From Sulfurimonas sediminis (GTDB lineage: Bacteria; Campylobacterota; Campylobacteria; Campylobacterales; Sulfurimonadaceae), in assembly GCF_014905115.1 (NCBI RefSeq), contig NZ_CP041235.1, positions 2,108,001-2,172,000 of the forward strand: 64,000 nt of DNA, written 5' to 3'. A model generated the notes under the pieces. That model did no database searches. It was not told the origin of the DNA and saw nothing but the letters and a program-made list of their open reading frames with translations. Below, one piece after another: positions 1 to 64,000 of this stretch; position 1 is the stretch's first letter; each line of letters starts with the position of its first letter. Position numbers and translations under genes: made by a program.

Positions 1-338
1 TAGGTCTCAACTTCAGGACGGCTGATTTCCAAAATCATTTTTGCGCCCTTGACGGCTTTGCCCTCTTTCGTTGTAAGGGCATACTTCACATCCGAACCAT
101 TTTCTGAAATCCTGTCTGAAACAAATTTCAGTTTATATGCTTTGTCAAAAGCTATTCTCTGTTTAATCAGTTTGTTTGCATTTGCATCTGCATCCTGGTA
201 TTTTGTCATATAATCATCACTTGGCTGTATGTCGGCCTTGCTTGTTTCTATAATTGTCCATACGCATAAGCCAAAAACACCTGTAATTGCCAGCCCTATT
301 GCATAAGGCCAGAGTCTACCACTTTTTATAATGCTCAT
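1..338 (-). CDS. FixH-family protein (partial, C-terminus off the window)
   Basis: Partial gene on the minus strand with its ATG at 338-336; the reading frame is open to the window edge (about 112 residues seen). The product begins with a short cytoplasmic stretch and one membrane segment (about residues 8-28), followed by a periplasmic part rich in charged residues. The size, topology and position at the end of a ccoNOQP operon fit the FixH/CcoH-like proteins that help assemble cbb3 oxidase. Its start overlaps the 3' end of the upstream gene by 23 bases, so it is translationally coupled. The family call rests mainly on context and topology and the sequence is divergent. Confidence 0.6.
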   Translation of the reverse strand, partial: MSIIKSGRLWPYAIGLAITGVFGLCVWTIIETSKADIQPSDDYMTKYQDADANANKLIKQRIAFDKAYKLKFVSDRISENGSDVKYALTTKEGKAVKGAKMILEISRPEVET

Positions 339-1035
339 TTTTATGCCTCATTTTATAAATTCTTCTTTTAAAAAGCATTACTATACCATATAAAATAAAA
401 CCGTAGAATAATACTCTTACATAAAACAGAGACGTTTGATTTGCATCACTGTCAAACCCGTGTCCCAACTTGACACCTTTTGCTTTGGCTATCTGCTGCG
501 CTATATCCAGATAACCGTTAAACATTGCGGCAGAGTATTTGTCGGCAATCATGCCTTTTTTTGCTTTTCCGCCTAAAAGAGGCAAAATAGTACCTCCCGT
601 ATTGCTCATTATACTGACAAAATCATCCCAGCTTTTGGCATAAAAGGCCGCCATCATAAAAGCCTGTACATAGGAGGTAACCGGACTCAGAACCTGCTTT
701 TTGTCAAAATATTTATATAAAGATTCGTCGTTTGCTTCTATATCTACCTGTGAATTCATCTCTGAAAATGTCAACACTACTGTAGGTTCGCTAAACTGCT
801 CCAGTATTTTTTTTTCATATTCATACATGGTCACATTTTTTGGAAGTTCTTTGAGCATCATCAGGCGTAAAGAAATCCCTGTTTTCTTATAAAGTGCACT
901 TCCCAAAGTTTCCACCTCTTCGGTAAATTTCGGGTTATGAACTACTTCATCTTTATATAAATACTCTGCAAATAATTGGGTTTGAAATAACAGTGTGAGG
1001 GTGAGGGCAAAAAGCCCTCTTCTTAAAAGTTTCAA
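316..1035 (-). CDS. TPM-like exported membrane protein of the cco cluster
   Basis: 239 aa with an N-terminal signal peptide (about residues 1-23, ending LFAEY), a soluble domain and a C-terminal membrane segment (about 202-222) followed by a basic tail. The early part (KDEVVHNPKFTEEVETLGSA, then a strand-rich stretch) resembles the TPM/Psb32-type fold, but I do not see enough conserved residues to be certain. It lies in the cbb3 oxidase operon between a 29-aa peptide gene and the FixH-like gene. I recall a similar protein in the same place in Campylobacter, so a role in oxidase assembly or stability is an inference from context. Confidence 0.55.
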   Translation of the reverse strand: MKLLRRGLFALTLTLLFQTQLFAEYLYKDEVVHNPKFTEEVETLGSALYKKTGISLRLMMLKELPKNVTMYEYEKKILEQFSEPTVVLTFSEMNSQVDIEANDESLYKYFDKKQVLSPVTSYVQAFMMAAFYAKSWDDFVSIMSNTGGTILPLLGGKAKKGMIADKYSAAMFNGYLDIAQQIAKAKGVKLGHGFDSDANQTSLFYVRVLFYGFILYGIVMLFKRRIYKMRHKNEHYKKW

Positions 1036-1044
1036 ATAGAGTTC

Positions 1045-1134
1045 CTAACCAACGTAAAGATGATTCGGAGTTACTACAGCCCAAAGAGTGTATGCGGCCA
1101 TGATTACAAGGCCCCAAGAAATAATTTTTTCCAT
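1045..1134 (-). CDS. 29-aa single-span membrane peptide in the cco operon
   Basis: Very short gene: ATG at 1134-1132, stop TAG at 1047-1045. The product is almost entirely one hydrophobic segment (starts MEKIISWGLVIMAAYTLW, ends in a short polar tail). A good ribosome binding site (GGAG, six bases before the ATG) and a tight fit between two operon genes support it as real. A one-span peptide next to ccoNOQP recalls other tiny oxidase accessory subunits, but no homology can be shown from sequence alone. Confidence 0.6.
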   Translation of the reverse strand: MEKIISWGLVIMAAYTLWAVVTPNHLYVG

Positions 1135-1144
1135 TCTGAACTCC

Positions 1145-1354
1145 TTACTTCACATCAACAACATGCTTAGCATTCTCAGTGCTAAACATTTTGATTGATT
1201 TTTCATCTTTTATCTGATAAAAGTTTTCAGCATTTGCATGTTGTACGCTTAAGGCATTTACAGTTAAAAAAACTAATATGCTGAGCAGTAAAACAGTTGC
1301 AATCAGCATACCCGTTACACCGTCAAGAGCAAAAACACTTCTATTTTCATTCAT
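1145..1354 (-). CDS. DUF4006-family small membrane protein
   Basis: 69 aa. I chose the ATG at 1354 because GAAGGAG lies the right distance upstream and the start then sits one base after the ccoP stop; an ATG at 1369 would overlap ccoP. One membrane segment (about residues 10-32) is followed by a short periplasmic tail. Small proteins of this form (DUF4006) accompany ccoP in Campylobacterota. The function is unknown; the operon position suggests a structural or assembly role in the cbb3 oxidase. Confidence 0.75.
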   Translation of the reverse strand: MNENRSVFALDGVTGMLIATVLLLSILVFLTVNALSVQHANAENFYQIKDEKSIKMFSTENAKHVVDVK

Positions 1355-1355
1355 G

Positions 1356-2297
1356 CTATTCTCCTTCACTCAAGCTCATTACATATGCTGCAATTGCTTC
1401 TTTTTGTTTAGGGTTCAGTCTGTCCATTGCAGGCATTTTTCCGATTGCACCTTTTTTACCATAGTCTAACACATTGATAATAAGCTGTTGGTTCCAAGTC
1501 GCAATATCCGGAGCAACATAAGCCATACCTTTACCGTCAGGACCATGACAAGCCGCACATACATTGGCAAACACTTTTGCCCCTGCACTGTTTGCATCTT
1601 TTAATCCGCCTGCAACATAATCAGCCACTTCATCAATCTCTTTATCAGTGATTAATGCACCTGTTGCCGCATTGAAAAGACCGTTACGATCCGGCATTGG
1701 CATTTCAGTTCCTAAAAGTTTGTTGTTAGAACCGTGGTTTATTACATACTTGACACTTTTAGCAGATATTCTGCGATTTAAATCTGCAGCATCCACTTCA
1801 CTGTTCCCGTCGGCATTAAGACCGTGACAGGCAACACACTCAACCAGATACACAGATTCACCCATGTTTACAAGTTGTTCACCCTTGATGTTTGCATATT
1901 TCTTTTCAAATGCAGCATCTTTTTCTTTTACTTCTTCATTGTACTGACCGATTTGAGAAAATGCATTTACCGGATACCCTATTGTAAAATACCACATACC
2001 CCAAATCATTGTGCCTAAGAACATAATTGCCCAACCAAAAGGTACCGGGTTTTTATATTCACCTATATTGTCCCATGACTCATCTGCCAATTCACCAGTT
2101 GCCTGATCAACCTGCATCTGACGAACATACTTGATTACAACAAATACTGTAATGATTACAAGCGCCACAGCCCCTGCAATCGCAAGCATATTGACGATAT
2201 CATCATTGAGACCGCCTTTTTGGTATCCAACTGTTGCATATGTTGCACCCAACATTGCAGCTGTTATGATAATTCCCCAAAGATAAAGCTTATTCAT
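1356..2297 (-). CDS. ccoP: cbb3-type cytochrome c oxidase, diheme subunit III
   Basis: 313 aa. Two N-terminal membrane segments (about residues 5-25 and 36-57), a further hydrophobic stretch near 88-108, then two cytochrome c domains exposed to the periplasm. Heme-binding motifs are CVACH (residues 154-158) and CAACH (247-251). CcoP passes electrons from soluble cytochromes to CcoO and the CcoN active site of the high-affinity oxidase. The gene starts nine bases after ccoQ and ends one base before the DUF4006 gene, so it is part of one operon. Confidence 0.95.
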   Translation of the reverse strand: MNKLYLWGIIITAAMLGATYATVGYQKGGLNDDIVNMLAIAGAVALVIITVFVVIKYVRQMQVDQATGELADESWDNIGEYKNPVPFGWAIMFLGTMIWGMWYFTIGYPVNAFSQIGQYNEEVKEKDAAFEKKYANIKGEQLVNMGESVYLVECVACHGLNADGNSEVDAADLNRRISAKSVKYVINHGSNNKLLGTEMPMPDRNGLFNAATGALITDKEIDEVADYVAGGLKDANSAGAKVFANVCAACHGPDGKGMAYVAPDIATWNQQLIINVLDYGKKGAIGKMPAMDRLNPKQKEAIAAYVMSLSEGE

Positions 2298-2306
2298 ATA
2301 TCTCTC

Positions 2307-2510
2307 CTATTTTTCTTCTGTCTTTGACACAGGTTTTACCGGGGTATCCCCTATGTCATCCTTCAGTGCCATATCACTATAGTGTTCATAATCAACTCCG
2401 CTCGAGTCTTTCTTTTTTGTATAAAGATGGTAAATATATGAGTATGTCACTACCACCAAAAATACTACTAAAAAGAAATACGCATACGCTGCAAATTCAT
2501 TAAAGTCCAC
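2307..2510 (-). CDS. ccoQ: cbb3-type cytochrome oxidase small subunit CcoQ/FixQ
   Basis: 67 aa with one membrane segment (about residues 8-30) and a charged cytoplasmic tail, the expected form of CcoQ. It lies between ccoO and ccoP in the canonical N-O-Q-P order. CcoQ proteins vary in sequence and stabilise the complex, so the assignment rests on order, size and topology. Confidence 0.9.
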   Translation of the reverse strand: MDFNEFAAYAYFFLVVFLVVVTYSYIYHLYTKKKDSSGVDYEHYSDMALKDDIGDTPVKPVSKTEEK

Positions 2511-2524
2511 TATTTACGCCTTTG

Positions 2525-3217
2525 CTATTTAAGACTGTTTAAATATGCAATTAAAGCAACTATTTCAGGTATTTTACCTGCAGCCACTGCATCTTTAACG
2601 TCTTGATCTTTCATTTTTGCTGTAATCTTTTTCGCTTCTTCCAATGCCATAGCATGAGCTTCAGCAAGAGAATCAGCCATTTTTACAACTGTTGTTGACC
2701 CGTCTTTCATAGGAACAGGCTTGTTGTACGGTACACCAAAAAACTGTGCATTTGTCAACTGTGTCGCATATGCAGTGTCTATATCCGCACTGTTTGTAAA
2801 CATCCATGGATATCCAGGCATGATACTTGAAGGCATTACAGACTTTGGATCCTTCATGTGGTTTTCATGCCACTCTGTTGTTCTGTAGCTCCCTACTCTG
2901 TGTAAATCCGGACCTGTTCTTTTAGAACCCCAAAGGAATGGTCTGTCATACGCATACTCACCACTTAAAGAGTAGTGACCGTAACGGTCAGTCTCCGCTT
3001 TAAACGGACGAATCAGCTGTGAATGACAGGCATTACAACTGTTTTTGATATAAACATCACGACCGGCCTGCTCTAACAGACTAATCGGTTTTGTTCCGAT
3101 AACAGGACGAGAAGCCTGTGCAAAGTTTGGGATTATTTCAATCAAACCCGCAAACGCAATTACTACAAATACACCTACCGCAAAAAAGAACGGGTGTTTT
3201 TCTAACCAATGAAACAT
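2525..3217 (-). CDS. ccoO: cbb3-type cytochrome c oxidase, monoheme subunit II
   Basis: 230 aa. One N-terminal membrane anchor (about residues 10-30) is followed by a periplasmic cytochrome c domain with CNACH at residues 61-65 and a downstream Met-rich segment (SVMPSSIMPGYPWM, about 127-140) that supplies the axial Met. It takes electrons from CcoP and passes them to CcoN. It lies 18 bases downstream of ccoN in the operon. Confidence 0.95.
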   Translation of the reverse strand: MFHWLEKHPFFFAVGVFVVIAFAGLIEIIPNFAQASRPVIGTKPISLLEQAGRDVYIKNSCNACHSQLIRPFKAETDRYGHYSLSGEYAYDRPFLWGSKRTGPDLHRVGSYRTTEWHENHMKDPKSVMPSSIMPGYPWMFTNSADIDTAYATQLTNAQFFGVPYNKPVPMKDGSTTVVKMADSLAEAHAMALEEAKKITAKMKDQDVKDAVAAGKIPEIVALIAYLNSLK

Positions 3218-3235
3218 AATTTAATCCTCCCTTTC

Positions 3236-4729
3236 TTAAGCGCCCATAGGCGAAGCATTTTGTAATTCAGACTCTTCCACAGGACGAGACGACATAGTTT
3301 TGTAAATATTGTAAGCAAACATAAAGAAACCGACAAGGTATAACAAACCACCAACACCACGAAGTGCATAGTACGGATGTAATACATCAACAGTATCCAT
3401 GAATGAATATGCCAGGTTACCGAACTCATCGTGAGCACGCCACATCATACCCTGTGTAATCCCTGCAATCCACATAGAAGTAAAGTAAAGAACAATACCT
3501 AAAGTTTGAATCCAGAATTGTGCAGCCATAAGACCTTTAGAGTATAACTCGCGCTTAAATACACGCGGAGCCATATGGTAAAGTGCCGCAATAATCATAA
3601 AGCCGACCCAACCAAGCGTACCATCATGTACGTGACCGACAATCCAGTCAGTAAAGTGCGCAATCGCATTTACAGATTTAATCGCTTGAATAGGACCTTC
3701 CAATGTAGAGAACATATAGAATGTTGAAGCAAGAACCATAAACTTAATCAATGGAGACGCAGCAACCTGTTGCCATTCACCCTTCATTGTAAGAAGCATA
3801 TTGATCGCTGAACCCCATGATGGCAAGATAAGAATTACCGAAAAGACAGAACCCATAGTCTGCATCCAGTCAGGAACAGTCGAGTAGAGCAAGTGGTGAC
3901 CACCGGCCCATAGATATACAAACATTAAACCCCAAAAGGAAAGTAAAGACAATTTATAAGAATAGATCGCTTGCCCAGACTCTTTTGGTAAAAAGTAGTA
4001 AATCATAGCAACAATAGGTACTGTAAAACCAAATGCAACCGCATTGTGTCCATACCACCACTGCACAAGTGCATCATTTGTTCCTGCATACATAGAAATA
4101 GAGTGATACCATGCACCGATTCCTGTTTCCCCTGCAGGCGATGTTGCAAGCATTGTAGGTATTTCCATATTGTTAAACAGGTAAAGCATTGCAATACCTA
4201 AAAATGTTGCAATATAATACCATACAGAAATATAAAGTGATTTTTCACGACGAATACCGATAAGTCCAAAAACACTCACTCCCCACAGTACCCATACAAC
4301 AACAATGGCAATATCAATAGGCCATTCAAATTCAGCATACTCTTTTGAAGTTGTGACGCCGGCAAAAAGTGAAACAACAACTGCTGCTACACCAATAATG
4401 TAAAGCCAAAAATGTAATTTACCAATTAACATCAAAAACTTAGATTCTGCCATCGATACTTTCAGTACCCTCTGACCAACATAATACCAAGTAGCAAATA
4501 TACCACTTAACGTAAAACCAAAAATAACTGCATCTGTATGCAGTGGACGAAGACGACTAAAATTAGTATATTCCGCTAAGCCACTTCCAAGTATAGTATT
4601 TACACTAGGAAAAGCAAGTTCAAATGCTAAAATCACACCGATAGTCATGCCTACAATTCCTAAAACAATTGTAGTAAACATGAACATCTTTGCAACCGTA
4701 TAGTCGTACTCTAATGGACGATTCTCCAT
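3236..4729 (-). CDS. ccoN: cbb3-type cytochrome c oxidase, catalytic subunit I
   Basis: 497 aa polytopic membrane protein with about 12 spans. The heme and copper ligands are visible: His64 (RPLHTD), His228 (WYGHNA), the His278-His279 pair (AGGHHLLY) and His366/His368 (VGHVHDG). It reduces O2 to water with proton pumping at low oxygen. A strong ribosome binding site (GGAGG) precedes the ATG. As first gene of the operon it carries the promoter region, which holds two inverted repeats. The start MENRPLEYDYTVAK matches the usual epsilonproteobacterial form. Confidence 0.97.
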   Translation of the reverse strand: MENRPLEYDYTVAKMFMFTTIVLGIVGMTIGVILAFELAFPSVNTILGSGLAEYTNFSRLRPLHTDAVIFGFTLSGIFATWYYVGQRVLKVSMAESKFLMLIGKLHFWLYIIGVAAVVVSLFAGVTTSKEYAEFEWPIDIAIVVVWVLWGVSVFGLIGIRREKSLYISVWYYIATFLGIAMLYLFNNMEIPTMLATSPAGETGIGAWYHSISMYAGTNDALVQWWYGHNAVAFGFTVPIVAMIYYFLPKESGQAIYSYKLSLLSFWGLMFVYLWAGGHHLLYSTVPDWMQTMGSVFSVILILPSWGSAINMLLTMKGEWQQVAASPLIKFMVLASTFYMFSTLEGPIQAIKSVNAIAHFTDWIVGHVHDGTLGWVGFMIIAALYHMAPRVFKRELYSKGLMAAQFWIQTLGIVLYFTSMWIAGITQGMMWRAHDEFGNLAYSFMDTVDVLHPYYALRGVGGLLYLVGFFMFAYNIYKTMSSRPVEESELQNASPMGA

Positions 4730-4815
4730 ATATAGCCTCCTTAAGATTCAAAGCAATTAAGTCTTTTAAATGCATAAATACACTCAAAAGACTAATCAAC
4801 ATTTGTATATTAACA

Positions 4816-4860
4816 ATAGATTTGTTTAATCTATCTTAAAAGTGACATAAAAATGACACT
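4816..4860. promoter_or_regulatory. two inverted repeats in the ccoN upstream region
   Basis: A perfect 7-bp inverted repeat with a 5-bp loop (4816-4834, ATAGATT/AATCTAT) and a second one of 7/8 matches (4841-4860, AGTGACAT/ATGACACT) lie 87-131 bases upstream of the ccoN start, in the only gap between carA and the oxidase operon. They are not Fnr boxes. They may bind a regulator of the oxidase operon; which one is unknown. Confidence 0.4.
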
Positions 4861-4937
4861 TTTTTTAATATCATTCTAAAAGGAAGCAATTAATTACGAA
4901 TTATGTGTTTTATATAAGAAAATTACGAAAAAAGAGA

Positions 4938-4969
4938 GAGTTTTATCTTTTTATCAAAGATAAAAACTC
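4938..4969 (-). terminator. rho-independent terminator of carA
   Basis: A stem of about 13 bp (GAGTTTTATCTTT with a one-base bulge) around a short loop, overlapping the carA stop region and followed on the minus strand by TCTCTTTTTTCG. It separates the carA operon from ccoN. Confidence 0.65.
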
Positions 4970-6083
4970 ACTGAATATATAGCGGCTCTCTTTGGGACCC
5001 GGGGAAGCTTCCGGGTGATGCTGGACTGAAAATACAGGTGCATCATTATAACGCAGACCTTCAATGGTTCCGTCAAAAAGATTTGTATGCGTCACCTCTG
5101 CTATTTCAACAATATTATCAGGAACATTGTAGTTATGGTTTTGCGCTGTAATCTCTACCAGCCCTGTTTTTTCATTTTTTACAGGATGGTTGCCGCCGTG
5201 ATGTCCGAATTTGAGTTTGAATGTATCATAACCGTGAGAAATTGATAAGAGCTGATGTCCCAGACAGATTCCAAACATCGGTACTTTTGCCTTTATAAGC
5301 TTTTTTAATCTGCTCCTGTTCACGTTTAAGAACCAACGGATCACCGGGACCGTTTGACAAAAAGACACCATCAATCAATTTTGCCTGATATTTTTCTATC
5401 AAATCTTCGGCGATAAAATCATTCGGTATGACTTCTACTGCTATGCCTGCACTGACAAGCTCATTGAGTATATTGCGTTTGACACCAAAATCTATGGCAA
5501 CAATTTTTGCCTCTGCTTTTGGTGCCTCATCATATTTGAATGCTCTGTAGGAAAAAGTGCTTGAAGTATGCTGATACGGCTCTTTTGTACTGACCTGCTC
5601 GATGTAGTTTACTTCTTCTATACGAGGTGCGCTTTGGAGAATTTTTTTCAGCTCTTCTTTGTCACTTATCTGTGTAGAGGCAACCATCATCATAGATCCT
5701 TCACTTCGAAGCATTTTGGTCAAATAGCGTGTGTCAATGTCACAAATGCCCATCACATCATTTTCAACTAAAAAATTGTGCAGTGAGTCTTGTGCGCGAA
5801 AATTTGAATAACGCCCCTGATATTTTCTTACTATCATTCCCTTGGCGTGAGCTTTTGCACTTTCCATATCCTGCTCATTTACACCGACATTTCCGATTTC
5901 CGGCATTGTAAAAGTAACAAACTGTCCTGCATACGAAGGATCACTCATAATTTCCTGATACCCGCTCATAGAGGTGTTAAAAACGATTTCACCGACTTCT
6001 GTTTTGTCTGCGCCAAAACTGTTTGCTTCCAAAAAAGTGCCGTTTTGTAAATATATCCAAGCTTTTTTCAATGAACTCTCCAT
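4943..6083 (-). CDS. carA: carbamoyl-phosphate synthase small subunit, frameshifted in this sequence
   Basis: The glutamine amidotransferase subunit that supplies ammonia to CarB for pyrimidine and arginine synthesis. The N-terminal half (from ATG 6083, MESSLKKAWIYLQNGTFLEA) runs in one frame to about 5307; the class I amidotransferase core, with the nucleophile motif GICLGHQ and the downstream HHPEASPGP, continues in another frame to 4943. Removing one base from the T6 run at 5301-5306 (A6 on the coding strand) joins them as ...QEQIKKLIKAKVPMFGICLG, about 379 aa, the normal CarA length. All catalytic residues are intact apart from this. A consensus error is the likeliest cause. It follows the DUF507 gene with four bases between them. 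Confidence 0.9.
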
Positions 6084-6087
6084 GCGT

Positions 6088-6639
6088 TTACTCCATTCCT
6101 CTTTTCATTAATTCTTCCCTGTAAAGTTTTTCATGCAAGATGTCAAATTCGTCAGTACCCGGAATAAATTTTCTCTTATACGAACGTATCTTATCCATTA
6201 CGGCATCTTCAATTTCCGACGCATCCGCTATAAAAGAGGTAATGGCATTGTAAATAATGTTTTTAATACGATTTTCCGTTACTTCAAAATGAATCAAATC
6301 TTCTTCATAAAGTTCATCAAGAATTTTGTGCGATATATCCGAATACCGCTCTTCATAATCCAAAATCACTCCGTACTCTGGAGCCAGTTTTTTCTTAATC
6401 ATAAAGAAAAGCTGTCTCTCATCTGCAAGCATAAACTCAATCTCTTCTTCATTGTCCACACAAATCTCATCTACTTTTTTCTCAAGAGCCATCTCCTGTT
6501 TGACATTCTCTTCCAAAACTTTCTGTGCCTCAAGTGCGACACTTTCAAGCCCTTTTGTCATTGTAACAGCACCACTTTTGTTTAAATCAACAGCAATTTT
6601 ATTTGCTATATGGGGAATAGTTTTAAGAGATATTTTCAT
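6088..6639 (-). CDS. DUF507-family protein
   Basis: 183 aa, soluble, strongly acidic and helical, with an N-terminal pattern MKISLKTIPHIANKIAVDL typical of the DUF507 proteins found directly upstream of carA in Campylobacterota. No catalytic motif is visible. The pairing with carA suggests co-regulation, but no function is known. It appears to be translated as one unit with carA, whose start lies four bases after its stop. Confidence 0.8.
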   Translation of the reverse strand: MKISLKTIPHIANKIAVDLNKSGAVTMTKGLESVALEAQKVLEENVKQEMALEKKVDEICVDNEEEIEFMLADERQLFFMIKKKLAPEYGVILDYEERYSDISHKILDELYEEDLIHFEVTENRIKNIIYNAITSFIADASEIEDAVMDKIRSYKRKFIPGTDEFDILHEKLYREELMKRGME

Positions 6640-6680
6640 AGATTCAGCCTGCTTATAAATTAAATTTAAGTATTTTACAA

Positions 6681-7190
6681 TTATTTAGCTAATAGTTGCG
6701 TTAACTTTGATGCTTTTTTTGGATCCATCTTGGTTAATATTTTTCCTACTACTTTTGGTTTAAGTGATTGCAAGATAGTCGCTGCTTCTTTTTCGTCCAT
6801 GTCCGAGAGTACATTTGCCGCAGCCCCAGCTTTCATCTTTGCAAATGTTTGCGATATTTTATTCATCTTTGTCGATTTCAGCTCTTTGAGTATTTGCGCA
6901 TCTTTCTCAAGCATTGCTTTTATTTTCTTCTCTTTTTCGCTGATCTGCTCCAGTTTGGCATTTACTTCTTCTTCTTTCAAAGAAAGTTTTGCCTCTTTTT
7001 GTTTCAACAACTCTTCAGTAGCCGTTTTCAAGGCATTTAATGCCTGTTTTTGCTCATCTATACGTTCAAGTTCAACCAAAAGTTCATTTTTTCTTTCATT
7101 GAATATCTGGGTACATTCAAAAAGTTTGTCACTGTTTTGTATCGAAAAAAGCGAAGAGCAGAGAAATGCGGTAAGTAAAAGATATTTCAA
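6681..7190 (-). CDS. MotE-like exported coiled-coil protein
   Basis: 169 aa. A signal peptide (about 1-16) is followed by a long coiled coil (about 25-105, Glu/Lys rich heptads) and a C-terminal domain of about 60 residues (KMKAGAAANVLSDMDEKEAATILQSL) like the MgtE-N/FliG-type repeats of MotE. MotE is a periplasmic chaperone for the stator protein MotC in some bacteria. The neighbouring FliJ-like gene overlaps it by four bases, which supports a flagellar role. The exact partner in this organism is not shown. Confidence 0.7.
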   Translation of the reverse strand: MKYLLLTAFLCSSLFSIQNSDKLFECTQIFNERKNELLVELERIDEQKQALNALKTATEELLKQKEAKLSLKEEEVNAKLEQISEKEKKIKAMLEKDAQILKELKSTKMNKISQTFAKMKAGAAANVLSDMDEKEAATILQSLKPKVVGKILTKMDPKKASKLTQLLAK

Positions 7191-7615
7191 GAGGCTTCCT
7201 CGCTTTTGTTTGTATAGGTCATCAGAGCAATTTCATCCAAATCTTTTGCCTCTTTTATTTTTATTTTTTTGAGTGCTTTTTGTATCTCTTCATACTCTAA
7301 ATATTTATACTTTTCATACTCTATCATGTTTTTTTTCAACGCCTCTTTTGCCTGTTCTACTTCGTTTTTTGCATACTGCAGCCATGCCTGATTATGCTGT
7401 ATCACGGCTCTTTGTGCATCCAAAAGTGCCCTTCCTGCCATAAATTCTGCTATTTTTCCATGTGAGGGGAGAGAAATTTCCTGTAAAAACGCCAGAGAGT
7501 CTTCCAGCGCTTTTTTTGCTTTTTGCAGATTTGTGTTTGTCTCTTGCAAAACACGTTCACTCTTTTGCATAATGTTTTTCTTTACATGTACCAAAGAGGT
7601 AAAGCGTGTTTTCAC
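7187..7615 (-). CDS. fliJ: FliJ-like flagellar export chaperone
   Basis: 142 aa, almost entirely a helical coiled coil with no signal peptide, ending in a charged tail. Size, composition and start (MKTRFTSLVHVKKNIMQKSE) fit FliJ, the central stalk of the flagellar export ATPase. FliJ is poorly conserved, so the call leans on the overlapping MotE-like gene and on the recalled order purA-fliJ-motE in Campylobacter. The palindrome variant at 7582-7590 encodes the HVK early in the protein. Confidence 0.65.
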   Translation of the reverse strand: MKTRFTSLVHVKKNIMQKSERVLQETNTNLQKAKKALEDSLAFLQEISLPSHGKIAEFMAGRALLDAQRAVIQHNQAWLQYAKNEVEQAKEALKKNMIEYEKYKYLEYEEIQKALKKIKIKEAKDLDEIALMTYTNKSEEAS

Positions 7616-7624
7616 GGCGTATCC

Positions 7625-8885
7625 TTATAAAATTATTGTATCTTCTCTTTCGGGTGATGTGGAAATTATACCGACTTTTGTTTTACTTATCTCTTCAATA
7701 AGTTTCACATAGTCCTGCGCAGATGCCGGCAACTCTTCAAAAGTTCTCACGCCCACTGAATTGTCCCAGCCTTTAAAAGTTTTGTAAACCGGTGTAACAT
7801 TTTCCAGATCAATCGGTACATAATCTATAGTCTTGCCCTTGTATTCATAGGCAACGCAGACTTTTACCTCATCAAAACCGTCAAGAACATCAAGTTTCAT
7901 CAGTGCAAGTTCATCACATCCGTTCAAACGGCTTGCATAACGGGTTGCAACCGCATCAAACCAGCCACAGCGTCTGGCCCGGCCTGTAGTCGTTCCAAAT
8001 TCATTCCCCTGTTCCCCAAGACGTCTGCCGGCTTCACCGAGGTCTTCACTCGGAAAAGGACCGTTACCCACACGGGTACAGTAGGCTTTGACTATCCCTG
8101 TCACTTTACCGATATCTTTGGCATTGAGCCCCAAACCGGTACAGGCTCCTGCGCTCACTGTTGAAGAAGAAGTCACATACGGATAGGTTCCATGGTCGAT
8201 ATCAAGCATCGTTCCCTGGGCCCCCTCAAGCAAAACACGTTTGCCTTCACTGTCCAGTGCGCGCCATACCATCTGTGTTGTATCCGTAAATATACGGTGC
8301 CAGTTTTTCTTTATAGCCTTGAAGTTCTGCCAAAAGTTCCTCTTTTTTTGGTGCATGCAGATCCATAACATCAAAAATAGGCTTGTTGAGCGCAAAATAG
8401 TCCAAAATAGTCTGGCATAACTTCTCAGGGTCCAGCAGTTCACCCACACGGTGTCCGATGCGGTTGATTTTGTCAGAGTAGGCAGGTCCTATCCCTTTTC
8501 CTGTTGTTCCAATCGCTTTGTCCCCTTTGAGTTTCTCTTTTGCCTGGTCAATCTCTGCATGGTATGCAAGATTGAGATGCGCTTTATCTGAGATATAAAG
8601 ACGTCCCTCAAGGTTTTCAAACTGTTCCATCTCTTTGATAATAGAAACAGGAGAAAGGACAACACCGTTACCTACCACATTGACTGCTTTTGGATTTAAA
8701 ACACCTGAAGGGATGAGATGCAGTGCATACTTGACTCCGTCCACCCAAATCGTATGTCCCGCATTGTGCCCGCCCTGGGAGCGACAAACCATATCATATT
8801 CCATTGCAAGTTTATCTACAATCTTGCCTTTGCCTTCGTCTCCCCACTGGATTCCGACAATCACATCTGCTTTATTTGTATACAT
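7625..8885 (-). CDS. purA: adenylosuccinate synthetase, frameshifted in this sequence
   Basis: GTP-dependent conversion of IMP and aspartate to adenylosuccinate, the first committed step to AMP. The N-terminal frame (ATG 8885) carries the P-loop WGDEGKGK, the substrate motif QGGHNAGHT and [10 protein letters not shown]; the C-terminal frame carries [20 protein letters not shown] and [10 protein letters not shown]. They join if one base is removed from the AAA at 8288-8290, giving ...[17 protein letters not shown]..., a product of about 419 aa, normal for PurA. The gene is otherwise intact and essential, so a consensus error is likely. It lies upstream of the fliJ and motE-like genes. Confidence 0.9.
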
Positions 8886-8904
8886 ATTTTCTTTTCCTCT
8901 TTTT

Positions 8905-9753
8905 CTATTGCTCTAATGCTTCACACAAAGTATCTGTATAAATTGCAAACCCTACAGATGTCAAATCTGAATCTTTATATCTTCCGCCCCGTGCATAGAC
9001 TTCATTGCCCACTATACATCTGAAAAACAGCTCATCATAATAGAGCATTTTTGCATAATACATTGGTGCCAAAACAGCATTTTCACAGGCAATTTCCGCG
9101 CACAGTTCTTTCATCTTCAAGAGTTCTTTTTTGATTGCTTCAGGTACCTTGTGAAGCACATCATCTATCTGCTCCACATACTGCAGATAAACAAGTTCAC
9201 TCAGCCATTCGACTTTGAGATTCAAAAACTTGTCAATGTTGATATGCCTGAAGTCATCTATAGTCAGTTCATCAAACATCGCAACCAGCAACTCGGGTAT
9301 TTTAATATTTGAAATCTGCATCAGAGGCTTTACATGTAAGCGCTCAAAAATCTCTATTGCCAGTGTTGCCACACAAGAGAGTTTTTTCTCCCCCATAAAT
9401 TCTACACCGACCTGATACTGCTCGTTTGTCGGGTAGGTAAACACAGGCTGAATATAGAACCACTTTTTCTGTTTCGTATTGCTTCCGAGTCTTTTTTTTA
9501 TAATGCGTACAACATCTATTGTCGAGTCCGCACGCAAAGAAAGCGCATTGTTTTTTTCATCATTTATACGAATCAGCTCTCTTTGATCAGCAATACTTTG
9601 ATGCTGATGGTAGGAAAAAACAGGAGTTACTATCTCTTCATAGCCGTTGGCATCAAGAATATCACTTGCAGTTTTTTCTATCTGGCGTTTTATCTTGGCG
9701 GATTTGCCAAAATAAAGTTTTGAACCATTCGGTATTTCATGTTCAAGTATCAT
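8905..9753 (-). CDS. hisZ: HisZ-like ATP phosphoribosyltransferase regulatory subunit
   Basis: 282 aa with the class II aminoacyl-tRNA-synthetase-like fold of histidyl-tRNA synthetase: N-terminal [12 protein letters not shown] and [12 protein letters not shown], then [12 protein letters not shown] and a C-terminal [10 protein letters not shown]. It lacks an anticodon-binding domain and is shorter than HisS, as expected for HisZ, which binds short-form HisG and gives it activity and feedback control. The start is one base after the aminotransferase gene. A TTACATGTAAAG copy (9328-9339) encodes LHVK here. Confidence 0.8.
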
Positions 9754-10881
9754 TTATATCTCTTTTTTTTCTAATGCGGTTTTAAAGTAGACTTCATTAT
9801 AGACTTTTGAAGCAATGCCAGCATACTCCAAACGGCCCAAACGGTGTAAAATCAACTCTATTGCATTGACGACCCAGACAGATTCATAAGGAGCAATAAG
9901 CCCCATCTGATTAATTCTGAAAATTTTACCTTTTAAATGGTCCTGTCCACCGGCTACATTTACCCCATACTCCTCTTTTAAAGCGGAGCGGATTTTTGCC
10001 GCATCTTTGTCATCAATGGTTGTCATACTTTTTGCAGGTACTTTCGGGTAAGAGTGCAGGCCTATCGCTTCAAGTGCGGCTCTTGTCGCTTTGGCGCGTC
10101 TTGCGGTGTTGCAATAGAGCACACCGAAACCGCCCTCTTTTTTTATTGTCTCCAGAACTTCCAAAAGCCCGATAACAAGTGTCGTGGCAGCAGTATAGGC
10201 TGTTGTGTTCTGGCGCTGCTTTTTGATTTCGGACGCAAGATTAAAATAGTAGCCTCTGCCCTCACCGATTTTTTCTATTGCAGCATTTGAAAGGCCTATA
10301 ATTGCAAGTCCCGGAGGCAGCATAAGTGCTTTTTGACTGCCTGCTATCAACGCATCAATATTTGTCACATCTATACGTTCGACACCGACAGCGGTAATCC
10401 CATCTGCAATAACCATAATATCTGGATTTATTGCCTTGAGCGCCTCTGCTATCTCTTCCACGGGATGTCTCAGTCCGCCCGCACTTTCAGAAATCTGCAC
10501 AGCCACAGCATCAATGTCGCTGTTGGATTTTACAGCGGCAACAACATCTTCAACACTGACAGGTGTGTCCCACTCATTTTTTATCTCAATATTTTTGAGT
10601 CCGTGTGCTTTGGCAATTTTTCCAAAACGCTCGCCGAATTTTCCTGAATTGACACTTAAAAGTGTGTTTTTACACAGGTTGACCACTGTTGCTTCCATAG
10701 CGCCTGTTCCGCTTGATGCAATCATAACAACTTCATCAGTAGCAAAAAGTTCAAAAAGATGTTCGCGTGTTTTTTCAAAAATAGCTTCAAATTCAGGGGT
10801 GCGATGGTGCATTGTCTCATCAGCCATGGCATTTCTAACATTTTGCGGTACTGGTGTAGGACCGGGTGTAAAAAGTAACAT
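9754..10881 (-). CDS. class V aminotransferase (alanine-glyoxylate / serine-pyruvate type)
   Basis: 375 aa PLP enzyme. The N-terminus MLLFTPGPTPVP and MHHRTPEF, the ASSGTGAMEA loop, VIADGITAVG and the PLP lysine region AGSQKALMLPPGLA are all typical of the alanine-glyoxylate/serine-pyruvate group. It catalyses transamination between small amino acids and 2-oxo acids; the exact substrate cannot be read from sequence. In some Campylobacterota such enzymes may serve serine or glycine metabolism. A binding site AGGAAA precedes the ATG. It is the first gene of the unit that includes hisZ and purA. Confidence 0.85.
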   Translation of the reverse strand: MLLFTPGPTPVPQNVRNAMADETMHHRTPEFEAIFEKTREHLFELFATDEVVMIASSGTGAMEATVVNLCKNTLLSVNSGKFGERFGKIAKAHGLKNIEIKNEWDTPVSVEDVVAAVKSNSDIDAVAVQISESAGGLRHPVEEIAEALKAINPDIMVIADGITAVGVERIDVTNIDALIAGSQKALMLPPGLAIIGLSNAAIEKIGEGRGYYFNLASEIKKQRQNTTAYTAATTLVIGLLEVLETIKKEGGFGVLYCNTARRAKATRAALEAIGLHSYPKVPAKSMTTIDDKDAAKIRSALKEEYGVNVAGGQDHLKGKIFRINQMGLIAPYESVWVVNAIELILHRLGRLEYAGIASKVYNEVYFKTALEKKEI

Positions 10882-10971
10882 ATGTAATTTCCTGTGAGTT
10901 TTAGGTTGTTTAAAAATAAAACCTCGTATTATATCGAAATAAGTTTAAATTTTAAAAAAGAAGGTTCTTTC

Positions 10972-11742
10972 ATGACATTGTCTGACTCTGTTTTACTAGG
11001 TATAATTGAAGGTTTTACCGAATTTCTTCCCATATCTTCAACCGGTCATCTGATTGTAGCGAGTCAATTTTTGGGCATAGACCAGACAAATGTCACCAAA
11101 GCGTATGAAGTCATCATCCAGTTTGCAGCCATTTTGGCTGTTGTTCTCAACTACAGAGAAAAATTTACATTTAAACATATTTCTTTATGGACAAAAGTTT
11201 TGCTTGCCTTTTTGCCTATCGGTATTGTCGGTTTCATTTTTTCACATCAGATCAAAGCACTTTTCAGTATCAATATTGTTGCGATTATGTTTATCATAGG
11301 CGGAATTATATTTTTAATTGTCGAAAAGTTTTATATTCCCAAAGAAAAAAAACTTACAGAAGATGTCGAAGATGTTACACTCAGGCAGTCTTTGTGGATC
11401 GGTATTGCGCAGATTTTTGCACTCATCCCCGGAACTTCACGTGCGGGAGCCACCATTATCGGAGCACTTTTAGTCGGTTTGGACAGAAAAGCCAGTGCGG
11501 AGTTTAGTTTTTTGCTTGCTTTTCCTGTCATGGGTGCTGTCAGCGGATACGACCTGCTTAAACATTACCATGAATTTTCCTCTGCAAACATCGAGGCTTT
11601 GGCTGTCGGCTTTTTTGTTGCTTTTGTTGTTGCCTATCTGACAATCAAGCTATTTTTGAAATTTTTGGAAAAATTCACCTTTGTTGCCTTTGGTGTATAC
11701 AGAATTCTTTTTGGTGTGATACTTTTAACGCTATTTAACTAA
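10972..11742 (+). CDS. uppP: undecaprenyl-diphosphate phosphatase
   Basis: 256 aa polytopic membrane protein that dephosphorylates undecaprenyl pyrophosphate to recycle the lipid carrier for cell-wall precursors. The two signature motifs are present: [15 protein letters not shown] (about residues 13-27) and [10 protein letters not shown] in the second half. I place the start at 10972 ([14 protein letters not shown]) because AAGAAGG lies just upstream and this matches family length; an in-frame ATG at 10894 would add 26 residues of no recognisable kind. Confidence 0.93.
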
Positions 11743-11800
11743 TGGCACACTTTTTGCTATAACTCTTTTGTTAGACATTTTAAATCTACAAGGAGATATC

Positions 11801-11893
11801 ATGCAAAGAATCAGCAGATACAGCGATCGCTTACATGTATTACTCAGCAAATTAGAAAAAACCTTCTATCTGGCAAGCCGTAAGTTCTTATAG
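11801..11893 (+). CDS. 30-aa basic peptide ORF
   Basis: ATG at 11801 and stop TAG ending at 11893. It has a textbook ribosome binding site (AAGGAGATATC directly before the ATG), which is the main argument that it is real. The product is a short amphipathic, basic helix (starts MQRISRYSDRLHVLLSKLE) without a clear membrane span. Its 3' end overlaps the convergent rdgB stop region by six bases. No function is recognisable. It contains one TTACATGTA core (11831-11839). Confidence 0.55.
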   Translation: MQRISRYSDRLHVLLSKLEKTFYLASRKFL

Positions 11894-12478
11894 ACTTTTT
11901 AAAATTTTACCCGCCAGTTTTAAAGCCTGGGAGCGGTGAGAAAGCTCTTTTTTGACTTTTTCATCCAACTCGCCCAGTGTTTTTTCATAACCGAGCGGTA
12001 CAAACATCGGGTCATATCCAAAACCGCCTTCCCCTTTTGCCTCAGTCAAAGCCTCTCCGTGCATCCATCCGTGTACTGTTTTTTCAATCCCTTTTGTCAC
12101 AATGGCAATGGCTGCCGTATAGTGTGCAGGAGAGCTCGTCACACCTTTTGCTTTGATATCCTGCATAAGCTTTTGCAGATTCTCTTTGTCATCTGCCCCT
12201 TCTCCTGTGTATCTGGCACTGTAAATTCCCGGTGCCCCTTCGAGCACATCCACACTTATGCCACTGTCATCAGCCAGTACAATTGCATTTTCATCACCCA
12301 GGGCCTTGTAAACCGCACGCGCTTTAATCAGTGCATTCTCCTGAAATGTATCGGCATCTTCTATGATTTCAAAAGCATCGATTAAATCTGTATAGGGCAC
12401 TACTTCATATTCACTGCAAAGTTCTTTGATCTCTCTGACTTTTCCCTTGTTTGATGTTGCTAAAACCAGTTTTTTCAA
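11888..12478 (-). CDS. rdgB: XTP/dITP diphosphohydrolase (RdgB/HAM1)
   Basis: 196 aa. The motifs LATSNKGKVREIKEL at the N-terminus, LADDSGISVDVLEGAPGIYSARY in the middle and GFGYDPMFVP near the C-terminus identify the HAM1/RdgB family, which hydrolyses inosine and xanthosine triphosphates to keep them out of DNA and RNA. Length is normal. The gene is monocistronic and convergent with uppP and the 30-aa ORF. Confidence 0.93.
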   Translation of the reverse strand: MKKLVLATSNKGKVREIKELCSEYEVVPYTDLIDAFEIIEDADTFQENALIKARAVYKALGDENAIVLADDSGISVDVLEGAPGIYSARYTGEGADDKENLQKLMQDIKAKGVTSSPAHYTAAIAIVTKGIEKTVHGWMHGEALTEAKGEGGFGYDPMFVPLGYEKTLGELDEKVKKELSHRSQALKLAGKILKSL

Positions 12479-12591
12479 TTTTATTCCTTAAATTATCTTT
12501 TAATTTATATTATTTATCTTTTGCAAATCATTTATAAATCATAGTTGTTCTATAATTACAAAATTATACACTAAATTACAAAAGGATTTAT

Positions 12592-13917
12592 ATGTTTAAA
12601 AAAGTTTTACCTCTCTCCAGTATTCTTTTTCTCAGATTTTTAGGACTTTTTCTCGTTTTACCGGTTCTTTCCGTTTATGCTCTTGACCTGGAAGGAGCCA
12701 CGCCTTTTCTTGTCGGTGTTGTTGTCGGTGGCTATGCCCTGACACAAGCTGTTTTTCAGGTTCCTTTTGGAAGCATGAGTGACAAAATCGGAAGAAAACC
12801 GACAATACTCTTCGGTCTGCTCATCTTTTTGGTCGGTTCACTTATCTGTGCCTACTCAACAGATATATATACCTTGATGATTGGACGTTTTTTACAAGGT
12901 GCAGGCGCTATCGGTTCTGTTGTTACGGCAATGATTGCCGACCTGGTTGAAGAGAAGCAGCGTGGTCATGCAATGGCAATCATGGGCGGTTTTATCGCTA
13001 TGAGTTTTGCCGCTGCTATGGCACTCGGTCCGGTTATTGCCGCAGAATTCGGCATCAGTGTTATCTTTGTTATTACGGCAATTTTATCACTTGTTGCTAT
13101 TGTTATTCTGTTTACAAAGGTACCGACACCGCCAAAGATAAAACACATCTACCACGGAAAAACCAAAACAGCAGACATTTTAAAAGATCCGAATCTCTTA
13201 AGTATGATTATCATCAATGCCATGCAAAAAGGTCTGATGACTGCCGCGTTTGTCATCATTCCCGTCTTTTTGACCAAACCGGAATACGGTTTTGGCTGGG
13301 AAAAGAGTGATCTGTGGATGGTCTATGTACCTGCCATGATTGCAGGACTTGTTGCGATGGGACCGGCTGCTGTATTTGGAGAAAAAAGAAACATTCCAAA
13401 ACAGATCTTTTTAGTCTCTATCGTACTGTTTATCGCTTCCTTTGTGATGATGGGAACAACCTCATCGAGTGCTGTTTTTGTTACTGCCGTTATCTTCTTT
13501 TTTGTGGCCTTTAACATGATGGAACCGCTTGTGCAGTCTATGATCAGCAAGTTTGCAAAAGTACACCAAAAGGGTGCCGCTTTGGGTATAGCAAACTCTG
13601 CGGCATATTTTGCAACCTTTTTGGGCGGTACCTTTGCAGGACTCTACCTTGATGCCAGTTCCAGAGAGACTTTGGGACTTACCATCGGTGCCATTGGTCT
13701 TTTATGGCTTATATGGACACTCTTGAAGATGAAAAATCCTACAAGATATTCTCATTTGATTATTCCCCAGAATGAAGTGGACTTTGATAAACTCAATGCC
13801 CTGGAAAGCGAACATATTGCGGAGTGGTTCATCAATGAAACAGAGCATGTCGTCGTCATAAAATATGCAACGGAAAAACTCGAAGAAGAGACACTCAAAG
13901 CGCAGATAATTAAATAA
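12592..13917 (+). CDS. MFS transporter (drug-efflux type)
   Basis: 441 aa with about 12 membrane spans. The first half carries GSMSDKIGRKP between spans 2 and 3, the MFS motif A, followed by GRFLQGAGAIGSVVTAMIADL, as in drug:H+ antiporters. After the last span there is an unusual soluble C-terminal tail of about 60 residues (from KNPTRYSHLI). It would export an unknown compound from the cytoplasm. AAAGGA precedes the ATG. The gene stands alone between rdgB and the nosL copy. Confidence 0.85.
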   Translation: MFKKVLPLSSILFLRFLGLFLVLPVLSVYALDLEGATPFLVGVVVGGYALTQAVFQVPFGSMSDKIGRKPTILFGLLIFLVGSLICAYSTDIYTLMIGRFLQGAGAIGSVVTAMIADLVEEKQRGHAMAIMGGFIAMSFAAAMALGPVIAAEFGISVIFVITAILSLVAIVILFTKVPTPPKIKHIYHGKTKTADILKDPNLLSMIIINAMQKGLMTAAFVIIPVFLTKPEYGFGWEKSDLWMVYVPAMIAGLVAMGPAAVFGEKRNIPKQIFLVSIVLFIASFVMMGTTSSSAVFVTAVIFFFVAFNMMEPLVQSMISKFAKVHQKGAALGIANSAAYFATFLGGTFAGLYLDASSRETLGLTIGAIGLLWLIWTLLKMKNPTRYSHLIIPQNEVDFDKLNALESEHIAEWFINETEHVVVIKYATEKLEEETLKAQIIK

Positions 13918-13982
13918 TACTTGACCTATATCATCTTCTAAAGAATAAGAATAAGTTAGAATAATCAAAAAGGGATTTGCCT

Positions 13983-14429
13983 ATGCGATTATTCTTCTTA
14001 TCAGTCACGCTTGTTTTGAGCCTGCTGAGTACAACCGGATGTGAAAAAAAGTCTGCCGTGCAGGCTCACGAAGTCCATTTTGACAGAGATATGTGTGCAC
14101 GCTGTGCAATGGTTATCAGTGACCGGAAAAACACAGTCCAGGTCATCAACCCCTCAAACGGAAAATATTACCCATTTGATGACATAGGCTGTATGGTTCT
14201 TTGGTTTCATGATGAACAGATTCCCTGGAAAGACAAAGCTGTTATCTGGGTGACAGATGCAAAAACAGGAAAATGGATCAATGCCAGAACCGCCTACTAT
14301 GACACTGAAAACATCACCCCGATGGCATACGGATTTTCTGCTCATGCTTCCAAAAATGATATAGCCAAAGATCAGGAGATTATAGATTTCAATGAAGTGC
14401 TCAGACGTGTCAAAAAGATCGGAAGATAG
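13983..14429 (+). CDS. nosL: NosL-family copper lipoprotein (plus-strand copy)
   Basis: 148 aa lipoprotein. The start at 13983 follows a GGGA site at normal spacing; a TTG six bases upstream is possible. The signal peptide ends in a lipobox (LSTTGC). The motif CARCAMVIS followed by FDDIGCMVLW is the NosL signature for Cu(I) binding and delivery to the CuZ centre of N2O reductase. The gene is convergent with the second NosD-like gene (20-base overlap of 3' ends) and so lies outside the minus-strand nos operon, which has its own NosL. Confidence 0.85.
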   Translation: MRLFFLSVTLVLSLLSTTGCEKKSAVQAHEVHFDRDMCARCAMVISDRKNTVQVINPSNGKYYPFDDIGCMVLWFHDEQIPWKDKAVIWVTDAKTGKWINARTAYYDTENITPMAYGFSAHASKNDIAKDQEIIDFNEVLRRVKKIGR

Positions 14430-15645
14430 GTTTTTTGTCCTCCATAATTAAATCCGGTTCTATAAAAGGGGCTAGTTTAAGCAAAAAATCAAGCAGACTC
14501 ATCACCGGAGCCGCATAAAAGAACTTGACTTTATGGTTCTCCTGCCACAGCAGATCAGCATGCTGATAAACACGGTAGGGAGTATCACCGATTCCGTCAC
14601 CGTTTGCATCAAAACCGTCATATCTGTCCCAGTAATTATACTCCACCACATTCGAAGCATCAAAATCACCTCCGATATCTTTGAGAACATCATCAATATT
14701 TCCAAAAAATTTGTTATGCACAATCGTGTTGTCTCTGATGGAGGCATGAAAATGCAGTGCTTCGGCATTATAGGCTATTTCATTGTTTCTAAAGAAGCGT
14801 TTCATTCCCCGTGCTTTTTCAGCCCCTTGAATATAGATACCTTTGGCATTGTAACGCACACTGTTGCCTGTAAATACAAAATCAGAGACATCTCCTATCA
14901 TGACACCGATACCTGCGGCTCCAGTGGAACTGTAAATTTTGTTTGCAAGAACCTTTGTCTCTTTTACCCCCATAAACATCATGCCTACGGAGTTGTACAT
15001 GTAACGGTTGTGTTGCAACACATTTGCATTGCTTAATTCCAAATGTGTTGCAAATCTGTTGTGTGTAAAGGTATTGTCCTGCAAAAGATTATGGTGTGAG
15101 TAGTTCAGGGTTACATCTCTGGTGTGGTGGATGCTGTTGCCTCTGATGGTATTATAATGGGAATAATAGAGTTTCAGTCCATTCCCGCGAAGGGCAATGT
15201 CATTTTTTGCCACTGTAATATCATTATGCAAAATGGAACTCCGCTCTACTCTGTCCATGTCAATTCCATATAAAACATTTTGCACTCTGCAATTGCTGAT
15301 CTCGCAATGTTTTACCTGTTTCAGGGCAACAGCAGCATCAATTTTTTGCATATTTTTTCCGCTGTTGCTGATAAGAAGATTTTTTAGACAGACTCTCGAA
15401 CTGTGTATGGTGATGACCGAAGCATTTCCATCGCCCCTAATTTCGACATCTTCCCCAATTCCAACAAGTGTAACAGGTTTGTCAATGACAAGATTGCCAT
15501 AATATATGCCGTTATGCAGCTTGATGACAGCATCCGGTTTGGCTTTGTTCAGAGCATCCTGCAAAGGATTTGCAAACAAAGAAGAGACAAAAGCCAGGAA
15601 AAATATACTAATAAAATTTATGAATCTCTTCCATAATGTTTGCAA
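14410..15645 (-). CDS. second NosD-like periplasmic beta-helix protein
   Basis: 411 aa with a signal peptide (about 1-25) and right-handed beta-helix repeats of the NosD/CASH type rich in Asn and His (e.g. NTIRGNSIHHTRDVTLNYSH). NosD works with the ABC pair NosFY to mature the CuZ site of N2O reductase. A paralogue of nosD at 20883-22097 has the same closing segment (NYWDRYDGFDANGDGIGDTP and FLLKLAPF). The start overlaps the PAS-protein gene by 38 bases. Whether both copies function is unknown. Confidence 0.85.
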   Translation of the reverse strand: MQTLWKRFINFISIFFLAFVSSLFANPLQDALNKAKPDAVIKLHNGIYYGNLVIDKPVTLVGIGEDVEIRGDGNASVITIHSSRVCLKNLLISNSGKNMQKIDAAVALKQVKHCEISNCRVQNVLYGIDMDRVERSSILHNDITVAKNDIALRGNGLKLYYSHYNTIRGNSIHHTRDVTLNYSHHNLLQDNTFTHNRFATHLELSNANVLQHNRYMYNSVGMMFMGVKETKVLANKIYSSTGAAGIGVMIGDVSDFVFTGNSVRYNAKGIYIQGAEKARGMKRFFRNNEIAYNAEALHFHASIRDNTIVHNKFFGNIDDVLKDIGGDFDASNVVEYNYWDRYDGFDANGDGIGDTPYRVYQHADLLWQENHKVKFFYAAPVMSLLDFLLKLAPFIEPDLIMEDKKPIFRSF

Positions 15646-16132
15646 ACTCTATACTCTCACCTTTTTCTTTTAAAAATGCAACAAGGTACTTTTCACTTGC
15701 GGCAATTCCCTCTTTTTTTTCAATTTCCAAAAGTTTGGCATAGAGATCTGCCAAAATCTCTATCACATGCCTCGAAATTTTTTTTCGTGAAGCATGGTAG
15801 CCTATAATTTTCCCCGTGTCTGTGTCTTTTCTGATTTCAAACTCGGTAAATATCCAATAATAGCGCCCGTCTTTTGCCAAATTTTTCACAACGGCATTAA
15901 TGTTTTTTCCCTGCTGAATAGTCTCCCATAAAAGTTTAAAGACCACTTTTGGCATATCAGGATGGCGGACTATACTGTGAGGCTGTCCTATAAGTTCTTC
16001 TTGTGTATATCCTGAAACTTCGCAAAAATAGTCATTGGCAAAAGTAATCTTGCCTTTTTCATCTGTTTCACTGACAATATATCTTTTTGGATCCAGTACA
16101 ATCTCTTCGTCTTTTGGTATGGGTTTTTTCAT
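15608..16132 (-). CDS. single-PAS-domain protein (Aer-like)
   Basis: 174 aa, no signal peptide or membrane span. One PAS domain (about residues 15-115) of the Aer type: IVSETDEKGKITFANDYF, YTQEELIGQPHSIVRHPDMP, DGRYYWIFTEFE. It lacks a HAMP or methyl-accepting output domain, so it would act as a soluble redox or flavin sensor with a separate partner. It lies inside the nos region, ten bases after nosL, which suggests it senses the state of N2O respiration. Confidence 0.75.
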   Translation of the reverse strand: MKKPIPKDEEIVLDPKRYIVSETDEKGKITFANDYFCEVSGYTQEELIGQPHSIVRHPDMPKVVFKLLWETIQQGKNINAVVKNLAKDGRYYWIFTEFEIRKDTDTGKIIGYHASRKKISRHVIEILADLYAKLLEIEKKEGIAASEKYLVAFLKEKGESIEFANIMEEIHKFY

Positions 16133-16141
16133 TTTTCTCTC

Positions 16142-16609
16142 CTACAGGCTGTCGTTGAGCCAGTTAATAAGTCCTCTATTAATCTCTCTAAAACCTAAAA
16201 TGCGTTTTCCTTTATGCCTTTTTGCAAACTCTTCTGCTCTTTTGTACGAGTCAAAGGGTACGAGGTCATCACCCAAAGGAGAGGTCGTATCGCTTCCGTA
16301 CACATAAAAAGCCCCCTTGGCTTTGATGGGTTCTGCCGTTGCAAAATCAGTCACATAAATGTTTTTGAAATCACTCTCGTGTCTGATATTGTATTCCGGC
16401 CATGCGGCAGGTCTGAAATAAAATTCAAACATGGATTTTGGAGAAACAAAAAATATTTTCTTTCCGTTTGCCAGCTCTATCTTCGCGACCCATGTCGAAT
16501 ATTTATAGACTTTCATCTGTCTTATCAACCCTGTCGTATTTTTGTCATAATTCATCTCATACGAAAACAACAGCGTTGCAAACAGGATCATACTCATAAT
16601 TTTTTTCAT
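16142..16609 (-). CDS. nosL: NosL-type protein of the main nos operon
   Basis: 155 aa with a short signal peptide (about 1-17, no lipobox cysteine). The body follows the NosL pattern of strands (FFVSPKSMFEFYF, IYVTDFATAEPIKAKGAFYV, SPLGDDLVPFDSYKRAEEFA), but the CxxC copper motif of the 13983 copy is missing. This is the form usually found after nosY in epsilonproteobacteria. It may have a role in copper handling other than direct Cu(I) binding. It starts nine bases after nosY. Confidence 0.75.
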   Translation of the reverse strand: MKKIMSMILFATLLFSYEMNYDKNTTGLIRQMKVYKYSTWVAKIELANGKKIFFVSPKSMFEFYFRPAAWPEYNIRHESDFKNIYVTDFATAEPIKAKGAFYVYGSDTTSPLGDDLVPFDSYKRAEEFAKRHKGKRILGFREINRGLINWLNDSL

Positions 16610-16617
16610 AACAGCTC

Positions 16618-17445
16618 CTAGACCAAATCTTTTTTCTCAAATATTTTATATCCGAGATACGCAAACCCAATCCCCAAAACAAGAGGATACCCAATCGCAA
16701 GCAGCACAAAAGTTGTCTGACTTACAGAGTCAAGTATATAATAGGCAACCGGACCCATCACTGTCAACTGTGGATCAAACAGTGATATGGCTGCCACCCG
16801 GAAAATCTCCATAGGGTTTAACAGCGCTATGGTGATAATCAAACCTTCACTAAAACGTTCCTGCATCATCAGTGAAATAAGAGCAATGTCTATAAATGCC
16901 AGTAAAAATATCCAGATAAAAAAGGCAATCCCCAAAGCCACTTCGGACGACTTTACAAAAGAGGAGATAAAAAAGGCAATACCAAGAAATGTGGCACTCA
17001 TCGCAAACAAAAGTCCGGTATACAAAAAGAAAATACCCCAGGGAATTTCGGCTCCCTTAAAAGCACCGTAGACAACGGCAATCACCATCGCAAAAACAAC
17101 AGGCAGATAGACGGTAATAAACCGCCCAATAATCTTCCCCCAGTAATACTGTTTCAAAGAGATAGGAAAAGAGAGCATATACTCCAAAATATGACTGTCT
17201 CTGTCCCCCGAAATTGAACGAACCGTCGTAATTAAAATAAATATAGGCAAAATAACAATTGTTATCTGAATATACATTAACAGCAGACGGCTCAGCCCGC
17301 TAAAACCCATTACCTGCGATTCGGTAACACCTGCAATAAAAAACAGAGCAATCAGCCCGCCAAACACAAGCGAATAGACTAAAAACCATTTCGCCCGGAT
17401 TGACTCTTTTAAGTCCAGGTATGCAATTAAATATAAATTTTTCAT
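16618..17445 (-). CDS. nosY: NosY ABC-transporter permease
   Basis: 275 aa inner-membrane protein with about six spans and the ABC-2 topology. With the NosF ATPase it forms a transporter needed to mature the copper-sulfur centre of N2O reductase through NosD. It begins one base after the nosF stop and carries the motif RDSHILEYMLSFPIS of ABC-2 permeases. Confidence 0.9.
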   Translation of the reverse strand: MKNLYLIAYLDLKESIRAKWFLVYSLVFGGLIALFFIAGVTESQVMGFSGLSRLLLMYIQITIVILPIFILITTVRSISGDRDSHILEYMLSFPISLKQYYWGKIIGRFITVYLPVVFAMVIAVVYGAFKGAEIPWGIFFLYTGLLFAMSATFLGIAFFISSFVKSSEVALGIAFFIWIFLLAFIDIALISLMMQERFSEGLIITIALLNPMEIFRVAAISLFDPQLTVMGPVAYYILDSVSQTTFVLLAIGYPLVLGIGFAYLGYKIFEKKDLV

Positions 17446-18084
17446 TTAAAATCTCTCATCTGATACAATTTTTCCCATATCCATATAGATCTGCCTGTTG
17501 ACCAACTCCTGTACCTCTTCAAGCCTGTGCGTTACAAAGAGCAAAACCTTCTCCTGCTCGTTTTGCTTGAGCAGTCTGTAAAAATCATCTCTGGCTTTTG
17601 GATCAAGGTTTGCCGTCGGTTCATCATAAATGATAATGTCACTCTTTTTTGCCAAAGAGATTGCGATAAGAAGCTTCTGTTTCATTCCTCCGCTGAGCTT
17701 GAAAAATGATTTGTTCAAATTGGCATTTATGTCGAGTTTCATTTCATTTGCATAATGTTTCACCAACTCTTTGTCCACCTCGGCACTCACACAGACATAC
17801 TGAATCAGTTCGTCAATACTGAGCTTGATAGGCGGCGGAAGCTGCGGCACAAAACTGATATGGGACAAAACATCGACTCTCTTTTTTACAGGATTCAACC
17901 CGTTAATCAGCACCTCTCCGGCATCAGGATGGTAGTACCCCAAAATCGAACGGATGAGTGTTGTTTTTCCTGCACCGTTTGCGCCCATAAGTGCTATGGA
18001 CTCGTTTTTTCTAAATTCACAGCTGACATTGTCAAGAGAAATGTTCTGTCCGAATTTTTTTGTTACATGGGATATCTGAATCAT
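17446..18084 (-). CDS. nosF: NosF ABC-transporter ATP-binding protein
   Basis: 212 aa ATPase. Walker A is GANGAGKTTLIRSI (about residues 34-47), the signature is LSGGMKQK, Walker B is DIIIYDEPTANLDP, and the H-loop is VTHRLEEV. It lies between nosH and nosY with almost no gaps. It is shorter than E. coli-type ABC ATPases by a C-terminal stretch, normal for NosF. Confidence 0.93.
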   Translation of the reverse strand: MIQISHVTKKFGQNISLDNVSCEFRKNESIALMGANGAGKTTLIRSILGYYHPDAGEVLINGLNPVKKRVDVLSHISFVPQLPPPIKLSIDELIQYVCVSAEVDKELVKHYANEMKLDINANLNKSFFKLSGGMKQKLLIAISLAKKSDIIIYDEPTANLDPKARDDFYRLLKQNEQEKVLLFVTHRLEEVQELVNRQIYMDMGKIVSDERF

Positions 18085-18087
18085 AAT

Positions 18088-18991
18088 TTACACCAAACTT
18101 TTTAATCGAAAATCGAAATTGAGCGCATCTTCATGGCAAACATCTATGCATCTTCCGCATAAAGTACAGTCCGCACCCGTAATGTACTCTCTTGTGATGC
18201 CCTCTTCTTCTCTTTGTTTGTCATATTTTGCTTTTGTAATTTCCAAAACCTGATTTTCAAAACAGACATCATGGCAGACCATACAGTGATCACAGTTGTC
18301 ATTCCATTCGACGCGTAATGCGGAGACTTTTCCTATCATGCCGTAGGTTGTGCCTATCGGACAGATATATGTACACCAGGCGCGTGAAAAAAAGACCTCA
18401 AAAGCAAGCACCACCAAAACCCAGACGAGTGCCAGACTCCAGCCGTACGCAATTGCACGGGAGAGTATTCCTACAACATTAAAGGTTTCAAAAACAAGAT
18501 AGCCGCTTGTAAATGAGAGTATAAGAAAAATTACCCAAAAAGCATAACGGATTCGATGGTCAAACCTTCTCTCTTTTATAATTTTTTTTGTGCACCAGCG
18601 TATCATGCCACTTTTCGCCTATTTCACTCAATATTCCATATGGACAGACCCAGGCACAATAGCTCCTGCCCCCAACCAAAATATAAAAAAGCACAATTGT
18701 ACTGACACCGATAATGATGTTTATATGCAAATGGTGTTCTGCCATCAACATCTCTAAAGTTGTAAAAGGATCAATCAGATGAAAGCCTAAAAAACGTGAA
18801 CCGTTTAATGTTCCTTCGAGCATTTGAATATCCACAGCAAAAGATAAAAAGAACATCAGATGAATTACTATGACAAGAATCCATCTTTTGGCTCTGTAGC
18901 TCAGAACCTTTTTTCCCTCTTTTGTCGTGTTGTAGAATGTTGACCAGAAAGTTGTTCTTTTTATCGTCTCTCTATTATGATACTTATCCAT
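18088..18991 (-). CDS. nosH: NosH (NapH-like) membrane ferredoxin, frameshifted in this sequence
   Basis: A polytopic membrane protein with CAWVCPYG and CTYICPIG cysteine motifs and a C-terminal two-cluster ferredoxin domain (CDHCMVCHDVC, CTLCGRCIDVC). With NosG it is thought to carry electrons from menaquinol toward NosZ. Residues up to GEKWHDTLVHKK are in one frame and IIKERRFDHRIRY onward in another; dropping one base from the T8 run at 18582-18589 joins them to about 300 aa, the normal NapH/NosH length. Slippage or a consensus error at this run is likely. Both cluster sets are intact. Confidence 0.85.
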
Positions 18992-18993
18992 TT

Positions 18994-19494
18994 TTATTCC
19001 TGTTTCACTGCTTGTGCTCTTGCCGGAAACTCACCTATTTCATTGGCAAACCTGCGTAAATCCTCTTGTGTCATATGAATTAAAAGCCCTTTCATCACCA
19101 GGTTTTCTTTTCTTCCCGATTTAAAGTCTTCAAGTTTTTTATAAATTGTCTCTGCACTTTGTCCAAAGAGCTTCGGTCCCATCAGTTTTTTTCCATACTG
19201 CATACCGCTGCCGTCTACACCGTGACAGGAAGCACATTTGCTTTTGTATGCATCACTTACTTTAAAACCTGCAACATTCCCGGCCTTTTCCCGCAGTGCG
19301 CTTAATGCTTCGTTCTCTTTTTCTCTGTCACTCTTTTCCTGCGGTTGGCTCTCTTGCACAGCAGCTGTTCTGTTGCCGATATCTGCAATAATTTTTCCAT
19401 GTTCGCCTCCGTTGTATGCCCCTCCGTTCATAGCCGTCCATGCCATCAGCCCAAAAATCACCAAGGTTAAAATTCCTACTGTTATATTTTTCAT
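18994..19494 (-). CDS. nosC2: NosC2 monoheme c-type cytochrome
   Basis: 166 aa with an N-terminal membrane anchor (about 5-22), a polar linker and a cytochrome c domain with one CASCH motif and a late Met. In epsilonproteobacteria NosC1 and NosC2 are proposed to carry electrons from the NosGH membrane module to NosZ. The start overlaps the end of the preceding cytochrome gene by four bases, so the two are translationally coupled. Confidence 0.8.
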   Translation of the reverse strand: MKNITVGILTLVIFGLMAWTAMNGGAYNGGEHGKIIADIGNRTAAVQESQPQEKSDREKENEALSALREKAGNVAGFKVSDAYKSKCASCHGVDGSGMQYGKKLMGPKLFGQSAETIYKKLEDFKSGRKENLVMKGLLIHMTQEDLRRFANEIGEFPARAQAVKQE

Positions 19495-20105
19495 TCTCTG
19501 CCCCTCATCTTGTTAATCTCTTTGTTAAAGGCATATATTTCATCTGCCATAGCTCTAATCTGTTCGTCACTCATCATCTGGATAAGATCATTCATCAAAG
19601 GATTGGACTTCTTCCCGGTTTTAAAATCCTGAATTCTATTGTATATATAGTCCGCTTTTCTCTCCAGGAGCGACGGCCCGATAACCCCGTTTGCATAATC
19701 ATTGTGACAAGGTGCACACCTGACAATAAAGTTTTTGCTTAGTTTTTTTACCAGCATCGTGACCTGAATCTGTTCATAAGGGCTGCGTACATGTAAATTG
19801 GCATCAATGTCTGTGCGTTTTTTTGTATTGACTTCCTGCACACTCTCTTTCTCTCCGTAATCATAATAAAACGAGTTATTCTGTGTTTTTCCATTTTCCT
19901 GCCGGGCCACTTTCACCGCATGCGCATTTTTATTTTCAACTATTTCAATCTTTGGACTGCTCTTTTGATTTTTAGCAGACACAGATTGCTCTTTTTGTGA
20001 TCTGTCCTCTTTTGAGTCACTGCATGCGCTTAAAAGTGTCAGCAAGACCAACGACGAAGTAAGAACAAAACCCTTCATACTCTTTTTTCTTTTATCTGTT
20101 TTCAT
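19491..20105 (-). CDS. nosC1: NosC1 monoheme c-type cytochrome lipoprotein
   Basis: 204 aa. Signal peptide with lipobox LLSACS, a low-complexity polar linker (about 30-110) and a cytochrome c domain with CAPCH and a downstream Met-rich segment (NPLMNDLIQMMSDEQIRAM). It is the first of two cytochromes after nosG, matching nosC1-nosC2 order. The lipid anchor would hold it on the periplasmic face of a membrane. Confidence 0.8.
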   Translation of the reverse strand: MKTDKRKKSMKGFVLTSSLVLLTLLSACSDSKEDRSQKEQSVSAKNQKSSPKIEIVENKNAHAVKVARQENGKTQNNSFYYDYGEKESVQEVNTKKRTDIDANLHVRSPYEQIQVTMLVKKLSKNFIVRCAPCHNDYANGVIGPSLLERKADYIYNRIQDFKTGKKSNPLMNDLIQMMSDEQIRAMADEIYAFNKEINKMRGRE

Positions 20106-20113
20106 GGGATTTC

Positions 20114-20857
20114 CTATGTTGTTTTTTCATAATACTGCTCGTATGTTACTCTTGGTTTGACGACTATCGAAGGTTTTTGCGTCGGGCAGACCTCCTGACA
20201 GGCTCCGCATCCTATACACCCGTCATATATTTCGGGGCGCTTCCCTCCCTGCGCATCCGGAACCATGGCGATGGCACTTAAAGGATTGGGAACCGGGCAC
20301 ATATCGGCACACAGCGTACACTCTTTCCCCTCGTACCCGTCAAATTTTTCAAGAAGCTGCAACTCCTGACTTGTCACATTGTTGACAGAGGCGGTAAAGG
20401 CTTTCATCTTGTCATTGTAGCCTTTTGGTACCGGAGTATTTGTCATTGCCAGACAGGTATCCGGAAATTCCAGTACGGCAACTCCCATCTGAATATCTTC
20501 GGGTTTTGAGCAACTGTGGTCCAAAGCACCACTTGGACAGGCCAGCACACAGGGAACGGCATCACAGGCATAGCATCCTCGGATATTTGCATCTATGTAA
20601 GGCGTCCCCTCGCCTGCTCCCTTGGTAATATCTGCCAGTTCTATAGAGTGGTACGGGCATACCTGCAGACACTGCCCGCATTTAATACATAAACCTAAAA
20701 ACTCTTTTTCAGGAACCGCCCCCGGCGGACGAAGCCGATTTTCTTTTGCCTGTAAATACGGGCTGAAAACAATACCTCCTCCAAGAACCAGTCCCAAAAC
20801 ACCCAATGTAGAGTATTTTATAAATTCTCTTCTGTCTGTTTTTACTTGCTTTGCCAT
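20114..20857 (-). CDS. nosG: NosG (NapG-like) periplasmic ferredoxin
   Basis: 247 aa with a twin-arginine signal (DRREFIKYSTLG) and four [4Fe-4S] motifs: CIKCGQCLQVCPYHS, CYACDAVPCVLACPSG, CTLCADMCPVPNP and CIGCGACQEVCPTQKP. It is exported folded and works with the membrane ferredoxin NosH in electron transfer from menaquinol. It follows nosD by 25 bases and precedes nosC1 by eight. Confidence 0.92.
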   Translation of the reverse strand: MAKQVKTDRREFIKYSTLGVLGLVLGGGIVFSPYLQAKENRLRPPGAVPEKEFLGLCIKCGQCLQVCPYHSIELADITKGAGEGTPYIDANIRGCYACDAVPCVLACPSGALDHSCSKPEDIQMGVAVLEFPDTCLAMTNTPVPKGYNDKMKAFTASVNNVTSQELQLLEKFDGYEGKECTLCADMCPVPNPLSAIAMVPDAQGGKRPEIYDGCIGCGACQEVCPTQKPSIVVKPRVTYEQYYEKTT

Positions 20858-20882
20858 AGTGTTCCTTTTTTGTTAACTTGAG

Positions 20883-22097
20883 TCATAATGGTTTTACCAC
20901 TCTAGGTTTTTTGTCTTCCATCAAAAAAAGCGGTTTCGTAAAAGGTGCCAGTTTTGCCAAAAAATTAAGAAGTGAGATAACCGGTGAAGCATAAAAAAAC
21001 TTCACATTAGAGTTATAAACCCATAGTTGGTCAGCATACTGATACACTTTGTGCGGTGTATCGCCTATGCCGTCGTGATTTTTATCAAAACCTTCATATT
21101 TGTCCCAGTAATTTCCCGATATCTCATTTTCATTTGTCTTGCTGCCTCTGCTGTCATTGACGATATCCTCTATATTTCCCTGTATGATATTGTTTTTAAT
21201 AATATTATTCTCACTGAGCGAGTGAAAATGCATTGCCTCTGCATTGTACAAAATCTTATTGTCCACTATTGTATTGTGTGTTCCAGGCTCAAAAGGGGAT
21301 CTGTCTATATAAAGTCCCTGCGCACAGTAGATGACAGTATTGTCTTTTATCGTAAAATTGGAGGCATCTTTTAAGCCTATGCCCATTCCTGTGGCACCCT
21401 GAGAGCTTTTAATCACATTGCCCACAGCTATGGAGTCTTGCGAATACATAAAAAATATACCCACAGAATTGAGTTCGTAGTAATTGTTTTTTATAATATT
21501 TTTCCCCGCATACATAAAATGCAAAGAGTATCTGCCGTCTTTTCCAAAGTTCTCCTCAATCAGATTTCCGTGAGAATACCAGACAACCATATCCCGTGAT
21601 TTGATCAGTCTGTTGCCCCGGACAATATTGTCATTGGAATACCACAGCTTTAAGCCATCTCCTCTGAGCCCCAAAGCAAAAGGTTTTGAACTGATAGTGT
21701 TGTTTTGGATGATAGAGTTGTTAACCATTTGCAGATCGATGCCAAACAGACAGTTTTTGATTGTACAGTTGCTTATCTCACACTGTTTGGACTCACTCAT
21801 TGCAATGGCTGCATCAACATTCTCATGCCTGTCTCCACTGTTGATGATTGTTAAATTTTTCAATGTCACATAGGAGCTTTTGCTTGTTATAACCGTCCCG
21901 TTGTTTTCTCCGTCTATAATCACGCCCTCTTCCTGTCCTATAATAGAGAGCGGTTTGTTAATGACAACAGATCCTTTGTATATACCTTTTGGAAGTTTCA
22001 GAATTGAGCCTGCAGGAGCTTTGTCTATAGCCTCTTGCAGAATATTTGCATTTAATCCGTTACAATACAAAAACAATACAAATATTCTTAGAAGCAT
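20883..22097 (-). CDS. nosD: NosD periplasmic copper-site maturation protein
   Basis: 404 aa with a signal peptide (about 1-18) and many NosD/CASH right-handed beta-helix repeats. It delivers sulfur or copper components for the CuZ centre in cooperation with NosFY. I place the start at 22097 (MLLRIFVLFLYC), one base after the nosB stop, because this gives a clean signal peptide; an ATG at 22139 would add a basic extension overlapping nosB. The C-terminus (NYWDKYEGFDKNHDGIGDTP) closely matches the second copy at 14410. Confidence 0.9.
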   Translation of the reverse strand: MLLRIFVLFLYCNGLNANILQEAIDKAPAGSILKLPKGIYKGSVVINKPLSIIGQEEGVIIDGENNGTVITSKSSYVTLKNLTIINSGDRHENVDAAIAMSESKQCEISNCTIKNCLFGIDLQMVNNSIIQNNTISSKPFALGLRGDGLKLWYSNDNIVRGNRLIKSRDMVVWYSHGNLIEENFGKDGRYSLHFMYAGKNIIKNNYYELNSVGIFFMYSQDSIAVGNVIKSSQGATGMGIGLKDASNFTIKDNTVIYCAQGLYIDRSPFEPGTHNTIVDNKILYNAEAMHFHSLSENNIIKNNIIQGNIEDIVNDSRGSKTNENEISGNYWDKYEGFDKNHDGIGDTPHKVYQYADQLWVYNSNVKFFYASPVISLLNFLAKLAPFTKPLFLMEDKKPRVVKPL

Positions 22098-22098
22098 T

Positions 22099-22884
22099 TT
22101 ATTTCTCTTCCATCTCTTTAAAAGCTTTCTGTTTTGCAAAGAAAGCTAAAATACTGAAAAAACTGATAAGCAACAGCATGTAAAAACCGATAGTTGGATA
22201 GGAGTGTGTCGTAAACTGCGCTATTTTTCCGTCACCAAAAACAGTCGGCATAAAAGGTTTGATTTTAAAAGCGCCCCAGTCATGCAAACTGTGACCAAAA
22301 TGGTACAGCCAGTAGGAGTAGTCCGCTATAAATATAAGAGGCAGCGCGGCAGGAATCAACATAATATAGTTAAAGATTTTTTTATCATAGGCTATAAACA
22401 AAATAATTCCCAAAGAAAGAAATAAAAGAGCATAAATTCCGATTGCACGTTCTATATGACCGCCTGCCCACATAGGGTCCATACCCACATAGTGGTTGAT
22501 TGTGTTCATTTCATGTACTTCTCCGCTGTATCCGTCAAAATGAAAAAAGACAGGTATTCCCTCTGGAAACGCTTCTTTCGGATAATTTGGAGCTTCGAGA
22601 GAAACTGCCCAGATAGGCAGAGATGCCGGACCGATTTCAGCCCCTTCTTCTATCATCTTCTCTAAATTGTTACGGGCGTCTTTGGGTGTTGCAACGCTTT
22701 TATATCTTCCTTTGTTATATAGATTCCATACACTTTTACTGACCGATGAGACTTCATTTGCCTTTCCTTCTTCTATCTTATTCAAGGTTCCGTGAAAAGC
22801 TATCATTGGCAGTGTAAATGAAAATGTTAAAATCAGTAAAGCTATTGTGGCAAATATTTTCGCTTTTATGAGACTTGGATGCAT
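22099..22884 (-). CDS. nosB: NosB membrane protein
   Basis: 261 aa inner-membrane protein with an N-terminal span, a periplasmic loop of about 100 residues (including MDPMWAGGHIERAIG) and four further spans, ending in a basic tail. NosB is specific to nos clusters with the cytochrome-fused NosZ and always follows nosZ; its function is not known. It has its own upstream region of 170 bases holding a hairpin and an Fnr-type box. Confidence 0.85.
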   Translation of the reverse strand: MHPSLIKAKIFATIALLILTFSFTLPMIAFHGTLNKIEEGKANEVSSVSKSVWNLYNKGRYKSVATPKDARNNLEKMIEEGAEIGPASLPIWAVSLEAPNYPKEAFPEGIPVFFHFDGYSGEVHEMNTINHYVGMDPMWAGGHIERAIGIYALLFLSLGIILFIAYDKKIFNYIMLIPAALPLIFIADYSYWLYHFGHSLHDWGAFKIKPFMPTVFGDGKIAQFTTHSYPTIGFYMLLLISFFSILAFFAKQKAFKEMEEK

Positions 22885-22953
22885 ATTTTATTCCTTTCAT
22901 ACGCTTTTGTATATATTTATAAGTGATTATAAACTTAAATATAGACTTAGTTA

Positions 22954-22996
22954 ATTGTATCTAATTGTTTGGGGTAAATTTAATGATATATATCAA
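22954..22996 (-). promoter_or_regulatory. Fnr-type box and -10 upstream of nosB
   Basis: The 14-mer at 22983-22996 reads TTGATATATATCAT on the minus strand, one base off the Fnr consensus TTGATnnnnATCAA. A -10 candidate TACAAT lies at 22959-22954, 23 bases downstream, which places the box near -41.5 (class II activation). This implies a second regulated promoter for nosB and the genes below it. Confidence 0.6.
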
Positions 22997-23007
22997 TTTT
23001 TCATTGT

Positions 23008-23034
23008 GGAGGAGGAAAAAAGTATTCCTCCTCC
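23008..23034. terminator. strong hairpin between nosZ and nosB
   Basis: A perfect 10-bp GC-rich stem (GGAGGAGGAA/TTCCTCCTCC) with a 7-base loop, 21 bases after the nosZ stop. It is not followed by a T run on the minus strand, so it may act as an RNA-stabilising or partial terminator that lets nosZ be made in excess of nosB onward. Confidence 0.6.
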
Positions 23035-23054
23035 CTGTTGACATACTGTTGTGT

Positions 23055-25661
23055 TTAGAACAGATTTGCATTCTCATCGACCCATTTCAGGTATTCAATG
23101 ATATTTTTGACTTCTTCTTCACTCATATGCTGATTTGGCATTTTTAGATTAAAATAATCTATCATGCTTTTCACATACGGATCATTATATTTTGAAGCAG
23201 GGTTCATGATAAAATCTTTTACCCATTTTTCAGCATTTTCATGACGGAGTAAAACACCTGTGAGGTCTGGTCCCGAAGATACTTTACCGATAACGTGACA
23301 ACCGCCACATCCGCCTTCGCCAAATGCCCGTTCACCCGCCGCCGCTGCAGGAGACTGTTTTGTTGCAACTTTTTTCACCAACAGATCTTTGGCACGAATA
23401 CCGACATCTGCCGTCTTGACCATATACTGCCAAATCATATTTTCAAAAAGAATTGCTTTTTCGTAATCACCTTTTTTGACTGCTTCGTCAGCTTTTTTCT
23501 TCTGCTCAGCAATTTTTCCGTACTGGTCAAGTGCATCTTCTACAAGTGCTTTGACTGTAGGATATTTTTCGTAATGGTTTTCCTTTAAAAATTTCACAAC
23601 GGACTGAATAACCGCATCTGTTGCATTGTTCACAGCTACAGTTTTTTCATACTCCGCTTTCAACTCGGCTTTAGACATTTTTTTCATCTTAAGTTTTTGT
23701 GCGCTGACATATTTCTTGTTTGGATCTTTGACCATCAGATAACCCATCATTTCTAAGTGAAGGGCAGAACAAAACTCTGTACAGTAGTAAGGGAAGACAC
23801 CCTCTCTGTCCGCTTTGAATTTAAGTTCTACAGTCTCTCCAGGTTCCAATGATCCGTGCACATTGTAGTTATCCACTGTAAAACCGTGTGTCTCATCTTC
23901 TGCTCTTTCAAGATTTGTCAGATAAAAGATTACAGTATCTCCTTTGTTCACAGTAACCCGTTCAGGATTAATATGCGAACGCACCAATGTGCCGTAAATA
24001 TATACTTTATTGCCTTTTCTTACAATTTTTTCCTGTCCTGCAAGCGTTTTTCCTACATGCATTTTACCCGTTTTCGGATTTGTACCCATTTTGTAACGTA
24101 CTTCAGGATGCAGTTTACTCGCACGAATTGCAACAGCCTGGTGCGGTTCACCCAACGGAATCGGCATATCATACAAAAGATCCATTTTCTTTCCGCGAAT
24201 ATCAATCAACTGATGATTTTGCGGATGCAAAGGACCAACCGGATTAAATCTGTCAATAGCAAGTTTGTTTAAAGAAATAACATACTCTCCCTGCGGATCA
24301 GCCGATTTTCCTTCCATACTACACAGGTGACCGACGTTATAATGGACATTCACCTTATCAAGCACTTTCAATGTTTTGTAGTTCCATTTCACAATTTGTG
24401 AATCCACATACAGCGATGTATAAATTTCACCGTTTTTCCAGTCTTTACCATACTGGTTGTGCAATGGCCCCAGTCCCAGCTCAACTTGACCGTGTAAAGA
24501 TTTTTTCATATCCAGAATAGGAATTCCGTAAGGATCTTTTCCCGCATATTCATGGTTATCAATCAGTTTTTTGATTTTACTCCATTTAAAAACAGAAGCA
24601 TGTGTATCAAGTTTTCCACAGATAGTGATGTATTCACCATCAGGAGAGACATCAACACCATGCGGAGATTTTGGTTCAGGAATCAAAAAAAGCGCATTGT
24701 TTGCAACGGCTACACTCATAGGAATAACTTTCATTCCGTTGACAACTTTTACATTTTTTTTGTTTTTTGAGAGTTGATAGAGCTTTTTCCAATTGTATAC
24801 ATGTAAAAAGTCAGTATCATTTCTACTCATACCTGCCTCAAACGGTGGCATTCCGACTTCTATACCGCCTGTGTACATCTCTGTATTGAAAGAGTTTGTA
24901 AAACCCCATCCAAAAGAGGCGCCTTTTCCGGCATCACTCAAATCCTGCATATAAGGAGGCATCTCAATCGTAAATGAATCTTTTGGTTTGATACGACCGA
25001 TTTTTGGATCAAAACTCCATACAGTCACACCGCCTCGATATGTCTCTTTATACTCTTCTATCGGATGATAGTTATTGTCATACGGCGCAGCGTACTGACA
25101 TGCTTCTAAAATATGTTTTGAGTTTGGCGTGAAAAAAGAGCCGCCGTGTTCTGATTTGAAAACGGGATTCACAACAATCTGTTTGGTTTCAAAATCGTTT
25201 AAATCAATCACAGCCAGACGAGGATTTGCCTTATCGTTGATAATAAGCCATTTTCCGTCATACACCCCTTTTGTCTCAGAGAGTGCCGGGTGGTGTGTGT
25301 CTCCCCAGGTGATTGATTTTCCCCGGATTTTTCCCTGTGCCAGGATTTTTTTGGAATCCTCGTCATATCCGTATCCCTGCCATGGTTCCGGCGTAAATAC
25401 GGCAATATATTTTAATATTTTCATAGATGGAACACCGTAGACAATTATCTGTCCGGACTGTCCACCAGAACTAAATACAATAAATTCATCTCTGCCACCG
25501 CTTGGTGTGTATGTTTTTGCAGCATGAATAATATCGTTTTCCGTAAGTCCCCTTGCCTTCATTACTTTTTGCAGTTCACCGCCGATAGCTGCCGATGCAA
25601 CAGTCGCCATCAGTGAAGTGCCTAAAATAAGTGAAGTCAGCTTACTTAAATGAGTAGCCAT
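23055..25661 (-). CDS. nosZ: nitrous-oxide reductase, clade II, cytochrome c-fused
   Basis: 868 aa from the ATG at 25661, chosen because AGGAG sits seven bases upstream; an earlier ATG at 25700 lacks a site. A Sec-type signal peptide (about 1-26), a seven-bladed propeller carrying the CuZ histidines, a cupredoxin CuA domain with YYCTEFCSALHLEMMGY (two Cys, His, Met), then a linker and a C-terminal cytochrome c domain with CGGCH. Clade II and the fused heme domain are typical of epsilonproteobacteria. It reduces N2O to N2 in the periplasm, the last step of denitrification. It is the first gene of the nos operon behind an Fnr-type box. Confidence 0.97.
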   Translation of the reverse strand: MATHLSKLTSLILGTSLMATVASAAIGGELQKVMKARGLTENDIIHAAKTYTPSGGRDEFIVFSSGGQSGQIIVYGVPSMKILKYIAVFTPEPWQGYGYDEDSKKILAQGKIRGKSITWGDTHHPALSETKGVYDGKWLIINDKANPRLAVIDLNDFETKQIVVNPVFKSEHGGSFFTPNSKHILEACQYAAPYDNNYHPIEEYKETYRGGVTVWSFDPKIGRIKPKDSFTIEMPPYMQDLSDAGKGASFGWGFTNSFNTEMYTGGIEVGMPPFEAGMSRNDTDFLHVYNWKKLYQLSKNKKNVKVVNGMKVIPMSVAVANNALFLIPEPKSPHGVDVSPDGEYITICGKLDTHASVFKWSKIKKLIDNHEYAGKDPYGIPILDMKKSLHGQVELGLGPLHNQYGKDWKNGEIYTSLYVDSQIVKWNYKTLKVLDKVNVHYNVGHLCSMEGKSADPQGEYVISLNKLAIDRFNPVGPLHPQNHQLIDIRGKKMDLLYDMPIPLGEPHQAVAIRASKLHPEVRYKMGTNPKTGKMHVGKTLAGQEKIVRKGNKVYIYGTLVRSHINPERVTVNKGDTVIFYLTNLERAEDETHGFTVDNYNVHGSLEPGETVELKFKADREGVFPYYCTEFCSALHLEMMGYLMVKDPNKKYVSAQKLKMKKMSKAELKAEYEKTVAVNNATDAVIQSVVKFLKENHYEKYPTVKALVEDALDQYGKIAEQKKKADEAVKKGDYEKAILFENMIWQYMVKTADVGIRAKDLLVKKVATKQSPAAAAGERAFGEGGCGGCHVIGKVSSGPDLTGVLLRHENAEKWVKDFIMNPASKYNDPYVKSMIDYFNLKMPNQHMSEEEVKNIIEYLKWVDENANLF

Positions 25662-25711
25662 TGTATTCTCCTTTTTTTTCATTTTGAGAGATTTTCCCAA
25701 ATGATAGAAAA

Positions 25712-25753
25712 ATCTTAATACACAAAGGCATCTAATAATTTGACCTTGGTCAA
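25712..25753 (-). promoter_or_regulatory. Fnr-type box and -10 for nosZ
   Basis: A perfect palindrome with 9-bp arms (25737-25756; core TTGACCAAGGTCAA on the minus strand at 25753-25740) lies about 80-90 bases upstream of the nosZ ATG. A -10 candidate TAAGAT at 25717-25712 is 22 bases downstream, the class II Crp/Fnr geometry. The GACC half-sites differ from the Fnr GAT form and recall NO-responsive regulators of the Crp/Fnr family. Confidence 0.7.
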
Positions 25754-25768
25754 ATTATAGAATTAATT

Positions 25769-26725
25769 TTATTTTTTAAAGTTGTCCAAATGTATTTTCA
25801 GAGAATGAAGTTTCTGCAGAGATGTAGTAAGTTCTTCCAAAGATTCAATAAGAATATCCTCCTTTTTTACCAAATTTTTGTCAAGTCTGTTTTCTTCATC
25901 CATCACAGCAATTAATTCCAGCAAATCTTCTATACTTTTTTCTGTCTCTTCCAGTGATTTCGAAGCAGCCTGGATGGACTTGCTCGAATTTTCAATTGAT
26001 TTGTCTATCTTTTGGACAAGAAAATTAAAAGCATCTGCGGCCTGTGTCACATCAGCAATACTGCTCTTCTCTTCTATCGGCTCCACATCAAGTACCGTTG
26101 ATTTTTGTACAATTTTTTTAGAAGTACGGAGAAATTTCTGAATAAACCCAAGCAAAGATTTTAACTGGGAAAAAAGGTATAAAAGCAAAAGAAGCAAAAC
26201 AACAAACAGTGTAATTTGAATAGTTTTATTTTTATGCTGCAGTGTGTCAAAATATTTTTTATGCATTTTTATCAGCTTGTTAAACTCTACTACAAGCTGC
26301 AGGTTTGTATCATAGATATCTTTGACCAGTTTGTCAATAACAATGTTTGTATAGCCGTTTTGTACCCGGGAGGCATCTCTGAATTTTTGCACAAGCAGAT
26401 AAAAATTATTCCACAGGGAAATAATTTTTTCTGATTCCTGTTTGATGTCTTTTGAAAATATCTTATCGAGTATCTCATCCTTGTTGTTCATATTCTCAAC
26501 AAAAGACTGTATATATTTGTTTAACTCTTCCACCGAAGCATCTTTGTTTTTATACATAAAAAAGATATTTTTCGCAATCTCCTGTGTAAATGCTTTTTGT
26601 TCATTAATCACTTTCAAAAGTCTCAAATTTGCTTCATTATGCGCAGCAATATGTTTGGAGTACAAGGCAAGCACTATGGAAAGAAAAAAAATCAATGCCC
26701 CTAGAAATTTTATTTTAGTCATCAA
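25769..26725 (-). CDS. membrane sensor-like protein with PilJ-type input, no output domain
   Basis: 318 aa. One N-terminal span (about 5-25), a helical periplasmic part of about 140 residues, a second span (about 174-192) and a helical cytoplasmic tail with coiled-coil heptads. The layout is that of PilJ/NarX-like sensors (four-helix input), but no kinase, methyl-accepting or cyclase domain follows. The gene lies between nosZ and the Crp/Fnr gene and overlaps the latter by 11 bases. It may feed a nitrogen-oxide or redox signal to a partner; this is inference from position. Confidence 0.6.
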   Translation of the reverse strand: MMTKIKFLGALIFFLSIVLALYSKHIAAHNEANLRLLKVINEQKAFTQEIAKNIFFMYKNKDASVEELNKYIQSFVENMNNKDEILDKIFSKDIKQESEKIISLWNNFYLLVQKFRDASRVQNGYTNIVIDKLVKDIYDTNLQLVVEFNKLIKMHKKYFDTLQHKNKTIQITLFVVLLLLLLYLFSQLKSLLGFIQKFLRTSKKIVQKSTVLDVEPIEEKSSIADVTQAADAFNFLVQKIDKSIENSSKSIQAASKSLEETEKSIEDLLELIAVMDEENRLDKNLVKKEDILIESLEELTTSLQKLHSLKIHLDNFKK

Positions 26726-27383
26726 TTTTATCCTTGTATATATTTTGCAAAGCTCTTTGACTGATGATTTTTACCTGCCCGTGTATTATATCAATAATAT
26801 TATTTCGTTTTAATCTCTTCAGTACACGGGAGAGCGTTGCCGGTTGAATATGCAGCATAAGAGATATCTCATGGCGCTTGAGTTTGTTAAACATTTGCAA
26901 ATCATCATGAAGCATCATACTGACCTTCGAAACGGCATCAAAGATAAATTCCCGATTGATTAAAGATTGCAACTGTAATGATCTTTTTACAATTTCCCCC
27001 GTAAATTCTTTTTGCAACAGATGTGTTTCTAAAAAATATTTCTTGAACTTTTGATAATTTATACTTAAAACCTGTGAATCTTCAATCAGCTGAATATTTG
27101 AAAAAGACCGGAGTTTTTCAGCATCAGTATCCGAAATTTCCGATATCATTGAGTCTGCATATATGTAGTGCAGCACAACTTCATTGTTGTGTTTGTCAAT
27201 TTTATAGGCTTTTGCCATACCCTCGCACAGAAAAAACAGCTCATTGCACTCTTCATTTTCATACTGAAGCATATACTCTTTTTTATAATGATGCACGAAG
27301 GATATAGATGCGAGTCGCTCAAGGTCTTCTTCTTTCAAAGAGGAAAAAAAATTCTGAGACCGTATAATATTTTTAATCGGCAT
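26715..27383 (-). CDS. Crp/Fnr-family transcription regulator of the nos region
   Basis: 222 aa. Cyclic-nucleotide-binding-like sensor domain (about 12-125), a dimer helix and a winged helix-turn-helix (HEISLMLHIQPATLSRVLKRL, about 166-186). The N-terminus lacks the four-cysteine cluster of true Fnr, so it probably does not sense O2 through [4Fe-4S]; it is closer to the NssR/Dnr type that responds to nitrogen oxides. It follows a small periplasmic protein gene whose promoter carries an Fnr-type box, so it may regulate itself and nosZ. Confidence 0.85.
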   Translation of the reverse strand: MPIKNIIRSQNFFSSLKEEDLERLASISFVHHYKKEYMLQYENEECNELFFLCEGMAKAYKIDKHNNEVVLHYIYADSMISEISDTDAEKLRSFSNIQLIEDSQVLSINYQKFKKYFLETHLLQKEFTGEIVKRSLQLQSLINREFIFDAVSKVSMMLHDDLQMFNKLKRHEISLMLHIQPATLSRVLKRLKRNNIIDIIHGQVKIISQRALQNIYKDKIDD

Positions 27384-27390
27384 AAGAGAC

Positions 27391-27840
27391 TTATCGACTG
27401 GTTAGATTCGGGCATTTCTCTTGAGTGATTTTAAACCTGAACAAGACCCTGCCTGTTTTTTCACTTTTATAGATATAAAGAGTGTCAATTCCGGCAAGCA
27501 AAAACTTTTCTGAGGTTTTACAGACACCTGTTGTGATTGCTTTTTGCATTCTGCTGTGGTCTTCTTTTTGAACAGTTGCATCACTTTTTTTGCCGGTATC
27601 AATAACAAATGTATATACCAGTGTGTTCTTGTCATTGATGATGCTTGTGACAGTGGTATATCTGTCGACTTTTTGAGGCAGTGTTTTGGACATCTCTTTT
27701 GCCGCGAGTGCGGCTATTTGAATATTTTGTTTTTTCAATTCTTTTAAAGGAAATTCCTGTGTATCCAATTTTGGTGTCTGTGCAGCCAAAAATTGAAACA
27801 AAACTCCAAGCAGTATTATCATTGTGTGTATATGTCTCAT
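27391..27840 (-). CDS. small exported protein upstream of the Crp/Fnr gene
   Basis: 149 aa with a signal peptide (about 1-20, ending FLAAQT) and a soluble domain of beta and alpha character with one Cys late in the chain. I do not recognise a family. It is seven bases upstream of the Crp/Fnr gene and shares its Fnr-type promoter, so it belongs to the nitrogen-oxide regulon by context. Confidence 0.6.
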   Translation of the reverse strand: MRHIHTMIILLGVLFQFLAAQTPKLDTQEFPLKELKKQNIQIAALAAKEMSKTLPQKVDRYTTVTSIINDKNTLVYTFVIDTGKKSDATVQKEDHSRMQKAITTGVCKTSEKFLLAGIDTLYIYKSEKTGRVLFRFKITQEKCPNLTSR

Positions 27841-27863
27841 ATTTCTTCCCTTTTTTAGGAAAT

Positions 27864-27905
27864 ATTATACACAAGAAAATCCGGTGAAAAGATGATATTT
27901 ATCAA
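27864..27905 (-). promoter_or_regulatory. Fnr-type box and -10 upstream of the regulator unit
   Basis: The 14-mer at 27905-27892 reads TTGATAAATATCAT on the minus strand; exactly 22 bases later is a perfect -10 TATAAT (27869-27864). The ATG follows 24 bases further on. This is the same arrangement as at nosZ and nosB. Confidence 0.7.
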
Positions 27906-27911
27906 TAAAAA

Positions 27912-28520
27912 CTATGACTCTTTGAGCTGTTGCAGATCAGCCTCATCAAACTCCTGACGCAGGGGAATGACAATACTTACAATAATTAAAATAATACCAA
28001 AAACAAAGACACTTAAATTTTCATGTCCGTTAAAATATGAAACCAATGTGGTTTTGCCCAGGCTCTCCCCCATAATACTTTTAAAAAAATCATAATAAAG
28101 AGTAAAAACGAGTCCGCCGAATATACCGCCTATTGCCCCTACAAGAACATCTATTCGTCCCTCGGCTATAGAAACAGGTCCTGTTCCCGGACATTTTCCG
28201 AGAATCGCCATAGAAATACCAAAAATCGTACCGCCTATAATCAAGCCGCCCAGAATAATAGGTTTCGGATGATACGAAGCATACCCCGCTTCCACCATAA
28301 AATAGAGTCCAATAGAAGCCAGACCAATTGCCAAAAAGAGCATTTTAGGCACTACCGTATCTCTGAGCATTGCAAAACCGGCAATTTTCTCAAACTTGTC
28401 TACCCTGCTGTACTGAATCAGTACACCAAACACCAGACCTATCATAAAGACGACAAATACCGAACCGTGCGCTTCATTGGAGACGGTCGTGAACATATTT
28501 AATATTCTCTCAAACATCAT
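27912..28520 (-). CDS. YeeE/YedE-family membrane protein
   Basis: 202 aa with about five spans and the family pattern GFAMLRDTVVPKMLFLAIGL and MAILGKCPGTGPVSIAEGR, in which Cys lies in a conserved half-repeat. Pairs of such genes are proposed to import sulfur compounds such as thiosulfate. It overlaps the preceding YedE gene by 11 bases, consistent with a two-part transporter. Confidence 0.8.
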   Translation of the reverse strand: MMFERILNMFTTVSNEAHGSVFVVFMIGLVFGVLIQYSRVDKFEKIAGFAMLRDTVVPKMLFLAIGLASIGLYFMVEAGYASYHPKPIILGGLIIGGTIFGISMAILGKCPGTGPVSIAEGRIDVLVGAIGGIFGGLVFTLYYDFFKSIMGESLGKTTLVSYFNGHENLSVFVFGIILIIVSIVIPLRQEFDEADLQQLKES

Positions 28521-29022
28521 TTGCCTCGCTTTTATAAAATATTTTACCCGTAATAATCAGACTCAGTAAAACAACTCCACCAAAAATCATACTGCTGATA
28601 GCTGTCTGTGCCATCCCGCTTAAAAAGTGACCACTTGTACATCCGCCTGCCAGTCGTGCACCGATTATAAGAAAAAAACCACTGACAAAACTCCAGACAA
28701 GCCGCGATATGACTGAAGTATTTTTATATTTTTTCCAGCCTGTAGGCATAATACTCAAACGAAAACTTTTTGTAATAAATACCGAAGTCAAAAAACCGCC
28801 TGTCAATGCACCTAAAAGCATCACACCTTCCCAGGCACCGGCAAAATGTACTTCTTTAAGATAAGGGTATTTTTCGGGACTTAAATCAAAAAGTATTCCT
28901 GCAAAATAAGGCACATAAGTTGATGCCCCAAAAGGTCTGTTTGCTCCAAATACCGAAAATGTAAACAGTACCAACAACGCCATTAAAATCCCGGCTAACC
29001 ACCATGGCATACGTCTAATCAT
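28510..29022 (-). CDS. YeeE/YedE-family membrane protein (first of pair)
   Basis: 170 aa with about four spans. The motif GARLAGGCTSGHFLSGMAQTAISS is typical of YedE sulfur transporters (conserved Cys in GGCTSGH). Together with the next gene it makes a split version of the single-chain thiosulfate channel YeeE. The likely promoter is upstream within 29030-29090, where a 14-bp palindrome with the TTACATGTAA core overlaps the start region. Confidence 0.8.
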   Translation of the reverse strand: MIRRMPWWLAGILMALLVLFTFSVFGANRPFGASTYVPYFAGILFDLSPEKYPYLKEVHFAGAWEGVMLLGALTGGFLTSVFITKSFRLSIMPTGWKKYKNTSVISRLVWSFVSGFFLIIGARLAGGCTSGHFLSGMAQTAISSMIFGGVVLLSLIITGKIFYKSEANDV

Positions 29023-29104
29023 AATAATCCTTATATAATAAATTACATGTAATTATAATACTATTTTTGTTAATTGATTGTTATCTTACTTATAAGAGAA
29101 GAAA

Positions 29105-29130
29105 ATAATAAAGCCTTTAGGCTTTATTAT
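29105..29130 (-). terminator. rho-independent terminator of thrS-infC
   Basis: An 11-bp stem ATAATAAAGCC/GGCTTTATTAT with a 4-base loop and trailing T-rich bases on the minus strand, 20 bases after the infC stop. Confidence 0.8.
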
Positions 29131-29149
29131 GAAGAAAATTGAAAAAAAG

Positions 29150-29668
29150 TTACTTCTTCGGAACGACATACATATTGTAATAGCGTCCTTCAAATTTTGG
29201 AGGTTTTTCCATTACTGCAATGTCTTCAACCATAGGCCAAACCTGCATAAGGACCTCTTTTGCCGCTTCAGGGTGTGCCATTTCTCGACCGCGTAAAAAG
29301 ACTCTGAATTTTACATGATAGCCTTTTTCAAGGAACTCTCTTGCATGCTTAACCTTATAGGCAATGTCATTTTCTGCAATTTTCACCGAGAGTTTAATCT
29401 CTTTTACAACAATTTTTACCTGATTTTTTCGCTGTTCTTTAAGTTTTTTCTCTTCTTGGTATCTAAACTTGCCATAATCCATGATTTTCGCAACAGGCGG
29501 CTTAGCATTTGGAGCAATCAGCACAAGGTCTAAGCCCAACTCATTTGCTTTTGTCATAGCTTCATCAGTAGAGACAACGCCTAAGGATTCGCCTCCATCT
29601 ACATTACATCTCACCTCTGGAACACGGATGTCATCATTCATGATGACGCGGTCTTTGTTTTTACTCAA
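29150..29668 (-). CDS. infC: translation initiation factor IF-3
   Basis: 172 aa with [11 protein letters not shown], the central [22 protein letters not shown] helix region and the C-terminal [15 protein letters not shown], all diagnostic of IF-3, which prevents premature subunit joining and checks the start codon. The start is TTG at 29668-29666, behind a GAGGT site; a non-ATG start is a known feature of infC and allows IF-3 to repress its own translation. It overlaps the thrS stop by four bases. Confidence 0.95.
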
Positions 29669-31473
29669 AAATTTACCTCATTTATTTTAGTTTGTATAAG
29701 CTTCAAGAATTCCTCTTCACTTAAATTGTACTGCTCTCTAGTTCGTCTGTCACGAATGGCTACAGTTTTGTTTTTAATCTCTTCATCCCCGATGACTACT
29801 ATCATAGGAACACGGGTTTTTTCTGCAGTTCTGATTCTTTTATTTAAAGAATCATTCTTCGCATAGATTTCACTATCGGCATTAATATCAATAAGTTTAT
29901 CTGATAAAAGCTTAGCATATTCTTTATGTGTTTCTGCAACCGGCACAATTGCTACCTGTGTAGGGGCTATAAACATCGGAAATTCCCCTGCATAATGCTC
30001 TGTCAAAATCCCGATAAAACGCTCAAAAGAGCCTAAAATTGCACGGTGAATCATAACAGGCTGGATTTTTTCATTCTCTTCCCCGTTATACTCCAACTTA
30101 AATCGCTCAGGCAGATTAAAATCCAACTGAATTGTGCCACACTGCCACTCGCGTCCGATGGCATCAGTAATTTTAATGTCAATTTTCGGGCCGTAAAAGG
30201 CTCCGCCGCCTTCATCTATCTCATAAGCAAGCTCATTTTTGTCCATAGCATTTTTGAGTGCCTGTGTAGAAATTTCCCACACTTCATCACTTCCTACAGC
30301 TTTTTCAGGTTTTGTAGAGATCATCATTTTGTAGTCAAATTCAAAAGTTGACATGATTTTATCTACAAAATCAACCACTTCGATAATCTGCTCTTCAATC
30401 TGATCAGCACGACAGAAAATATGGGCATCATCCTGGGTAAATTCACGCACACGAAAAAGCCCGTGTAAAGCCCCGCTTGCTTCATGGCGATGTACAACAC
30501 CGTATTCAAAATACTTAATTGGTAAATCACGATAAGAGTGCAGTTCATCCTCATATACTTTAATATGACCCACGCAATTCATCGGTTTTACCCCAAATTC
30601 CAGTTCATCAATATGGGTAAAGTACATATTTTCACCATAGTTTTGATAGTGCCCTGATGTTTTCCATAAATCAGAACGGAGCATTTCAGGACCGCGTACA
30701 GGCTCGTATCCGCGTTTTCTGTGTGCTTTAAACAGAAGTGATTCAAGTCTTGCTCTTAAACGTCCTCCTGCAGGCAGCCATATAGGAAAACCCGCACCGA
30801 CTTCTTCACGGAAGGTAAAAAGTTTCATCTCGTTGCCAAGCTTACGGTGGTCACGTTTTTCAGCCTCTGCCAGCATTGTCATATGCTCTTTGAGGGCCTC
30901 TTTTGTTGCAAATGCTATACCGTATATACGTGTAAGCATCTCGTTTTTAGAGTCTCCACCAAGATAGGCACCGGAGATTTTTGTCAGTTTGAAGTAACGA
31001 ATCAATCCGATATTTGGTAGGTGTGGCCCACGGCATAAGTCTTCGAATTCTCCCTGTTTATAGATACTTACCGTATCACTTGGAATACGTTTCATCACTT
31101 CAAGCTTTAAGTGGTCATCTTTAAACTTCTCTTTTGCCTCATCCATAGAGATTTCATACTTCTCTATCGGGTACTTTTTCTTTGCAAAAGAGAGCATCTG
31201 CTTTTCAATTTTCTTTAAATCACCCTCACCTATTTCAGCAGATGTTTTAAAGTCATAGTAAAAGCCCTCTTTGACAACAGGTCCGACATAAAACTCTGCA
31301 TCAGGGTAGAGTGACTTGATGGCTTGCGCCATTAGGTGTGCTGTTGAGTGGCGCAGAACTTCCAAAGATTCAGGGGAATTATCCAAAAGAATCTGTTCGC
31401 CCTCAAAACCGCGCTCTTTTGCTGTTTGCGTATCTATAATTTCACCATCTCTTTTTATAGCAATTTCATTCAA
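29665..31473 (-). CDS. thrS: threonyl-tRNA synthetase
   Basis: 602 aa. The editing domain carries [12 protein letters not shown]; the class II core holds [17 protein letters not shown] (zinc Cys), [18 protein letters not shown] and the C-terminal anticodon-binding domain. Length is somewhat less than the E. coli enzyme since the N-terminal TGS region is short. It charges tRNA-Thr in the cytoplasm. It is followed by infC in a conserved pair. Confidence 0.96.
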
Positions 31474-31488
31474 AATATATTTTCCTTT

Positions 31489-33180
31489 TTATAATTCTGT
31501 TTTTAATACAGCGCCGTTTGATGCGTTGGATACCAAAAGCTGATAACGTTTCAACCATTTTGATTTGACTTCATTTTTATAAGGAACATAATGTTCTTTT
31601 CTTCTTGCCAGCTCTTCACCGTCAACATTTAACTGCAATATATGTCTATCAACATCAAGTTCTATCTCATCACCGTCTTCTATCAATGCAATCAATCCGC
31701 CCTCGGCAGCTTCAGGAGAAACATGCCCGATGGAAGCCCCTTTGGTAGCACCAGAAAAACGCCCGTCTGTAATAAGCGCAACACTCTCGCCAAGTCCCAT
31801 TCCCTGAATTAATGCCGTAGGTGCCAGCATTTCCTGCATACCCGGACCGCCTTTTGGACCTTCATAGCGAATTACGACAATATTGCCCGGTTTCACTTTA
31901 TGTGCCATTATCCCGTCTATTGCTTCTTGTTGCGAGTTAAAGCAGATTGCCCTTCCTTTAAAATGTCTCATAGAGTCAACAATACCCGCAGCTTTAATAA
32001 CCGCACCCTCTGTTGCAAGATTTCCAAAAAGAATAGAGAGTCCGCCAACAGGAGAATAGGCATTTTCATTTTTATGAATAATATTTGTATCTTTTATCTC
32101 GGCATCTTTGATTCTTTCACCCAGCGTCTCCCCTGTTATAGTAAGTGCATCAAGGCGCAGTACATCATTGCCTCTGTTGGATACCTCTTTCATTACGGCA
32201 TTTACTCCGCCTGCATCATCAATATCTTTCATATGAACAGTTGTTAATGACGGAGAAATTTTCGCAATGTGGGAAACTTTCTCCGCTATTGCATTGATGT
32301 TTTCAATTTTAAAATCAACATCAGCCTCTTTGGCAATGGCCAGCATATGTAGGACTGTATTTGAACTTCCACCCATTGCCATATCTACAACAAAGGCGTT
32401 ATGCACCGCTTTTTCATTCAGAATATTTTTGAAATTGTATTTTTCGTTATTTTCCATTTTTGCAAGCTCGACAATACGTTTTGCCGCTTTTTTCACCATT
32501 GCAATCCGCTCAGGTGTCATGGCTAAAACAGTTCCGTTACCAGGCAATGCGATTCCCATTGCCTCACAAAGCGTATTCATTGAGTTTGCTGTAAACATAC
32601 CAGAACAGCTTCCCCCCGACGGACAGGCTTCGCACTCTATCTCATACAGTTCCTCATCTGTCATATTACCCTCGGCATGCTGACCGACTGCCTCAAATGC
32701 AGTTGCAAGGTCAATCGGTGTACCGTCTTTTTTATGTCCCGCAGCCATAGGCCCGCCCGAAACAAAAATAGTAGGCACATTCACACGCAGTGCCCCTATA
32801 ATCATACCCGGAACAATTTTGTCACAGTTAGGGATACAAATCATCGCATCAAGTTTGTGTGCATTCATAACAGTTTCAATAGAATCCGCAATAATTTCAC
32901 GTGACGGCAAAGAGTAAAGCATACCGTCATGCCCCATGGCAATACCGTCGTCAACACCGATCGTGTTAAACACAAACGGCACACCGCCTGCTTCACGGAT
33001 GGCTTCTTTTACAATTTCGCCATATTCATGCAAGAAAAAGTGTCCTGGAATAATGTCAATGTAAGAGTTTGCAATCCCGATAAACGGTTTGTCAAAGTCT
33101 TCGTCTTTTAGACCGGTAGCACGCAACAATGAACGGTGAGGCGCTTTATCAAAGCCCTTTTTGATTATATCACTTCTCAT
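31489..33180 (-). CDS. ilvD: dihydroxy-acid dehydratase
   Basis: 563 aa. The iron-sulfur cysteines are in CIPNCDK and [19 protein letters not shown], the IlvD/Edd signatures, and [15 protein letters not shown] follows in the C-terminal part. It converts dihydroxy acids to the 2-oxo acids of the valine, isoleucine and pantothenate routes. The gene ends 15 bases before thrS. Confidence 0.96.
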
Positions 33181-33261
33181 AAAAAATCCCTGTATAGTAG
33201 TTTACATCTTAAAATATGAATGCGATTATAGCACTTTTTTACTATTTTTTACTAAAAACTC

Positions 33262-33290
33262 TTTACAAAGTAAAAAAAACAAGCTATAAT
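33262..33290 (+). promoter_or_regulatory. sigma-70 promoter of the tRNA array
   Basis: TTTACA at 33262-33267 and a perfect TATAAT at 33285-33290 with 17-base spacing, 33 bases upstream of the first tRNA. It is divergent from ilvD and should drive the five-tRNA array. Confidence 0.8.
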
Positions 33291-33322
33291 TCCGGCTCAC
33301 TTACAAATTGTAAACTGAAACT

Positions 33323-33397
33323 GCGGGAATAGCTCAGTGGTAGAGCACAACCTTGCCAAGGTTGGGGTCGCGAGTTCGAACCTCGTTTCCCGCTCCA
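33323..33397 (+). tRNA. tRNA-Gly (GCC)
   Basis: 75 bases including encoded CCA. Acceptor GCGGGAA pairs with TTCCCGC; anticodon GCC lies in CCTTGCCAAGG; the T arm GAGTTCGAACCTC is standard. First gene of the array. Confidence 0.97.
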
Positions 33398-33438
33398 TTT
33401 AATTTAAGATTGTTAAACTGTGATACACTCACGATGAT

Positions 33439-33525
33439 GCCCGGGTGGCGAAATCGGTAGACGCAGGGGACTTAAAATCCCCCGGTAGCAATACTGTGCC
33501 GGTTCAAGTCCGGCCCCGGGCACCA
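33439..33525 (+). tRNA. tRNA-Leu (TAA)
   Basis: 87 bases with encoded CCA. Acceptor GCCCGGG/CCCGGGC, anticodon TAA in GGACTTAAAATCC, and a long variable arm as expected for class II tRNA. Confidence 0.97.
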
Positions 33526-33544
33526 CTGATAATTAACTGAAACT

Positions 33545-33618
33545 GGTGCCATCGCCAAGTGGTAAGGCCGCAGCCTGCAAAGCTGCTATCCCCAGTTCAA
33601 ATCTGGGTGGCACCTCCA
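33545..33618 (+). tRNA. tRNA-Cys (GCA)
   Basis: 74 bases with encoded CCA. Acceptor GGTGCCA/TGGCACC, anticodon GCA in CAGCCTGCAAAGCTG. Confidence 0.96.
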
Positions 33619-33650
33619 GTTTTTAAATCAATTTTTTTAACTACAAATGT

Positions 33651-33739
33651 GGATCTTTGGCAGAGTTGGTCGAATGCACCGGTCTTGAAAACCGGCGAGG
33701 GTAACACCTCCCAGGGTTCGAATCCCTGAGGGTCCACCA
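33651..33739 (+). tRNA. tRNA-Ser (TGA)
   Basis: 89 bases with encoded CCA and a long variable arm. Anticodon TGA lies in CGGTCTTGAAAACCG. The acceptor stem GGATCTT/AGGGTCC uses G-T pairs. Confidence 0.95.
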
Positions 33740-33783
33740 TTTATAAAATCAAAAAAACTTTTACAATACTTACCAATATGTAT

Positions 33784-33859
33784 GGGGCATTAGCTCAGCT
33801 GGGAGAGCGCTTCGCTGGCAGCGAAGAGGTCAGCGGTTCGATCCCGCTATGCTCCACCA
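33784..33859 (+). tRNA. tRNA-Ala (GGC)
   Basis: 76 bases with encoded CCA. Acceptor GGGGCAT/ATGCTCC, including the G3-T70 pair that marks alanine tRNAs, anticodon GGC in TTCGCTGGCAGCGAA. Confidence 0.96.
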
Positions 33860-33918
33860 TCATATATTCTTTTTCTCCATCAAATTCCTTATTTATCATT
33901 TTATGCTAAAATAAAAAT

Positions 33919-34332
33919 ATGAATTTTTATAAGAAACTATTATTATTGCCATTACTGTCAATTTCTCTGTATGCCAACTATTGGGATGATTATAATCTTT
34001 TTGCAGAGTATATGGGATATGAAAGAGATTACAACAAAGCTGTTAACATTGCCAAAAAGGAGAATAAAGACCTTCTTGTAATTCTTGTAAGTGACGGATG
34101 TCCTTTTTGTCATCGTTTAGTGGACACAATTTTAATAAAAAAAGATATCCGAGACTATATCAACAAAAAGTATATAAAGCTTATAATAAATCGCGATACA
34201 GATAAAAATATTCCAAAAAAACTTATCAGACCTTTTTCACCGGTTACCTATATTATAGATGCACCCAGTGAACAGATTATTGATGAAATTGACGGTTGGC
34301 AGGAAGAGGAAAACTACTTATGGCATCTTTAA
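33919..34332 (+). CDS. exported thioredoxin-fold protein
   Basis: 137 aa. A signal peptide (about 1-19) precedes a thioredoxin-like domain with the redox motif CPFC in SDGCPFCHRLVDTILIKKD, as in the DUF255/thioredoxin_7 group. It should act in the periplasm, for example in disulfide reduction or cytochrome maturation. Its 3' end overlaps the next gene by 13 bases, so the two are coupled. Confidence 0.75.
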   Translation: MNFYKKLLLLPLLSISLYANYWDDYNLFAEYMGYERDYNKAVNIAKKENKDLLVILVSDGCPFCHRLVDTILIKKDIRDYINKKYIKLIINRDTDKNIPKKLIRPFSPVTYIIDAPSEQIIDEIDGWQEEENYLWHL

Positions 34333-34865
34333 TAAAAAATTTTACTCTCAGTATAATTACTTTAGTTGTACTTTTTAGCGGATGTACCCAGCCAAAAAAC
34401 CTTTCTTATGCACAACAGATAAAAGAAAGAACAAAGTATTACTCTTCTTTAAGTGAAGAAGAACAAATCAAAGCAGTCTCGCAGTACTGGTGGAAAATAC
34501 AATTTATAAAAGCTCCTTCGTATAAGGTACAAAAAGCAGCATTAGAAACCTCTCCAAGAGCTATTGAAGAGATTGAAAATCCAACAAAAGAGATTCAGAT
34601 TCTTGCAGTAAACAAGATTATGAAAGACGGCAGCTTTAACATAGCATTAACAAAACTGATTGAATCATTTGATGAAGAAGCACAAATAGTCGCAGTGAGA
34701 CATAATCCGCAAATTATTCAATTTATCACCTACCCTTCAGAAAGAGTGCAACTTGAAGCAGTCAAAATCAATCCCTTTGTTATCAAAAACATCATTAATG
34801 CGTCACCAAAAGCAAAAGAAGAAGCAGTCAAACGCAATCCGAGAGTTGCAAAATTTTTACGCTGA
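34320..34865 (+). CDS. lipoprotein with DUF4116-like repeats
   Basis: 181 aa from ATG 34320, which follows AGGAAGAGGA; an ATG at 34296 would be buried in the upstream gene. The signal peptide ends in a lipobox (LFSGC). From about residue 55 come repeats of about 23 residues (YKVQKAALETSPRAIEEI, ERVQLEAVKINPFVIKNI, KAKEEAVKRNPRVAKF), the DUF4116-like pattern of helices usually seen in cytoplasmic or effector proteins. Function unknown. Its stop codon overlaps the proposed start of hrpB. Confidence 0.7.
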   Translation: MASLIKNFTLSIITLVVLFSGCTQPKNLSYAQQIKERTKYYSSLSEEEQIKAVSQYWWKIQFIKAPSYKVQKAALETSPRAIEEIENPTKEIQILAVNKIMKDGSFNIALTKLIESFDEEAQIVAVRHNPQIIQFITYPSERVQLEAVKINPFVIKNIINASPKAKEEAVKRNPRVAKFLR

Positions 34866-37366
34866 AAAATCTCCCTATCCATGACGTCTTAGAAGATGTA
34901 AAAAGCTCTCTGCAAACGAACAATACCCTTATTTTACAAGCGCCTCCGGGTGCCGGAAAGAGTACTGTTGTGCCTGTTTCTTTGCTTGATGAAGCTTGGC
35001 TAGGTAATAGAATAATCATTATGCTCGAGCCACGGCGTGTGGCTGCCCGTATGGTTGCTGCGCAAATGGCAAAGCTTCTGGGGGAACCACTGGGAGAGCG
35101 CGTGGGCTACCAGATAAAAATGGACAGTGTTTACTCAAAAAAGACCAAAATATTAGTGGTGACTGAGGCCATTTTGGTCCGTAAACTCCAGAGTAACCAA
35201 ACCTTGGATGATGTGGCTATGATTATTTTTGATGAGTTTCACGAACGCAGTATTCACACTGATTTGTCCCTTGCACTCTCTTTGCAGGTACAGGAATTCT
35301 TACGTGATGACTTGAAAATCCTCATTATGTCCGCCACACTCAATGCAAACGAAATCTCCTCCCTGCTCGGTGATGTTCCCGTGATAACTTCAAAAGGCAA
35401 GATGTTTGATGTGCAAAATATATATCTTGACATCAAAACAAAACAGCCTGATGCACGCTCTTTAAACGCTTTGCTGCTCAAAACGACACTGCAGGCACTC
35501 AAGAAGCATACAGGAGATATTTTACTCTTTTTGCCAGGAGTCAAAGAGATAAAAAATTTGCAAAACGCACTTCTGGGTGCCATTACACATAAAGATCTCC
35601 TCGTTTTACCGCTCTACTCTTCACTCTCAAAAAAAGAACAGGACAGAGCACTCTCTCCCTCCTCAAAACGAAAAATCATACTCAGCACAAACATTGCACA
35701 GACATCTCTGACCATAGAGGGTGTGACAGTCGTGATAGACTCGGGGCTGGAAAAGCTCTCACGCTACAACCATGCCAATACGATGAATCATTTGGAAATG
35801 TCCTTTATCTCAAAAGATGCCGCCGTACAAAGAGCAGGCAGAGCCGGAAGGCTCTCAAACGGAGTCTGCTACAGGCTGTGGCATGCATCAAAAATACTGC
35901 AACCGTCCACAAAACCCGAAATACTCCGAACGGATTTAAGCTCACTGATGCTGGATTTGGCTTTATGGGGTGTTGATGACTTCTGCGAACTGAAATTTTT
36001 GGACATTCCCCATCCCGACACTATTCAAAAAACAAAAAAAATTTTACAAGAGCTTGCCATGCTTGATGCCTCTTTCAAAATCACCTCTTTTGGCAAAGAT
36101 GCTCTGAGTCTGGGACTGCATCCAAGACTTGCCTATATGATTTTAAAAGCCAATGAGTTGGGTTTTGCCTATGAAGCCTGTCTGCTGGCCTCGCTTTTGG
36201 GAGAAAAAGATATTTTTAAAAATGCATCAAAAGAGAGTGACATACTGCCGCGATATATACATCTTTTTGAGCAAGACTTCAACAGTAGCTATATCCATAC
36301 ATACAGAGCCAAAGAGGTACTCCGAGAAGCAGCGCTTTTTTATAAAAAACTCAAAAATATCAAACAGGTGCCAAAGAAAAACAGTTCACTTGACAAAGAT
36401 ATACTCGGAGTGCTGCTCCTTTTTGCCTACCCTGACAGACTCGCCAGACGACGAGACCCCAACAGTAACAAATACATACTCAGCAACGCAAAAGGTGCCC
36501 TGCTTCATGAAGAAGAGACTTTGCGCAATGAAGAGTATCTGGTTGTGGCAAATCTACATGCTCATGCCAAAGACTCGCTTATAAATCTGGCATTGAGTAT
36601 AACAATGGCACAGATTGAGCAGTACTTCTCTTCCTTTATGCACATCAAACAGACAATAAACTACAACAAAGAGAGTAAAAAATTTGAGATAAAAGAAGAG
36701 ACTTACTTTTTAAAACTCCTCCTTTTTGCAAAACCCGTGCAAGTGGCAAAAGGGCAAGATTTTCAAAAACTGCTTACAGCGTTAATAAAAAAAGAGGGGC
36801 TGGAACTTTTGACATGGAGCAAAAAAGCTCTAAGATTCAAAGAACGAGTCAATTTTTTGCACCGGCATCAAGAGTTTGCAGACTTTAGTGATGCAGCACT
36901 GCTTGAAAAACTTGACCTTTGGCTGGAGCCGCATCTTGACAACATTACAAGCATAAAAGAGTTGGAAAGCTTAGATATTTATACGCTCTTACGCGCACTC
37001 TTGACATGGGAGCAGCAGCAGCTTTTGGACACCCAGGCACCCCAAAGCATTACAGTACCGAGCGGCTCAAATATTCAGATTGATTACACCGACGTGCACA
37101 AACCCTCTTTACATGTAAAGATACAAGAGGTGTTCGGACTCCATGAAACACCAAAAGTATTAAACGGTACACTCCCTTTGCAGATGCATCTCCTTACACC
37201 GGCTATGCAACCCATACAAATCACTTATGATTTAAAAAGCTTTTGGGAGAACTCTTATGCCGAGGTTGCAAAAGAGTTACGGGGGAAATACAAAAGGCAT
37301 TATTGGCCACAAAATCCTTTTGAAGCTGTTGCAACAAGTAAAACGAAAAAACGTATGCTGAAGTAA
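34862..37366 (+). CDS. hrpB: HrpB-type DEAH-box ATP-dependent helicase
   Basis: About 834 aa. Walker A APPGAGKST lies near residue 27, before the first ATG (34970), so translation must begin earlier. No ATG exists in this frame upstream; the best start is CTG at 34862, overlapping the TGA of the lipoprotein gene (CTGA) and giving LKNLPIHDVLEDV, the expected HrpB start. Further motifs: DEFHERS, SATLN, LSTNIAQTSLTIEGV and QRAGRAGRLSNGVCYRLW. The C-terminal HrpB domain includes YKRHYWPQNPF. A helicase of unknown RNA substrate; conserved but non-essential where studied. Confidence 0.88.
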   Translation: MKNLPIHDVLEDVKSSLQTNNTLILQAPPGAGKSTVVPVSLLDEAWLGNRIIIMLEPRRVAARMVAAQMAKLLGEPLGERVGYQIKMDSVYSKKTKILVVTEAILVRKLQSNQTLDDVAMIIFDEFHERSIHTDLSLALSLQVQEFLRDDLKILIMSATLNANEISSLLGDVPVITSKGKMFDVQNIYLDIKTKQPDARSLNALLLKTTLQALKKHTGDILLFLPGVKEIKNLQNALLGAITHKDLLVLPLYSSLSKKEQDRALSPSSKRKIILSTNIAQTSLTIEGVTVVIDSGLEKLSRYNHANTMNHLEMSFISKDAAVQRAGRAGRLSNGVCYRLWHASKILQPSTKPEILRTDLSSLMLDLALWGVDDFCELKFLDIPHPDTIQKTKKILQELAMLDASFKITSFGKDALSLGLHPRLAYMILKANELGFAYEACLLASLLGEKDIFKNASKESDILPRYIHLFEQDFNSSYIHTYRAKEVLREAALFYKKLKNIKQVPKKNSSLDKDILGVLLLFAYPDRLARRRDPNSNKYILSNAKGALLHEEETLRNEEYLVVANLHAHAKDSLINLALSITMAQIEQYFSSFMHIKQTINYNKESKKFEIKEETYFLKLLLFAKPVQVAKGQDFQKLLTALIKKEGLELLTWSKKALRFKERVNFLHRHQEFADFSDAALLEKLDLWLEPHLDNITSIKELESLDIYTLLRALLTWEQQQLLDTQAPQSITVPSGSNIQIDYTDVHKPSLHVKIQEVFGLHETPKVLNGTLPLQMHLLTPAMQPIQITYDLKSFWENSYAEVAKELRGKYKRHYWPQNPFEAVATSKTKKRMLK

Positions 37367-37400
37367 AATTATTTTAGGTTATTTGTGATAAAATTACAGT

Positions 37401-38321
37401 ATGTACAAAATAATAATTCTCCTCTTCACTTTTTATGCTACTTTGATAACGGCAAATGAGCCTGTCACGCCATTACCACAAAGTGTACAAGTCAATCAGG
37501 CAAAGGCGAAACTCGGGCAGGCACTCTTTTTTGACCCTATTCTTTCACATGACGGGACTGTCAACTGTGCTACATGTCATGACTTACACAGTGGCGGAGA
37601 TGACGGGCTCAAATTCTCTTTTGGTATCAGAGGACAAGAAGGCTCAGTGAATGCACCTACTGTTTATAATGCTGTTTTTAATTTTCGGCAGTTTTGGGAC
37701 GGTCGGGCAAAAGATTTGCAAGACCAAGCTGCAGGACCTATACAAAACCCTGTAGAAATGGGGGCTACATTTGAAGAAATCATTCCCAAACTCAAAAAAA
37801 GCAAATATAAAAAACTTTTTGATGCTATTTATGATGAGGGTATTACCAAAAATACTATTACCGATGCCATCGCGGAATATGAAAAAACACTCATTACCCC
37901 AAATTCCCGATTTGACAAATATCTCAGAGGCGATAAAAATGCCCTCACACAAAATGAAAAAGAGGGATATGAACTTTTTAAGTCAAAAGGATGTGTAAGC
38001 TGCCACCACGGAGAGAACATTGGCGGCAATCTTTATAACAAATTTGGTATTTTCAATGAATCTAATTCAGAGTGGCTGGGAAGATACAATATTACCCATA
38101 AAGAGCGGGACAAATACTTTTTTAAAGTCCCCTCGCTTCGCAATATTGCAAGAACGGCACCCTATTTTCATGACGGGCGTACCTATGATTTGAAAAAAGC
38201 GGTAGAAATTATGTCTCAGTATCAACTCGGTCGTCATATTACAAAAGAAGAGATTTCAAAAATAACTGCTTTTTTACAATCTCTCAACGGTGAACTTCCT
38301 AAAAATATTGAGCCCCAATGA
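37401..38321 (+). CDS. diheme cytochrome c peroxidase
   Basis: 306 aa. Signal peptide (about 1-18), first heme CATCH (in GTVNCATCHDLHSGG), second heme CVSCH, and APYFHDGRTYDLKKAVEIM near the C-terminus, as in the CcpA/MauG family. It reduces H2O2 in the periplasm with electrons from cytochrome c. Its stop overlaps the start of the next gene (ATGA). A second peroxidase of this family lies at the right end of the window. Confidence 0.9.
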   Translation: MYKIIILLFTFYATLITANEPVTPLPQSVQVNQAKAKLGQALFFDPILSHDGTVNCATCHDLHSGGDDGLKFSFGIRGQEGSVNAPTVYNAVFNFRQFWDGRAKDLQDQAAGPIQNPVEMGATFEEIIPKLKKSKYKKLFDAIYDEGITKNTITDAIAEYEKTLITPNSRFDKYLRGDKNALTQNEKEGYELFKSKGCVSCHHGENIGGNLYNKFGIFNESNSEWLGRYNITHKERDKYFFKVPSLRNIARTAPYFHDGRTYDLKKAVEIMSQYQLGRHITKEEISKITAFLQSLNGELPKNIEPQ

Positions 38322-41161
38322 CAGAAAAATTAAAGCATACCGATAAAACTACATTCATACTCTTTGTTTTCATCCTTTTTGTTTTTATAATGTTTGTAAA
38401 CGGCTATAAAATCAAAGAAAACATGAGTCATTTTTCCCTCCAAAACAATAAAATAACCCAACTGCAACTTATAGACAGAGAACTGAATGACTTTACATTC
38501 ACTGCAAATAAATTTACAAATTATGATGCAATTGACCAACAGAAAAAACAATTTGAGGAAATTTTAAAAAGCCTGCGTCAGGATATGCAAAAATACAATA
38601 AAAACACTGCACATCTTTTAGAAAAAATTGCAAAAAACTTTCAAAAAAAAGCTGATGATTTGGAATACTTCAAAGCACAAAACTCTGCTCTTATAAACAG
38701 CTCACACTTTCTTTTTGATCTGCATACGACAATTTCCAATGCAGCAGATATATCACTCCGGGCAAAAAACCTTACAAATGAGGCTCTTTTTTATATCTTG
38801 CGATATGCTTCAAGTGAATATATAGATAAAAAAACCATACAACAAAAACTTCATGAACTTAAAATAATTGCCAACAATGAAAAGAGTCAATATCTTTATA
38901 CTTTTTATATGCACGCAAAAGTAATGCTCCAAACACTCCAATCACTCAAAGAGGTTTCACAGGAAGTACAGACAAATCCGCTTTACAGGCAACTCGAAGC
39001 ACTCAAGCGTCATATAACACTTGACTATGAAAGAGACTTGCAGCACCAGACATGGCTGATGATAGTATTTTTCCTTGTCACTGTTTCTATTTTATTTGTA
39101 CTTATTTTTTCACATCTCAAATCAAACAAAACAAAAAAAGAACTTTTGGCATTTAAATATGCCATAGAACACAGTGACAACATTGTAGTCATCACGGATG
39201 CACAAAGAAATATCGTCTATGTCAACGAAACATTTGAAAAAACAACAAAATACAAAGCAGAGGAAGTACTGGGACAAAATCCAAGAATATTAAAATCAGA
39301 TATTCAGGACCCGGCTCTTTATGAAGAGCTCAATGCCAAACTTGCCAAAGGAGAAAAATGGGAGGGCCAGTTTATCAACAAACGAAAAGACGGCTCACTG
39401 TTATATGAAAAGGCTTCTATCGTTCCGATTTTTCTTCAGGGAAAACTGGTGAACTATATTGCGCTTAAGCTTGATATCACAGAATATATAGAAAAAAACA
39501 AACAGCTCGCCCAGGCTGCCAGTGTTTTTGAAAACACAGAAGAGTCCATCATCATAACAGATGCAGAGGGAAAAATCATCTCTGTCAACCGTGCTTTTAC
39601 AAATATATACGGCTACTCTTTAGCTGAAGTAAAAGGCAAAAGTCTCAAGTTTCTCCATTCGGGAGTACAGGATGCAAGTTTTTACAAAGATCTCTGGAAC
39701 CAACTGATAGAACACGGTATTTGGAAAGGAAAATTTGTCAATAAAACCAAAAACGGAGAGCTCATTCCCCTTTGGTCAACAATTAAAAAAATCACAAACT
39801 CCAGAGGCGATGTGCTCAACTATACCGCAGTACAGACCGACCTCAGAGAAATAGAAACTTCACAGGCAAAAGCGGATTTTCTTGCTTACCATGATGCGCT
39901 TACGGGGCTTTCCAATCGTGTAAACTTTGAAGAGTATTTGCAACATGCCCTCATAATAAGCAAAAGGAACAAAGATATTTTAGCTGTATTGTTTATAGAC
40001 CTGGACCGCTTTAAAATCATCAATGATACACTCGGGCATGACATAGGAGATGAAGTCCTGAAAACTGTTGCTTCAAGACTGAAAACGACACTGAGAGAAA
40101 GTGACTTTATTTCCCGTTGGGGTGGTGATGAGTTTGTTATAATTTTGGAAAACCTGACATTGGCAAGTGATGCGGCAATAGTTGCTGCGAACATTATAAA
40201 AAATCTTGAAGAACCCATACATGTAAATGAGCACTCGCTTATCACTACGGCAAGTATCGGTATAGCCGTTTATCCGCAAAACGGAGAAGATTCCCAGACA
40301 CTCATAAAACATGCCGACAGTGCGATGTATCTTGCCAAAGAGTCAGGAAAAAACAACTTTCGCTACTACACACAAGAACTTTCACGCAACATACAGCACA
40401 GACTCGACATTGACATGGCACTGCGAAACGCTTTGCAAAATAATGAACTCTTTATGGTTTTTCAACCGCAATACAAGCTAAAAACAAAAACCATCCACTC
40501 TGCTGAAGCCCTTGTTCGATGGAAAAATCCAAAACTGGGCAATGTTAGCCCTGACAAGTTTATTCCTGTCGCCGAAGAAAACGGTACGATTATCCCACTT
40601 GGATACTTCGTCTTTGAAGAATCCTGCAAGGCATTCAAACAGATGCAAAAAGCAGGCATTGCCATAGAATATATCGCCGTTAATGTTTCGAGCCTGCAGT
40701 TTAAAGAGAGAAATCTTTTAGATAATTTTTTAAAGATTGCAAACAAATATGATGTGAAACCCTCAGAAATAGAAATTGAAATTACCGAACGTTTTATCAT
40801 GGAACATACTGTTTCCAATATGAATATTTTACAAAACTTCAGAGACCATGGCTTTAAAATTTCTATTGATGATTTCGGTACAGGATATTCTTCTATGTCC
40901 TACCTCAAACAACTCCCTACCGATACCATTAAAATAGACAAATCTTTTGTCGATGACATAGCCAACGGCAGTTCGGACAATGTCATTATTGAAGCCATTA
41001 TAGCGCTGTCAAAAACACTCGGGTATATGATAGTTGCCGAAGGCATAGAAACACAAGAACAGGAAACTTTTCTTGCTCAAGCCAACTGCGATCTCGGACA
41101 AGGCTATCTTTTTTCTAAGCCGATTACATGTAAAGAGATTATTGAGAAATTTCGTAATTAA
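38318..41161 (+). CDS. PAS-PAS-GGDEF-EAL c-di-GMP signalling protein
   Basis: 947 aa. Span near 12-30, a helical periplasmic sensor of about 210 residues, a second span near 246-266, two PAS domains (about 280-400 and 405-520), a diguanylate cyclase domain with an intact GGDEF motif (SRWGGDEFVIIL) and an EAL phosphodiesterase domain with EALVRW, DDFGTGYSS and KIDKSFV. Both output domains look catalytically complete, so it could make or break c-di-GMP. The overlap with the peroxidase gene hints at a link to oxidative stress. Copies of the TACATGTAA motif lie at 40217 and 41124. Confidence 0.93.
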   Translation: MTEKLKHTDKTTFILFVFILFVFIMFVNGYKIKENMSHFSLQNNKITQLQLIDRELNDFTFTANKFTNYDAIDQQKKQFEEILKSLRQDMQKYNKNTAHLLEKIAKNFQKKADDLEYFKAQNSALINSSHFLFDLHTTISNAADISLRAKNLTNEALFYILRYASSEYIDKKTIQQKLHELKIIANNEKSQYLYTFYMHAKVMLQTLQSLKEVSQEVQTNPLYRQLEALKRHITLDYERDLQHQTWLMIVFFLVTVSILFVLIFSHLKSNKTKKELLAFKYAIEHSDNIVVITDAQRNIVYVNETFEKTTKYKAEEVLGQNPRILKSDIQDPALYEELNAKLAKGEKWEGQFINKRKDGSLLYEKASIVPIFLQGKLVNYIALKLDITEYIEKNKQLAQAASVFENTEESIIITDAEGKIISVNRAFTNIYGYSLAEVKGKSLKFLHSGVQDASFYKDLWNQLIEHGIWKGKFVNKTKNGELIPLWSTIKKITNSRGDVLNYTAVQTDLREIETSQAKADFLAYHDALTGLSNRVNFEEYLQHALIISKRNKDILAVLFIDLDRFKIINDTLGHDIGDEVLKTVASRLKTTLRESDFISRWGGDEFVIILENLTLASDAAIVAANIIKNLEEPIHVNEHSLITTASIGIAVYPQNGEDSQTLIKHADSAMYLAKESGKNNFRYYTQELSRNIQHRLDIDMALRNALQNNELFMVFQPQYKLKTKTIHSAEALVRWKNPKLGNVSPDKFIPVAEENGTIIPLGYFVFEESCKAFKQMQKAGIAIEYIAVNVSSLQFKERNLLDNFLKIANKYDVKPSEIEIEITERFIMEHTVSNMNILQNFRDHGFKISIDDFGTGYSSMSYLKQLPTDTIKIDKSFVDDIANGSSDNVIIEAIIALSKTLGYMIVAEGIETQEQETFLAQANCDLGQGYLFSKPITCKEIIEKFRN

Positions 41162-41180
41162 AAAGTTATAAAAAAGGTAA

Positions 41181-41255
41181 GCCCCAAAAAAGGGCCAGAG
41201 AGATTATTTTGCCAGTGCAGTTTTTGAAGCTGTAGAAAATGCAACCGCATCTGAT
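41181..41255 (-). pseudogene. remnant of the rplT 3' end with terminator-like stem
   Basis: On the minus strand, 41255-41204 encodes SDAVAFSTASKTALAK then a stop, closely matching the C-terminus of the intact L20 gene ([18 protein letters not shown]). The DNA AGATTATTTTGCCA around the stop is the same at both places. A short GCCC/GGGC stem (41181-41195) follows in the position of the real terminator. No upstream part of rplT is present. It is an old, diverged partial duplicate. Confidence 0.75.
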
Positions 41256-41298
41256 AAGCAAATTAATATAAATTTCTAAACGGTCTCAAAATTTTCTA

Positions 41299-43572
41299 TT
41301 AAATTTTAAAAGTTGTTAATTTCATATGAAGTTCATCTGTCATTACATTGAGATGTTCTGCCGCAGCAGCTATTTCTTCCACACTGTGTGCATTTGTTGA
41401 TGATATTTCATTGATTTCTTCGACTTTTCCTACAATTTCACCTACATTTCTACCTGTATCTTCAAAATCTTTAACAGTTCTATCACTTGCATCCACCGCT
41501 TTATTCACAGTTGTCACAGTAGAATTAATTCTTTCTTCCACATCTTGAGCAATTGTTACCAACTCCTGAATTTCATCAGAGTTCGAAATCATCTTATTTG
41601 AAGCATCAACTATAGACTGGACAACAACATTTATTGTCGCATTAATTTCAGAGAGTGTTTTTTGAGTTCTCTCTGCCAGTTTTCTAACTTCATCAGCTAC
41701 AACAGCAAATCCACGTCCATGTTCACCCGCTCGCGCTGCTTCTATAGCAGCATTTAAAGCAAGCAGATTTGTCTGATCTGCTATATCAGAAATAATTGTT
41801 AATACATTTTTCACTTCACTCGCGTCATGAGAAAGAGTCTCCATATTTTGTGCTAAATCTGACTCAGATTCTGCTGTTGTTTGAATTTTTGATGCTAAAG
41901 AAATAATATTGTTTTTCGCCGTTTCTAAATTTTCATTTGCATTTATAATATCATTTTTTGATTCTTGGGCCTCTGTGATTGCCGTAGCTATTTCATTTTG
42001 TATCTCTTTTGCATTTGATGTTGTTTCTTTTACTATTGCCACTGAACTTTCAACATTTTTGCCCACACTTATGGCCCTTTGTGAAAGTTCTTGTGAAATT
42101 GAAGCATTTTCTTCGGATGTTACTTTAACCTCAGAAAGTAAATCTCTTAACTGTGACATTACACGAGAAAGGTTTTGTGCGATAATCGAAACCTCATCAT
42201 TCCCTTGCATTTTCAACTCTTTTGTCAAATCAATATTTTTACCATTGGATATATGCTGAATATATTGCACAATTTTATTTAAAGGATTAATAATAATTTT
42301 ATAAATCATAAACAGTAATATTCCAACAGAAATAATAATGATAATTAAAGATATAATTAAAAGATAATTTCTTAACTTGTAGGCAGGAGCAAAGGCTTCT
42401 GCTTCATCAATCTCAGCCACAACTACCCATTTTCCCTGCCCATTAAAAATACTTAATTCTTCGTAAACACTAAGAACCGAAATACCTCTGTAATCTTTTA
42501 TAACCCCTTGTCCGCGTTTGCGTTCTCCAGTTATTACTGCCTCAGTTGAAGGTGTTTTTACTTTCCATACTCCTATTGTAGTCCCTAATTCCTGTACTAC
42601 TTTATCTTTTATCTCTTTTTGAAACCTGGAATTACTTCGCATATAGTAATCACTGCCAACGAGATAACACTCCCCACTTTTTCCTAATCCTGCTTTTTCA
42701 AAATCATCATTAAACCGCATAATAGAATTTATAACATCTACAGGCATTTGAAAAATCAGAACACCTTTTTTGATACCGTTTATAAAAATTGGTGTTGCTA
42801 TGAAAGATGCCGGTGAATTGTAACTTGGCTCATAAGGAGCAAAATCATCAAATGCGATTTCACCTTCTTTCATCCCTAAGGCTTTTTTGTACGCTCTGGC
42901 AAGTCCTGTATCGGCATAAACACCCTCTTTAAGATTTGTTGCAAAATCTTTTTCTTTAAAATCTGTATAAACAACATCTCCTCTCATGTTGACCATAAAG
43001 ATATCATACAGGCTAAAAGAGTTTAAAAACTTATCAAAAGAAGTATGATATTTTTTATGGGCGCGCATATAACTGCTGTCATATTTTGGATTAAAAACCA
43101 TTTTATTTTTTTCACCCAATTTTGCAGGATTTTTTACAATAAAAATATATTGTGCAACCAATGCATCATCTTTATGCGGTAAATACTCTTCTAACGGTTT
43201 AGGTTTTGCTGAATTTGGTACATTATAATTTACTGCATTCAAATACTCATTTTTATAATTTTTCTTTAATGCAGATTTTACTTTTTCTATATCCAGATGC
43301 AGTTCATTTTCAAGCTTATAAAAACTATTGTCTAAAGAGACAAAAGCTTCTTTTGTTCCTTCTTGTCCTGCCAAAGAAGTAAGAAGACCGCCAAGATAAT
43401 CAAAATAATTTGCAATTTCCCCATGCTTAGACACTTCTACACTGCTAAGCTTGTCAAATTCACTTTTATCTATAGCCTCTTTTGACTTCGTAATAGATAT
43501 ATAGGTAATAGCTGATGCCAATACAATAATAACCGCTATAACAACAGATACCAACTTCGTTTTGATTGTCAT
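41299..43572 (-). CDS. methyl-accepting chemotaxis protein (double-Cache type)
   Basis: 757 aa. Span near 7-27, a large periplasmic ligand domain (about 30-395) with Cache features ([46 protein letters not shown]), second span near 399-420, HAMP, then the signalling hairpin with [20 protein letters not shown] and [16 protein letters not shown]. The ligand cannot be told. A TATAAT -10 lies at 43607-43602. The gene sits between the intact rplT and the rplT tail remnant. Confidence 0.93.
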
Positions 43573-43601
43573 AAATTTATCCTTTTGTTTTACAGTTAAA
43601 A

Positions 43602-43607
43602 ATTATA
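43602..43607 (-). promoter_or_regulatory. -10 box of the chemoreceptor gene
   Basis: TATAAT on the minus strand within TGATATAATTT, 30 bases upstream of the ATG; a -35 is not clear, but a long A/T tract lies upstream. Confidence 0.5.
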
Positions 43608-43752
43608 TCAAAAAAAAATTTAGTTTACAATAAAATTAAACAGTATTTGATAATAACAATCACTATTAAAAATACTTAGTGTTTAAAAATATAGTATTTT
43701 ATTATACTGACTTAAAAATTGAAATGTGATGGAGAGAAGTTATAGGTAACAA

Positions 43753-43773
43753 CAAAAGCCCGAAAGGCTTTTG
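43753..43773 (-). terminator. rho-independent terminator of rpmI-rplT
   Basis: An 8-bp stem CAAAAGCC/GGCTTTTG with a 5-base loop, starting 11 bases after the rplT stop, followed by TTGTT on the minus strand. Confidence 0.7.
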
Positions 43774-43783
43774 AAATAGAAGA

Positions 43784-44143
43784 TTATTTTGCCAATGCAG
43801 CTTTAGAAGCGTCAACAACTGCACTAAATGCCGCTGCATCGTTCATAGCCATATCAGCAAGAATTTTACGATCAAGTTCGATACCGGATTTATGAAGTCC
43901 GTTCATAAAAGTTGAGTAGTTCATACCGTTTAAACGACATGCAGCATTGATACGGATAATCCATAGTTTACGGAATTCACGTTTTTTCTGCTTTCTGTCA
44001 CGGAACGCATACATTAATGAGCGTTCTATCTGCTCTTTAGCTTTTCTAAAGTGTTTACGACGACCGCTGTAAAAACCTTTCGCTAATTTTAATATTTTTT
44101 TGTGTCTTCTTCTGCGAACAACACCTGTTTTAACTCTTGGCAT
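43784..44143 (-). CDS. rplT: 50S ribosomal protein L20
   Basis: 119 aa, basic, with [22 protein letters not shown] and [21 protein letters not shown], diagnostic for L20. It binds 23S rRNA early in assembly and represses its own mRNA. It lies 109 bases downstream of rpmI; the gap can form two hairpins that may be the control site. A partial copy of its 3' end is found 2.5 kb away. Confidence 0.97.
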
Positions 44144-44185
44144 ATTTTTCCTTTTATTTCTTTACCTAGCTACTTTTCATATAGT

Positions 44186-44232
44186 CAAGGTGCCACTCTT
44201 TGTGGTGGACTTGCCCAATTACCTAAAATTGG
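44186..44232 (-). promoter_or_regulatory. hairpins in the rpmI-rplT leader gap
   Basis: Two stems lie between rpmI and rplT: CAAG..CCAC/GTGG..CTTG at 44186-44213 and CCAATT/AATTGG at 44215-44232. L20 is known to repress this operon through RNA structure, so these are candidates for its binding site; the match to known sites has not been tested. Confidence 0.35.
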
Positions 44233-44252
44233 AGATTAATGATACTCTTAGC

Positions 44253-44447
44253 TTAGCTAACGATCATTTCCTTAATGTTTTTTGCATCTGACTTGGCAAC
44301 TACTTTTGGAGCATGTTGCTTACGACGTGTTTTTGCATCCTGTTTTGTAAGAATGTGGCTTCTAAACGCTGTTCCGCGTTTAATCTGACCGTTTTTCTTC
44401 ACTTTAAAACGCTTTACAGCGCCTTTTACCGATTTCATTTTTGGCAT
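44253..44447 (-). CDS. rpmI: 50S ribosomal protein L35
   Basis: 64 aa, basic, with [19 protein letters not shown] and [16 protein letters not shown], the L35 pattern. It is first of the rpmI-rplT operon, here split from infC by 15 kb. A TATAAT -10 lies on the minus strand at 44486-44481 and AAAGGA precedes the start. Confidence 0.96.
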
Positions 44448-44521
44448 CGATAATCCTTTTCGTAAAATTTTGGAAGTGCAATTATACCAAAACTTTTCTA
44501 AAATTTTGCTATACTTCTGCC

Positions 44522-44758
44522 ATGATGATAGATAATTCCATAAAACACATACAAAATGCCCTCAAAGAACTTGACGATGCAGTCCAAAAAATCTTACTTG
44601 ACTGGAGTATTCCTCTCAATGAAAAAGACAATCTGATGCTGCCGATTTTACAGCAAAAAAGAGTTTTAGACCAGACACTCGAAGATTTAATCTACCTCAA
44701 AGAGCATCCCCCGACACCAAATCAGCCCTGCGGGATTTCTAAATATAGAGAAGATTAA
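44522..44758 (+). CDS. 78-aa acidic helical protein
   Basis: No family recognised. Soluble and helical, with [20 protein letters not shown] and a Pro-rich C-terminus ([14 protein letters not shown]). The ATG at 44522 (a second ATG follows at once) comes only seven bases after an extended -10 (TGCTATACT, 44507-44515) with no ribosome binding site, so the transcript may be leaderless. It is divergent from rpmI. An upstream in-frame ATG at 44441 overlaps the rpmI start and is unlikely. Confidence 0.55.
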
Positions 44759-44768
44759 TAAGTAAATA

Positions 44769-44797
44769 TTGTATTTCTTCTTTAACTATGCTATAAT
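44769..44797 (+). promoter_or_regulatory. sigma-70 promoter of the interrupted lipoprotein gene
   Basis: TTGTAT (44769-44774), 17-base spacer, extended -10 TGCTATAAT (TATAAT at 44792-44797), then AAAGGAG just before the ATG at 44828. The promoter is intact although the gene is cut by the insertion sequence. Confidence 0.75.
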
Positions 44798-44827
44798 ATT
44801 TTATTATAGCTCTAAAAGGAGAATCCA

Positions 44828-45004
44828 ATGCAACGCAGAAAATTCTTACACTTGAGTGTTGCAGCAGCTGTTGTCTTACAAAATTCATTTACACTCACGG
44901 GCTGCGGTAGTGGGAACAGTGACAAAGCAGTAACAGAACCTCAAAATAGCGTTGATGCCCAAGTAGGACTTAATGAAAAATATGGGGGTCTAAAAAGTGC
45001 TTGA
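44828..45004 (+). pseudogene. truncated twin-arginine-like lipoprotein, cut by the insertion sequence
   Basis: 58 aa as read: RRKFLHLSVAAA-type signal with lipobox (LTGC), then a short polar stretch; residues from about 48 on are encoded by the left end of the insertion sequence. The original protein must have been longer. Without the element the frame would enter the right flank and stop after about 20 codons, which does not restore an obvious protein, so sequence was also lost. Function unknown. Confidence 0.65.
44969..44994 (+). repeat. left terminal inverted repeat of the insertion sequence
   Basis: 26 bases, exact reverse complement of 46003-46028. It supplies the last codons of the truncated lipoprotein gene. 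Confidence 0.9.
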
Positions 45005-45044
45005 AAGTATGCTATATTGGTAGTAAACAAAGGTTTATTTATAA

Positions 45045-45999
45045 ATGGCTGTAAAAAACTGCAAAAATATGTCCAAGTTGTCAAAAAAACAATACTAAAA
45101 AGATAGGCATAAGACGAGGGATTCAGAGATATAAATGTAATGATTGCAATAAGAAATTTCAATCTAAAAGAAGACCAAAAAACCTACAAGAAATCATTTT
45201 TAAAAAGTATATTTATAGAAGACAGATTCTTCTCCATTTAGCCGAAGATTATAATCGTAGTATCCCATGGGTTAGAAAACAAATATTCGAGTATGAACCA
45301 ATAGAAAAAGTGCACAATCCAAGGCAAGTAGTCATTGTCTGCTATGCTACTTTTTATGGCAAGAAAAGGGACAAGTTAGGCACACTAGTTTTCAAAGATA
45401 TTTTATCTGGTGAAGTTCTTATATGGAAACATGTTCAAAGTGAGTTAGTAAAAGATTACAAACAACTACTTCAAAGACTTTTAGACTTAGAATATGAGAT
45501 TAAAGCCATCATTATTGATGGGAAGAGAGGCTTGTATAAGGCTTTCAAGGATTATCCTGTACAAATGTGCCACTTTCATCAAAAGAAAGTTATACAGAGA
45601 TATATAACGATGCATCCAAGGTTAGAAGCTGGTAAAGATCTACAGAAAATTATGTATAACCTGGCATCAACAACTCAAACTATTTTTACAAAAAAACTAA
45701 ATGAGTGGTATGAAAAGCACAGAGAGTTTTTAGCAGAAAAAACAATAAATCCAGATACTTTACAAGAAGCATATACTCATCAAAAACTAGTCTCAGCTTA
45801 TAAAAGTTTAGTTACACATTTACCTTATCTCTTTACGTACAAAAATGAGAAAAATATCAAGATTCATAACACTACAAATGCAATTGATGGTGGAGTATTT
45901 TCTCCAATGAAAAAGTTACTCAAAATACACAATGGATTTAGCAAAAGTTTGAAGCTGAAAATGGTTGATGATTATCTGGTGAGTTATAAGAAAAAATGA
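45045..45999 (+). CDS. transposase, IS256-variant zinc-binding type, frameshifted near the start
   Basis: N-terminal zinc ribbon (CPSCQKNNTKK and KCNDCNKKF), a DNA-binding helix region and an IS256/MULE-like catalytic core with IIIDGKRGLYKAF and QMCHFHQKKVIQRY. The only good start is ATG 45045 behind AAAGG, giving MAVKNCK; the ribbon continues in the next frame. Removing one base from the A5 at 45063-45067 gives MAVKNCKICPSC and one open frame to 45999 (about 317 aa). From 45310 the frame is open on its own, without the ribbon. It is either a consensus error or an inactivated copy. Confidence 0.8.
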
Positions 46000-46002
46000 T
46001 TA

Positions 46003-46028
46003 TTTAGACCCCCATATTTTTCATTAAG
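46003..46028 (-). repeat. right terminal inverted repeat of the insertion sequence
   Basis: 26 bases, exact reverse complement of 44969-44994. It includes the stop codon of the small minus-strand gene to its right. Confidence 0.9.
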
Positions 46029-46167
46029 CCATATTTTGTATATACGAACTACTTTGATCTTCAGTCAACATTTTTTCTAAATCTTCATCCGTAAGTATTT
46101 TGCAATACACTGTTTCTGTAGATAATATCCAAACCGTAAAGAAAAAAACAAACAGACATGTTTTCAT
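46024..46167 (-). pseudogene. 47-aa secreted-peptide ORF ending in the insertion sequence
   Basis: ATG at 46167; signal peptide (about 1-20, FVFFFTVWILSTETVYC) and a short acidic tail (LTDEDLEKMLTEDQ). The stop TAA (46026-46024) lies within the right inverted repeat, so the natural 3' end is probably missing. No homology recognised. An A/T-rich region with a TATAAT-like box precedes it. Confidence 0.5.
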
Positions 46168-46273
46168 GTACCTAAGCCTCTTTTGCTATAATATATTATT
46201 ATACTATAAAAAAACTTTGGAAGATAAAAGTGAGAAAATGAGTTAATATATCTTTTTTATAATTATTACAATA

Positions 46274-47413
46274 CTAAAACCTAACACCAAAAGTCAAACC
46301 CAGTGTTGATGGCTGAAACAAATCATTAGTTTGTATGCCCAATAATAAGCCTCTGTATCGACTCGTTATACTAAAACTTCTATACCTTGTCTCATAACTG
46401 ACATCAATACTCGTGCTTTGGTTCAAACGATATCCCGCAGTGACAAAAGGCAGGGCAAAATTATTCATATACTGGCTTCCTGCACTGTAAAAAAATTTAT
46501 GCCTGTAAATGTATGAAATTTCTGCACTGTACTTTTTTACCAGTTGTTGTTTATATGTAGAACACCCCTCTTTTCCCCATACTGTAGGATTGTATTTTGC
46601 GTATCCATTTTCATCGTAGACTTTGTTGCTTGATTGTAAGTTTACCTCACTATAAGGGTTTTCTTTCCAGTTTAATTCAGAAAAAAGATCATTTGCCAGT
46701 AAAGCAAGTGTCATATTTTTCTTTTTTACCACACATGAAAAATGTGTACTGAAACCATAAGCAGTGGAGGGATTGACAGTTAAGTCATATAAATAATTAT
46801 ATGTATATCTGTAATGAGAAACACCTGAAAATGAATAATCTTTTTTTGATGTTGCAAGAGCATATCCTTTTATATAACCATCTTGCATTTGTGTCGCACA
46901 TAATCCTTCTATCCCCATACCTACATCAACACTCCATTCACTGTTTTGATACAGTGTCAGATGATTCGCATAGATGATACCTTGCATTTTGTAAGCTTTT
47001 ATGTGTAAAGAAAGATTAAATTGTTTCCCAATAGGCAAATCTTTTTTATTTGTTGCAAGATAAATCAAATCAACCGTGTCCTTAGAAGCATCCATAAAAA
47101 TTTCTTCCCGAAATGTATATCCGATATAGCCATATTTGTGATGAGTATAACCGATATCAAGGCGTTCTATTGCTACAGCTGTATTATTACCAGAGCGAGG
47201 ATGAGCATTTCCTTCTAATTCACTTAGAAGCAAGGTTTTTAATGAAAATGGATCATTAGCTAAAAATGTCGCTGTTTTCAAAGAAAAATTATTTTTCTTT
47301 ATCATAGAAGAAGGATTAAAAAGAGGAATTACACCGGCATATGCCGGTGTCAAAAAGCCAATACAAAGTGCTATGGCTGTTGTAAATCTACGGAAGTGTT
47401 TCAAACGTACCAT
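46274..47413 (-). CDS. outer-membrane beta-barrel protein, unknown type
   Basis: 379 aa with a signal peptide (about 1-27, TPAYAG) and alternating short strands rich in Tyr, Ser and Thr, ending in Phe (GLTFGVRF), as in outer-membrane barrels. Repeated aromatic-flanked strands (YTHHKYGYIGYTFREEIF, SISTRYRGLLLGIQ-like) support a barrel. Its start overlaps the large lipoprotein gene by 26 bases, so the two are coupled and may act together. Family unknown. Confidence 0.65.
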   Translation of the reverse strand: MVRLKHFRRFTTAIALCIGFLTPAYAGVIPLFNPSSMIKKNNFSLKTATFLANDPFSLKTLLLSELEGNAHPRSGNNTAVAIERLDIGYTHHKYGYIGYTFREEIFMDASKDTVDLIYLATNKKDLPIGKQFNLSLHIKAYKMQGIIYANHLTLYQNSEWSVDVGMGIEGLCATQMQDGYIKGYALATSKKDYSFSGVSHYRYTYNYLYDLTVNPSTAYGFSTHFSCVVKKKNMTLALLANDLFSELNWKENPYSEVNLQSSNKVYDENGYAKYNPTVWGKEGCSTYKQQLVKKYSAEISYIYRHKFFYSAGSQYMNNFALPFVTAGYRLNQSTSIDVSYETRYRSFSITSRYRGLLLGIQTNDLFQPSTLGLTFGVRF

Positions 47414-50339
47414 CTATGTATTTAATACGAGGAACACCTGAGAAATCTTCATAATTTCCAATAGTTTTGCCCTCTGTATTTGTTAGTGTACTATTTGTAT
47501 AATCGATATTTCCATTAACAAGTTTAATCGTTGATTTTATACCTGTTGACGCAGTGATATTAATTGTACCGCTTTCGTTGTTGTCAAGTGAAGTATTTGT
47601 AGTTACTGATAGTGTATCATAAACATATGTTGCGCCAATGAGAGTATTTTCTGAACTATTATTAAATGTTACTGTTACGCGCATTAATGATGTTTCAGGC
47701 ATCTGTAATGCACCATTCATGGTAACATCCAACTGTGGTGTATAAGTCCCTCTACTCAAGTTTGCATCTGATATGTCTAACCATTTTGCTGTTATCTTAC
47801 CTTCAAAATAACTACTATCCGCAGTATTGGAAAGTTTTCCGTCAAAAGCGATATCTGATGGTAGCCAACCACTGTTATTTGGTTCAGTTTCTGTCCATGA
47901 ATCATTCCACGAATTGACCATTAATGATGCATTAGTGTCTGAACAGCTTACAGTAAAATTATAGTTATTTATATCTTGAATATAGCTATCAGTAACATTA
48001 CCTTCAATCTCATAATTCAAGTTAATGCTATTATTAGAATAGATATTTACGTATTGTGGATTATATACCTGTCCATTTGGAGCAATAAATCCATAGCCAA
48101 TACTTGTTTGAGGAATAATTAAATCTCCTTGACTACAATAAACATTAATACCAATCCACGAATTTACAATATTAGTTTCAATGCCACCGGCAGCTGCCAT
48201 TATAGTATTTTGCGCATAAGCATTCACATCCAGCTTACCGTTAAGAGTATAGTTACCGACTGTTCCATCAACATAAAGATGATTGAGTTTAATATATGTA
48301 GGATTTGGTTCCCCTGTTATGGCATCTGTAGTATATGCCACACTTGCACTTGCATCAGTAAGTGCCAAAGAATCCCCATTGCTAGAGATTGATCCACTAA
48401 GCGCAAAATCAGCGCCAGTAGTAGTTTTTGTGATGGTTGCATCTAAGTTTACACTCTGTTTATCTTCAACACCAGTTGTCGTAACCGGGGCATAATCAAG
48501 TGGCAAATCTCCATTTAGCGTAGCACGAAGTGTTGCAAAACTGCTTGGGTCAAATGTATCAGGGTCAATATCTGGAAATGAAACAGTACCTGTCCAGTGT
48601 GTTTCTGTATTATCCACTGTCTGGTTAATATCATAGGCCCATGTAATATCATCTGTTGATGATGTCTGCATCAAAGAAAGAGTACGAATTCCGGCAGTAC
48701 CAAGTGGGTGTACTGTAGATGTTTCATTTCTATCCATTAGTGTCATTATACCAGTTGTCAGTCCGTCAAGAAAATTAGTGGCCAATTCTATATTTACAGC
48801 TATATTTTGGAGTGCTGTATTGATATTTTCACTCTCCTTGTCAGCATACCCTGTTAAACTTGAGTTAGTTACGCTGTTAGCCTGTGTTCTTATACTTGTA
48901 AACAGATCTTTTGCTTTTTGTACATCACTCACTGATGCCAAATCTGCCGGTGGATTCATTTTCAATGCCAATGTCATAAGTTCGGTAATATTATTCGTAT
49001 TGCCATAATCATAAATCATAGTTGCAAAATCTGTCACACTCATATCTTTACTAAAAGCATATGTTCCATCACTCTTTTTTATCTCAGCAATCTTACCTGG
49101 TAAATCTTTTTCAGTGAACAAATAACCTTTTGACTCAACATAATCTTGTACAAGCTTTGCTCTATAATAATGAAGAAGTCCATACTCCTGCGTATTCCCA
49201 ACAATGTAAACCGGATCATTTAACTCACTGCTCAAAGCTATTATACTCTCTGCTGTCACATCGGAAGATTTGCTAAAATAACCTGCAATAGTACCGGTTA
49301 CATTATTATCATTTGCTACAGTATTCATATCATAGCTACTAAAAACATTTGCAATTGCCAACTGAACAGGATCTGCAGCTGCAGCTACAGTTGTTGCATT
49401 GTCTTCAACTTCACCAATAAAAGTATCATCAATTGTTTCATTATTATCCAGTGCATCTTCTACAAGTGTTTGAACTGTTTCTACGGCAGCATCCAGTGTA
49501 AGTGCGGCGTCTTCTATTGAATCGTTATTTTCAACAGCTGTTGTTATGGCTAAATCTACCTGATTTTGAATAACAGTAGCAGTTTTTGCTGCTTCTTTTA
49601 CGCGATCGGGAAGCGTTGAATTTGCATTCTTTGCTGCAGCTTCAACAATTGCTGCGATACCCTTTGTGGTATTTGTATCAGCTGCAGCCACCTCTTCAAT
49701 TGCATCTACAAGATTTTTATAAATATCATCAGATGAAGTATTATTATCAACCGCTGCCATTGTCTGAATAATGCGATGCGTAGCCATTGCTGCTGCTAAA
49801 ACAGTCGGATCTTTGTCTTCTTTTGCAAGCTTTACAGGGTCTTCTTTTATTTTATTTGCAGGAATACCAAGTGCATCAGCAACTTTTGTATATGCCGTAT
49901 CAATTGATACATTATTCTCTACCATAGCAGTAACCAAGGTCGTTAATGGTGTTATGTGCAAAGAAGTATCCCCATCAAAAGGTGCTTTTAAGCTTCCTGT
50001 CAATAGCGCTTTAGTATCAATATCGATACCTCCTACAAGGAGTAAAGGCGCATTAGGCGATGCTTCTGCTTTTTGTGCTGTTGTTATGGTTAAAGAGTAG
50101 GAGCCGTTGGCATCTGTAATAGCAAATGGTTCTTCAATATCACACACGTCATTCTTGTCCATATCAAAACAGACTTTCCCTCCTTTAATATATCCATCTG
50201 ATGCCGTACCTGTTGTTACTGATGTTGGTGTAGGCTCTGTTGTTGTGCTATCACCACCGCTACTACTACATCCGGCCATGCTTAGAACAATAGCAGCAGA
50301 AACAGAAATAAGTGAAATTTTTCTTACTCTTTTATTCAT
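47388..50339 (-). CDS. 983-aa surface-type lipoprotein, unknown
   Basis: Signal peptide with lipobox (LSMAGC), a Ser/Thr/Pro-rich linker, then a domain starting TASDGYIKGGKVCFDMDKND (about 45-100) with a calcium-like DMDKNDVCD and a strand-rich carboxypeptidase-regulatory-like fold ending DANGSYSL. Next an Ala/Val/Asp-rich helical region (to about 340), then strand-rich C-terminal parts (about 580-980) containing Asn/Thr-rich beta stretches. Likely exposed on the cell surface. AAGGATACAAAG precedes the ATG. No family assigned beyond the first domain. Confidence 0.65.
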   Translation of the reverse strand: MNKRVRKISLISVSAAIVLSMAGCSSSGGDSTTTEPTPTSVTTGTASDGYIKGGKVCFDMDKNDVCDIEEPFAITDANGSYSLTITTAQKAEASPNAPLLLVGGIDIDTKALLTGSLKAPFDGDTSLHITPLTTLVTAMVENNVSIDTAYTKVADALGIPANKIKEDPVKLAKEDKDPTVLAAAMATHRIIQTMAAVDNNTSSDDIYKNLVDAIEEVAAADTNTTKGIAAIVEAAAKNANSTLPDRVKEAAKTATVIQNQVDLAITTAVENNDSIEDAALTLDAAVETVQTLVEDALDNNETIDDTFIGEVEDNATTVAAAADPVQLAIANVFSSYDMNTVANDNNVTGTIAGYFSKSSDVTAESIIALSSELNDPVYIVGNTQEYGLLHYYRAKLVQDYVESKGYLFTEKDLPGKIAEIKKSDGTYAFSKDMSVTDFATMIYDYGNTNNITELMTLALKMNPPADLASVSDVQKAKDLFTSIRTQANSVTNSSLTGYADKESENINTALQNIAVNIELATNFLDGLTTGIMTLMDRNETSTVHPLGTAGIRTLSLMQTSSTDDITWAYDINQTVDNTETHWTGTVSFPDIDPDTFDPSSFATLRATLNGDLPLDYAPVTTTGVEDKQSVNLDATITKTTTGADFALSGSISSNGDSLALTDASASVAYTTDAITGEPNPTYIKLNHLYVDGTVGNYTLNGKLDVNAYAQNTIMAAAGGIETNIVNSWIGINVYCSQGDLIIPQTSIGYGFIAPNGQVYNPQYVNIYSNNSINLNYEIEGNVTDSYIQDINNYNFTVSCSDTNASLMVNSWNDSWTETEPNNSGWLPSDIAFDGKLSNTADSSYFEGKITAKWLDISDANLSRGTYTPQLDVTMNGALQMPETSLMRVTVTFNNSSENTLIGATYVYDTLSVTTNTSLDNNESGTINITASTGIKSTIKLVNGNIDYTNSTLTNTEGKTIGNYEDFSGVPRIKYIDGTFETLP

Positions 50340-50577
50340 CTTTGTATCCTTATAAATTATATTTAAGTGTGTAATATTTTTAAATAAATAAAAATATTGC
50401 TTTCCCTTCTCGATAGTATATACTTATAAAAATAAAAAACTCTTTAATTTTGTTAGAACAAAATAATTTTGTAAATGTTAAAAATTATTAAAAACATTAA
50501 AAATGATAAATGATAATAGTATTTTTATAGCTAAAAAAGCGAAATAAAAGAAAATTGTGTATATTTGTTTATAAAGA
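50340..50577. other. AT-rich gap upstream of the large lipoprotein gene
   Basis: About 240 bases with no open frame of note and no repeat; very AT-rich (long A and T tracts around 50430-50540). It probably holds the promoter of the lipoprotein gene, but no convincing -35/-10 pair was seen. Confidence 0.5.
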
Positions 50578-50688
50578 AGGTGCCTCTCTCCAGATGGCTG
50601 CGGCACATAAGTGCTTGAAGTGTGCTGCTGTATTCCTACCCTGACACGTTACCTCAGACACCCATTGCACAGGTCTAAAGAGAAGCGA
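50578..50688 (-). ncRNA. ffs: signal recognition particle RNA (4.5S type)
   Basis: On the minus strand the apical domain reads CAGGGTAGGAATACAGCA: a GGAA tetraloop on a GTA/TAC helix and the symmetric loop CAGG/AGCA that binds Ffh. The outer stem forms between CTTCTCTTTAGA (near 50685-50674) and TCTGGAGAGAGG (near 50594-50583), with G-T pairs. About 105-110 nt, the small bacterial form without an Alu domain. Exact ends are estimates. Confidence 0.88.
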
Positions 50689-50732
50689 TGAAATTATAAC
50701 AGCTTTTTCTTAAAAATGGTATAATTCTTACT

Positions 50733-51278
50733 ATGATATACATAGTAACCGCTCTCAAACCCGAAGCTCAGGCCTTCGTTGACAAATACAAACTCAAAAA
50801 ATCAAAACTGCAAAACTATACGCTTTTTACAAACACAGACATCAGACTCATTATCAGCGGTATCGGAGTTGACAATGCCAGACTTGCTACGCAGACACTT
50901 ATTGACAATTTTGACATTACAAAAGAAGACATTTATCTCAATGTCGGCATCTGTGCGGCACCCCAGCAGCATAAAATCGGAGACCTTTTAAAAATAGGCG
51001 CTGTAATGTATCACAATTCCCTTTATACTTTTAGTGCTGACAAACATACGCTTACATGTAAAGACGAAGCCGCCGCAATACAACACGATACACCCGTTGA
51101 TATGGAAAGTTTTGGTTTTTATGAGGCAGTTGTTCACAATCCCGCCATTGAAAAATTTCATATTTTAAAAGTTGTCAGTGACCATTTTGCACCCCATACT
51201 ATTACAAAAGAAAATACAAAATCACTTTTGTTTAATGTTATTCATGATATAAATAGAGTATTGCAAAGGCATATCTAA
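50733..51278 (+). CDS. nucleoside phosphorylase-fold protein (MTAN/futalosine hydrolase-like)
   Basis: 181 aa. The sequences IYIVTALKPEAQAF, LIISGIGVDNARLA, VDMESFGFYEA and KVVSDHF match the purine nucleosidase fold with its ribose-binding VDMES motif. It is shorter than MTA/SAH nucleosidase (about 230 aa), and the substrate cannot be assigned. It starts the plus-strand run into the peptidoglycan recycling genes (16 bases to the next start), so it may act in the same pathway or just share the promoter. A TTACATGTAAAG copy here (51052) encodes TCK, not HVK. Confidence 0.7.
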   Translation: MIYIVTALKPEAQAFVDKYKLKKSKLQNYTLFTNTDIRLIISGIGVDNARLATQTLIDNFDITKEDIYLNVGICAAPQQHKIGDLLKIGAVMYHNSLYTFSADKHTLTCKDEAAAIQHDTPVDMESFGFYEAVVHNPAIEKFHILKVVSDHFAPHTITKENTKSLLFNVIHDINRVLQRHI

Positions 51279-51294
51279 ATCAGGATTACTTATA

Positions 51295-52977
51295 ATGCGA
51301 ATCTTTTTACTTCTTTTAAGCCTCTTCTTAACGCTTCATGCCACAGTGCCTACAGATGCGCAACTCAAAAAAATGATAGGGCGCATGCTGATTGTCGGCT
51401 TTGATGAAACTTATGTAGAACCGACGTCACAGATAGTTTCAGATATACAAAAGTATGATTTGGGCGGTGTGATTCTTTTTGACCGGTTTTATACAGACAA
51501 ACAAAGAGTTAAAAATATCCTCTCACCCTATCAGCTGAAAAAACTTACCCGGCATTTACAATATTTTGCACACAAACCGCTTTTTATAGCCGTCGATCAG
51601 GAAGGCGGCAAGGTAAGCAGGCTCAAAGCAAAATACGGATTTTTAGAAATCCCCTCTGCTGCTGCCGTTTCGTGTATGCCTTTACAAAAGGCACAGCAAA
51701 TTTACAACGCTCAGGCGCAGATGCTCCAAAACAGCGGTATCAATGTAAATTTTGCTCCGGTAGTCGATTTAAGCACCAACCCAAAAAACAAAGTCATAGC
51801 AGGCTTGGAGCGTTCTTACGGAAGTGATCCCAAAGAAGTTGCAAAATATGCACAAACAATGATAGACGCCCAGACACGCCACAATGTTCTCTCTGTTTTA
51901 AAACATTTTCCCGGGCACGGTTCATCACTCGGCGATTCGCATAAAGGGTTTGTTGATATCACAAATACCTGGGATAAAAAAGAGTTAGAGCCCTATAAAA
52001 TCCTCATCAATGCCCATAAAGCAGATGCAATTATGACCGCACATGTCTTTAATGCAAATTTAGATGACACCTATCCAGCCACGCTTTCTTACAAAATAAA
52101 CACAGAACTTTTACGCAAACAGCTCCATTTTCAAGGTGTTATCATCAGTGACGATATGCAGATGAAGGCAATCTCGGCAAACTATTCACTCAAAGATGCC
52201 GTCACTTTGGCAATCAATGCGGGGGTAAATATTTTACTCTTTGGCAATCAGCTTGCATATAATTCTACCAAAGAAATAGTTGAGACCATCTTCAAACAGG
52301 TAAAAAGCAAAAAAATCCCGCTCAGCAAAATTATAGAATCCAATGCACGCATAGAGACCTTACATGTAAAGAGCGCCATCATTCAAAAGCCCATTATATT
52401 TGGTAAAAAACGCAAAGAATTGACACGAGCATACATCCAAAAACATTACGGCTTACATGTAAAGAACATACAGATACAACCTAAAATCATTGTCCTGCAT
52501 TGGACGGCTGTGATGGATGTCAATAACAGTTTTGCCAGACTCAAGCCGCAAAAACTCCTCTCTGACAGAAAAGAGATCGCCAAGGCTTCGGCTTTGAATG
52601 TTTCGGCGCATTTTTTGGTTGACCGTGAGGGGACTGTGTATCAGCTTATGCCGGACAATGTCATGGCACGCCACGTCATCGGACTCAACTACTCAAGTAT
52701 CGGCATAGAAAATGTCGGAGGCGAAGCAAACAAAAAAGAGGATTTGACTCCTGCACAGGTACGTGCAAATATTTCTCTCATCAAGTATCTCAAACAAAAA
52801 TATCCCGACATTCGCTACCTTATCGGACATTACGAATATACAAAAATGCAAAACAATCCCCTCTGGTTGGAACGTGATGCCGGGTATAGAACTCAAAAAG
52901 CCGACCCCGGAGAACTTTTTATGCAAGAAGTAAGAGCAGGTGTGCAGGATTTGCATCTCAGAGGTGCCGATGAGTAG
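51295..52977 (+). CDS. exported NagZ-type hexosaminidase fused to an Amidase_2 domain
   Basis: 560 aa. Signal peptide (about 1-17). Glycoside hydrolase family 3 domain (about 20-345) with VDQEGGKVSRL, KHFPGHGSSLGDSHKG (catalytic His/Asp pair) and ISDDMQMKAI, as in NagZ, which cuts GlcNAc-anhydroMurNAc. The C-terminal domain (about 395-550) is an N-acetylmuramoyl-L-alanine amidase of the AmpD/AmiD type: IIVLHWTA, SAHFLVDREGTVYQLMPD, IGIENVG and GHYEYTK...ADPG carry the zinc and catalytic residues. One exported protein would strip both the sugar and the peptide from muropeptides in the periplasm. Two copies of TTACATGTAAAG sit between the domains. Confidence 0.9.
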   Translation: MRIFLLLLSLFLTLHATVPTDAQLKKMIGRMLIVGFDETYVEPTSQIVSDIQKYDLGGVILFDRFYTDKQRVKNILSPYQLKKLTRHLQYFAHKPLFIAVDQEGGKVSRLKAKYGFLEIPSAAAVSCMPLQKAQQIYNAQAQMLQNSGINVNFAPVVDLSTNPKNKVIAGLERSYGSDPKEVAKYAQTMIDAQTRHNVLSVLKHFPGHGSSLGDSHKGFVDITNTWDKKELEPYKILINAHKADAIMTAHVFNANLDDTYPATLSYKINTELLRKQLHFQGVIISDDMQMKAISANYSLKDAVTLAINAGVNILLFGNQLAYNSTKEIVETIFKQVKSKKIPLSKIIESNARIETLHVKSAIIQKPIIFGKKRKELTRAYIQKHYGLHVKNIQIQPKIIVLHWTAVMDVNNSFARLKPQKLLSDRKEIAKASALNVSAHFLVDREGTVYQLMPDNVMARHVIGLNYSSIGIENVGGEANKKEDLTPAQVRANISLIKYLKQKYPDIRYLIGHYEYTKMQNNPLWLERDAGYRTQKADPGELFMQEVRAGVQDLHLRGADE

Positions 52978-54448
52978 CGGGTTTTCTTCTCTTGACTGGT
53001 TTGTTTTTGGCGCTTATTTTCTGATACTTGCCATCAGTTCATACCTCTTTTCCCAGTTTAAAATCCGCTCTTCAAGAGACTACTTTGTCAGCTCAAATAC
53101 TATGCCAATGTTCGCTGTTGCCGTCTCCATCGTCGCCACTTCTCAGTCTGCTGCAACTTTTTTGGGTGTTCCGGAGTTTGCCTATGTGTATGATTTTACC
53201 TTTATAGGCTTCTACTTTTCTGCGCTTGTAGCTGTTGTGTTTATCAGCATTGTTTTTGTCCCGAAGTTTTACAAATACAGGGTCGTCACCGTCTATGAAC
53301 TTTTACAAACACGCTACGGAGAACGTGCAAAAAAGCAGGCAGGATTGATGTTTTTGTTCGGACGGATTATGGCAAGCGGAGCCAGACTCTACATCGGTGC
53401 ACTGGCTGTGAGCATGATACTGTTTTTGGACATCAGCTTTTTACATATGCTTGTTGCTATCATTCTGCTACTCACTGGAGCCTTGGCATACACCTATTTC
53501 GGCGGCATTAAGTCCATCATCTTCAGTGATGTTATTCAAGCCCTTACCTATGTCGGTGCCGGTCTTTTAGTCTTTTGGTATTTGTATGTCTCTTTGCACA
53601 ATGTAGATATTTTAGCAATTTTACAAACACATAACAAGTTACATGTAATAGATAATTCACTTGATGGGAAGTTCAGCATTGTAGCACTTTTTAGTGGCTG
53701 GCTGCTTTTAAACATAGCTGCTTTCGGACTTGATCAGGACATGACCCAGCGCGTACTCAGCTGTAAAAACAAAAACGAAGCTGCACAGTCGCTCATTCTC
53801 TCCATTGTTTTGAGTATTCCCATCGTCATGCTTTTTCTTGGCATCGGAGCACTCCTTTTTGTGCATTACCAGACAAGTGCGGTAAGTCAGAATTTTCAAG
53901 GCGAGAGCATTACCATTTTTATGTATTACATCCTCAATGAAATGCCTTCGGGATTAAGAGGGCTTGTAACAGTCGGTGCCATTGCCGCAGCACTTTCAAG
54001 TACAAACTCTGTTTTGGGTGCCATGGCTTCTGTCGCCGTTGAAGATTTGTACCGACCGTGGAAATTGCAAAAAGATCCCCACACCAAAGAAATCCACTTT
54101 TTAAAAGCCTCCCGAACAGCCGTACTTCTTTTTGCCTTAATTCTCTTCTTGATGGCAGTTGCAAGTTATTTTTGGCAAAGAGAAAGTGAGCTTTCACTGG
54201 TGAGTTTTGCCCTGGGTGTGATGACCTTTGCCTATACCGGACTTCTTGGGGTCTTCTTTTGTGCAATTTTTACCACAAGAGGAAGTGCCACAACCGTTCC
54301 TTTTGCCTTAGTCGGAGGCTTTGTGAGTGTTTTGGCACTGCAGCCCTACATCTTTGGAATGCATATAGGTTTTGCCTGGCAGATGGTGACAGGGACTCTG
54401 GTCTCATTTTTAATTATGGGCACCTCTAAAAACCCTGATATACCTTAA
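52970..54448 (+). CDS. sodium:solute symporter (SSS family)
   Basis: 492 aa with about 13 spans. The start at 52970 (MSSGFSSLDWF) overlaps the upstream stop by eight bases and follows AGAGGTG. Family patterns: RSSRDYFVSSNTMPMFAV, TSQSAATFLGVPEF, the Na+-site region (GAIAAALSSTNSVLGAMASVAVEDLYRP). SSS members import sugars, amino acids or nucleosides. The coupling to the NagZ-amidase gene suggests it brings in the released amino sugar (GlcNAc, anhydroMurNAc) in place of AmpG; this is inference. Confidence 0.88.
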   Translation: MSSGFSSLDWFVFGAYFLILAISSYLFSQFKIRSSRDYFVSSNTMPMFAVAVSIVATSQSAATFLGVPEFAYVYDFTFIGFYFSALVAVVFISIVFVPKFYKYRVVTVYELLQTRYGERAKKQAGLMFLFGRIMASGARLYIGALAVSMILFLDISFLHMLVAIILLLTGALAYTYFGGIKSIIFSDVIQALTYVGAGLLVFWYLYVSLHNVDILAILQTHNKLHVIDNSLDGKFSIVALFSGWLLLNIAAFGLDQDMTQRVLSCKNKNEAAQSLILSIVLSIPIVMLFLGIGALLFVHYQTSAVSQNFQGESITIFMYYILNEMPSGLRGLVTVGAIAAALSSTNSVLGAMASVAVEDLYRPWKLQKDPHTKEIHFLKASRTAVLLFALILFLMAVASYFWQRESELSLVSFALGVMTFAYTGLLGVFFCAIFTTRGSATTVPFALVGGFVSVLALQPYIFGMHIGFAWQMVTGTLVSFLIMGTSKNPDIP

Positions 54449-54453
54449 ACACG

Positions 54454-54608
54454 GATTATGCAATAGAAAACTCAAGAAAGTCTCTATCATTGCACCCAAG
54501 GCACATTCATAAAATTATTGACCAACCAAAAAGGTTGGCACAACAATTTTCTAAACATCCCTTGAGCACAAGCATAGAACCTACTTATTGTTTTCTATTG
54601 CATAACCC
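54454..54608. repeat. 155-bp near-perfect palindrome (MITE-like)
   Basis: The ends TTATGCAATAGAAAAC (54456-54471) and its exact reverse complement (54590-54605) frame a segment that is palindromic along most of its length, with arms of about 75 bases, closing on the perfect stem CCAACC-AAAAA-GGTTGG. No open frame. The form is that of a non-autonomous mobile element or a very long hairpin. It fills the gap between the symporter and the toxin-antitoxin pair. Confidence 0.75.
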
Positions 54609-54687
54609 GGGTTAAAGCCAAAAAGATGTTTGACTAAATTATATAAATAATATATAATATTGCTATACAACCATATAAGGAATTATC

Positions 54688-54954
54688 ATGCATAGTTTAT
54701 CAGAACTTCAAAAACAACAGGTAGGGCTTCGCCTTCCTAAATACTTGCTTGATGAAATAGATGAATTTACCAAAGAGTATTCATTAAACCGAACCGACAT
54801 TATTGTTGAAGCTATAGCATCTTATGTACGTGAGCAAAAAGCAAAAAAATATTATGCTGCATTTGAGGATTCTGTACAAGAACTCAAAGAGGTTTTGACA
54901 TCAAATACACAGAACAAGCAACAAACCCTCGATGAATTAATCAATGAACTGTAA
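54688..54954 (+). CDS. ribbon-helix-helix antitoxin
   Basis: 88 aa. The N-terminal half (about 10-50) has the MetJ/CopG pattern: VGLRLPKYLLDEIDEFTKEY and LNRTDIIVEAIASYVREQ, one strand and two helices for DNA binding. The C-terminal half is charged and helical and would bind the toxin. The stop lies 11 bases inside the next gene, as expected for a pair. Such antitoxins repress their own promoter; the AT-rich stretch at 54630-54665 is the likely operator. Confidence 0.82.
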   Translation: MHSLSELQKQQVGLRLPKYLLDEIDEFTKEYSLNRTDIIVEAIASYVREQKAKKYYAAFEDSVQELKEVLTSNTQNKQQTLDELINEL

Positions 54955-55273
54955 CATAATCAGTCTTGAAAATTTTTCACGGGAAGTAAAAAAACTTTTT
55001 AAAAAGTATAAAAAGATAACAGCTGATTTGCAGGAGTTGCAAAAAATCCTCCAGAAAAATCCTCAAGCCGGCATAGAACTCGGACACGGCTGTTATAAAA
55101 TCAGACTTGCCAACTCCTCAATACCCACAGGCAAAAGTAGTGGTTTTCGTGTGATTTACTACTATCTTGACACACAGAACAATATATATCTTATGAGTAT
55201 CTATTCCAAAACAGAACTTGAAAATATAAGTGATCAAAAAATCATTGCCATACTCAAAGAAAACGGGCTGTAA
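54944..55273 (+). CDS. RelE/HigB-type toxin
   Basis: 109 aa. The pattern FSREVKKLFKKYKKI, YKIRLANSSIPTGKSSGFRVIYYYL and IYLMSIYSKTELENI is that of RelE-fold mRNA interferases: positively charged surface, conserved Arg after the SGF segment and a final helix. It would cut ribosome-bound mRNA unless held by the upstream RHH antitoxin. The gene overlaps the antitoxin by 11 bases and ends four bases before anmK. Confidence 0.85.
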   Translation: MNCNIISLENFSREVKKLFKKYKKITADLQELQKILQKNPQAGIELGHGCYKIRLANSSIPTGKSSGFRVIYYYLDTQNNIYLMSIYSKTELENISDQKIIAILKENGL

Positions 55274-55276
55274 AAG

Positions 55277-56365
55277 ATGAAAGAGTACTACCTCGGCGTT
55301 ATGAGCGGAACGAGTCTTGACGGTATCGACATTGCACTGTGTGAAATCGACGACACCCACTGTAAGCTTTTTGCTTCTGCCGAGTACCCTTTCCCGGGCG
55401 TATTAAAAGAAGAGATTCTCAAACTTACAGCCGGTTTTGGCACACTCAGACACATCGGTGAATGCCACACAAAACTCGGGCTTCTTTTTGCAGAGTGTAT
55501 CAATGATTTTCTTACAACAAATGCCTTACATGTAAAGAGTATACACGCCATAGGCCTGCACGGACAGACACTTTGGCATGCCCCTGATTCGCTTTACCCC
55601 TTTTCCATGCAGCTTGGAAATCCCAACATCGTTGCCGCCAAAACAGGCATCACAACCGTGGCGGATTTTAGAGGCAAAGATATAGCCAACGGCGGAGAGG
55701 GCGCGCCTTTTGCGCCTGCTTTTCATCAGTTTTTATTTGCCGATACACAGGAAAACACAGCGGTGCTAAACATCGGAGGCATGGCAAACATCTCTTTGCT
55801 TTTTGATACTTTTTGCGGTTGGGATGTCGGTTGTGGGAATGTTTTGATGGATATGTGGATGCAAAAAACAGAGTCACAAAACTATGACACAGAAGGAGCC
55901 TTTGCAAAAAGCGGCGAACCGCATGAAGCCCTCCTTGCACAGATGCTTGCTGATGAGTATTTTGACAAAAAAGCGCCAAAAAGTACCGGCAGAGAGTATT
56001 TTAATGCCGCATGGCTTGAAAAAAATCTTCGAGGCTTTGAACATCTCAGCGATACACAGGTACAAAGAACCCTGCTCGAACTCACCGCACACTCCATAGC
56101 CAATGACGTCAATGCCACACAGGCAACACAGCTCATCGTTTGTGGCGGCGGAACAAAAAACAGCTTTTTGATGCAAAGACTCAATGTGCTGTGCCATGCC
56201 AAAGTGTTGCCAAGTGACGCACTCGGTATAAACAGTGATTTTTTAGAAGCGATGGCATTTGCCTGGTTTGCAAAAAAACGCATCCATCAAGAACCTCTTC
56301 TTCTCAAAAAAGTTACCGGTGCAAAAAAAGATTCCATAGCAGGAGCTATTTATGCAGCAGATTAA
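55277..56365 (+). CDS. anmK: anhydro-N-acetylmuramic acid kinase
   Basis: 362 aa. The ASKHA-fold kinase starts GVMSGTSLDGIDIALCE and has GLHGQTLWHAPD, DFRGKDIANGGEGAPFAPAFH, LNIGGMANIS and VCGGGTKN, all AnmK signatures. It opens the 1,6-anhydro ring of MurNAc and phosphorylates C6 using ATP, giving MurNAc-6-phosphate. Its neighbours (NagZ-amidase, symporter, AmgK-like, MurU-like) place it in a cell-wall recycling unit; no MurQ etherase is visible in the window. Overlaps the next gene by 14 bases. Confidence 0.95.
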   Translation: MKEYYLGVMSGTSLDGIDIALCEIDDTHCKLFASAEYPFPGVLKEEILKLTAGFGTLRHIGECHTKLGLLFAECINDFLTTNALHVKSIHAIGLHGQTLWHAPDSLYPFSMQLGNPNIVAAKTGITTVADFRGKDIANGGEGAPFAPAFHQFLFADTQENTAVLNIGGMANISLLFDTFCGWDVGCGNVLMDMWMQKTESQNYDTEGAFAKSGEPHEALLAQMLADEYFDKKAPKSTGREYFNAAWLEKNLRGFEHLSDTQVQRTLLELTAHSIANDVNATQATQLIVCGGGTKNSFLMQRLNVLCHAKVLPSDALGINSDFLEAMAFAWFAKKRIHQEPLLLKKVTGAKKDSIAGAIYAAD

Positions 56366-57296
56366 AGCATGGTTGCAAACCACTCCCTATAAAGAGTATG
56401 CCATTGCAGTTGCCTCCGCTGATGCAAGTTTTAAAAAATATTATCGGCTTTCACACAAAAATCATTCTGTTGTTTTGATGGATGCCTCTTTGGAAAAGCA
56501 CTCTTTAACGCCCTTTGTAGACATCACTGCAAGACTTTTACATGTAAAGGTCAAAGCACCTAAAATTCTTGCGCAAAACCTCTCGCTCGGGTATTTGATT
56601 TTGGAAGATTTCGGCTCTACCAATCTGCTGGATGTTTTAAACAAAGAAACCTTCAATAAATTCTATGCAAAAGCGATTGATGAAATTATAAAGATACAAA
56701 AAGCCGATACAACTAACCTGCCTCTGTATGACAAAGCCTTTCTCCATAGAGAGATGGACCTGATGCAAGAGTGGTATCTGGAAAAAAAACTTGCGTTACA
56801 TGTAAACAAAGAAGAAAAAGAGTGCATCGCTTCTGCCCTTGAGGCAATATCGACAGTCGTCTTATCACAGCCGCAAAACATTTTTGTGCATCGTGATTTT
56901 CACTCGCGAAATATTATGCTTACATCGCAAAACGAACTCGGTATTATTGATTATCAGGATGCCATGAACGGGGCACTCACCTATGATTTGGTTTCGCTTT
57001 TAAAAGACTGTTATATTGCTTTTTCGCGTGAAGACATAGAAGCATTGGCACTTTTGTTTGCCCGCAAAAAGGATTTACATGTAAAGGATGAAATATTTTT
57101 AAAGTGGTTCGATTTTATGGGACTGCAGCGACATATAAAAGTGTTGGGAATTTTTTCGCGTTTGTATTTGCGTGACGCCAAAGAGGGATATTTAAAAGAT
57201 ATTCCACTGACACTGCGTTATGTGATTGAAACGGCTTTGCGGTATGATGAGACAAAAGAGTTTGGGAAACTTCTGCGGCAACTCAGCCCAGACTGA
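56352..57296 (+). CDS. amgK: APH-family sugar kinase, AmgK-like
   Basis: 314 aa. The aminoglycoside-phosphotransferase fold is shown by YLILEDFG (hinge), VHRDFHSRNIML (catalytic loop, Asp) and IIDYQDAMNG (metal-binding). It is of the group that includes AmgK, which phosphorylates MurNAc and GlcNAc at the anomeric carbon. The next gene, MurU-like, uses that product, so the role fits. The stop codon lies inside a double-hairpin repeat (57285-57361), so the last residues derive from the repeat. Three TTACATGTAA motifs lie within. Confidence 0.85.
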   Translation: MQQIKAWLQTTPYKEYAIAVASADASFKKYYRLSHKNHSVVLMDASLEKHSLTPFVDITARLLHVKVKAPKILAQNLSLGYLILEDFGSTNLLDVLNKETFNKFYAKAIDEIIKIQKADTTNLPLYDKAFLHREMDLMQEWYLEKKLALHVNKEEKECIASALEAISTVVLSQPQNIFVHRDFHSRNIMLTSQNELGIIDYQDAMNGALTYDLVSLLKDCYIAFSREDIEALALLFARKKDLHVKDEIFLKWFDFMGLQRHIKVLGIFSRLYLRDAKEGYLKDIPLTLRYVIETALRYDETKEFGKLLRQLSPD

Positions 57297-57361
57297 AGTC
57301 TGGGTTCCAAAGAGCGTAAGCATTTGGGCGGCTTTTCGGAACCCGGACTTCAGTCCGGGCT
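57285..57361. repeat. inverted pair of hairpin units (REP/BIME-like)
   Basis: Left unit 57285-57308 (CCCAGACTGAAGTCTGGG core) and right unit 57338-57361 (CCCGGACTTCAGTCCGGG core) are inverted copies, 22 of 24 bases alike, and each is itself a hairpin; the two differences keep base pairing. A 29-base GC-richer spacer (AGCGTAAGCATTTGGGCGGC) lies between. Base composition differs from the neighbours. The left unit contains the stop codon of the AmgK-like gene. Confidence 0.8.
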
Positions 57362-57416
57362 TTGTGGCTTACAAGCCTGAGGAGAATATAAAACTGTTTA
57401 AAAAGGAGATGTCTTT

Positions 57417-58073
57417 ATGAAAGCTATGATACTTGCAGCAGGACGGGGAGAGCGTATGCGTCCGCTGAGTGACACTGTGCCAAAACCCTTGTTACATGTA
57501 AAGGGAAAAGCGCTCATAGAGTGGCATATAGAAAAACTGGCGCATAAGGGTTTTGATGAGATTATAATCAATATTGGGCATTTGGGCTTTAAAATTCCGG
57601 CATATCTTGGAGACGGCTCCAAATGGGGTGTACGTATTCTCTACTCGGATGAACAAAAAAGCGGCGCCCTTGAGAGTGCCGGCGGTATCAAAATAGCACT
57701 GCCGCTTTTAGGAGATGCTCCTTTTTTGGTTGTAAACGGCGATATATTTTGTGAATATGACTACAACCCGAATTTCAAACTCACCGATACACTTGCCCAT
57801 CTTGTTTTAGTACCCAATCCTGCGCACAATCCGAAAGGAGATTTTGGGCTTAAAAACGGACTTGTAACAAATGAAGCCAAAACAATGTACACCTTTTCGG
57901 GTATAGGCTACTACCATCCGAAACTCTTTGAAAATGAAGCGTTACAAAAAAGCCCGCTTGCTCCGCTTTTGAGAAAAAACATTGACAAAAGTCTTGTCAG
58001 TGGCGAACTATTTAACAAAATGTGGCATGATATAGGCACACCACAAAGGCTTCAAGAAATCAATGAAAACTAA
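57417..58073 (+). CDS. murU: nucleotidyltransferase, MurU-like
   Basis: 218 aa. N-terminal MKAMILAAGRGERMRPLSDT with VPKPLLHVKGKALIEW is the sugar-1-phosphate nucleotidyltransferase signature; DAPFLVVNGDIFCEYD and DIGTPQRLQEI follow. Length and pairing with AmgK fit MurU, which makes UDP-MurNAc from MurNAc-alpha-1-phosphate. Together with AmgK this would bypass the MurA-MurB steps. A strong AAGGAG precedes the ATG. The LHVK in the signature is encoded by TTACATGTAAAG. Confidence 0.88.
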   Translation: MKAMILAAGRGERMRPLSDTVPKPLLHVKGKALIEWHIEKLAHKGFDEIIINIGHLGFKIPAYLGDGSKWGVRILYSDEQKSGALESAGGIKIALPLLGDAPFLVVNGDIFCEYDYNPNFKLTDTLAHLVLVPNPAHNPKGDFGLKNGLVTNEAKTMYTFSGIGYYHPKLFENEALQKSPLAPLLRKNIDKSLVSGELFNKMWHDIGTPQRLQEINEN

Positions 58074-59043
58074 ATTTATATTTTTACTGCTCCTAGGCAG
58101 TGTACTTTTTGCAAAATATGACAACTGCAATTTTACAAACAAACATTATGAAGATATTTGCAAAAAAGTCGTCAAACACGGCGTCAGTTACAAATATGCC
58201 AATGAATTTCTGCTTTCGTATTTTAAAACACAAAAGTATGATGAAATAACCTGGAAATACATACAGCCTTCAAAAATAAAATACCATAAAGAAAAAGAGA
58301 AACAGGCAAACAATGTACTGGTAAAATATGTTCCGAAGATGGTACAAAATCTTCAAAAATACAAAGATGTTTACGACTATGCTGAAAAAAAATATCATGT
58401 CAATCGTGAAGTTATTGCCGCTATTTTACTCAAAGAGACAAAGCTAGGCAAAATAAAACCGACGCATGATGCCTTCATCGTTTTTAACACTATAGTGACA
58501 CGCACAAAGCCCGATACCCACCGAAATAAATGGCTCTTACAAATGGGCAAAACAAATATGGCCTCGATTATAGAGCACTGCTATAAAAAGGGGGTCAAAC
58601 CTGAACAGTGTAATCTGCCTAGCTCTTACGCCGGTGCCATAGGCATACCGCAGTTTATGCCAAATAGTTTCATCTATACAGACTCTTACAAAGGCAAGGT
58701 CGCAGATCTAACAAAAATGGAAGATGCCATTCTCTCCGCTGCGAAGTTCTTACATGTAAAGGCAAAATTTGACACCCTCATTGAGTGGAAAAAAATGCCA
58801 GATATTCCAAAAGTAGAACAGGAGTGGTACGCCTATGCCTACAAATACGACAATGCCTCATTTTGTTATGAAAGAAGCAAAAAAAGCAAAAAAGTGTACA
58901 AATGTTTTACAAAAGAGAAAAAAAATCTCCAGTATATGAGAAAATATGTACAAAAAATTATGCGCTACAACAACTCTTCAAACTATGCCGTCGGTGTTAT
59001 CCGTTTGGCTTATGAGGCTCATATTTTACTAAAAACTGAATAA
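58063..59043 (+). CDS. MltB-type lytic murein transglycosylase
   Basis: 326 aa with a signal peptide (about 1-17). The catalytic Glu lies in AAILLKETKLGKIKP and the substrate motif SSYAGAIGIPQFMPNSF follows, as in the MltB family (family 3 lytic transglycosylase). It would release 1,6-anhydro-muropeptides, the substrate for the NagZ-amidase and AnmK genes upstream. It overlaps murU by 11 bases, so it is part of the same unit. Confidence 0.9.
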   Translation: MKTKFIFLLLLGSVLFAKYDNCNFTNKHYEDICKKVVKHGVSYKYANEFLLSYFKTQKYDEITWKYIQPSKIKYHKEKEKQANNVLVKYVPKMVQNLQKYKDVYDYAEKKYHVNREVIAAILLKETKLGKIKPTHDAFIVFNTIVTRTKPDTHRNKWLLQMGKTNMASIIEHCYKKGVKPEQCNLPSSYAGAIGIPQFMPNSFIYTDSYKGKVADLTKMEDAILSAAKFLHVKAKFDTLIEWKKMPDIPKVEQEWYAYAYKYDNASFCYERSKKSKKVYKCFTKEKKNLQYMRKYVQKIMRYNNSSNYAVGVIRLAYEAHILLKTE

Positions 59044-59125
59044 TTTGCTACATAAGTCGCATTTAAAAAAATCAAAAGCTGTCATAATTCCTTCACGTTA
59101 AACAAAAAAACAAAAGGAGTCAGAA

Positions 59126-59572
59126 ATGGCAGTAGTAGGATTTACAAAATTACAAGAGATTTTTAGAAAAAGTGCATCTTTGGATATTCATAAAGGACAT
59201 GCAAAAGAGGTAACAGATATCGTTGAACAAAAATTATATGATATGCTCACTATCGCTCAAAAAAATGCAAAATACAATGGTCGTGATGTTATCTGGGTGG
59301 CAGATATGCCAATTACAAAAGGGTTTGAGGAGACTGTCGAAATCTTTAAAAAACTTGAATCAGAAATAGATGCAAAAGATGTTGCGCAAATGCTTACATT
59401 TTATCCACCGGTTTTAGCCCTCGAAACAGAACTTGAAGAGAGACTTCCTGAAATAGCTGGAGCACTTTTAGTCACCCTTGCAAAAACAATGAAAGCAATT
59501 GATCCTGCAGACAGAGCTGTTGATCACGAACTTATCAGTAAAGCACACAAAGTTCTCAATATTACAATGTAA
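59126..59572 (+). CDS. DUF1931-family protein with double histone fold
   Basis: 148 aa, soluble, helical. The pattern GFTKLQEIFRKSASLDIHKGHAKEVTDIV and AKYNGRDVIWVADMPITKGFEE matches DUF1931, whose known structures show two histone folds in one chain. Whether it binds DNA is not known. A strong AAGGAG lies upstream, and a bidirectional terminator follows. It stands alone after the peptidoglycan cluster. Confidence 0.8.
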   Translation: MAVVGFTKLQEIFRKSASLDIHKGHAKEVTDIVEQKLYDMLTIAQKNAKYNGRDVIWVADMPITKGFEETVEIFKKLESEIDAKDVAQMLTFYPPVLALETELEERLPEIAGALLVTLAKTMKAIDPADRAVDHELISKAHKVLNITM

Positions 59573-59582
59573 TATTGAAAAA

Positions 59583-59611
59583 ATACAAGGCCTTTATTTC
59601 CCGCCTTGTAT
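59583..59611. terminator. bidirectional terminator
   Basis: A 9-bp stem ATACAAGGC/GCCTTGTAT with an 11-base loop, between the DUF1931 gene and the convergent GAF gene; it includes the end of the GAF gene. Confidence 0.65.
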
Positions 59612-60088
59612 CTGTGTTATCAGTGCAAGCTCCAGACTTCCACTCACATAGTTGGCAAAAAAAGTAAGTGTTCCCAGATCCTGCGGAGTAAAATCTGTTT
59701 CTTTGTTAAGCAGTTGCATCACTCCCATTACATTTCTCTTCGAATCAAATACAGGAACCGTTAACATATTTTCGGTCAGATACCCACTTTTTTTATCTAT
59801 ATGCTGTAAAAATCTTTCATCTTCATAAGGTTTGTTCACTATCTGCGGTGCCTTGCTTTTATATGTGGCACCAACTATCCCCGCGTCCGCACTGACAACG
59901 ATTTTTCCCATTCCGTCACTGTGTGTCGTCCAGAGTATTTCATCATCACTGTCCACGATAAATATAGAACATCTTTGTGCCTCTACAAGAGATTTTGCTT
60001 CATCACCAATAAGGACGATGGCATCCTCTATCGCACTGGTTGTCATCAGTTTTTTACCGAATTCGGCAATTCTGTTTAATTGTTTCAT
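59594..60088 (-). CDS. GAF-domain protein (second of pair)
   Basis: 164 aa made almost wholly of one GAF domain (about 10-160): AIVLIGDEAKSLVEAQRCSIFIVDSDDEILWT and MLTVPVFDSKRNVMGVMQLLN. No output domain. It resembles its upstream neighbour closely in layout, so the pair arose by duplication. GAF domains bind small ligands or heme; the ligand is unknown. Confidence 0.8.
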   Translation of the reverse strand: MKQLNRIAEFGKKLMTTSAIEDAIVLIGDEAKSLVEAQRCSIFIVDSDDEILWTTHSDGMGKIVVSADAGIVGATYKSKAPQIVNKPYEDERFLQHIDKKSGYLTENMLTVPVFDSKRNVMGVMQLLNKETDFTPQDLGTLTFFANYVSGSLELALITQIQGGK

Positions 60089-60089
60089 A

Positions 60090-60599
60090 TTAATCCACTC
60101 TCTTTTCTTGATCTAAATAGGTATGCAGCAGTTCTAAAAATCCGCTGACATAATGTGCAAAAAATATCATAAAACGGACATCTTCTTCATCAAACCCTTC
60201 TTCTTTGTTTAAAAGTTCCATCACCCCGATAATCTCTCTTTTGGAGCTGAATATTGGTGCTGTTATAATATTTTTTGTGATGTAACCTGTCGCGGAATCA
60301 ATTTCGGGCAAAAACTCCGGATGGGCATAGGCATCATTTGCTACAACAGGTTTCTTTGCCTTGAGCGTATACCCCACCAATCCTTTGTCTGCACGAAGTG
60401 TTATTTTTTTTACTCCGTCCGCCAAGGTTGTCCACACCTCATTTGCGGCAGCATCATATATAAATATAGAACACCGCTCGGCACCTATGACATCTTTGAC
60501 ATATTTTGCAATCAGAGGCAGACCATCTTCAAGAGAATGTTTTGTCAACAACTCTCTTGCAAACTCGGCAAGTTTGAGTGATTTGTTTTTATATTTCAT
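60090..60599 (-). CDS. GAF-domain protein (first of pair)
   Basis: 169 aa. I place the start at 60599 (MKYKNKSLKLAEFA), behind a GAGGA site; an ATG at 60629 would add ten residues. One GAF domain (about 15-165): IGAERCSIFIYDAAANEVWTTLADG and IITAPIFSSKREIIGVMELLNKEEG. Paralogue of the next gene, one base apart. No output domain is present. Confidence 0.8.
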   Translation of the reverse strand: MKYKNKSLKLAEFARELLTKHSLEDGLPLIAKYVKDVIGAERCSIFIYDAAANEVWTTLADGVKKITLRADKGLVGYTLKAKKPVVANDAYAHPEFLPEIDSATGYITKNIITAPIFSSKREIIGVMELLNKEEGFDEEDVRFMIFFAHYVSGFLELLHTYLDQEKRVD

Positions 60600-60669
60600 C
60601 GTAAAATCCTCTTTATTAATCAATTGCAACTATTATAGTGTAAAATTCTACTAAAAAAAAGGAAAGAGA

Positions 60670-61029
60670 ATGAGTAAATACACTATTTTACACAATCCAC
60701 GCTGTTCAAAATCAAGAGAGGCACTTAAAATATTAGAAGAAAACGGTATTGCTGCTGATGTTGTCAAGTACCTTGACGAACGTCCGAGTGCCGCGCAACT
60801 CAAAAACATTATAAAAATGCTCGGACTGCAAAGTGCAAGAGAGATGATGCGTACCAAAGAGGCCATTTACAAAGAGCTTGATTTAAAAAATGAGACAGAT
60901 GAGGAAAAACTTATAGAAGCGATGGTGGAACATCCAAAACTTATAGAACGCCCTATCATCATAAAAGACGACAAAGAGGCGATTATTGCCCGTCCGCCTG
61001 AAAAAGCAAAAGAGTTTTTAGAGGCTTAG
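60670..61029 (+). CDS. ArsC/Spx-family reductase
   Basis: 119 aa. YTILHNPRCSKSREALKIL has the ArsC active-site Cys followed by Ser and Arg, and RPIIIKDDKEAIIARPPEK is the C-terminal anion-binding region with Arg. This is the glutaredoxin-dependent arsenate reductase family; no other ars genes are near, so the function may be more general. The gene overlaps the 3' end of the convergent deaminase gene by 12 bases. Confidence 0.85.
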   Translation: MSKYTILHNPRCSKSREALKILEENGIAADVVKYLDERPSAAQLKNIIKMLGLQSAREMMRTKEAIYKELDLKNETDEEKLIEAMVEHPKLIERPIIIKDDKEAIIARPPEKAKEFLEA

Positions 61030-61455
61030 TTTTTCTATACTCACTCCGTTATCTTCCAAAAACTTCGAGATGGTTTTGGAGTGTGTATGTTCATACTCTT
61101 TGGCATAGACGATACGTTTGATACCACTCGCAATCAAATTTTTACTGCATTCGCTACACGGTTCAAGCGTCACATAAATCGTCCCGCCTTCGATGGAGAT
61201 GCCTTTTCTCGCCGCCCAGATAATTGCATTCATCTCCGCATGAATTTCATATGTTTTACTCCACTCATGATGCTCTGCGGTATACTCGCCGTCCCAGTGG
61301 TCACAGCAGTTGGTAAACCCTGCCGGCGTTCCGTTGTAGCCCGTACTTAAAATACGCCCGTCTTTGACGATAACCGCCCCAACCTGTTTGGAGACGCATT
61401 TGGATGCCAAAGCTATTTCTGAAGCTATATTTATAAAGTTTTTATCGCTGAGCAT
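61018..61455 (-). CDS. dCMP deaminase
   Basis: 145 aa zinc enzyme: HAEMNAIIWA (zinc His and catalytic Glu) and TLEPCSECSKNLI (two Cys), with VGAVIVKDGRILSTGYNGTPAGFTNC at the N-terminus, typical of the ComEB/dCMP deaminase group. It converts dCMP to dUMP for thymidylate synthesis. It starts three bases after the chaperone gene stop. Confidence 0.92.
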   Translation of the reverse strand: MLSDKNFINIASEIALASKCVSKQVGAVIVKDGRILSTGYNGTPAGFTNCCDHWDGEYTAEHHEWSKTYEIHAEMNAIIWAARKGISIEGGTIYVTLEPCSECSKNLIASGIKRIVYAKEYEHTHSKTISKFLEDNGVSIEKLSL

Positions 61456-61458
61456 GGT

Positions 61459-62295
61459 TTATTTTGGGAGTCTAATAATGTTGATGTCAGCATTGTCACG
61501 CAGACGTGCAAAATAGTCACTTAAGACCGCCTCACGTTTTTCAGCCATAATCGCATTGACAATCTGTGGCTTGAGTTTTTCAAAATCCACTTTTGTTGGT
61601 TTTGTTGTCGACTTTACATAACAACACATAAAACCGCCTCTGCCGTCAGGCAGAACAGGTGTGAAATGGTCTGGGGGTGTCTTTTCCAGTATCGCCGCAA
61701 GCTGTGGCGAAATTTTATTATAAGGAAGAACCTGTTCTTGTGTTTTAACATCCGGTGAATAGAACATCGGATTGTCTATTTTTTCCTGCAGTCGGCTTTT
61801 GTCTTTTGATTCGTTTATGATGACGGAAAAAGATTCAGGATGGTTAAATTCTTTTTTATGCAGTTCATAATACTCTTTTAACTCTTCATCAGTCGGTTCG
61901 GAGAGAGATGACATTGCAATGGCTGCATAAAGTTTTTGGCTTAAAATCTTCTGTTTTATTTTTTCTTTGAACTCTGTAGAGCTCAAGCCGCTTTGCTCTC
62001 TCACAGCATCATACAACTGGCTGATTGTCAATCCGTTTGCTTCGGCCATTTTTTTAATATCATCATACACTTCCGTACTCGAAACCGAAATATCTCTTTT
62101 GGCAATTTCAAGCGCTTCAAGTTTTTTACGGATAAGGATGTCGGACGCTTTTTTTGCATCTATATGCGCCTGCTGCATCTCTTTTTCAATATCGAGCAGA
62201 GTAATTGCTTTATCCTCTACAACAATTGCGACACCGTCATAGACTTCTGCATTTACCAGGCTTGAAAGCATCAGTAATACGAGTAATTTAAACAT
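61459..62295 (-). CDS. SurA/PEB4-type periplasmic chaperone
   Basis: 278 aa. Signal peptide (about 1-16), an N-terminal helical chaperone part with VYDGVAIVVEDKAITLLDIEKE and a PpiC/rotamase-like region in the second half (EYYELHKKEFNHPESFSV). Similar to the Campylobacter PEB4-like and SurA proteins that guide outer-membrane proteins. A rotamase core is not fully conserved, so activity is unsure. Confidence 0.8.
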   Translation of the reverse strand: MFKLLVLLMLSSLVNAEVYDGVAIVVEDKAITLLDIEKEMQQAHIDAKKASDILIRKKLEALEIAKRDISVSSTEVYDDIKKMAEANGLTISQLYDAVREQSGLSSTEFKEKIKQKILSQKLYAAIAMSSLSEPTDEELKEYYELHKKEFNHPESFSVIINESKDKSRLQEKIDNPMFYSPDVKTQEQVLPYNKISPQLAAILEKTPPDHFTPVLPDGRGGFMCCYVKSTTKPTKVDFEKLKPQIVNAIMAEKREAVLSDYFARLRDNADINIIRLPK

Positions 62296-62390
62296 AAAAA
62301 TCCATTTTGTTAATTTTAATAGAGTATTTTACCAACCTTTAACCAACAATTGCCTAAAATTGTAAGAAACTTCTTACATAAGGCACAATC

Positions 62391-63779
62391 ATGGTTGTTA
62401 CTCGTTTTGCTCCATCTCCTACAGGCTATCTGCATATCGGCGGTTTACGCACGGCTCTTTTTTCTTATCTGTGGGCAAGAAAAAACAATGGAAAGTTTCT
62501 TCTTCGCATTGAAGATACCGACAAAGCAAGAAATTCGCAAGAGGCAACAGAAGCAATTTTAAAAGCATTCCAATGGCTCGGGCTTGAAGCTGACGGAGAA
62601 ATCACTTACCAGAGCAAACGCGAAGATATATACAAAAAATACATACAGCAGCTGCTTGATGAGGGCAAAGCCTACAAATGTTACATGAGCAAAGAAGAGT
62701 TAGACGCACTTAGGGAAACACAAATGGCAAATAAAGAGCGCACAAAATATGACGGAAGATACCGTGATTTTACAGGAACTCCACCAGAGGGAGTCGAGCC
62801 TGTTATACGCATAAAAGCACCTCTAAGCGGTGAAATAATCGTGCATGACGGTGTCAAAGGAGATATCTCTTTTCAAGCAGAAGATATTTTGGATGATTTT
62901 GTCATTGCCCGTGCTGACGGTTCTCCTACCTATAACTTTGTCGTGGCAATAGACGATGCTTTAATGGGTGTCAATGAAGTGATTCGAGGCGATGACCACC
63001 TCTCAAATACCCCCAAACAAATCGTCGTTTATGAAGCGCTCGGATTTGATGTTCCGAAATTTTATCATGTGCCTATGATTCACAATGCCCAGGGCAAAAA
63101 GCTCTCAAAACGTGACGGTGCGACAGATGTTATGGCATACAAAGAGATGGGGTATCTGCCACAGGCACTGCTCAATTTTCTTGTGCGTCTTGGCTGGAGC
63201 CACGGAGATCAGGAAATTTTTTCGATGGATGAAATGAAAGAGCTGTTTGATCCAAAAGACATCAACAAATCAGCCTCTATTTACAATACGGAAAAACTCG
63301 ATTGGCTCAACGCCCACTACATCAAAAACACACCCAATGAGGAACTCACAGAACTGCTCACTGATTTTGGCGTAGTATTAAGTTCACACGATAAAAAAGA
63401 GATTTTACTCGATGCCCTTAAAGAGCGGGCAAAAACCCTCAAAGAACTGTCAACACTTATCAATGAGATAGTGACAACACCTCAGTCATATGATGAAAAA
63501 GCTGTCAAAAAAGCCTTCAAAGGCAATGCGATTGAAATTCTTGAAACATTTGCCAACAAGCTTGATGCAGCAAAAGAGCTGCACCTGCCAAGTGATTATC
63601 ATCATGTGATGGAAACAGTTGTCAATGAAATGGAAATCGGGTTTGGCAAGATAGGCAATCCTCTGCGTGTCGCACTGCTGGGTAAAATGAGCGGTCCGGG
63701 ACTTGATGTCGTTATGTCTGTCATCGGAAAAGATGAAACCATCTTGCGTATTGCAAGAGCCATAGAAGCCAATATATAA
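62391..63779 (+). CDS. gltX: glutamyl-tRNA synthetase
   Basis: 462 aa class I synthetase: FAPSPTGYLHIGGLRTAL (HIGH) and GKKLSKRDGATDVMAY (KMSKS variant), with DDFVIARADGSPTYNFV between. Epsilonproteobacteria often have two such enzymes, one for tRNA-Glu and one that misacylates tRNA-Gln; which this is cannot be told. The gene ends in a hairpin terminator. Confidence 0.93.
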   Translation: MVVTRFAPSPTGYLHIGGLRTALFSYLWARKNNGKFLLRIEDTDKARNSQEATEAILKAFQWLGLEADGEITYQSKREDIYKKYIQQLLDEGKAYKCYMSKEELDALRETQMANKERTKYDGRYRDFTGTPPEGVEPVIRIKAPLSGEIIVHDGVKGDISFQAEDILDDFVIARADGSPTYNFVVAIDDALMGVNEVIRGDDHLSNTPKQIVVYEALGFDVPKFYHVPMIHNAQGKKLSKRDGATDVMAYKEMGYLPQALLNFLVRLGWSHGDQEIFSMDEMKELFDPKDINKSASIYNTEKLDWLNAHYIKNTPNEELTELLTDFGVVLSSHDKKEILLDALKERAKTLKELSTLINEIVTTPQSYDEKAVKKAFKGNAIEILETFANKLDAAKELHLPSDYHHVMETVVNEMEIGFGKIGNPLRVALLGKMSGPGLDVVMSVIGKDETILRIARAIEANI

Positions 63780-63789
63780 TGGCTTCTAT
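63762..63789 (+). terminator. rho-independent terminator of gltX
   Basis: A 10-bp stem ATAGAAGCCA/TGGCTTCTAT with an 8-base loop, overlapping the gltX stop codon and followed by ATTTTAG. Confidence 0.7.
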
Positions 63790-63792
63790 ATT

Positions 63793-64000
63793 TTAGTTTG
63801 TCTCCGGTAAAAGAGGTACTGTTACGATATCTTGCGATAATTTTCCGGTTAGAGACTCTAAAAAAAGATAAATACTTTGCGTTTCCTCTTGTGATAAATC
63901 TACCCCTAACTGTACCTTTGCCATTATTTTGACAGCTTCTTTCAATGATGTGACACTGCCATCATGAAAGTAAGGGGAAGTCATGGCAATATTTCTGAGT
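63793..64000 (-). CDS. cytochrome c peroxidase-type protein (partial, N-terminus off the window)
   Basis: C-terminal 68 residues only; the frame is open to the window edge. The segment LRNIAMTSPYFHDGSVTSLKEAV then KVQLGVDLSQEE matches the C-terminal signature of diheme cytochrome c peroxidases, with the same layout as the gene at 37401 (APYFHDGRTYDLKKAV). No heme motif is within view, so it may be a relative such as MauG. Confidence 0.8.
   Translation of the reverse strand, partial: LRNIAMTSPYFHDGSVTSLKEAVKIMAKVQLGVDLSQEETQSIYLFLESLTGKLSQDIVTVPLLPETN

Follow-up and report, generated by a model that had tools for sequence, protein, structure and literature searches.

Escherichia coli takes in whole cell-wall fragments, and the import of intact muropeptides by AmpG, which feeds beta-lactamase induction, is the textbook Gram-negative scheme. 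Bacillus subtilis uses the MurQ route. In the cited portion of the literature its NagZ and AmiE act outside the cell and a monosaccharide is imported (PMC6987092). For Rhodothermus marinus, that portion proposes a periplasmic NagZ, with AnmK present and AmpG and AmpD absent (PMC6987092), and in Tannerella forsythia, as far as the cited section describes it, free wall sugar is taken up by MurT, a carrier of the symporter type (PMC5790795). With the locus described here, a sulfur-oxidizing bacterium and related species seem to break wall fragments down to single sugars outside the inner membrane, to import these with a Na+ pump and to build wall precursor from them again.

Results

The locus (Table 1) lies in a 64,000-nucleotide stretch of the Sulfurimonas sediminis chromosome, called the window below; this chromosome is of the Sulfurimonas type. 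An earlier note on this DNA had described six genes, from the NagZ-amidase fusion to the MltB-like protein, that follow each other with overlaps on one strand. Genes, coordinates, families and the + strand stood, but the unbroken run did not: 828 bp separate the end of the symporter gene (54448) from the start of AnmK (55277), and AmgK and MurU lie 120 bp apart. The symporter–AnmK interval holds an element with the inverted-repeat core TTATGCAATAGAAAAC (direct reading and script), a promoter-like match (54630-54658) and a toxin-antitoxin-like module. The upstream member of this module, an 88-aa protein without a Pfam match, was assigned as antitoxin by position; the second is RelE/ParE-like and falls slightly under both Pfam cut-offs. 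The MITE-like element is an insertion outside the pathway, and so is the toxin-antitoxin-like pair, homologues of which occupy the same junction in three other loci (L031, L034 and L043).

Table 1. Features of the wall-sugar locus and the distant phosphatase candidate
Feature	Coordinates	Strand	Remarks
MTAN-like small protein (nucleosidase/phosphorylase-like)	50733..51278	+	ORF; possible operon gene 1
NagZ (GH3)-amidase (Amidase_2) fusion, exported, 560 aa	51295..52977	+	Pfam PF00933, PF01510
SSS-family (SSF) Na+/solute symporter	52970..54448	+	PF00474, 100 bits; proposed anhMurNAc/MurNAc importer
MITE-like short element, terminal inverted repeats	54450..54615		Direct reading and script
Toxin-antitoxin-like pair	54688..55273	+	Two genes, insertion
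AnmK	55277..56365	+	PF03702, 436.8 bits; NCBIfam NF007139
AmgK-like anomeric MurNAc/GlcNAc kinase	56352..57296	+	PF01636 (APH fold); best NCBIfam model AmgK
MurU, MurNAc-1-P uridylyltransferase	57417..58073	+	NCBIfam NF045761
MltB-like lytic transglycosylase (SLT_2)	58063..59043	+	PF13406, 108.9 bits
Cof-type HAD	G000:C1:189618-190445		Window genome (G000), away from operon; adjoins NagP-like permease

The unit is conserved among Sulfurimonas-type and Sulfurovum-type loci. In 74 of the 80 named loci (80 named symporter homologues retained out of 124), NagZ and/or the amidase lies at most 50 bp upstream of the symporter, which overlaps its upstream gene in 67 of the 78 loci having an upstream NagZ/amidase ORF. 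The symporter–AnmK gap is at most 50 bp in 38 of the 69 named loci showing both genes; two loci (L092 and L098) have no AnmK within 9 kb downstream of the symporter. At the 5′ end, the MTAN-like protein matches NCBIfam only weakly (33.5 bits against a cut-off of 161). Its gene follows an extended −10 promoter-like match at 50696-50725, and homologues stand 5′ of NagZ in Sulfurimonas-type loci (cluster 7, 31/80 loci).

The catalytic motifs of the operon enzymes are intact and near-invariant among relatives. The fusion scores 224.8 bits for PF00933 and 74.5 bits for PF01510, and its predicted structure has a pLDDT of 87. The GH3 catalytic residues D214, H216 and D286 are kept in 30/30 aligned long proteins, and those of the amidase (H402, E472, H512, K535 and D537) in 29/29. 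AnmK exceeds one of its NCBIfam cut-offs (NF007139, 454.5 versus 367 bits) and has D183 of the motif WDVGCGN conserved in 64/64; MurU passes its own (NF045761, 294.5 versus 250 bits). The AmgK-like kinase has AmgK as its top NCBIfam model at 248 bits, below the cut-off of 550, and keeps the HRDFHSRN and IDYQD motifs, so that the Pseudomonas-type anabolic trio AnmK, AmgK and MurU is present with AmgK below cut-off and its motifs kept. The MltB-like protein is under the MltB equivalog cut-off (70 versus 281 bits); its E125 is conserved in 35/35, and its N-terminus reads as hydrophobic.

Judged by hydropathy alone, the fusion begins with a hydrophobic signal-like segment. We scored a 10-residue stretch of mean hydropathy at least 2.0 within the first 49 residues as signal-like, and found one in 73 of 78 NagZ/amidase proteins (77 relatives of at least 200 aa plus the window protein) by this hydropathy measure. 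Of the five exceptions, three are ORFs cut by contig ends, one was started upstream and one (L102) reaches 1.97. Such N-termini occur in fused, split and Sulfurovum-type forms; among the 16 Sulfurovum-type NagZ proteins, all 14 whose N-terminus lies inside the locus have one. YbbD of B. subtilis and LpqI of mycobacteria are among the NagZ proteins of solved structure to which the fusion is related. Exported-type NagZ homologues are spread more widely than the symporter (40 versus 30 of 60 genomes).

The fate of MurNAc-6-P, the AnmK product, had been flagged earlier as a puzzle for want of MurQ or a phosphatase nearby. No MurQ exceeded the cut-off in any of 60 genomes (sub-cut-off model matches occurred in 58), and a candidate phosphatase lies outside the window. 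This Cof-type HAD (HAD-IIB) protein is a candidate for the missing MurNAc-6-P phosphatase. Among loci with at least 1.5 kb beyond the cluster, the HAD gene is found near MurU, beyond the end of the cluster and on the other strand, in 6/6 of the Sulfurovum type and 13/29 of the Sulfurimonas type; the other 16 of these 29 have no HAD past the cluster, and that of the window genome likewise does not adjoin it. Presence or absence of the HAD agrees with that of the symporter in 34 of 37 genus members, and in 25/25 genus genomes at least 90% complete and at most 5% contaminated, counts that ignore shared ancestry and include just two good-quality genus genomes lacking the set. Five genomes from other genera (G039, G041, G051, G053 and G058) carry homologues of 37-44% identity and have no symporter match, so a tie to the symporter does not hold for the entire HAD family.

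In many relatives the HAD adjoins a partner operon of an MFS sugar permease and an aldose epimerase, which may serve another sugar. The permease stays under the NagP equivalog cut-off of 625 bits (449 in the window genome, 508 in L071) and exceeds that of the glucose/galactose gluP subfamily model TIGR01272. This partnership would also suit a different assignment, in which the pathway is the same, the Cof-type HAD serves the permease's other sugar and a housekeeping HAD_2 protein (Gph/MupP-like) is the phosphatase. MupP of Pseudomonas is itself an HAD_2 protein in the cited part of PMC5371407, and the window genome has three PGP_bact model matches, two of them confirmed as HAD_2. We nonetheless consider this assignment unlikely. 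Those two proteins score 99.6 and 67.1 bits on the MupP model (cut-off 359), and their counterparts stand between the same neighbours in two genomes (G013 and G020) without symporter, NagZ/amidase or Cof-type HAD. Of the 37 genus members, just 7 have a PGP_bact match over cut-off. The Cof-type HAD tracks the symporter more closely than the permease does (34/37 versus 29/37), and it stays near MurU in six Sulfurovum-type loci where no permease was seen.

The probable start of the symporter gene is ATG 52970, which makes it overlap the fusion gene by 8 bp; this start is preferred over GTG 52940 farther upstream. Gene overlap and joint presence and absence (both in 30, neither in 7, of 37 genus members) tie the symporter to the NagZ-amidase. 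Its nearest solved structure is the sialic acid symporter SiaT (5NV9/5NVA), by sequence, Foldseek and VIA-align (Z 43.4), with 25-26% identity and a different gene context. In a phmmer alignment, the carboxylate-contacting Ser60 and Thr63 of SiaT are invariant, and the Na2 serines are retained. Arg135, which forms the carboxylate salt bridge in SiaT, is Ala135 in the symporter, flanked by the near-invariant Arg132 and Arg139, and Gln82 is Tyr82; the ligand-residue set is thus not fully matched. SiaT as nearest match is weak evidence of cargo, because few bacterial SSS sugar carriers (SiaT, vSGLT) are among the solved structures listed. The SiaT ligand is likewise an acidic N-acetyl sugar.

From gene context and this distant resemblance, the symporter is predicted to carry (anh)MurNAc. 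The altered Arg135 and Gln82 positions, and the highly varied solutes of SSS proteins (PMC7918813, in the part cited), would also fit import of another solute, such as a peptide-derived amino acid, GlcNAc or lactate, with anhMurNAc entering by an unrecognised carrier. This we regard as improbable: the symporter overlaps the NagZ-amidase and sits near AnmK in Sulfurimonas- and Sulfurovum-type loci, its presence matches NagZ/amidase in all 37 genus members, and 24 of the 30 symporter-bearing members have a separate GlcNAc-type permease.

The earlier note held that a complete AmpG and cytoplasmic NagZ/AmpD route, together with evidence of an unrelated solute for the symporter, would speak against its scheme. 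Searches of the window's complete genome yielded no AmpG, no MurQ over cut-off and no second NagZ or Amidase_2 protein; AmpG was absent from all 76 genomes searched, and the exported fusion is the sole GH3 and sole Amidase_2 protein of the window genome. NagA was likewise not found there and exceeded its cut-off in 1 of 60 genomes; a ROK kinase (NagK type) was not found there and occurred in 4 of 12 genomes tested. The signal-like N-termini and the missing E. coli route thus uphold part of the outside-cutting reading, the cargo of the symporter being a matter of context and resemblance. Exported hydrolases with a monosaccharide importer would also fit scavenging of other bacteria's wall sugars in place of recycling, as in MurNAc-auxotrophic Tannerella (PMC5790795 and PMC7670621, cited portions); we give this little credence, as AnmK and MltB indicate anhydro products formed by lytic transglycosylases of the cell itself, and a search of the window genome for a catabolic exit (MurQ, NagA) found none. 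Scavenging and own-wall recycling are not mutually exclusive. It is highly improbable that whole muropeptides enter independently of AmpG by an ABC system like the YejBEF-YepA system of Agrobacterium (PMC9790009, in part) and that the periplasmic enzymes are a sideline: one ORF of locus L170 reads like a peptide-binding protein, but no cytoplasmic NagZ or Amidase_2 is left in the window genome to process such imports.

Discussion

Given the gene content, its conservation, the signal-like N-termini and the missing E. coli route in the window genome, the operon probably serves wall recycling by periplasmic digestion to single sugars, Na+-coupled import of anhMurNAc and anabolic return to UDP-MurNAc by way of AnmK, HAD, AmgK and MurU. 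The MltB-like lytic transglycosylase would free GlcNAc-anhMurNAc-peptides, which the exported fusion would cut to GlcNAc, anhMurNAc and peptide. The symporter would bring in anhMurNAc with Na+, AnmK would open and phosphorylate it to MurNAc-6-P, the Cof-type HAD would strip the phosphate, and AmgK and then MurU would convert MurNAc to UDP-MurNAc. GlcNAc may come in through the NagP-like permease; with neither NagA nor a ROK-type NagK found, AmgK would then phosphorylate it at C1 and a putative GlmU would use the product. Symporter cargo, HAD substrate and this GlcNAc branch are the steps that we infer. The full combination is tentative: dismantling of the wall to single sugars ahead of uptake, a dedicated Na+ symporter for anhMurNAc, an HAD-IIB protein in place of MupP, and GlcNAc recovery through the NagP-like permease, AmgK and GlmU without NagK or NagA. 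If it is true, both wall sugars reach nucleotide sugars with their acetyl and lactyl groups kept, in AmpG-less Gram-negative autotrophs.

E. coli-type catabolic recycling differs in its MurQ etherase and NagA deacetylase, neither found over cut-off in the window genome. B. subtilis differs in its MurP PTS importer and MurQ route, whereas the window organism is Gram-negative and has a fused enzyme, a Na+ symporter and an anabolic route. R. marinus, in the cited part of PMC6987092, has a NagZ with a beta-lactamase domain and a predicted operon of other genes, and the importer is not named there. Pseudomonas-type anabolic recycling shares AnmK, an AmgK-like kinase and MurU, the return of intact MurNAc to UDP-MurNAc and the lack of MurQ over cut-off; the window genome differs in having no AmpG and no second NagZ or Amidase_2, in its exported cutting and Na+ symporter, and in that neither of the two HAD_2 proteins scored (of three PGP_bact matches) reaches the MupP cut-off, with HAD-IIB proposed instead. 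This candidate non-orthologous MurNAc-6-P phosphatase is new.

T. forsythia, in the portions cited, has AmgK and MurU as the window genome does, and its MurT is described as a carrier of the sodium symporter superfamily, to which our symporter belongs by PF00474 and by fold. It differs, in those portions, by having AmpG, by murQ and murK lying next to murT and by lacking a predicted AnmK (PMC5790795, PMC7670621). In the window, by contrast, the operon includes AnmK, searches of its genome yielded neither AmpG nor MurQ over cut-off, and the symporter's neighbours are NagZ-amidase and AnmK-AmgK-MurU-MltB. MurT is only suggested as an importer of free anhMurNAc in the cited part of PMC7670621, with no AnmK predicted; the symporter described here is a candidate dedicated to that sugar. 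If this is true, an AmpG-less marine group that recycles free sugars represents a second Gram-negative logic.

Gene order and conservation of the cluster

The window's genome (G000) is a single contig of 2.32 Mb, 99.99% complete, on which the window occupies G000:C1:2108001-2172000. By symporter sequence, its closest named relatives are the Sulfurimonas-titled loci L031 (90% identity) and L065 (85%). The earlier note had read the genes from the NagZ–amidase fusion to the MltB-like gene as following each other in one run. Their order holds, but the run is broken: the symporter and AnmK are parted by an inverted-repeat element and a toxin–antitoxin-like pair.

Features of the cluster and its flanks (window coordinates)
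Feature	Position	Strand	Remark
MTAN-like	50733-51278	+	directly upstream of NagZ–amidase
NagZ–amidase fusion	51295-52977	+	
SSS symporter	52970(52940)-54448	+	
Inverted-repeat (TIR) element and toxin–antitoxin-like pair	54450-55273		between symporter and AnmK
AnmK	55277-56365	+	
AmgK-like	56352-57296	+	
MurU	57417-58073	+	
MltB-like	58063-59043	+	
DUF1931 (PF09123) protein	59126-59572		directly 3′ of MltB-like gene

Conservation was examined in named loci, the best 80 of 124 confirmed symporter homologues. A NagZ and/or amidase ORF lies upstream of the symporter in 78 of the 80, within 50 bp in 74 and overlapping it in 67; these counts are unchanged when the symporter start is set as in the window, and the two loci without such an ORF both start at a contig end. 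AnmK follows the symporter in 69 of the 80 and was not seen in 11, 8 of them loci whose sequence ends within 2.5 kb of the symporter; it is absent from L092, L097, and L098 despite 4.4 to 9.0 kb there. Within the same best 80 of 124, AnmK and AmgK are paired in 58 loci (53 within 50 bp), AmgK and MurU in 49 (39 within 50 bp), and MurU and MltB in 36 (26 within 50 bp).

Gaps between symporter and AnmK, counted in the 69 loci showing both, are at most 50 bp in 38, 51 to 300 bp in 3, and more than 300 bp in 28. Because this junction is variable, the unit is best described as two blocks, NagZ–amidase–symporter and AnmK–AmgK–MurU–MltB, which mostly adjoin. The junction behaves like an insertion hot spot, with varied gene content where the gap exceeds 300 bp; at L031, L034, and L043 it holds a toxin–antitoxin-like pair homologous to that of the window. 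Just 5′ of the window's pair, a promoter-like consensus match (11 of 12 positions, 54630-54658) could drive the AnmK–AmgK–MurU–MltB block apart from the symporter block. The MTAN-like ORF, whose family match is weak, has homologues in 31 of the best 80 of 124 loci.

The symporter's upstream neighbor is of fusion length in 29 of 78 loci and single-domain in the remainder. One of the 29, at L040:4809-6533, is a frame shared by MTAN-like and NagZ sequence, either a fusion or an assembly frameshift. By our own grouping, 23 loci are Sulfurovum-type, with the amidase alone adjoining a symporter ∼60 to 63% identical to that of the window and titles of Sulfurovum, Epsilonproteobacteria, or Campylobacterales; the other 57 are Sulfurimonas-type.

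Of the 37 genomes of the genus, 30 match both the symporter and the NagZ/amidase query and 7 match neither. In G017 and G025 the symporter match is a fragment at the edge of a contig, and G017 shows the amidase half only. The SSS protein is confined to 1 of 22 genera in the 60-genome sample of relatives, and the named collection extends it to Sulfurovum and related MAGs. NagZ/amidase homologues are broader (40 of 60 genomes, 11 of 22 genera), and in this sample NagZ/amidase of this type also occurs without this symporter. The symporter matches of two genomes, G002 (G002:C8:15932-17425) and G015 (G015:C197:3980-5476), fall within frames of 840 to 849 aa that contain one internal TAG and may represent longer or run-on proteins. 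G039, which lacks a symporter match, carries a similar amidase domain within a 604-aa frame (G039:C1:1719955-1720521).

Probable cutting outside the cytoplasm

Export was read from N-terminal hydropathy in 78 NagZ/amidase proteins, 77 from relatives (at least 200 aa) and that of the window. A clearly hydrophobic N-terminal stretch is present in 73. Among the other five, L034, L039, and L052 are cut by a contig end, the start of L040 is placed too far upstream, and L102 falls just below the mark. Several Sulfurovum-type amidases carry what we read as a lipobox-like LTAC motif. In 16 Sulfurovum-type genomes, drawn from the 23 loci of this type, the symporter locus showed no NagZ, and at least one GH3 protein was found in each; its N-terminus lies within the locus in 14 of the 16, and all 14 have a hydrophobic segment before the domain. 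Both halves keep their catalytic residues, with roles taken to be as in NagZ and AmpD, without exception among the long proteins aligned. In a Foldseek comparison of the fusion with solved structures, it was mainly the NagZ half that aligned among the matches listed.

The E. coli route

The earlier note had named a complete route of AmpG with cytoplasmic NagZ and AmpD as the first half of what would refute its scheme. That route is missing: none of 76 genomes matches AmpG at E ≤ 0.001, and the window's genome encodes no GH3 or Amidase_2 protein besides the fusion. The same AmpG search matched 5 of 14 control genomes, including E. coli and Caulobacter, 2 of them over the cut-off. MurQ was over the cut-off in 0 of 60 genomes. 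Matches to its model at E ≤ 0.001 in 58 of the 60, none over the cut-off, were rejected as MurQ; most span part of a ∼600-aa or a ∼200-aa open frame, lengths that we take to mark GlmS- and GmhA-type SIS domains, respectively.

A profile search found no NagA in the window's genome. Twelve of the 60 genomes match the NagA model, weakly or strongly, and only one match is over the cut-off (G009:C1:756227-757354, locus L159); this relative may have a catabolic GlcNAc route. ROK kinases of the NagK type are likewise lacking in the window's genome, and one is present in 4 of 12 genomes tested.

A candidate MurNAc-6-P phosphatase

Clustering of ORFs around the best 80 of 124 loci revealed, downstream of the cluster and on the other strand, a Cof-type HAD-IIB phosphatase. 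Linkage was counted only in loci with MurU and sufficient downstream sequence (at least 1.5 kb). Among such loci, all 6 of Sulfurovum type have the HAD protein 0.2 to 2.1 kb beyond MurU. Of the 29 of Sulfurimonas type, 13 have it beyond the final gene of the cluster and 16 do not show it there. Twelve of the 13 also have a FucP/NagP-family permease, mostly with an aldose epimerase. In the window's genome, HAD and permease genes are adjacent at G000:C1:189618-191685, with no epimerase and at a distance from the cluster; on a circular contig, the HAD gene would be ∼0.34 Mb from the end of the window. The closest complete relative has the HAD gene split over two frames (G011:C1:2173988-2174801, locus L131), an error or a broken gene.

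Within the genus, the presence or absence of HAD matches that of the symporter in 34 of 37 genomes; among the good genomes the agreement is complete (25 of 25; 23 with both, 2 with neither). Fisher's test for HAD gives p = 2.7e-4, uncorrected for ancestry. The exceptions are HAD without symporter in G029 (79% complete) and G033 (78% complete), and symporter, as a fragment, without HAD in G017 (68% complete). Permease and symporter agree in 29 of the 37, and the permease was never seen there without HAD. Outside the genus, HAD homologues of 37 to 44% identity occur without the symporter in five genomes (G039, G041, G051, G053, and G058), and G037 has weak matches.

A MupP ortholog could instead supply this step. 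The model TIGR01449, used to look for one, matches all 60 genomes of the sample and is therefore little guide to presence; 11 of the 60, among them 7 of the 37 in the genus, score over its cut-off. Scored against the MupP model itself, the two best of three matches in the window's genome fall far below the cut-off. HAD_2 (MupP-type) proteins with the same neighbors are also found in cluster-free genomes. We therefore propose, with moderate confidence, that the Cof-type HAD protein is the MurNAc-6-P phosphatase and takes the place of MupP without being its ortholog.

The symporter resembles SiaT

The symporter model, built on an alignment of 37 proteins, is confident, with a mean pLDDT of 88 and a pTM of 0.87. 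Compared with solved structures only, its nearest neighbor is SiaT by sequence (E = 1.1e-38), by Foldseek (ranks 1 and 2), and by VIA-align (Z = 43.4, rmsd 2.6, 461 aligned; next family NIS, Z = 38.0). Solved structures include few bacterial SSS sugar carriers, and SiaT might therefore top the list for many proteins. In SiaT, Ser60, Thr63, and Arg135 hold the sialic acid carboxylate and Gln82 contacts the glycerol tail (PMC5931594, in part). Ser60 and Thr63 are invariant in the symporter, and the Na2-site serines (343-344) are retained. Unlike SiaT, it has Ala at Arg135, with Arg132 and Arg139 nearby at 99 to 100%, and an invariant Tyr at Gln82. A lost glycerol contact would be expected for a sugar without that tail, and an acid pocket would suit the lactyl group; both points are no more than suggestive. 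The main text of an SSS review (PMC7918813) contains none of the terms muramic, MurT, peptidoglycan, Campylobacter, or anhydro.

Proposed pathway and comparison with known systems

In the pathway that we propose from these sequences, a lytic transglycosylase would act first, followed by NagZ and amidase as one periplasmic protein. The Na+-coupled symporter would import anhMurNAc, its presumed cargo, which AnmK, the HAD phosphatase, AmgK, and MurU would then process in turn, the last steps, like the cargo, being presumed. The permease would admit GlcNAc, and AmgK would phosphorylate it at C1, a branch proposed because the searches of the window's genome gave neither NagK nor NagA; Pseudomonas AmgK acts on both MurNAc and GlcNAc (PMC5371407, in part; also the NCBIfam model name). 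We regard periplasmic digestion, Na+-coupled anhMurNAc import, and return to UDP-MurNAc as fairly probable. The fuller design, with dismantling to single sugars, an anhMurNAc symporter, HAD in place of MupP, and an AmgK–GlmU branch for GlcNAc, is tentative, somewhat short of an even chance. Both estimates reflect the HAD homologues outside the genus, which weigh slightly against the phosphatase step.

No publication on peptidoglycan recycling in Sulfurimonas, and no prior description of the joined design (an operon that includes AnmK, a genome lacking AmpG and MurQ, and the HAD candidate), was found in a search that most subscription literature lies outside; the titles of the Campylobacter literature on AnmK show nothing on recycling in Campylobacterota. 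Each enzyme family in the cluster is already known. For B. subtilis, NagZ and amidase acting outside the cell and uptake of the sugars as monosaccharides have been described, and a scheme of this kind, through an unnamed importer, has been proposed for Rhodothermus (PMC6987092, in part). Tannerella has a sodium-symporter MurNAc carrier (PMC5790795, in part), and its uptake and use of anhMurNAc were left open (PMC7670621, in part). Within the literature searched, what is new is the combination: AnmK in the operon, without AmpG or MurQ, together with the HAD candidate.
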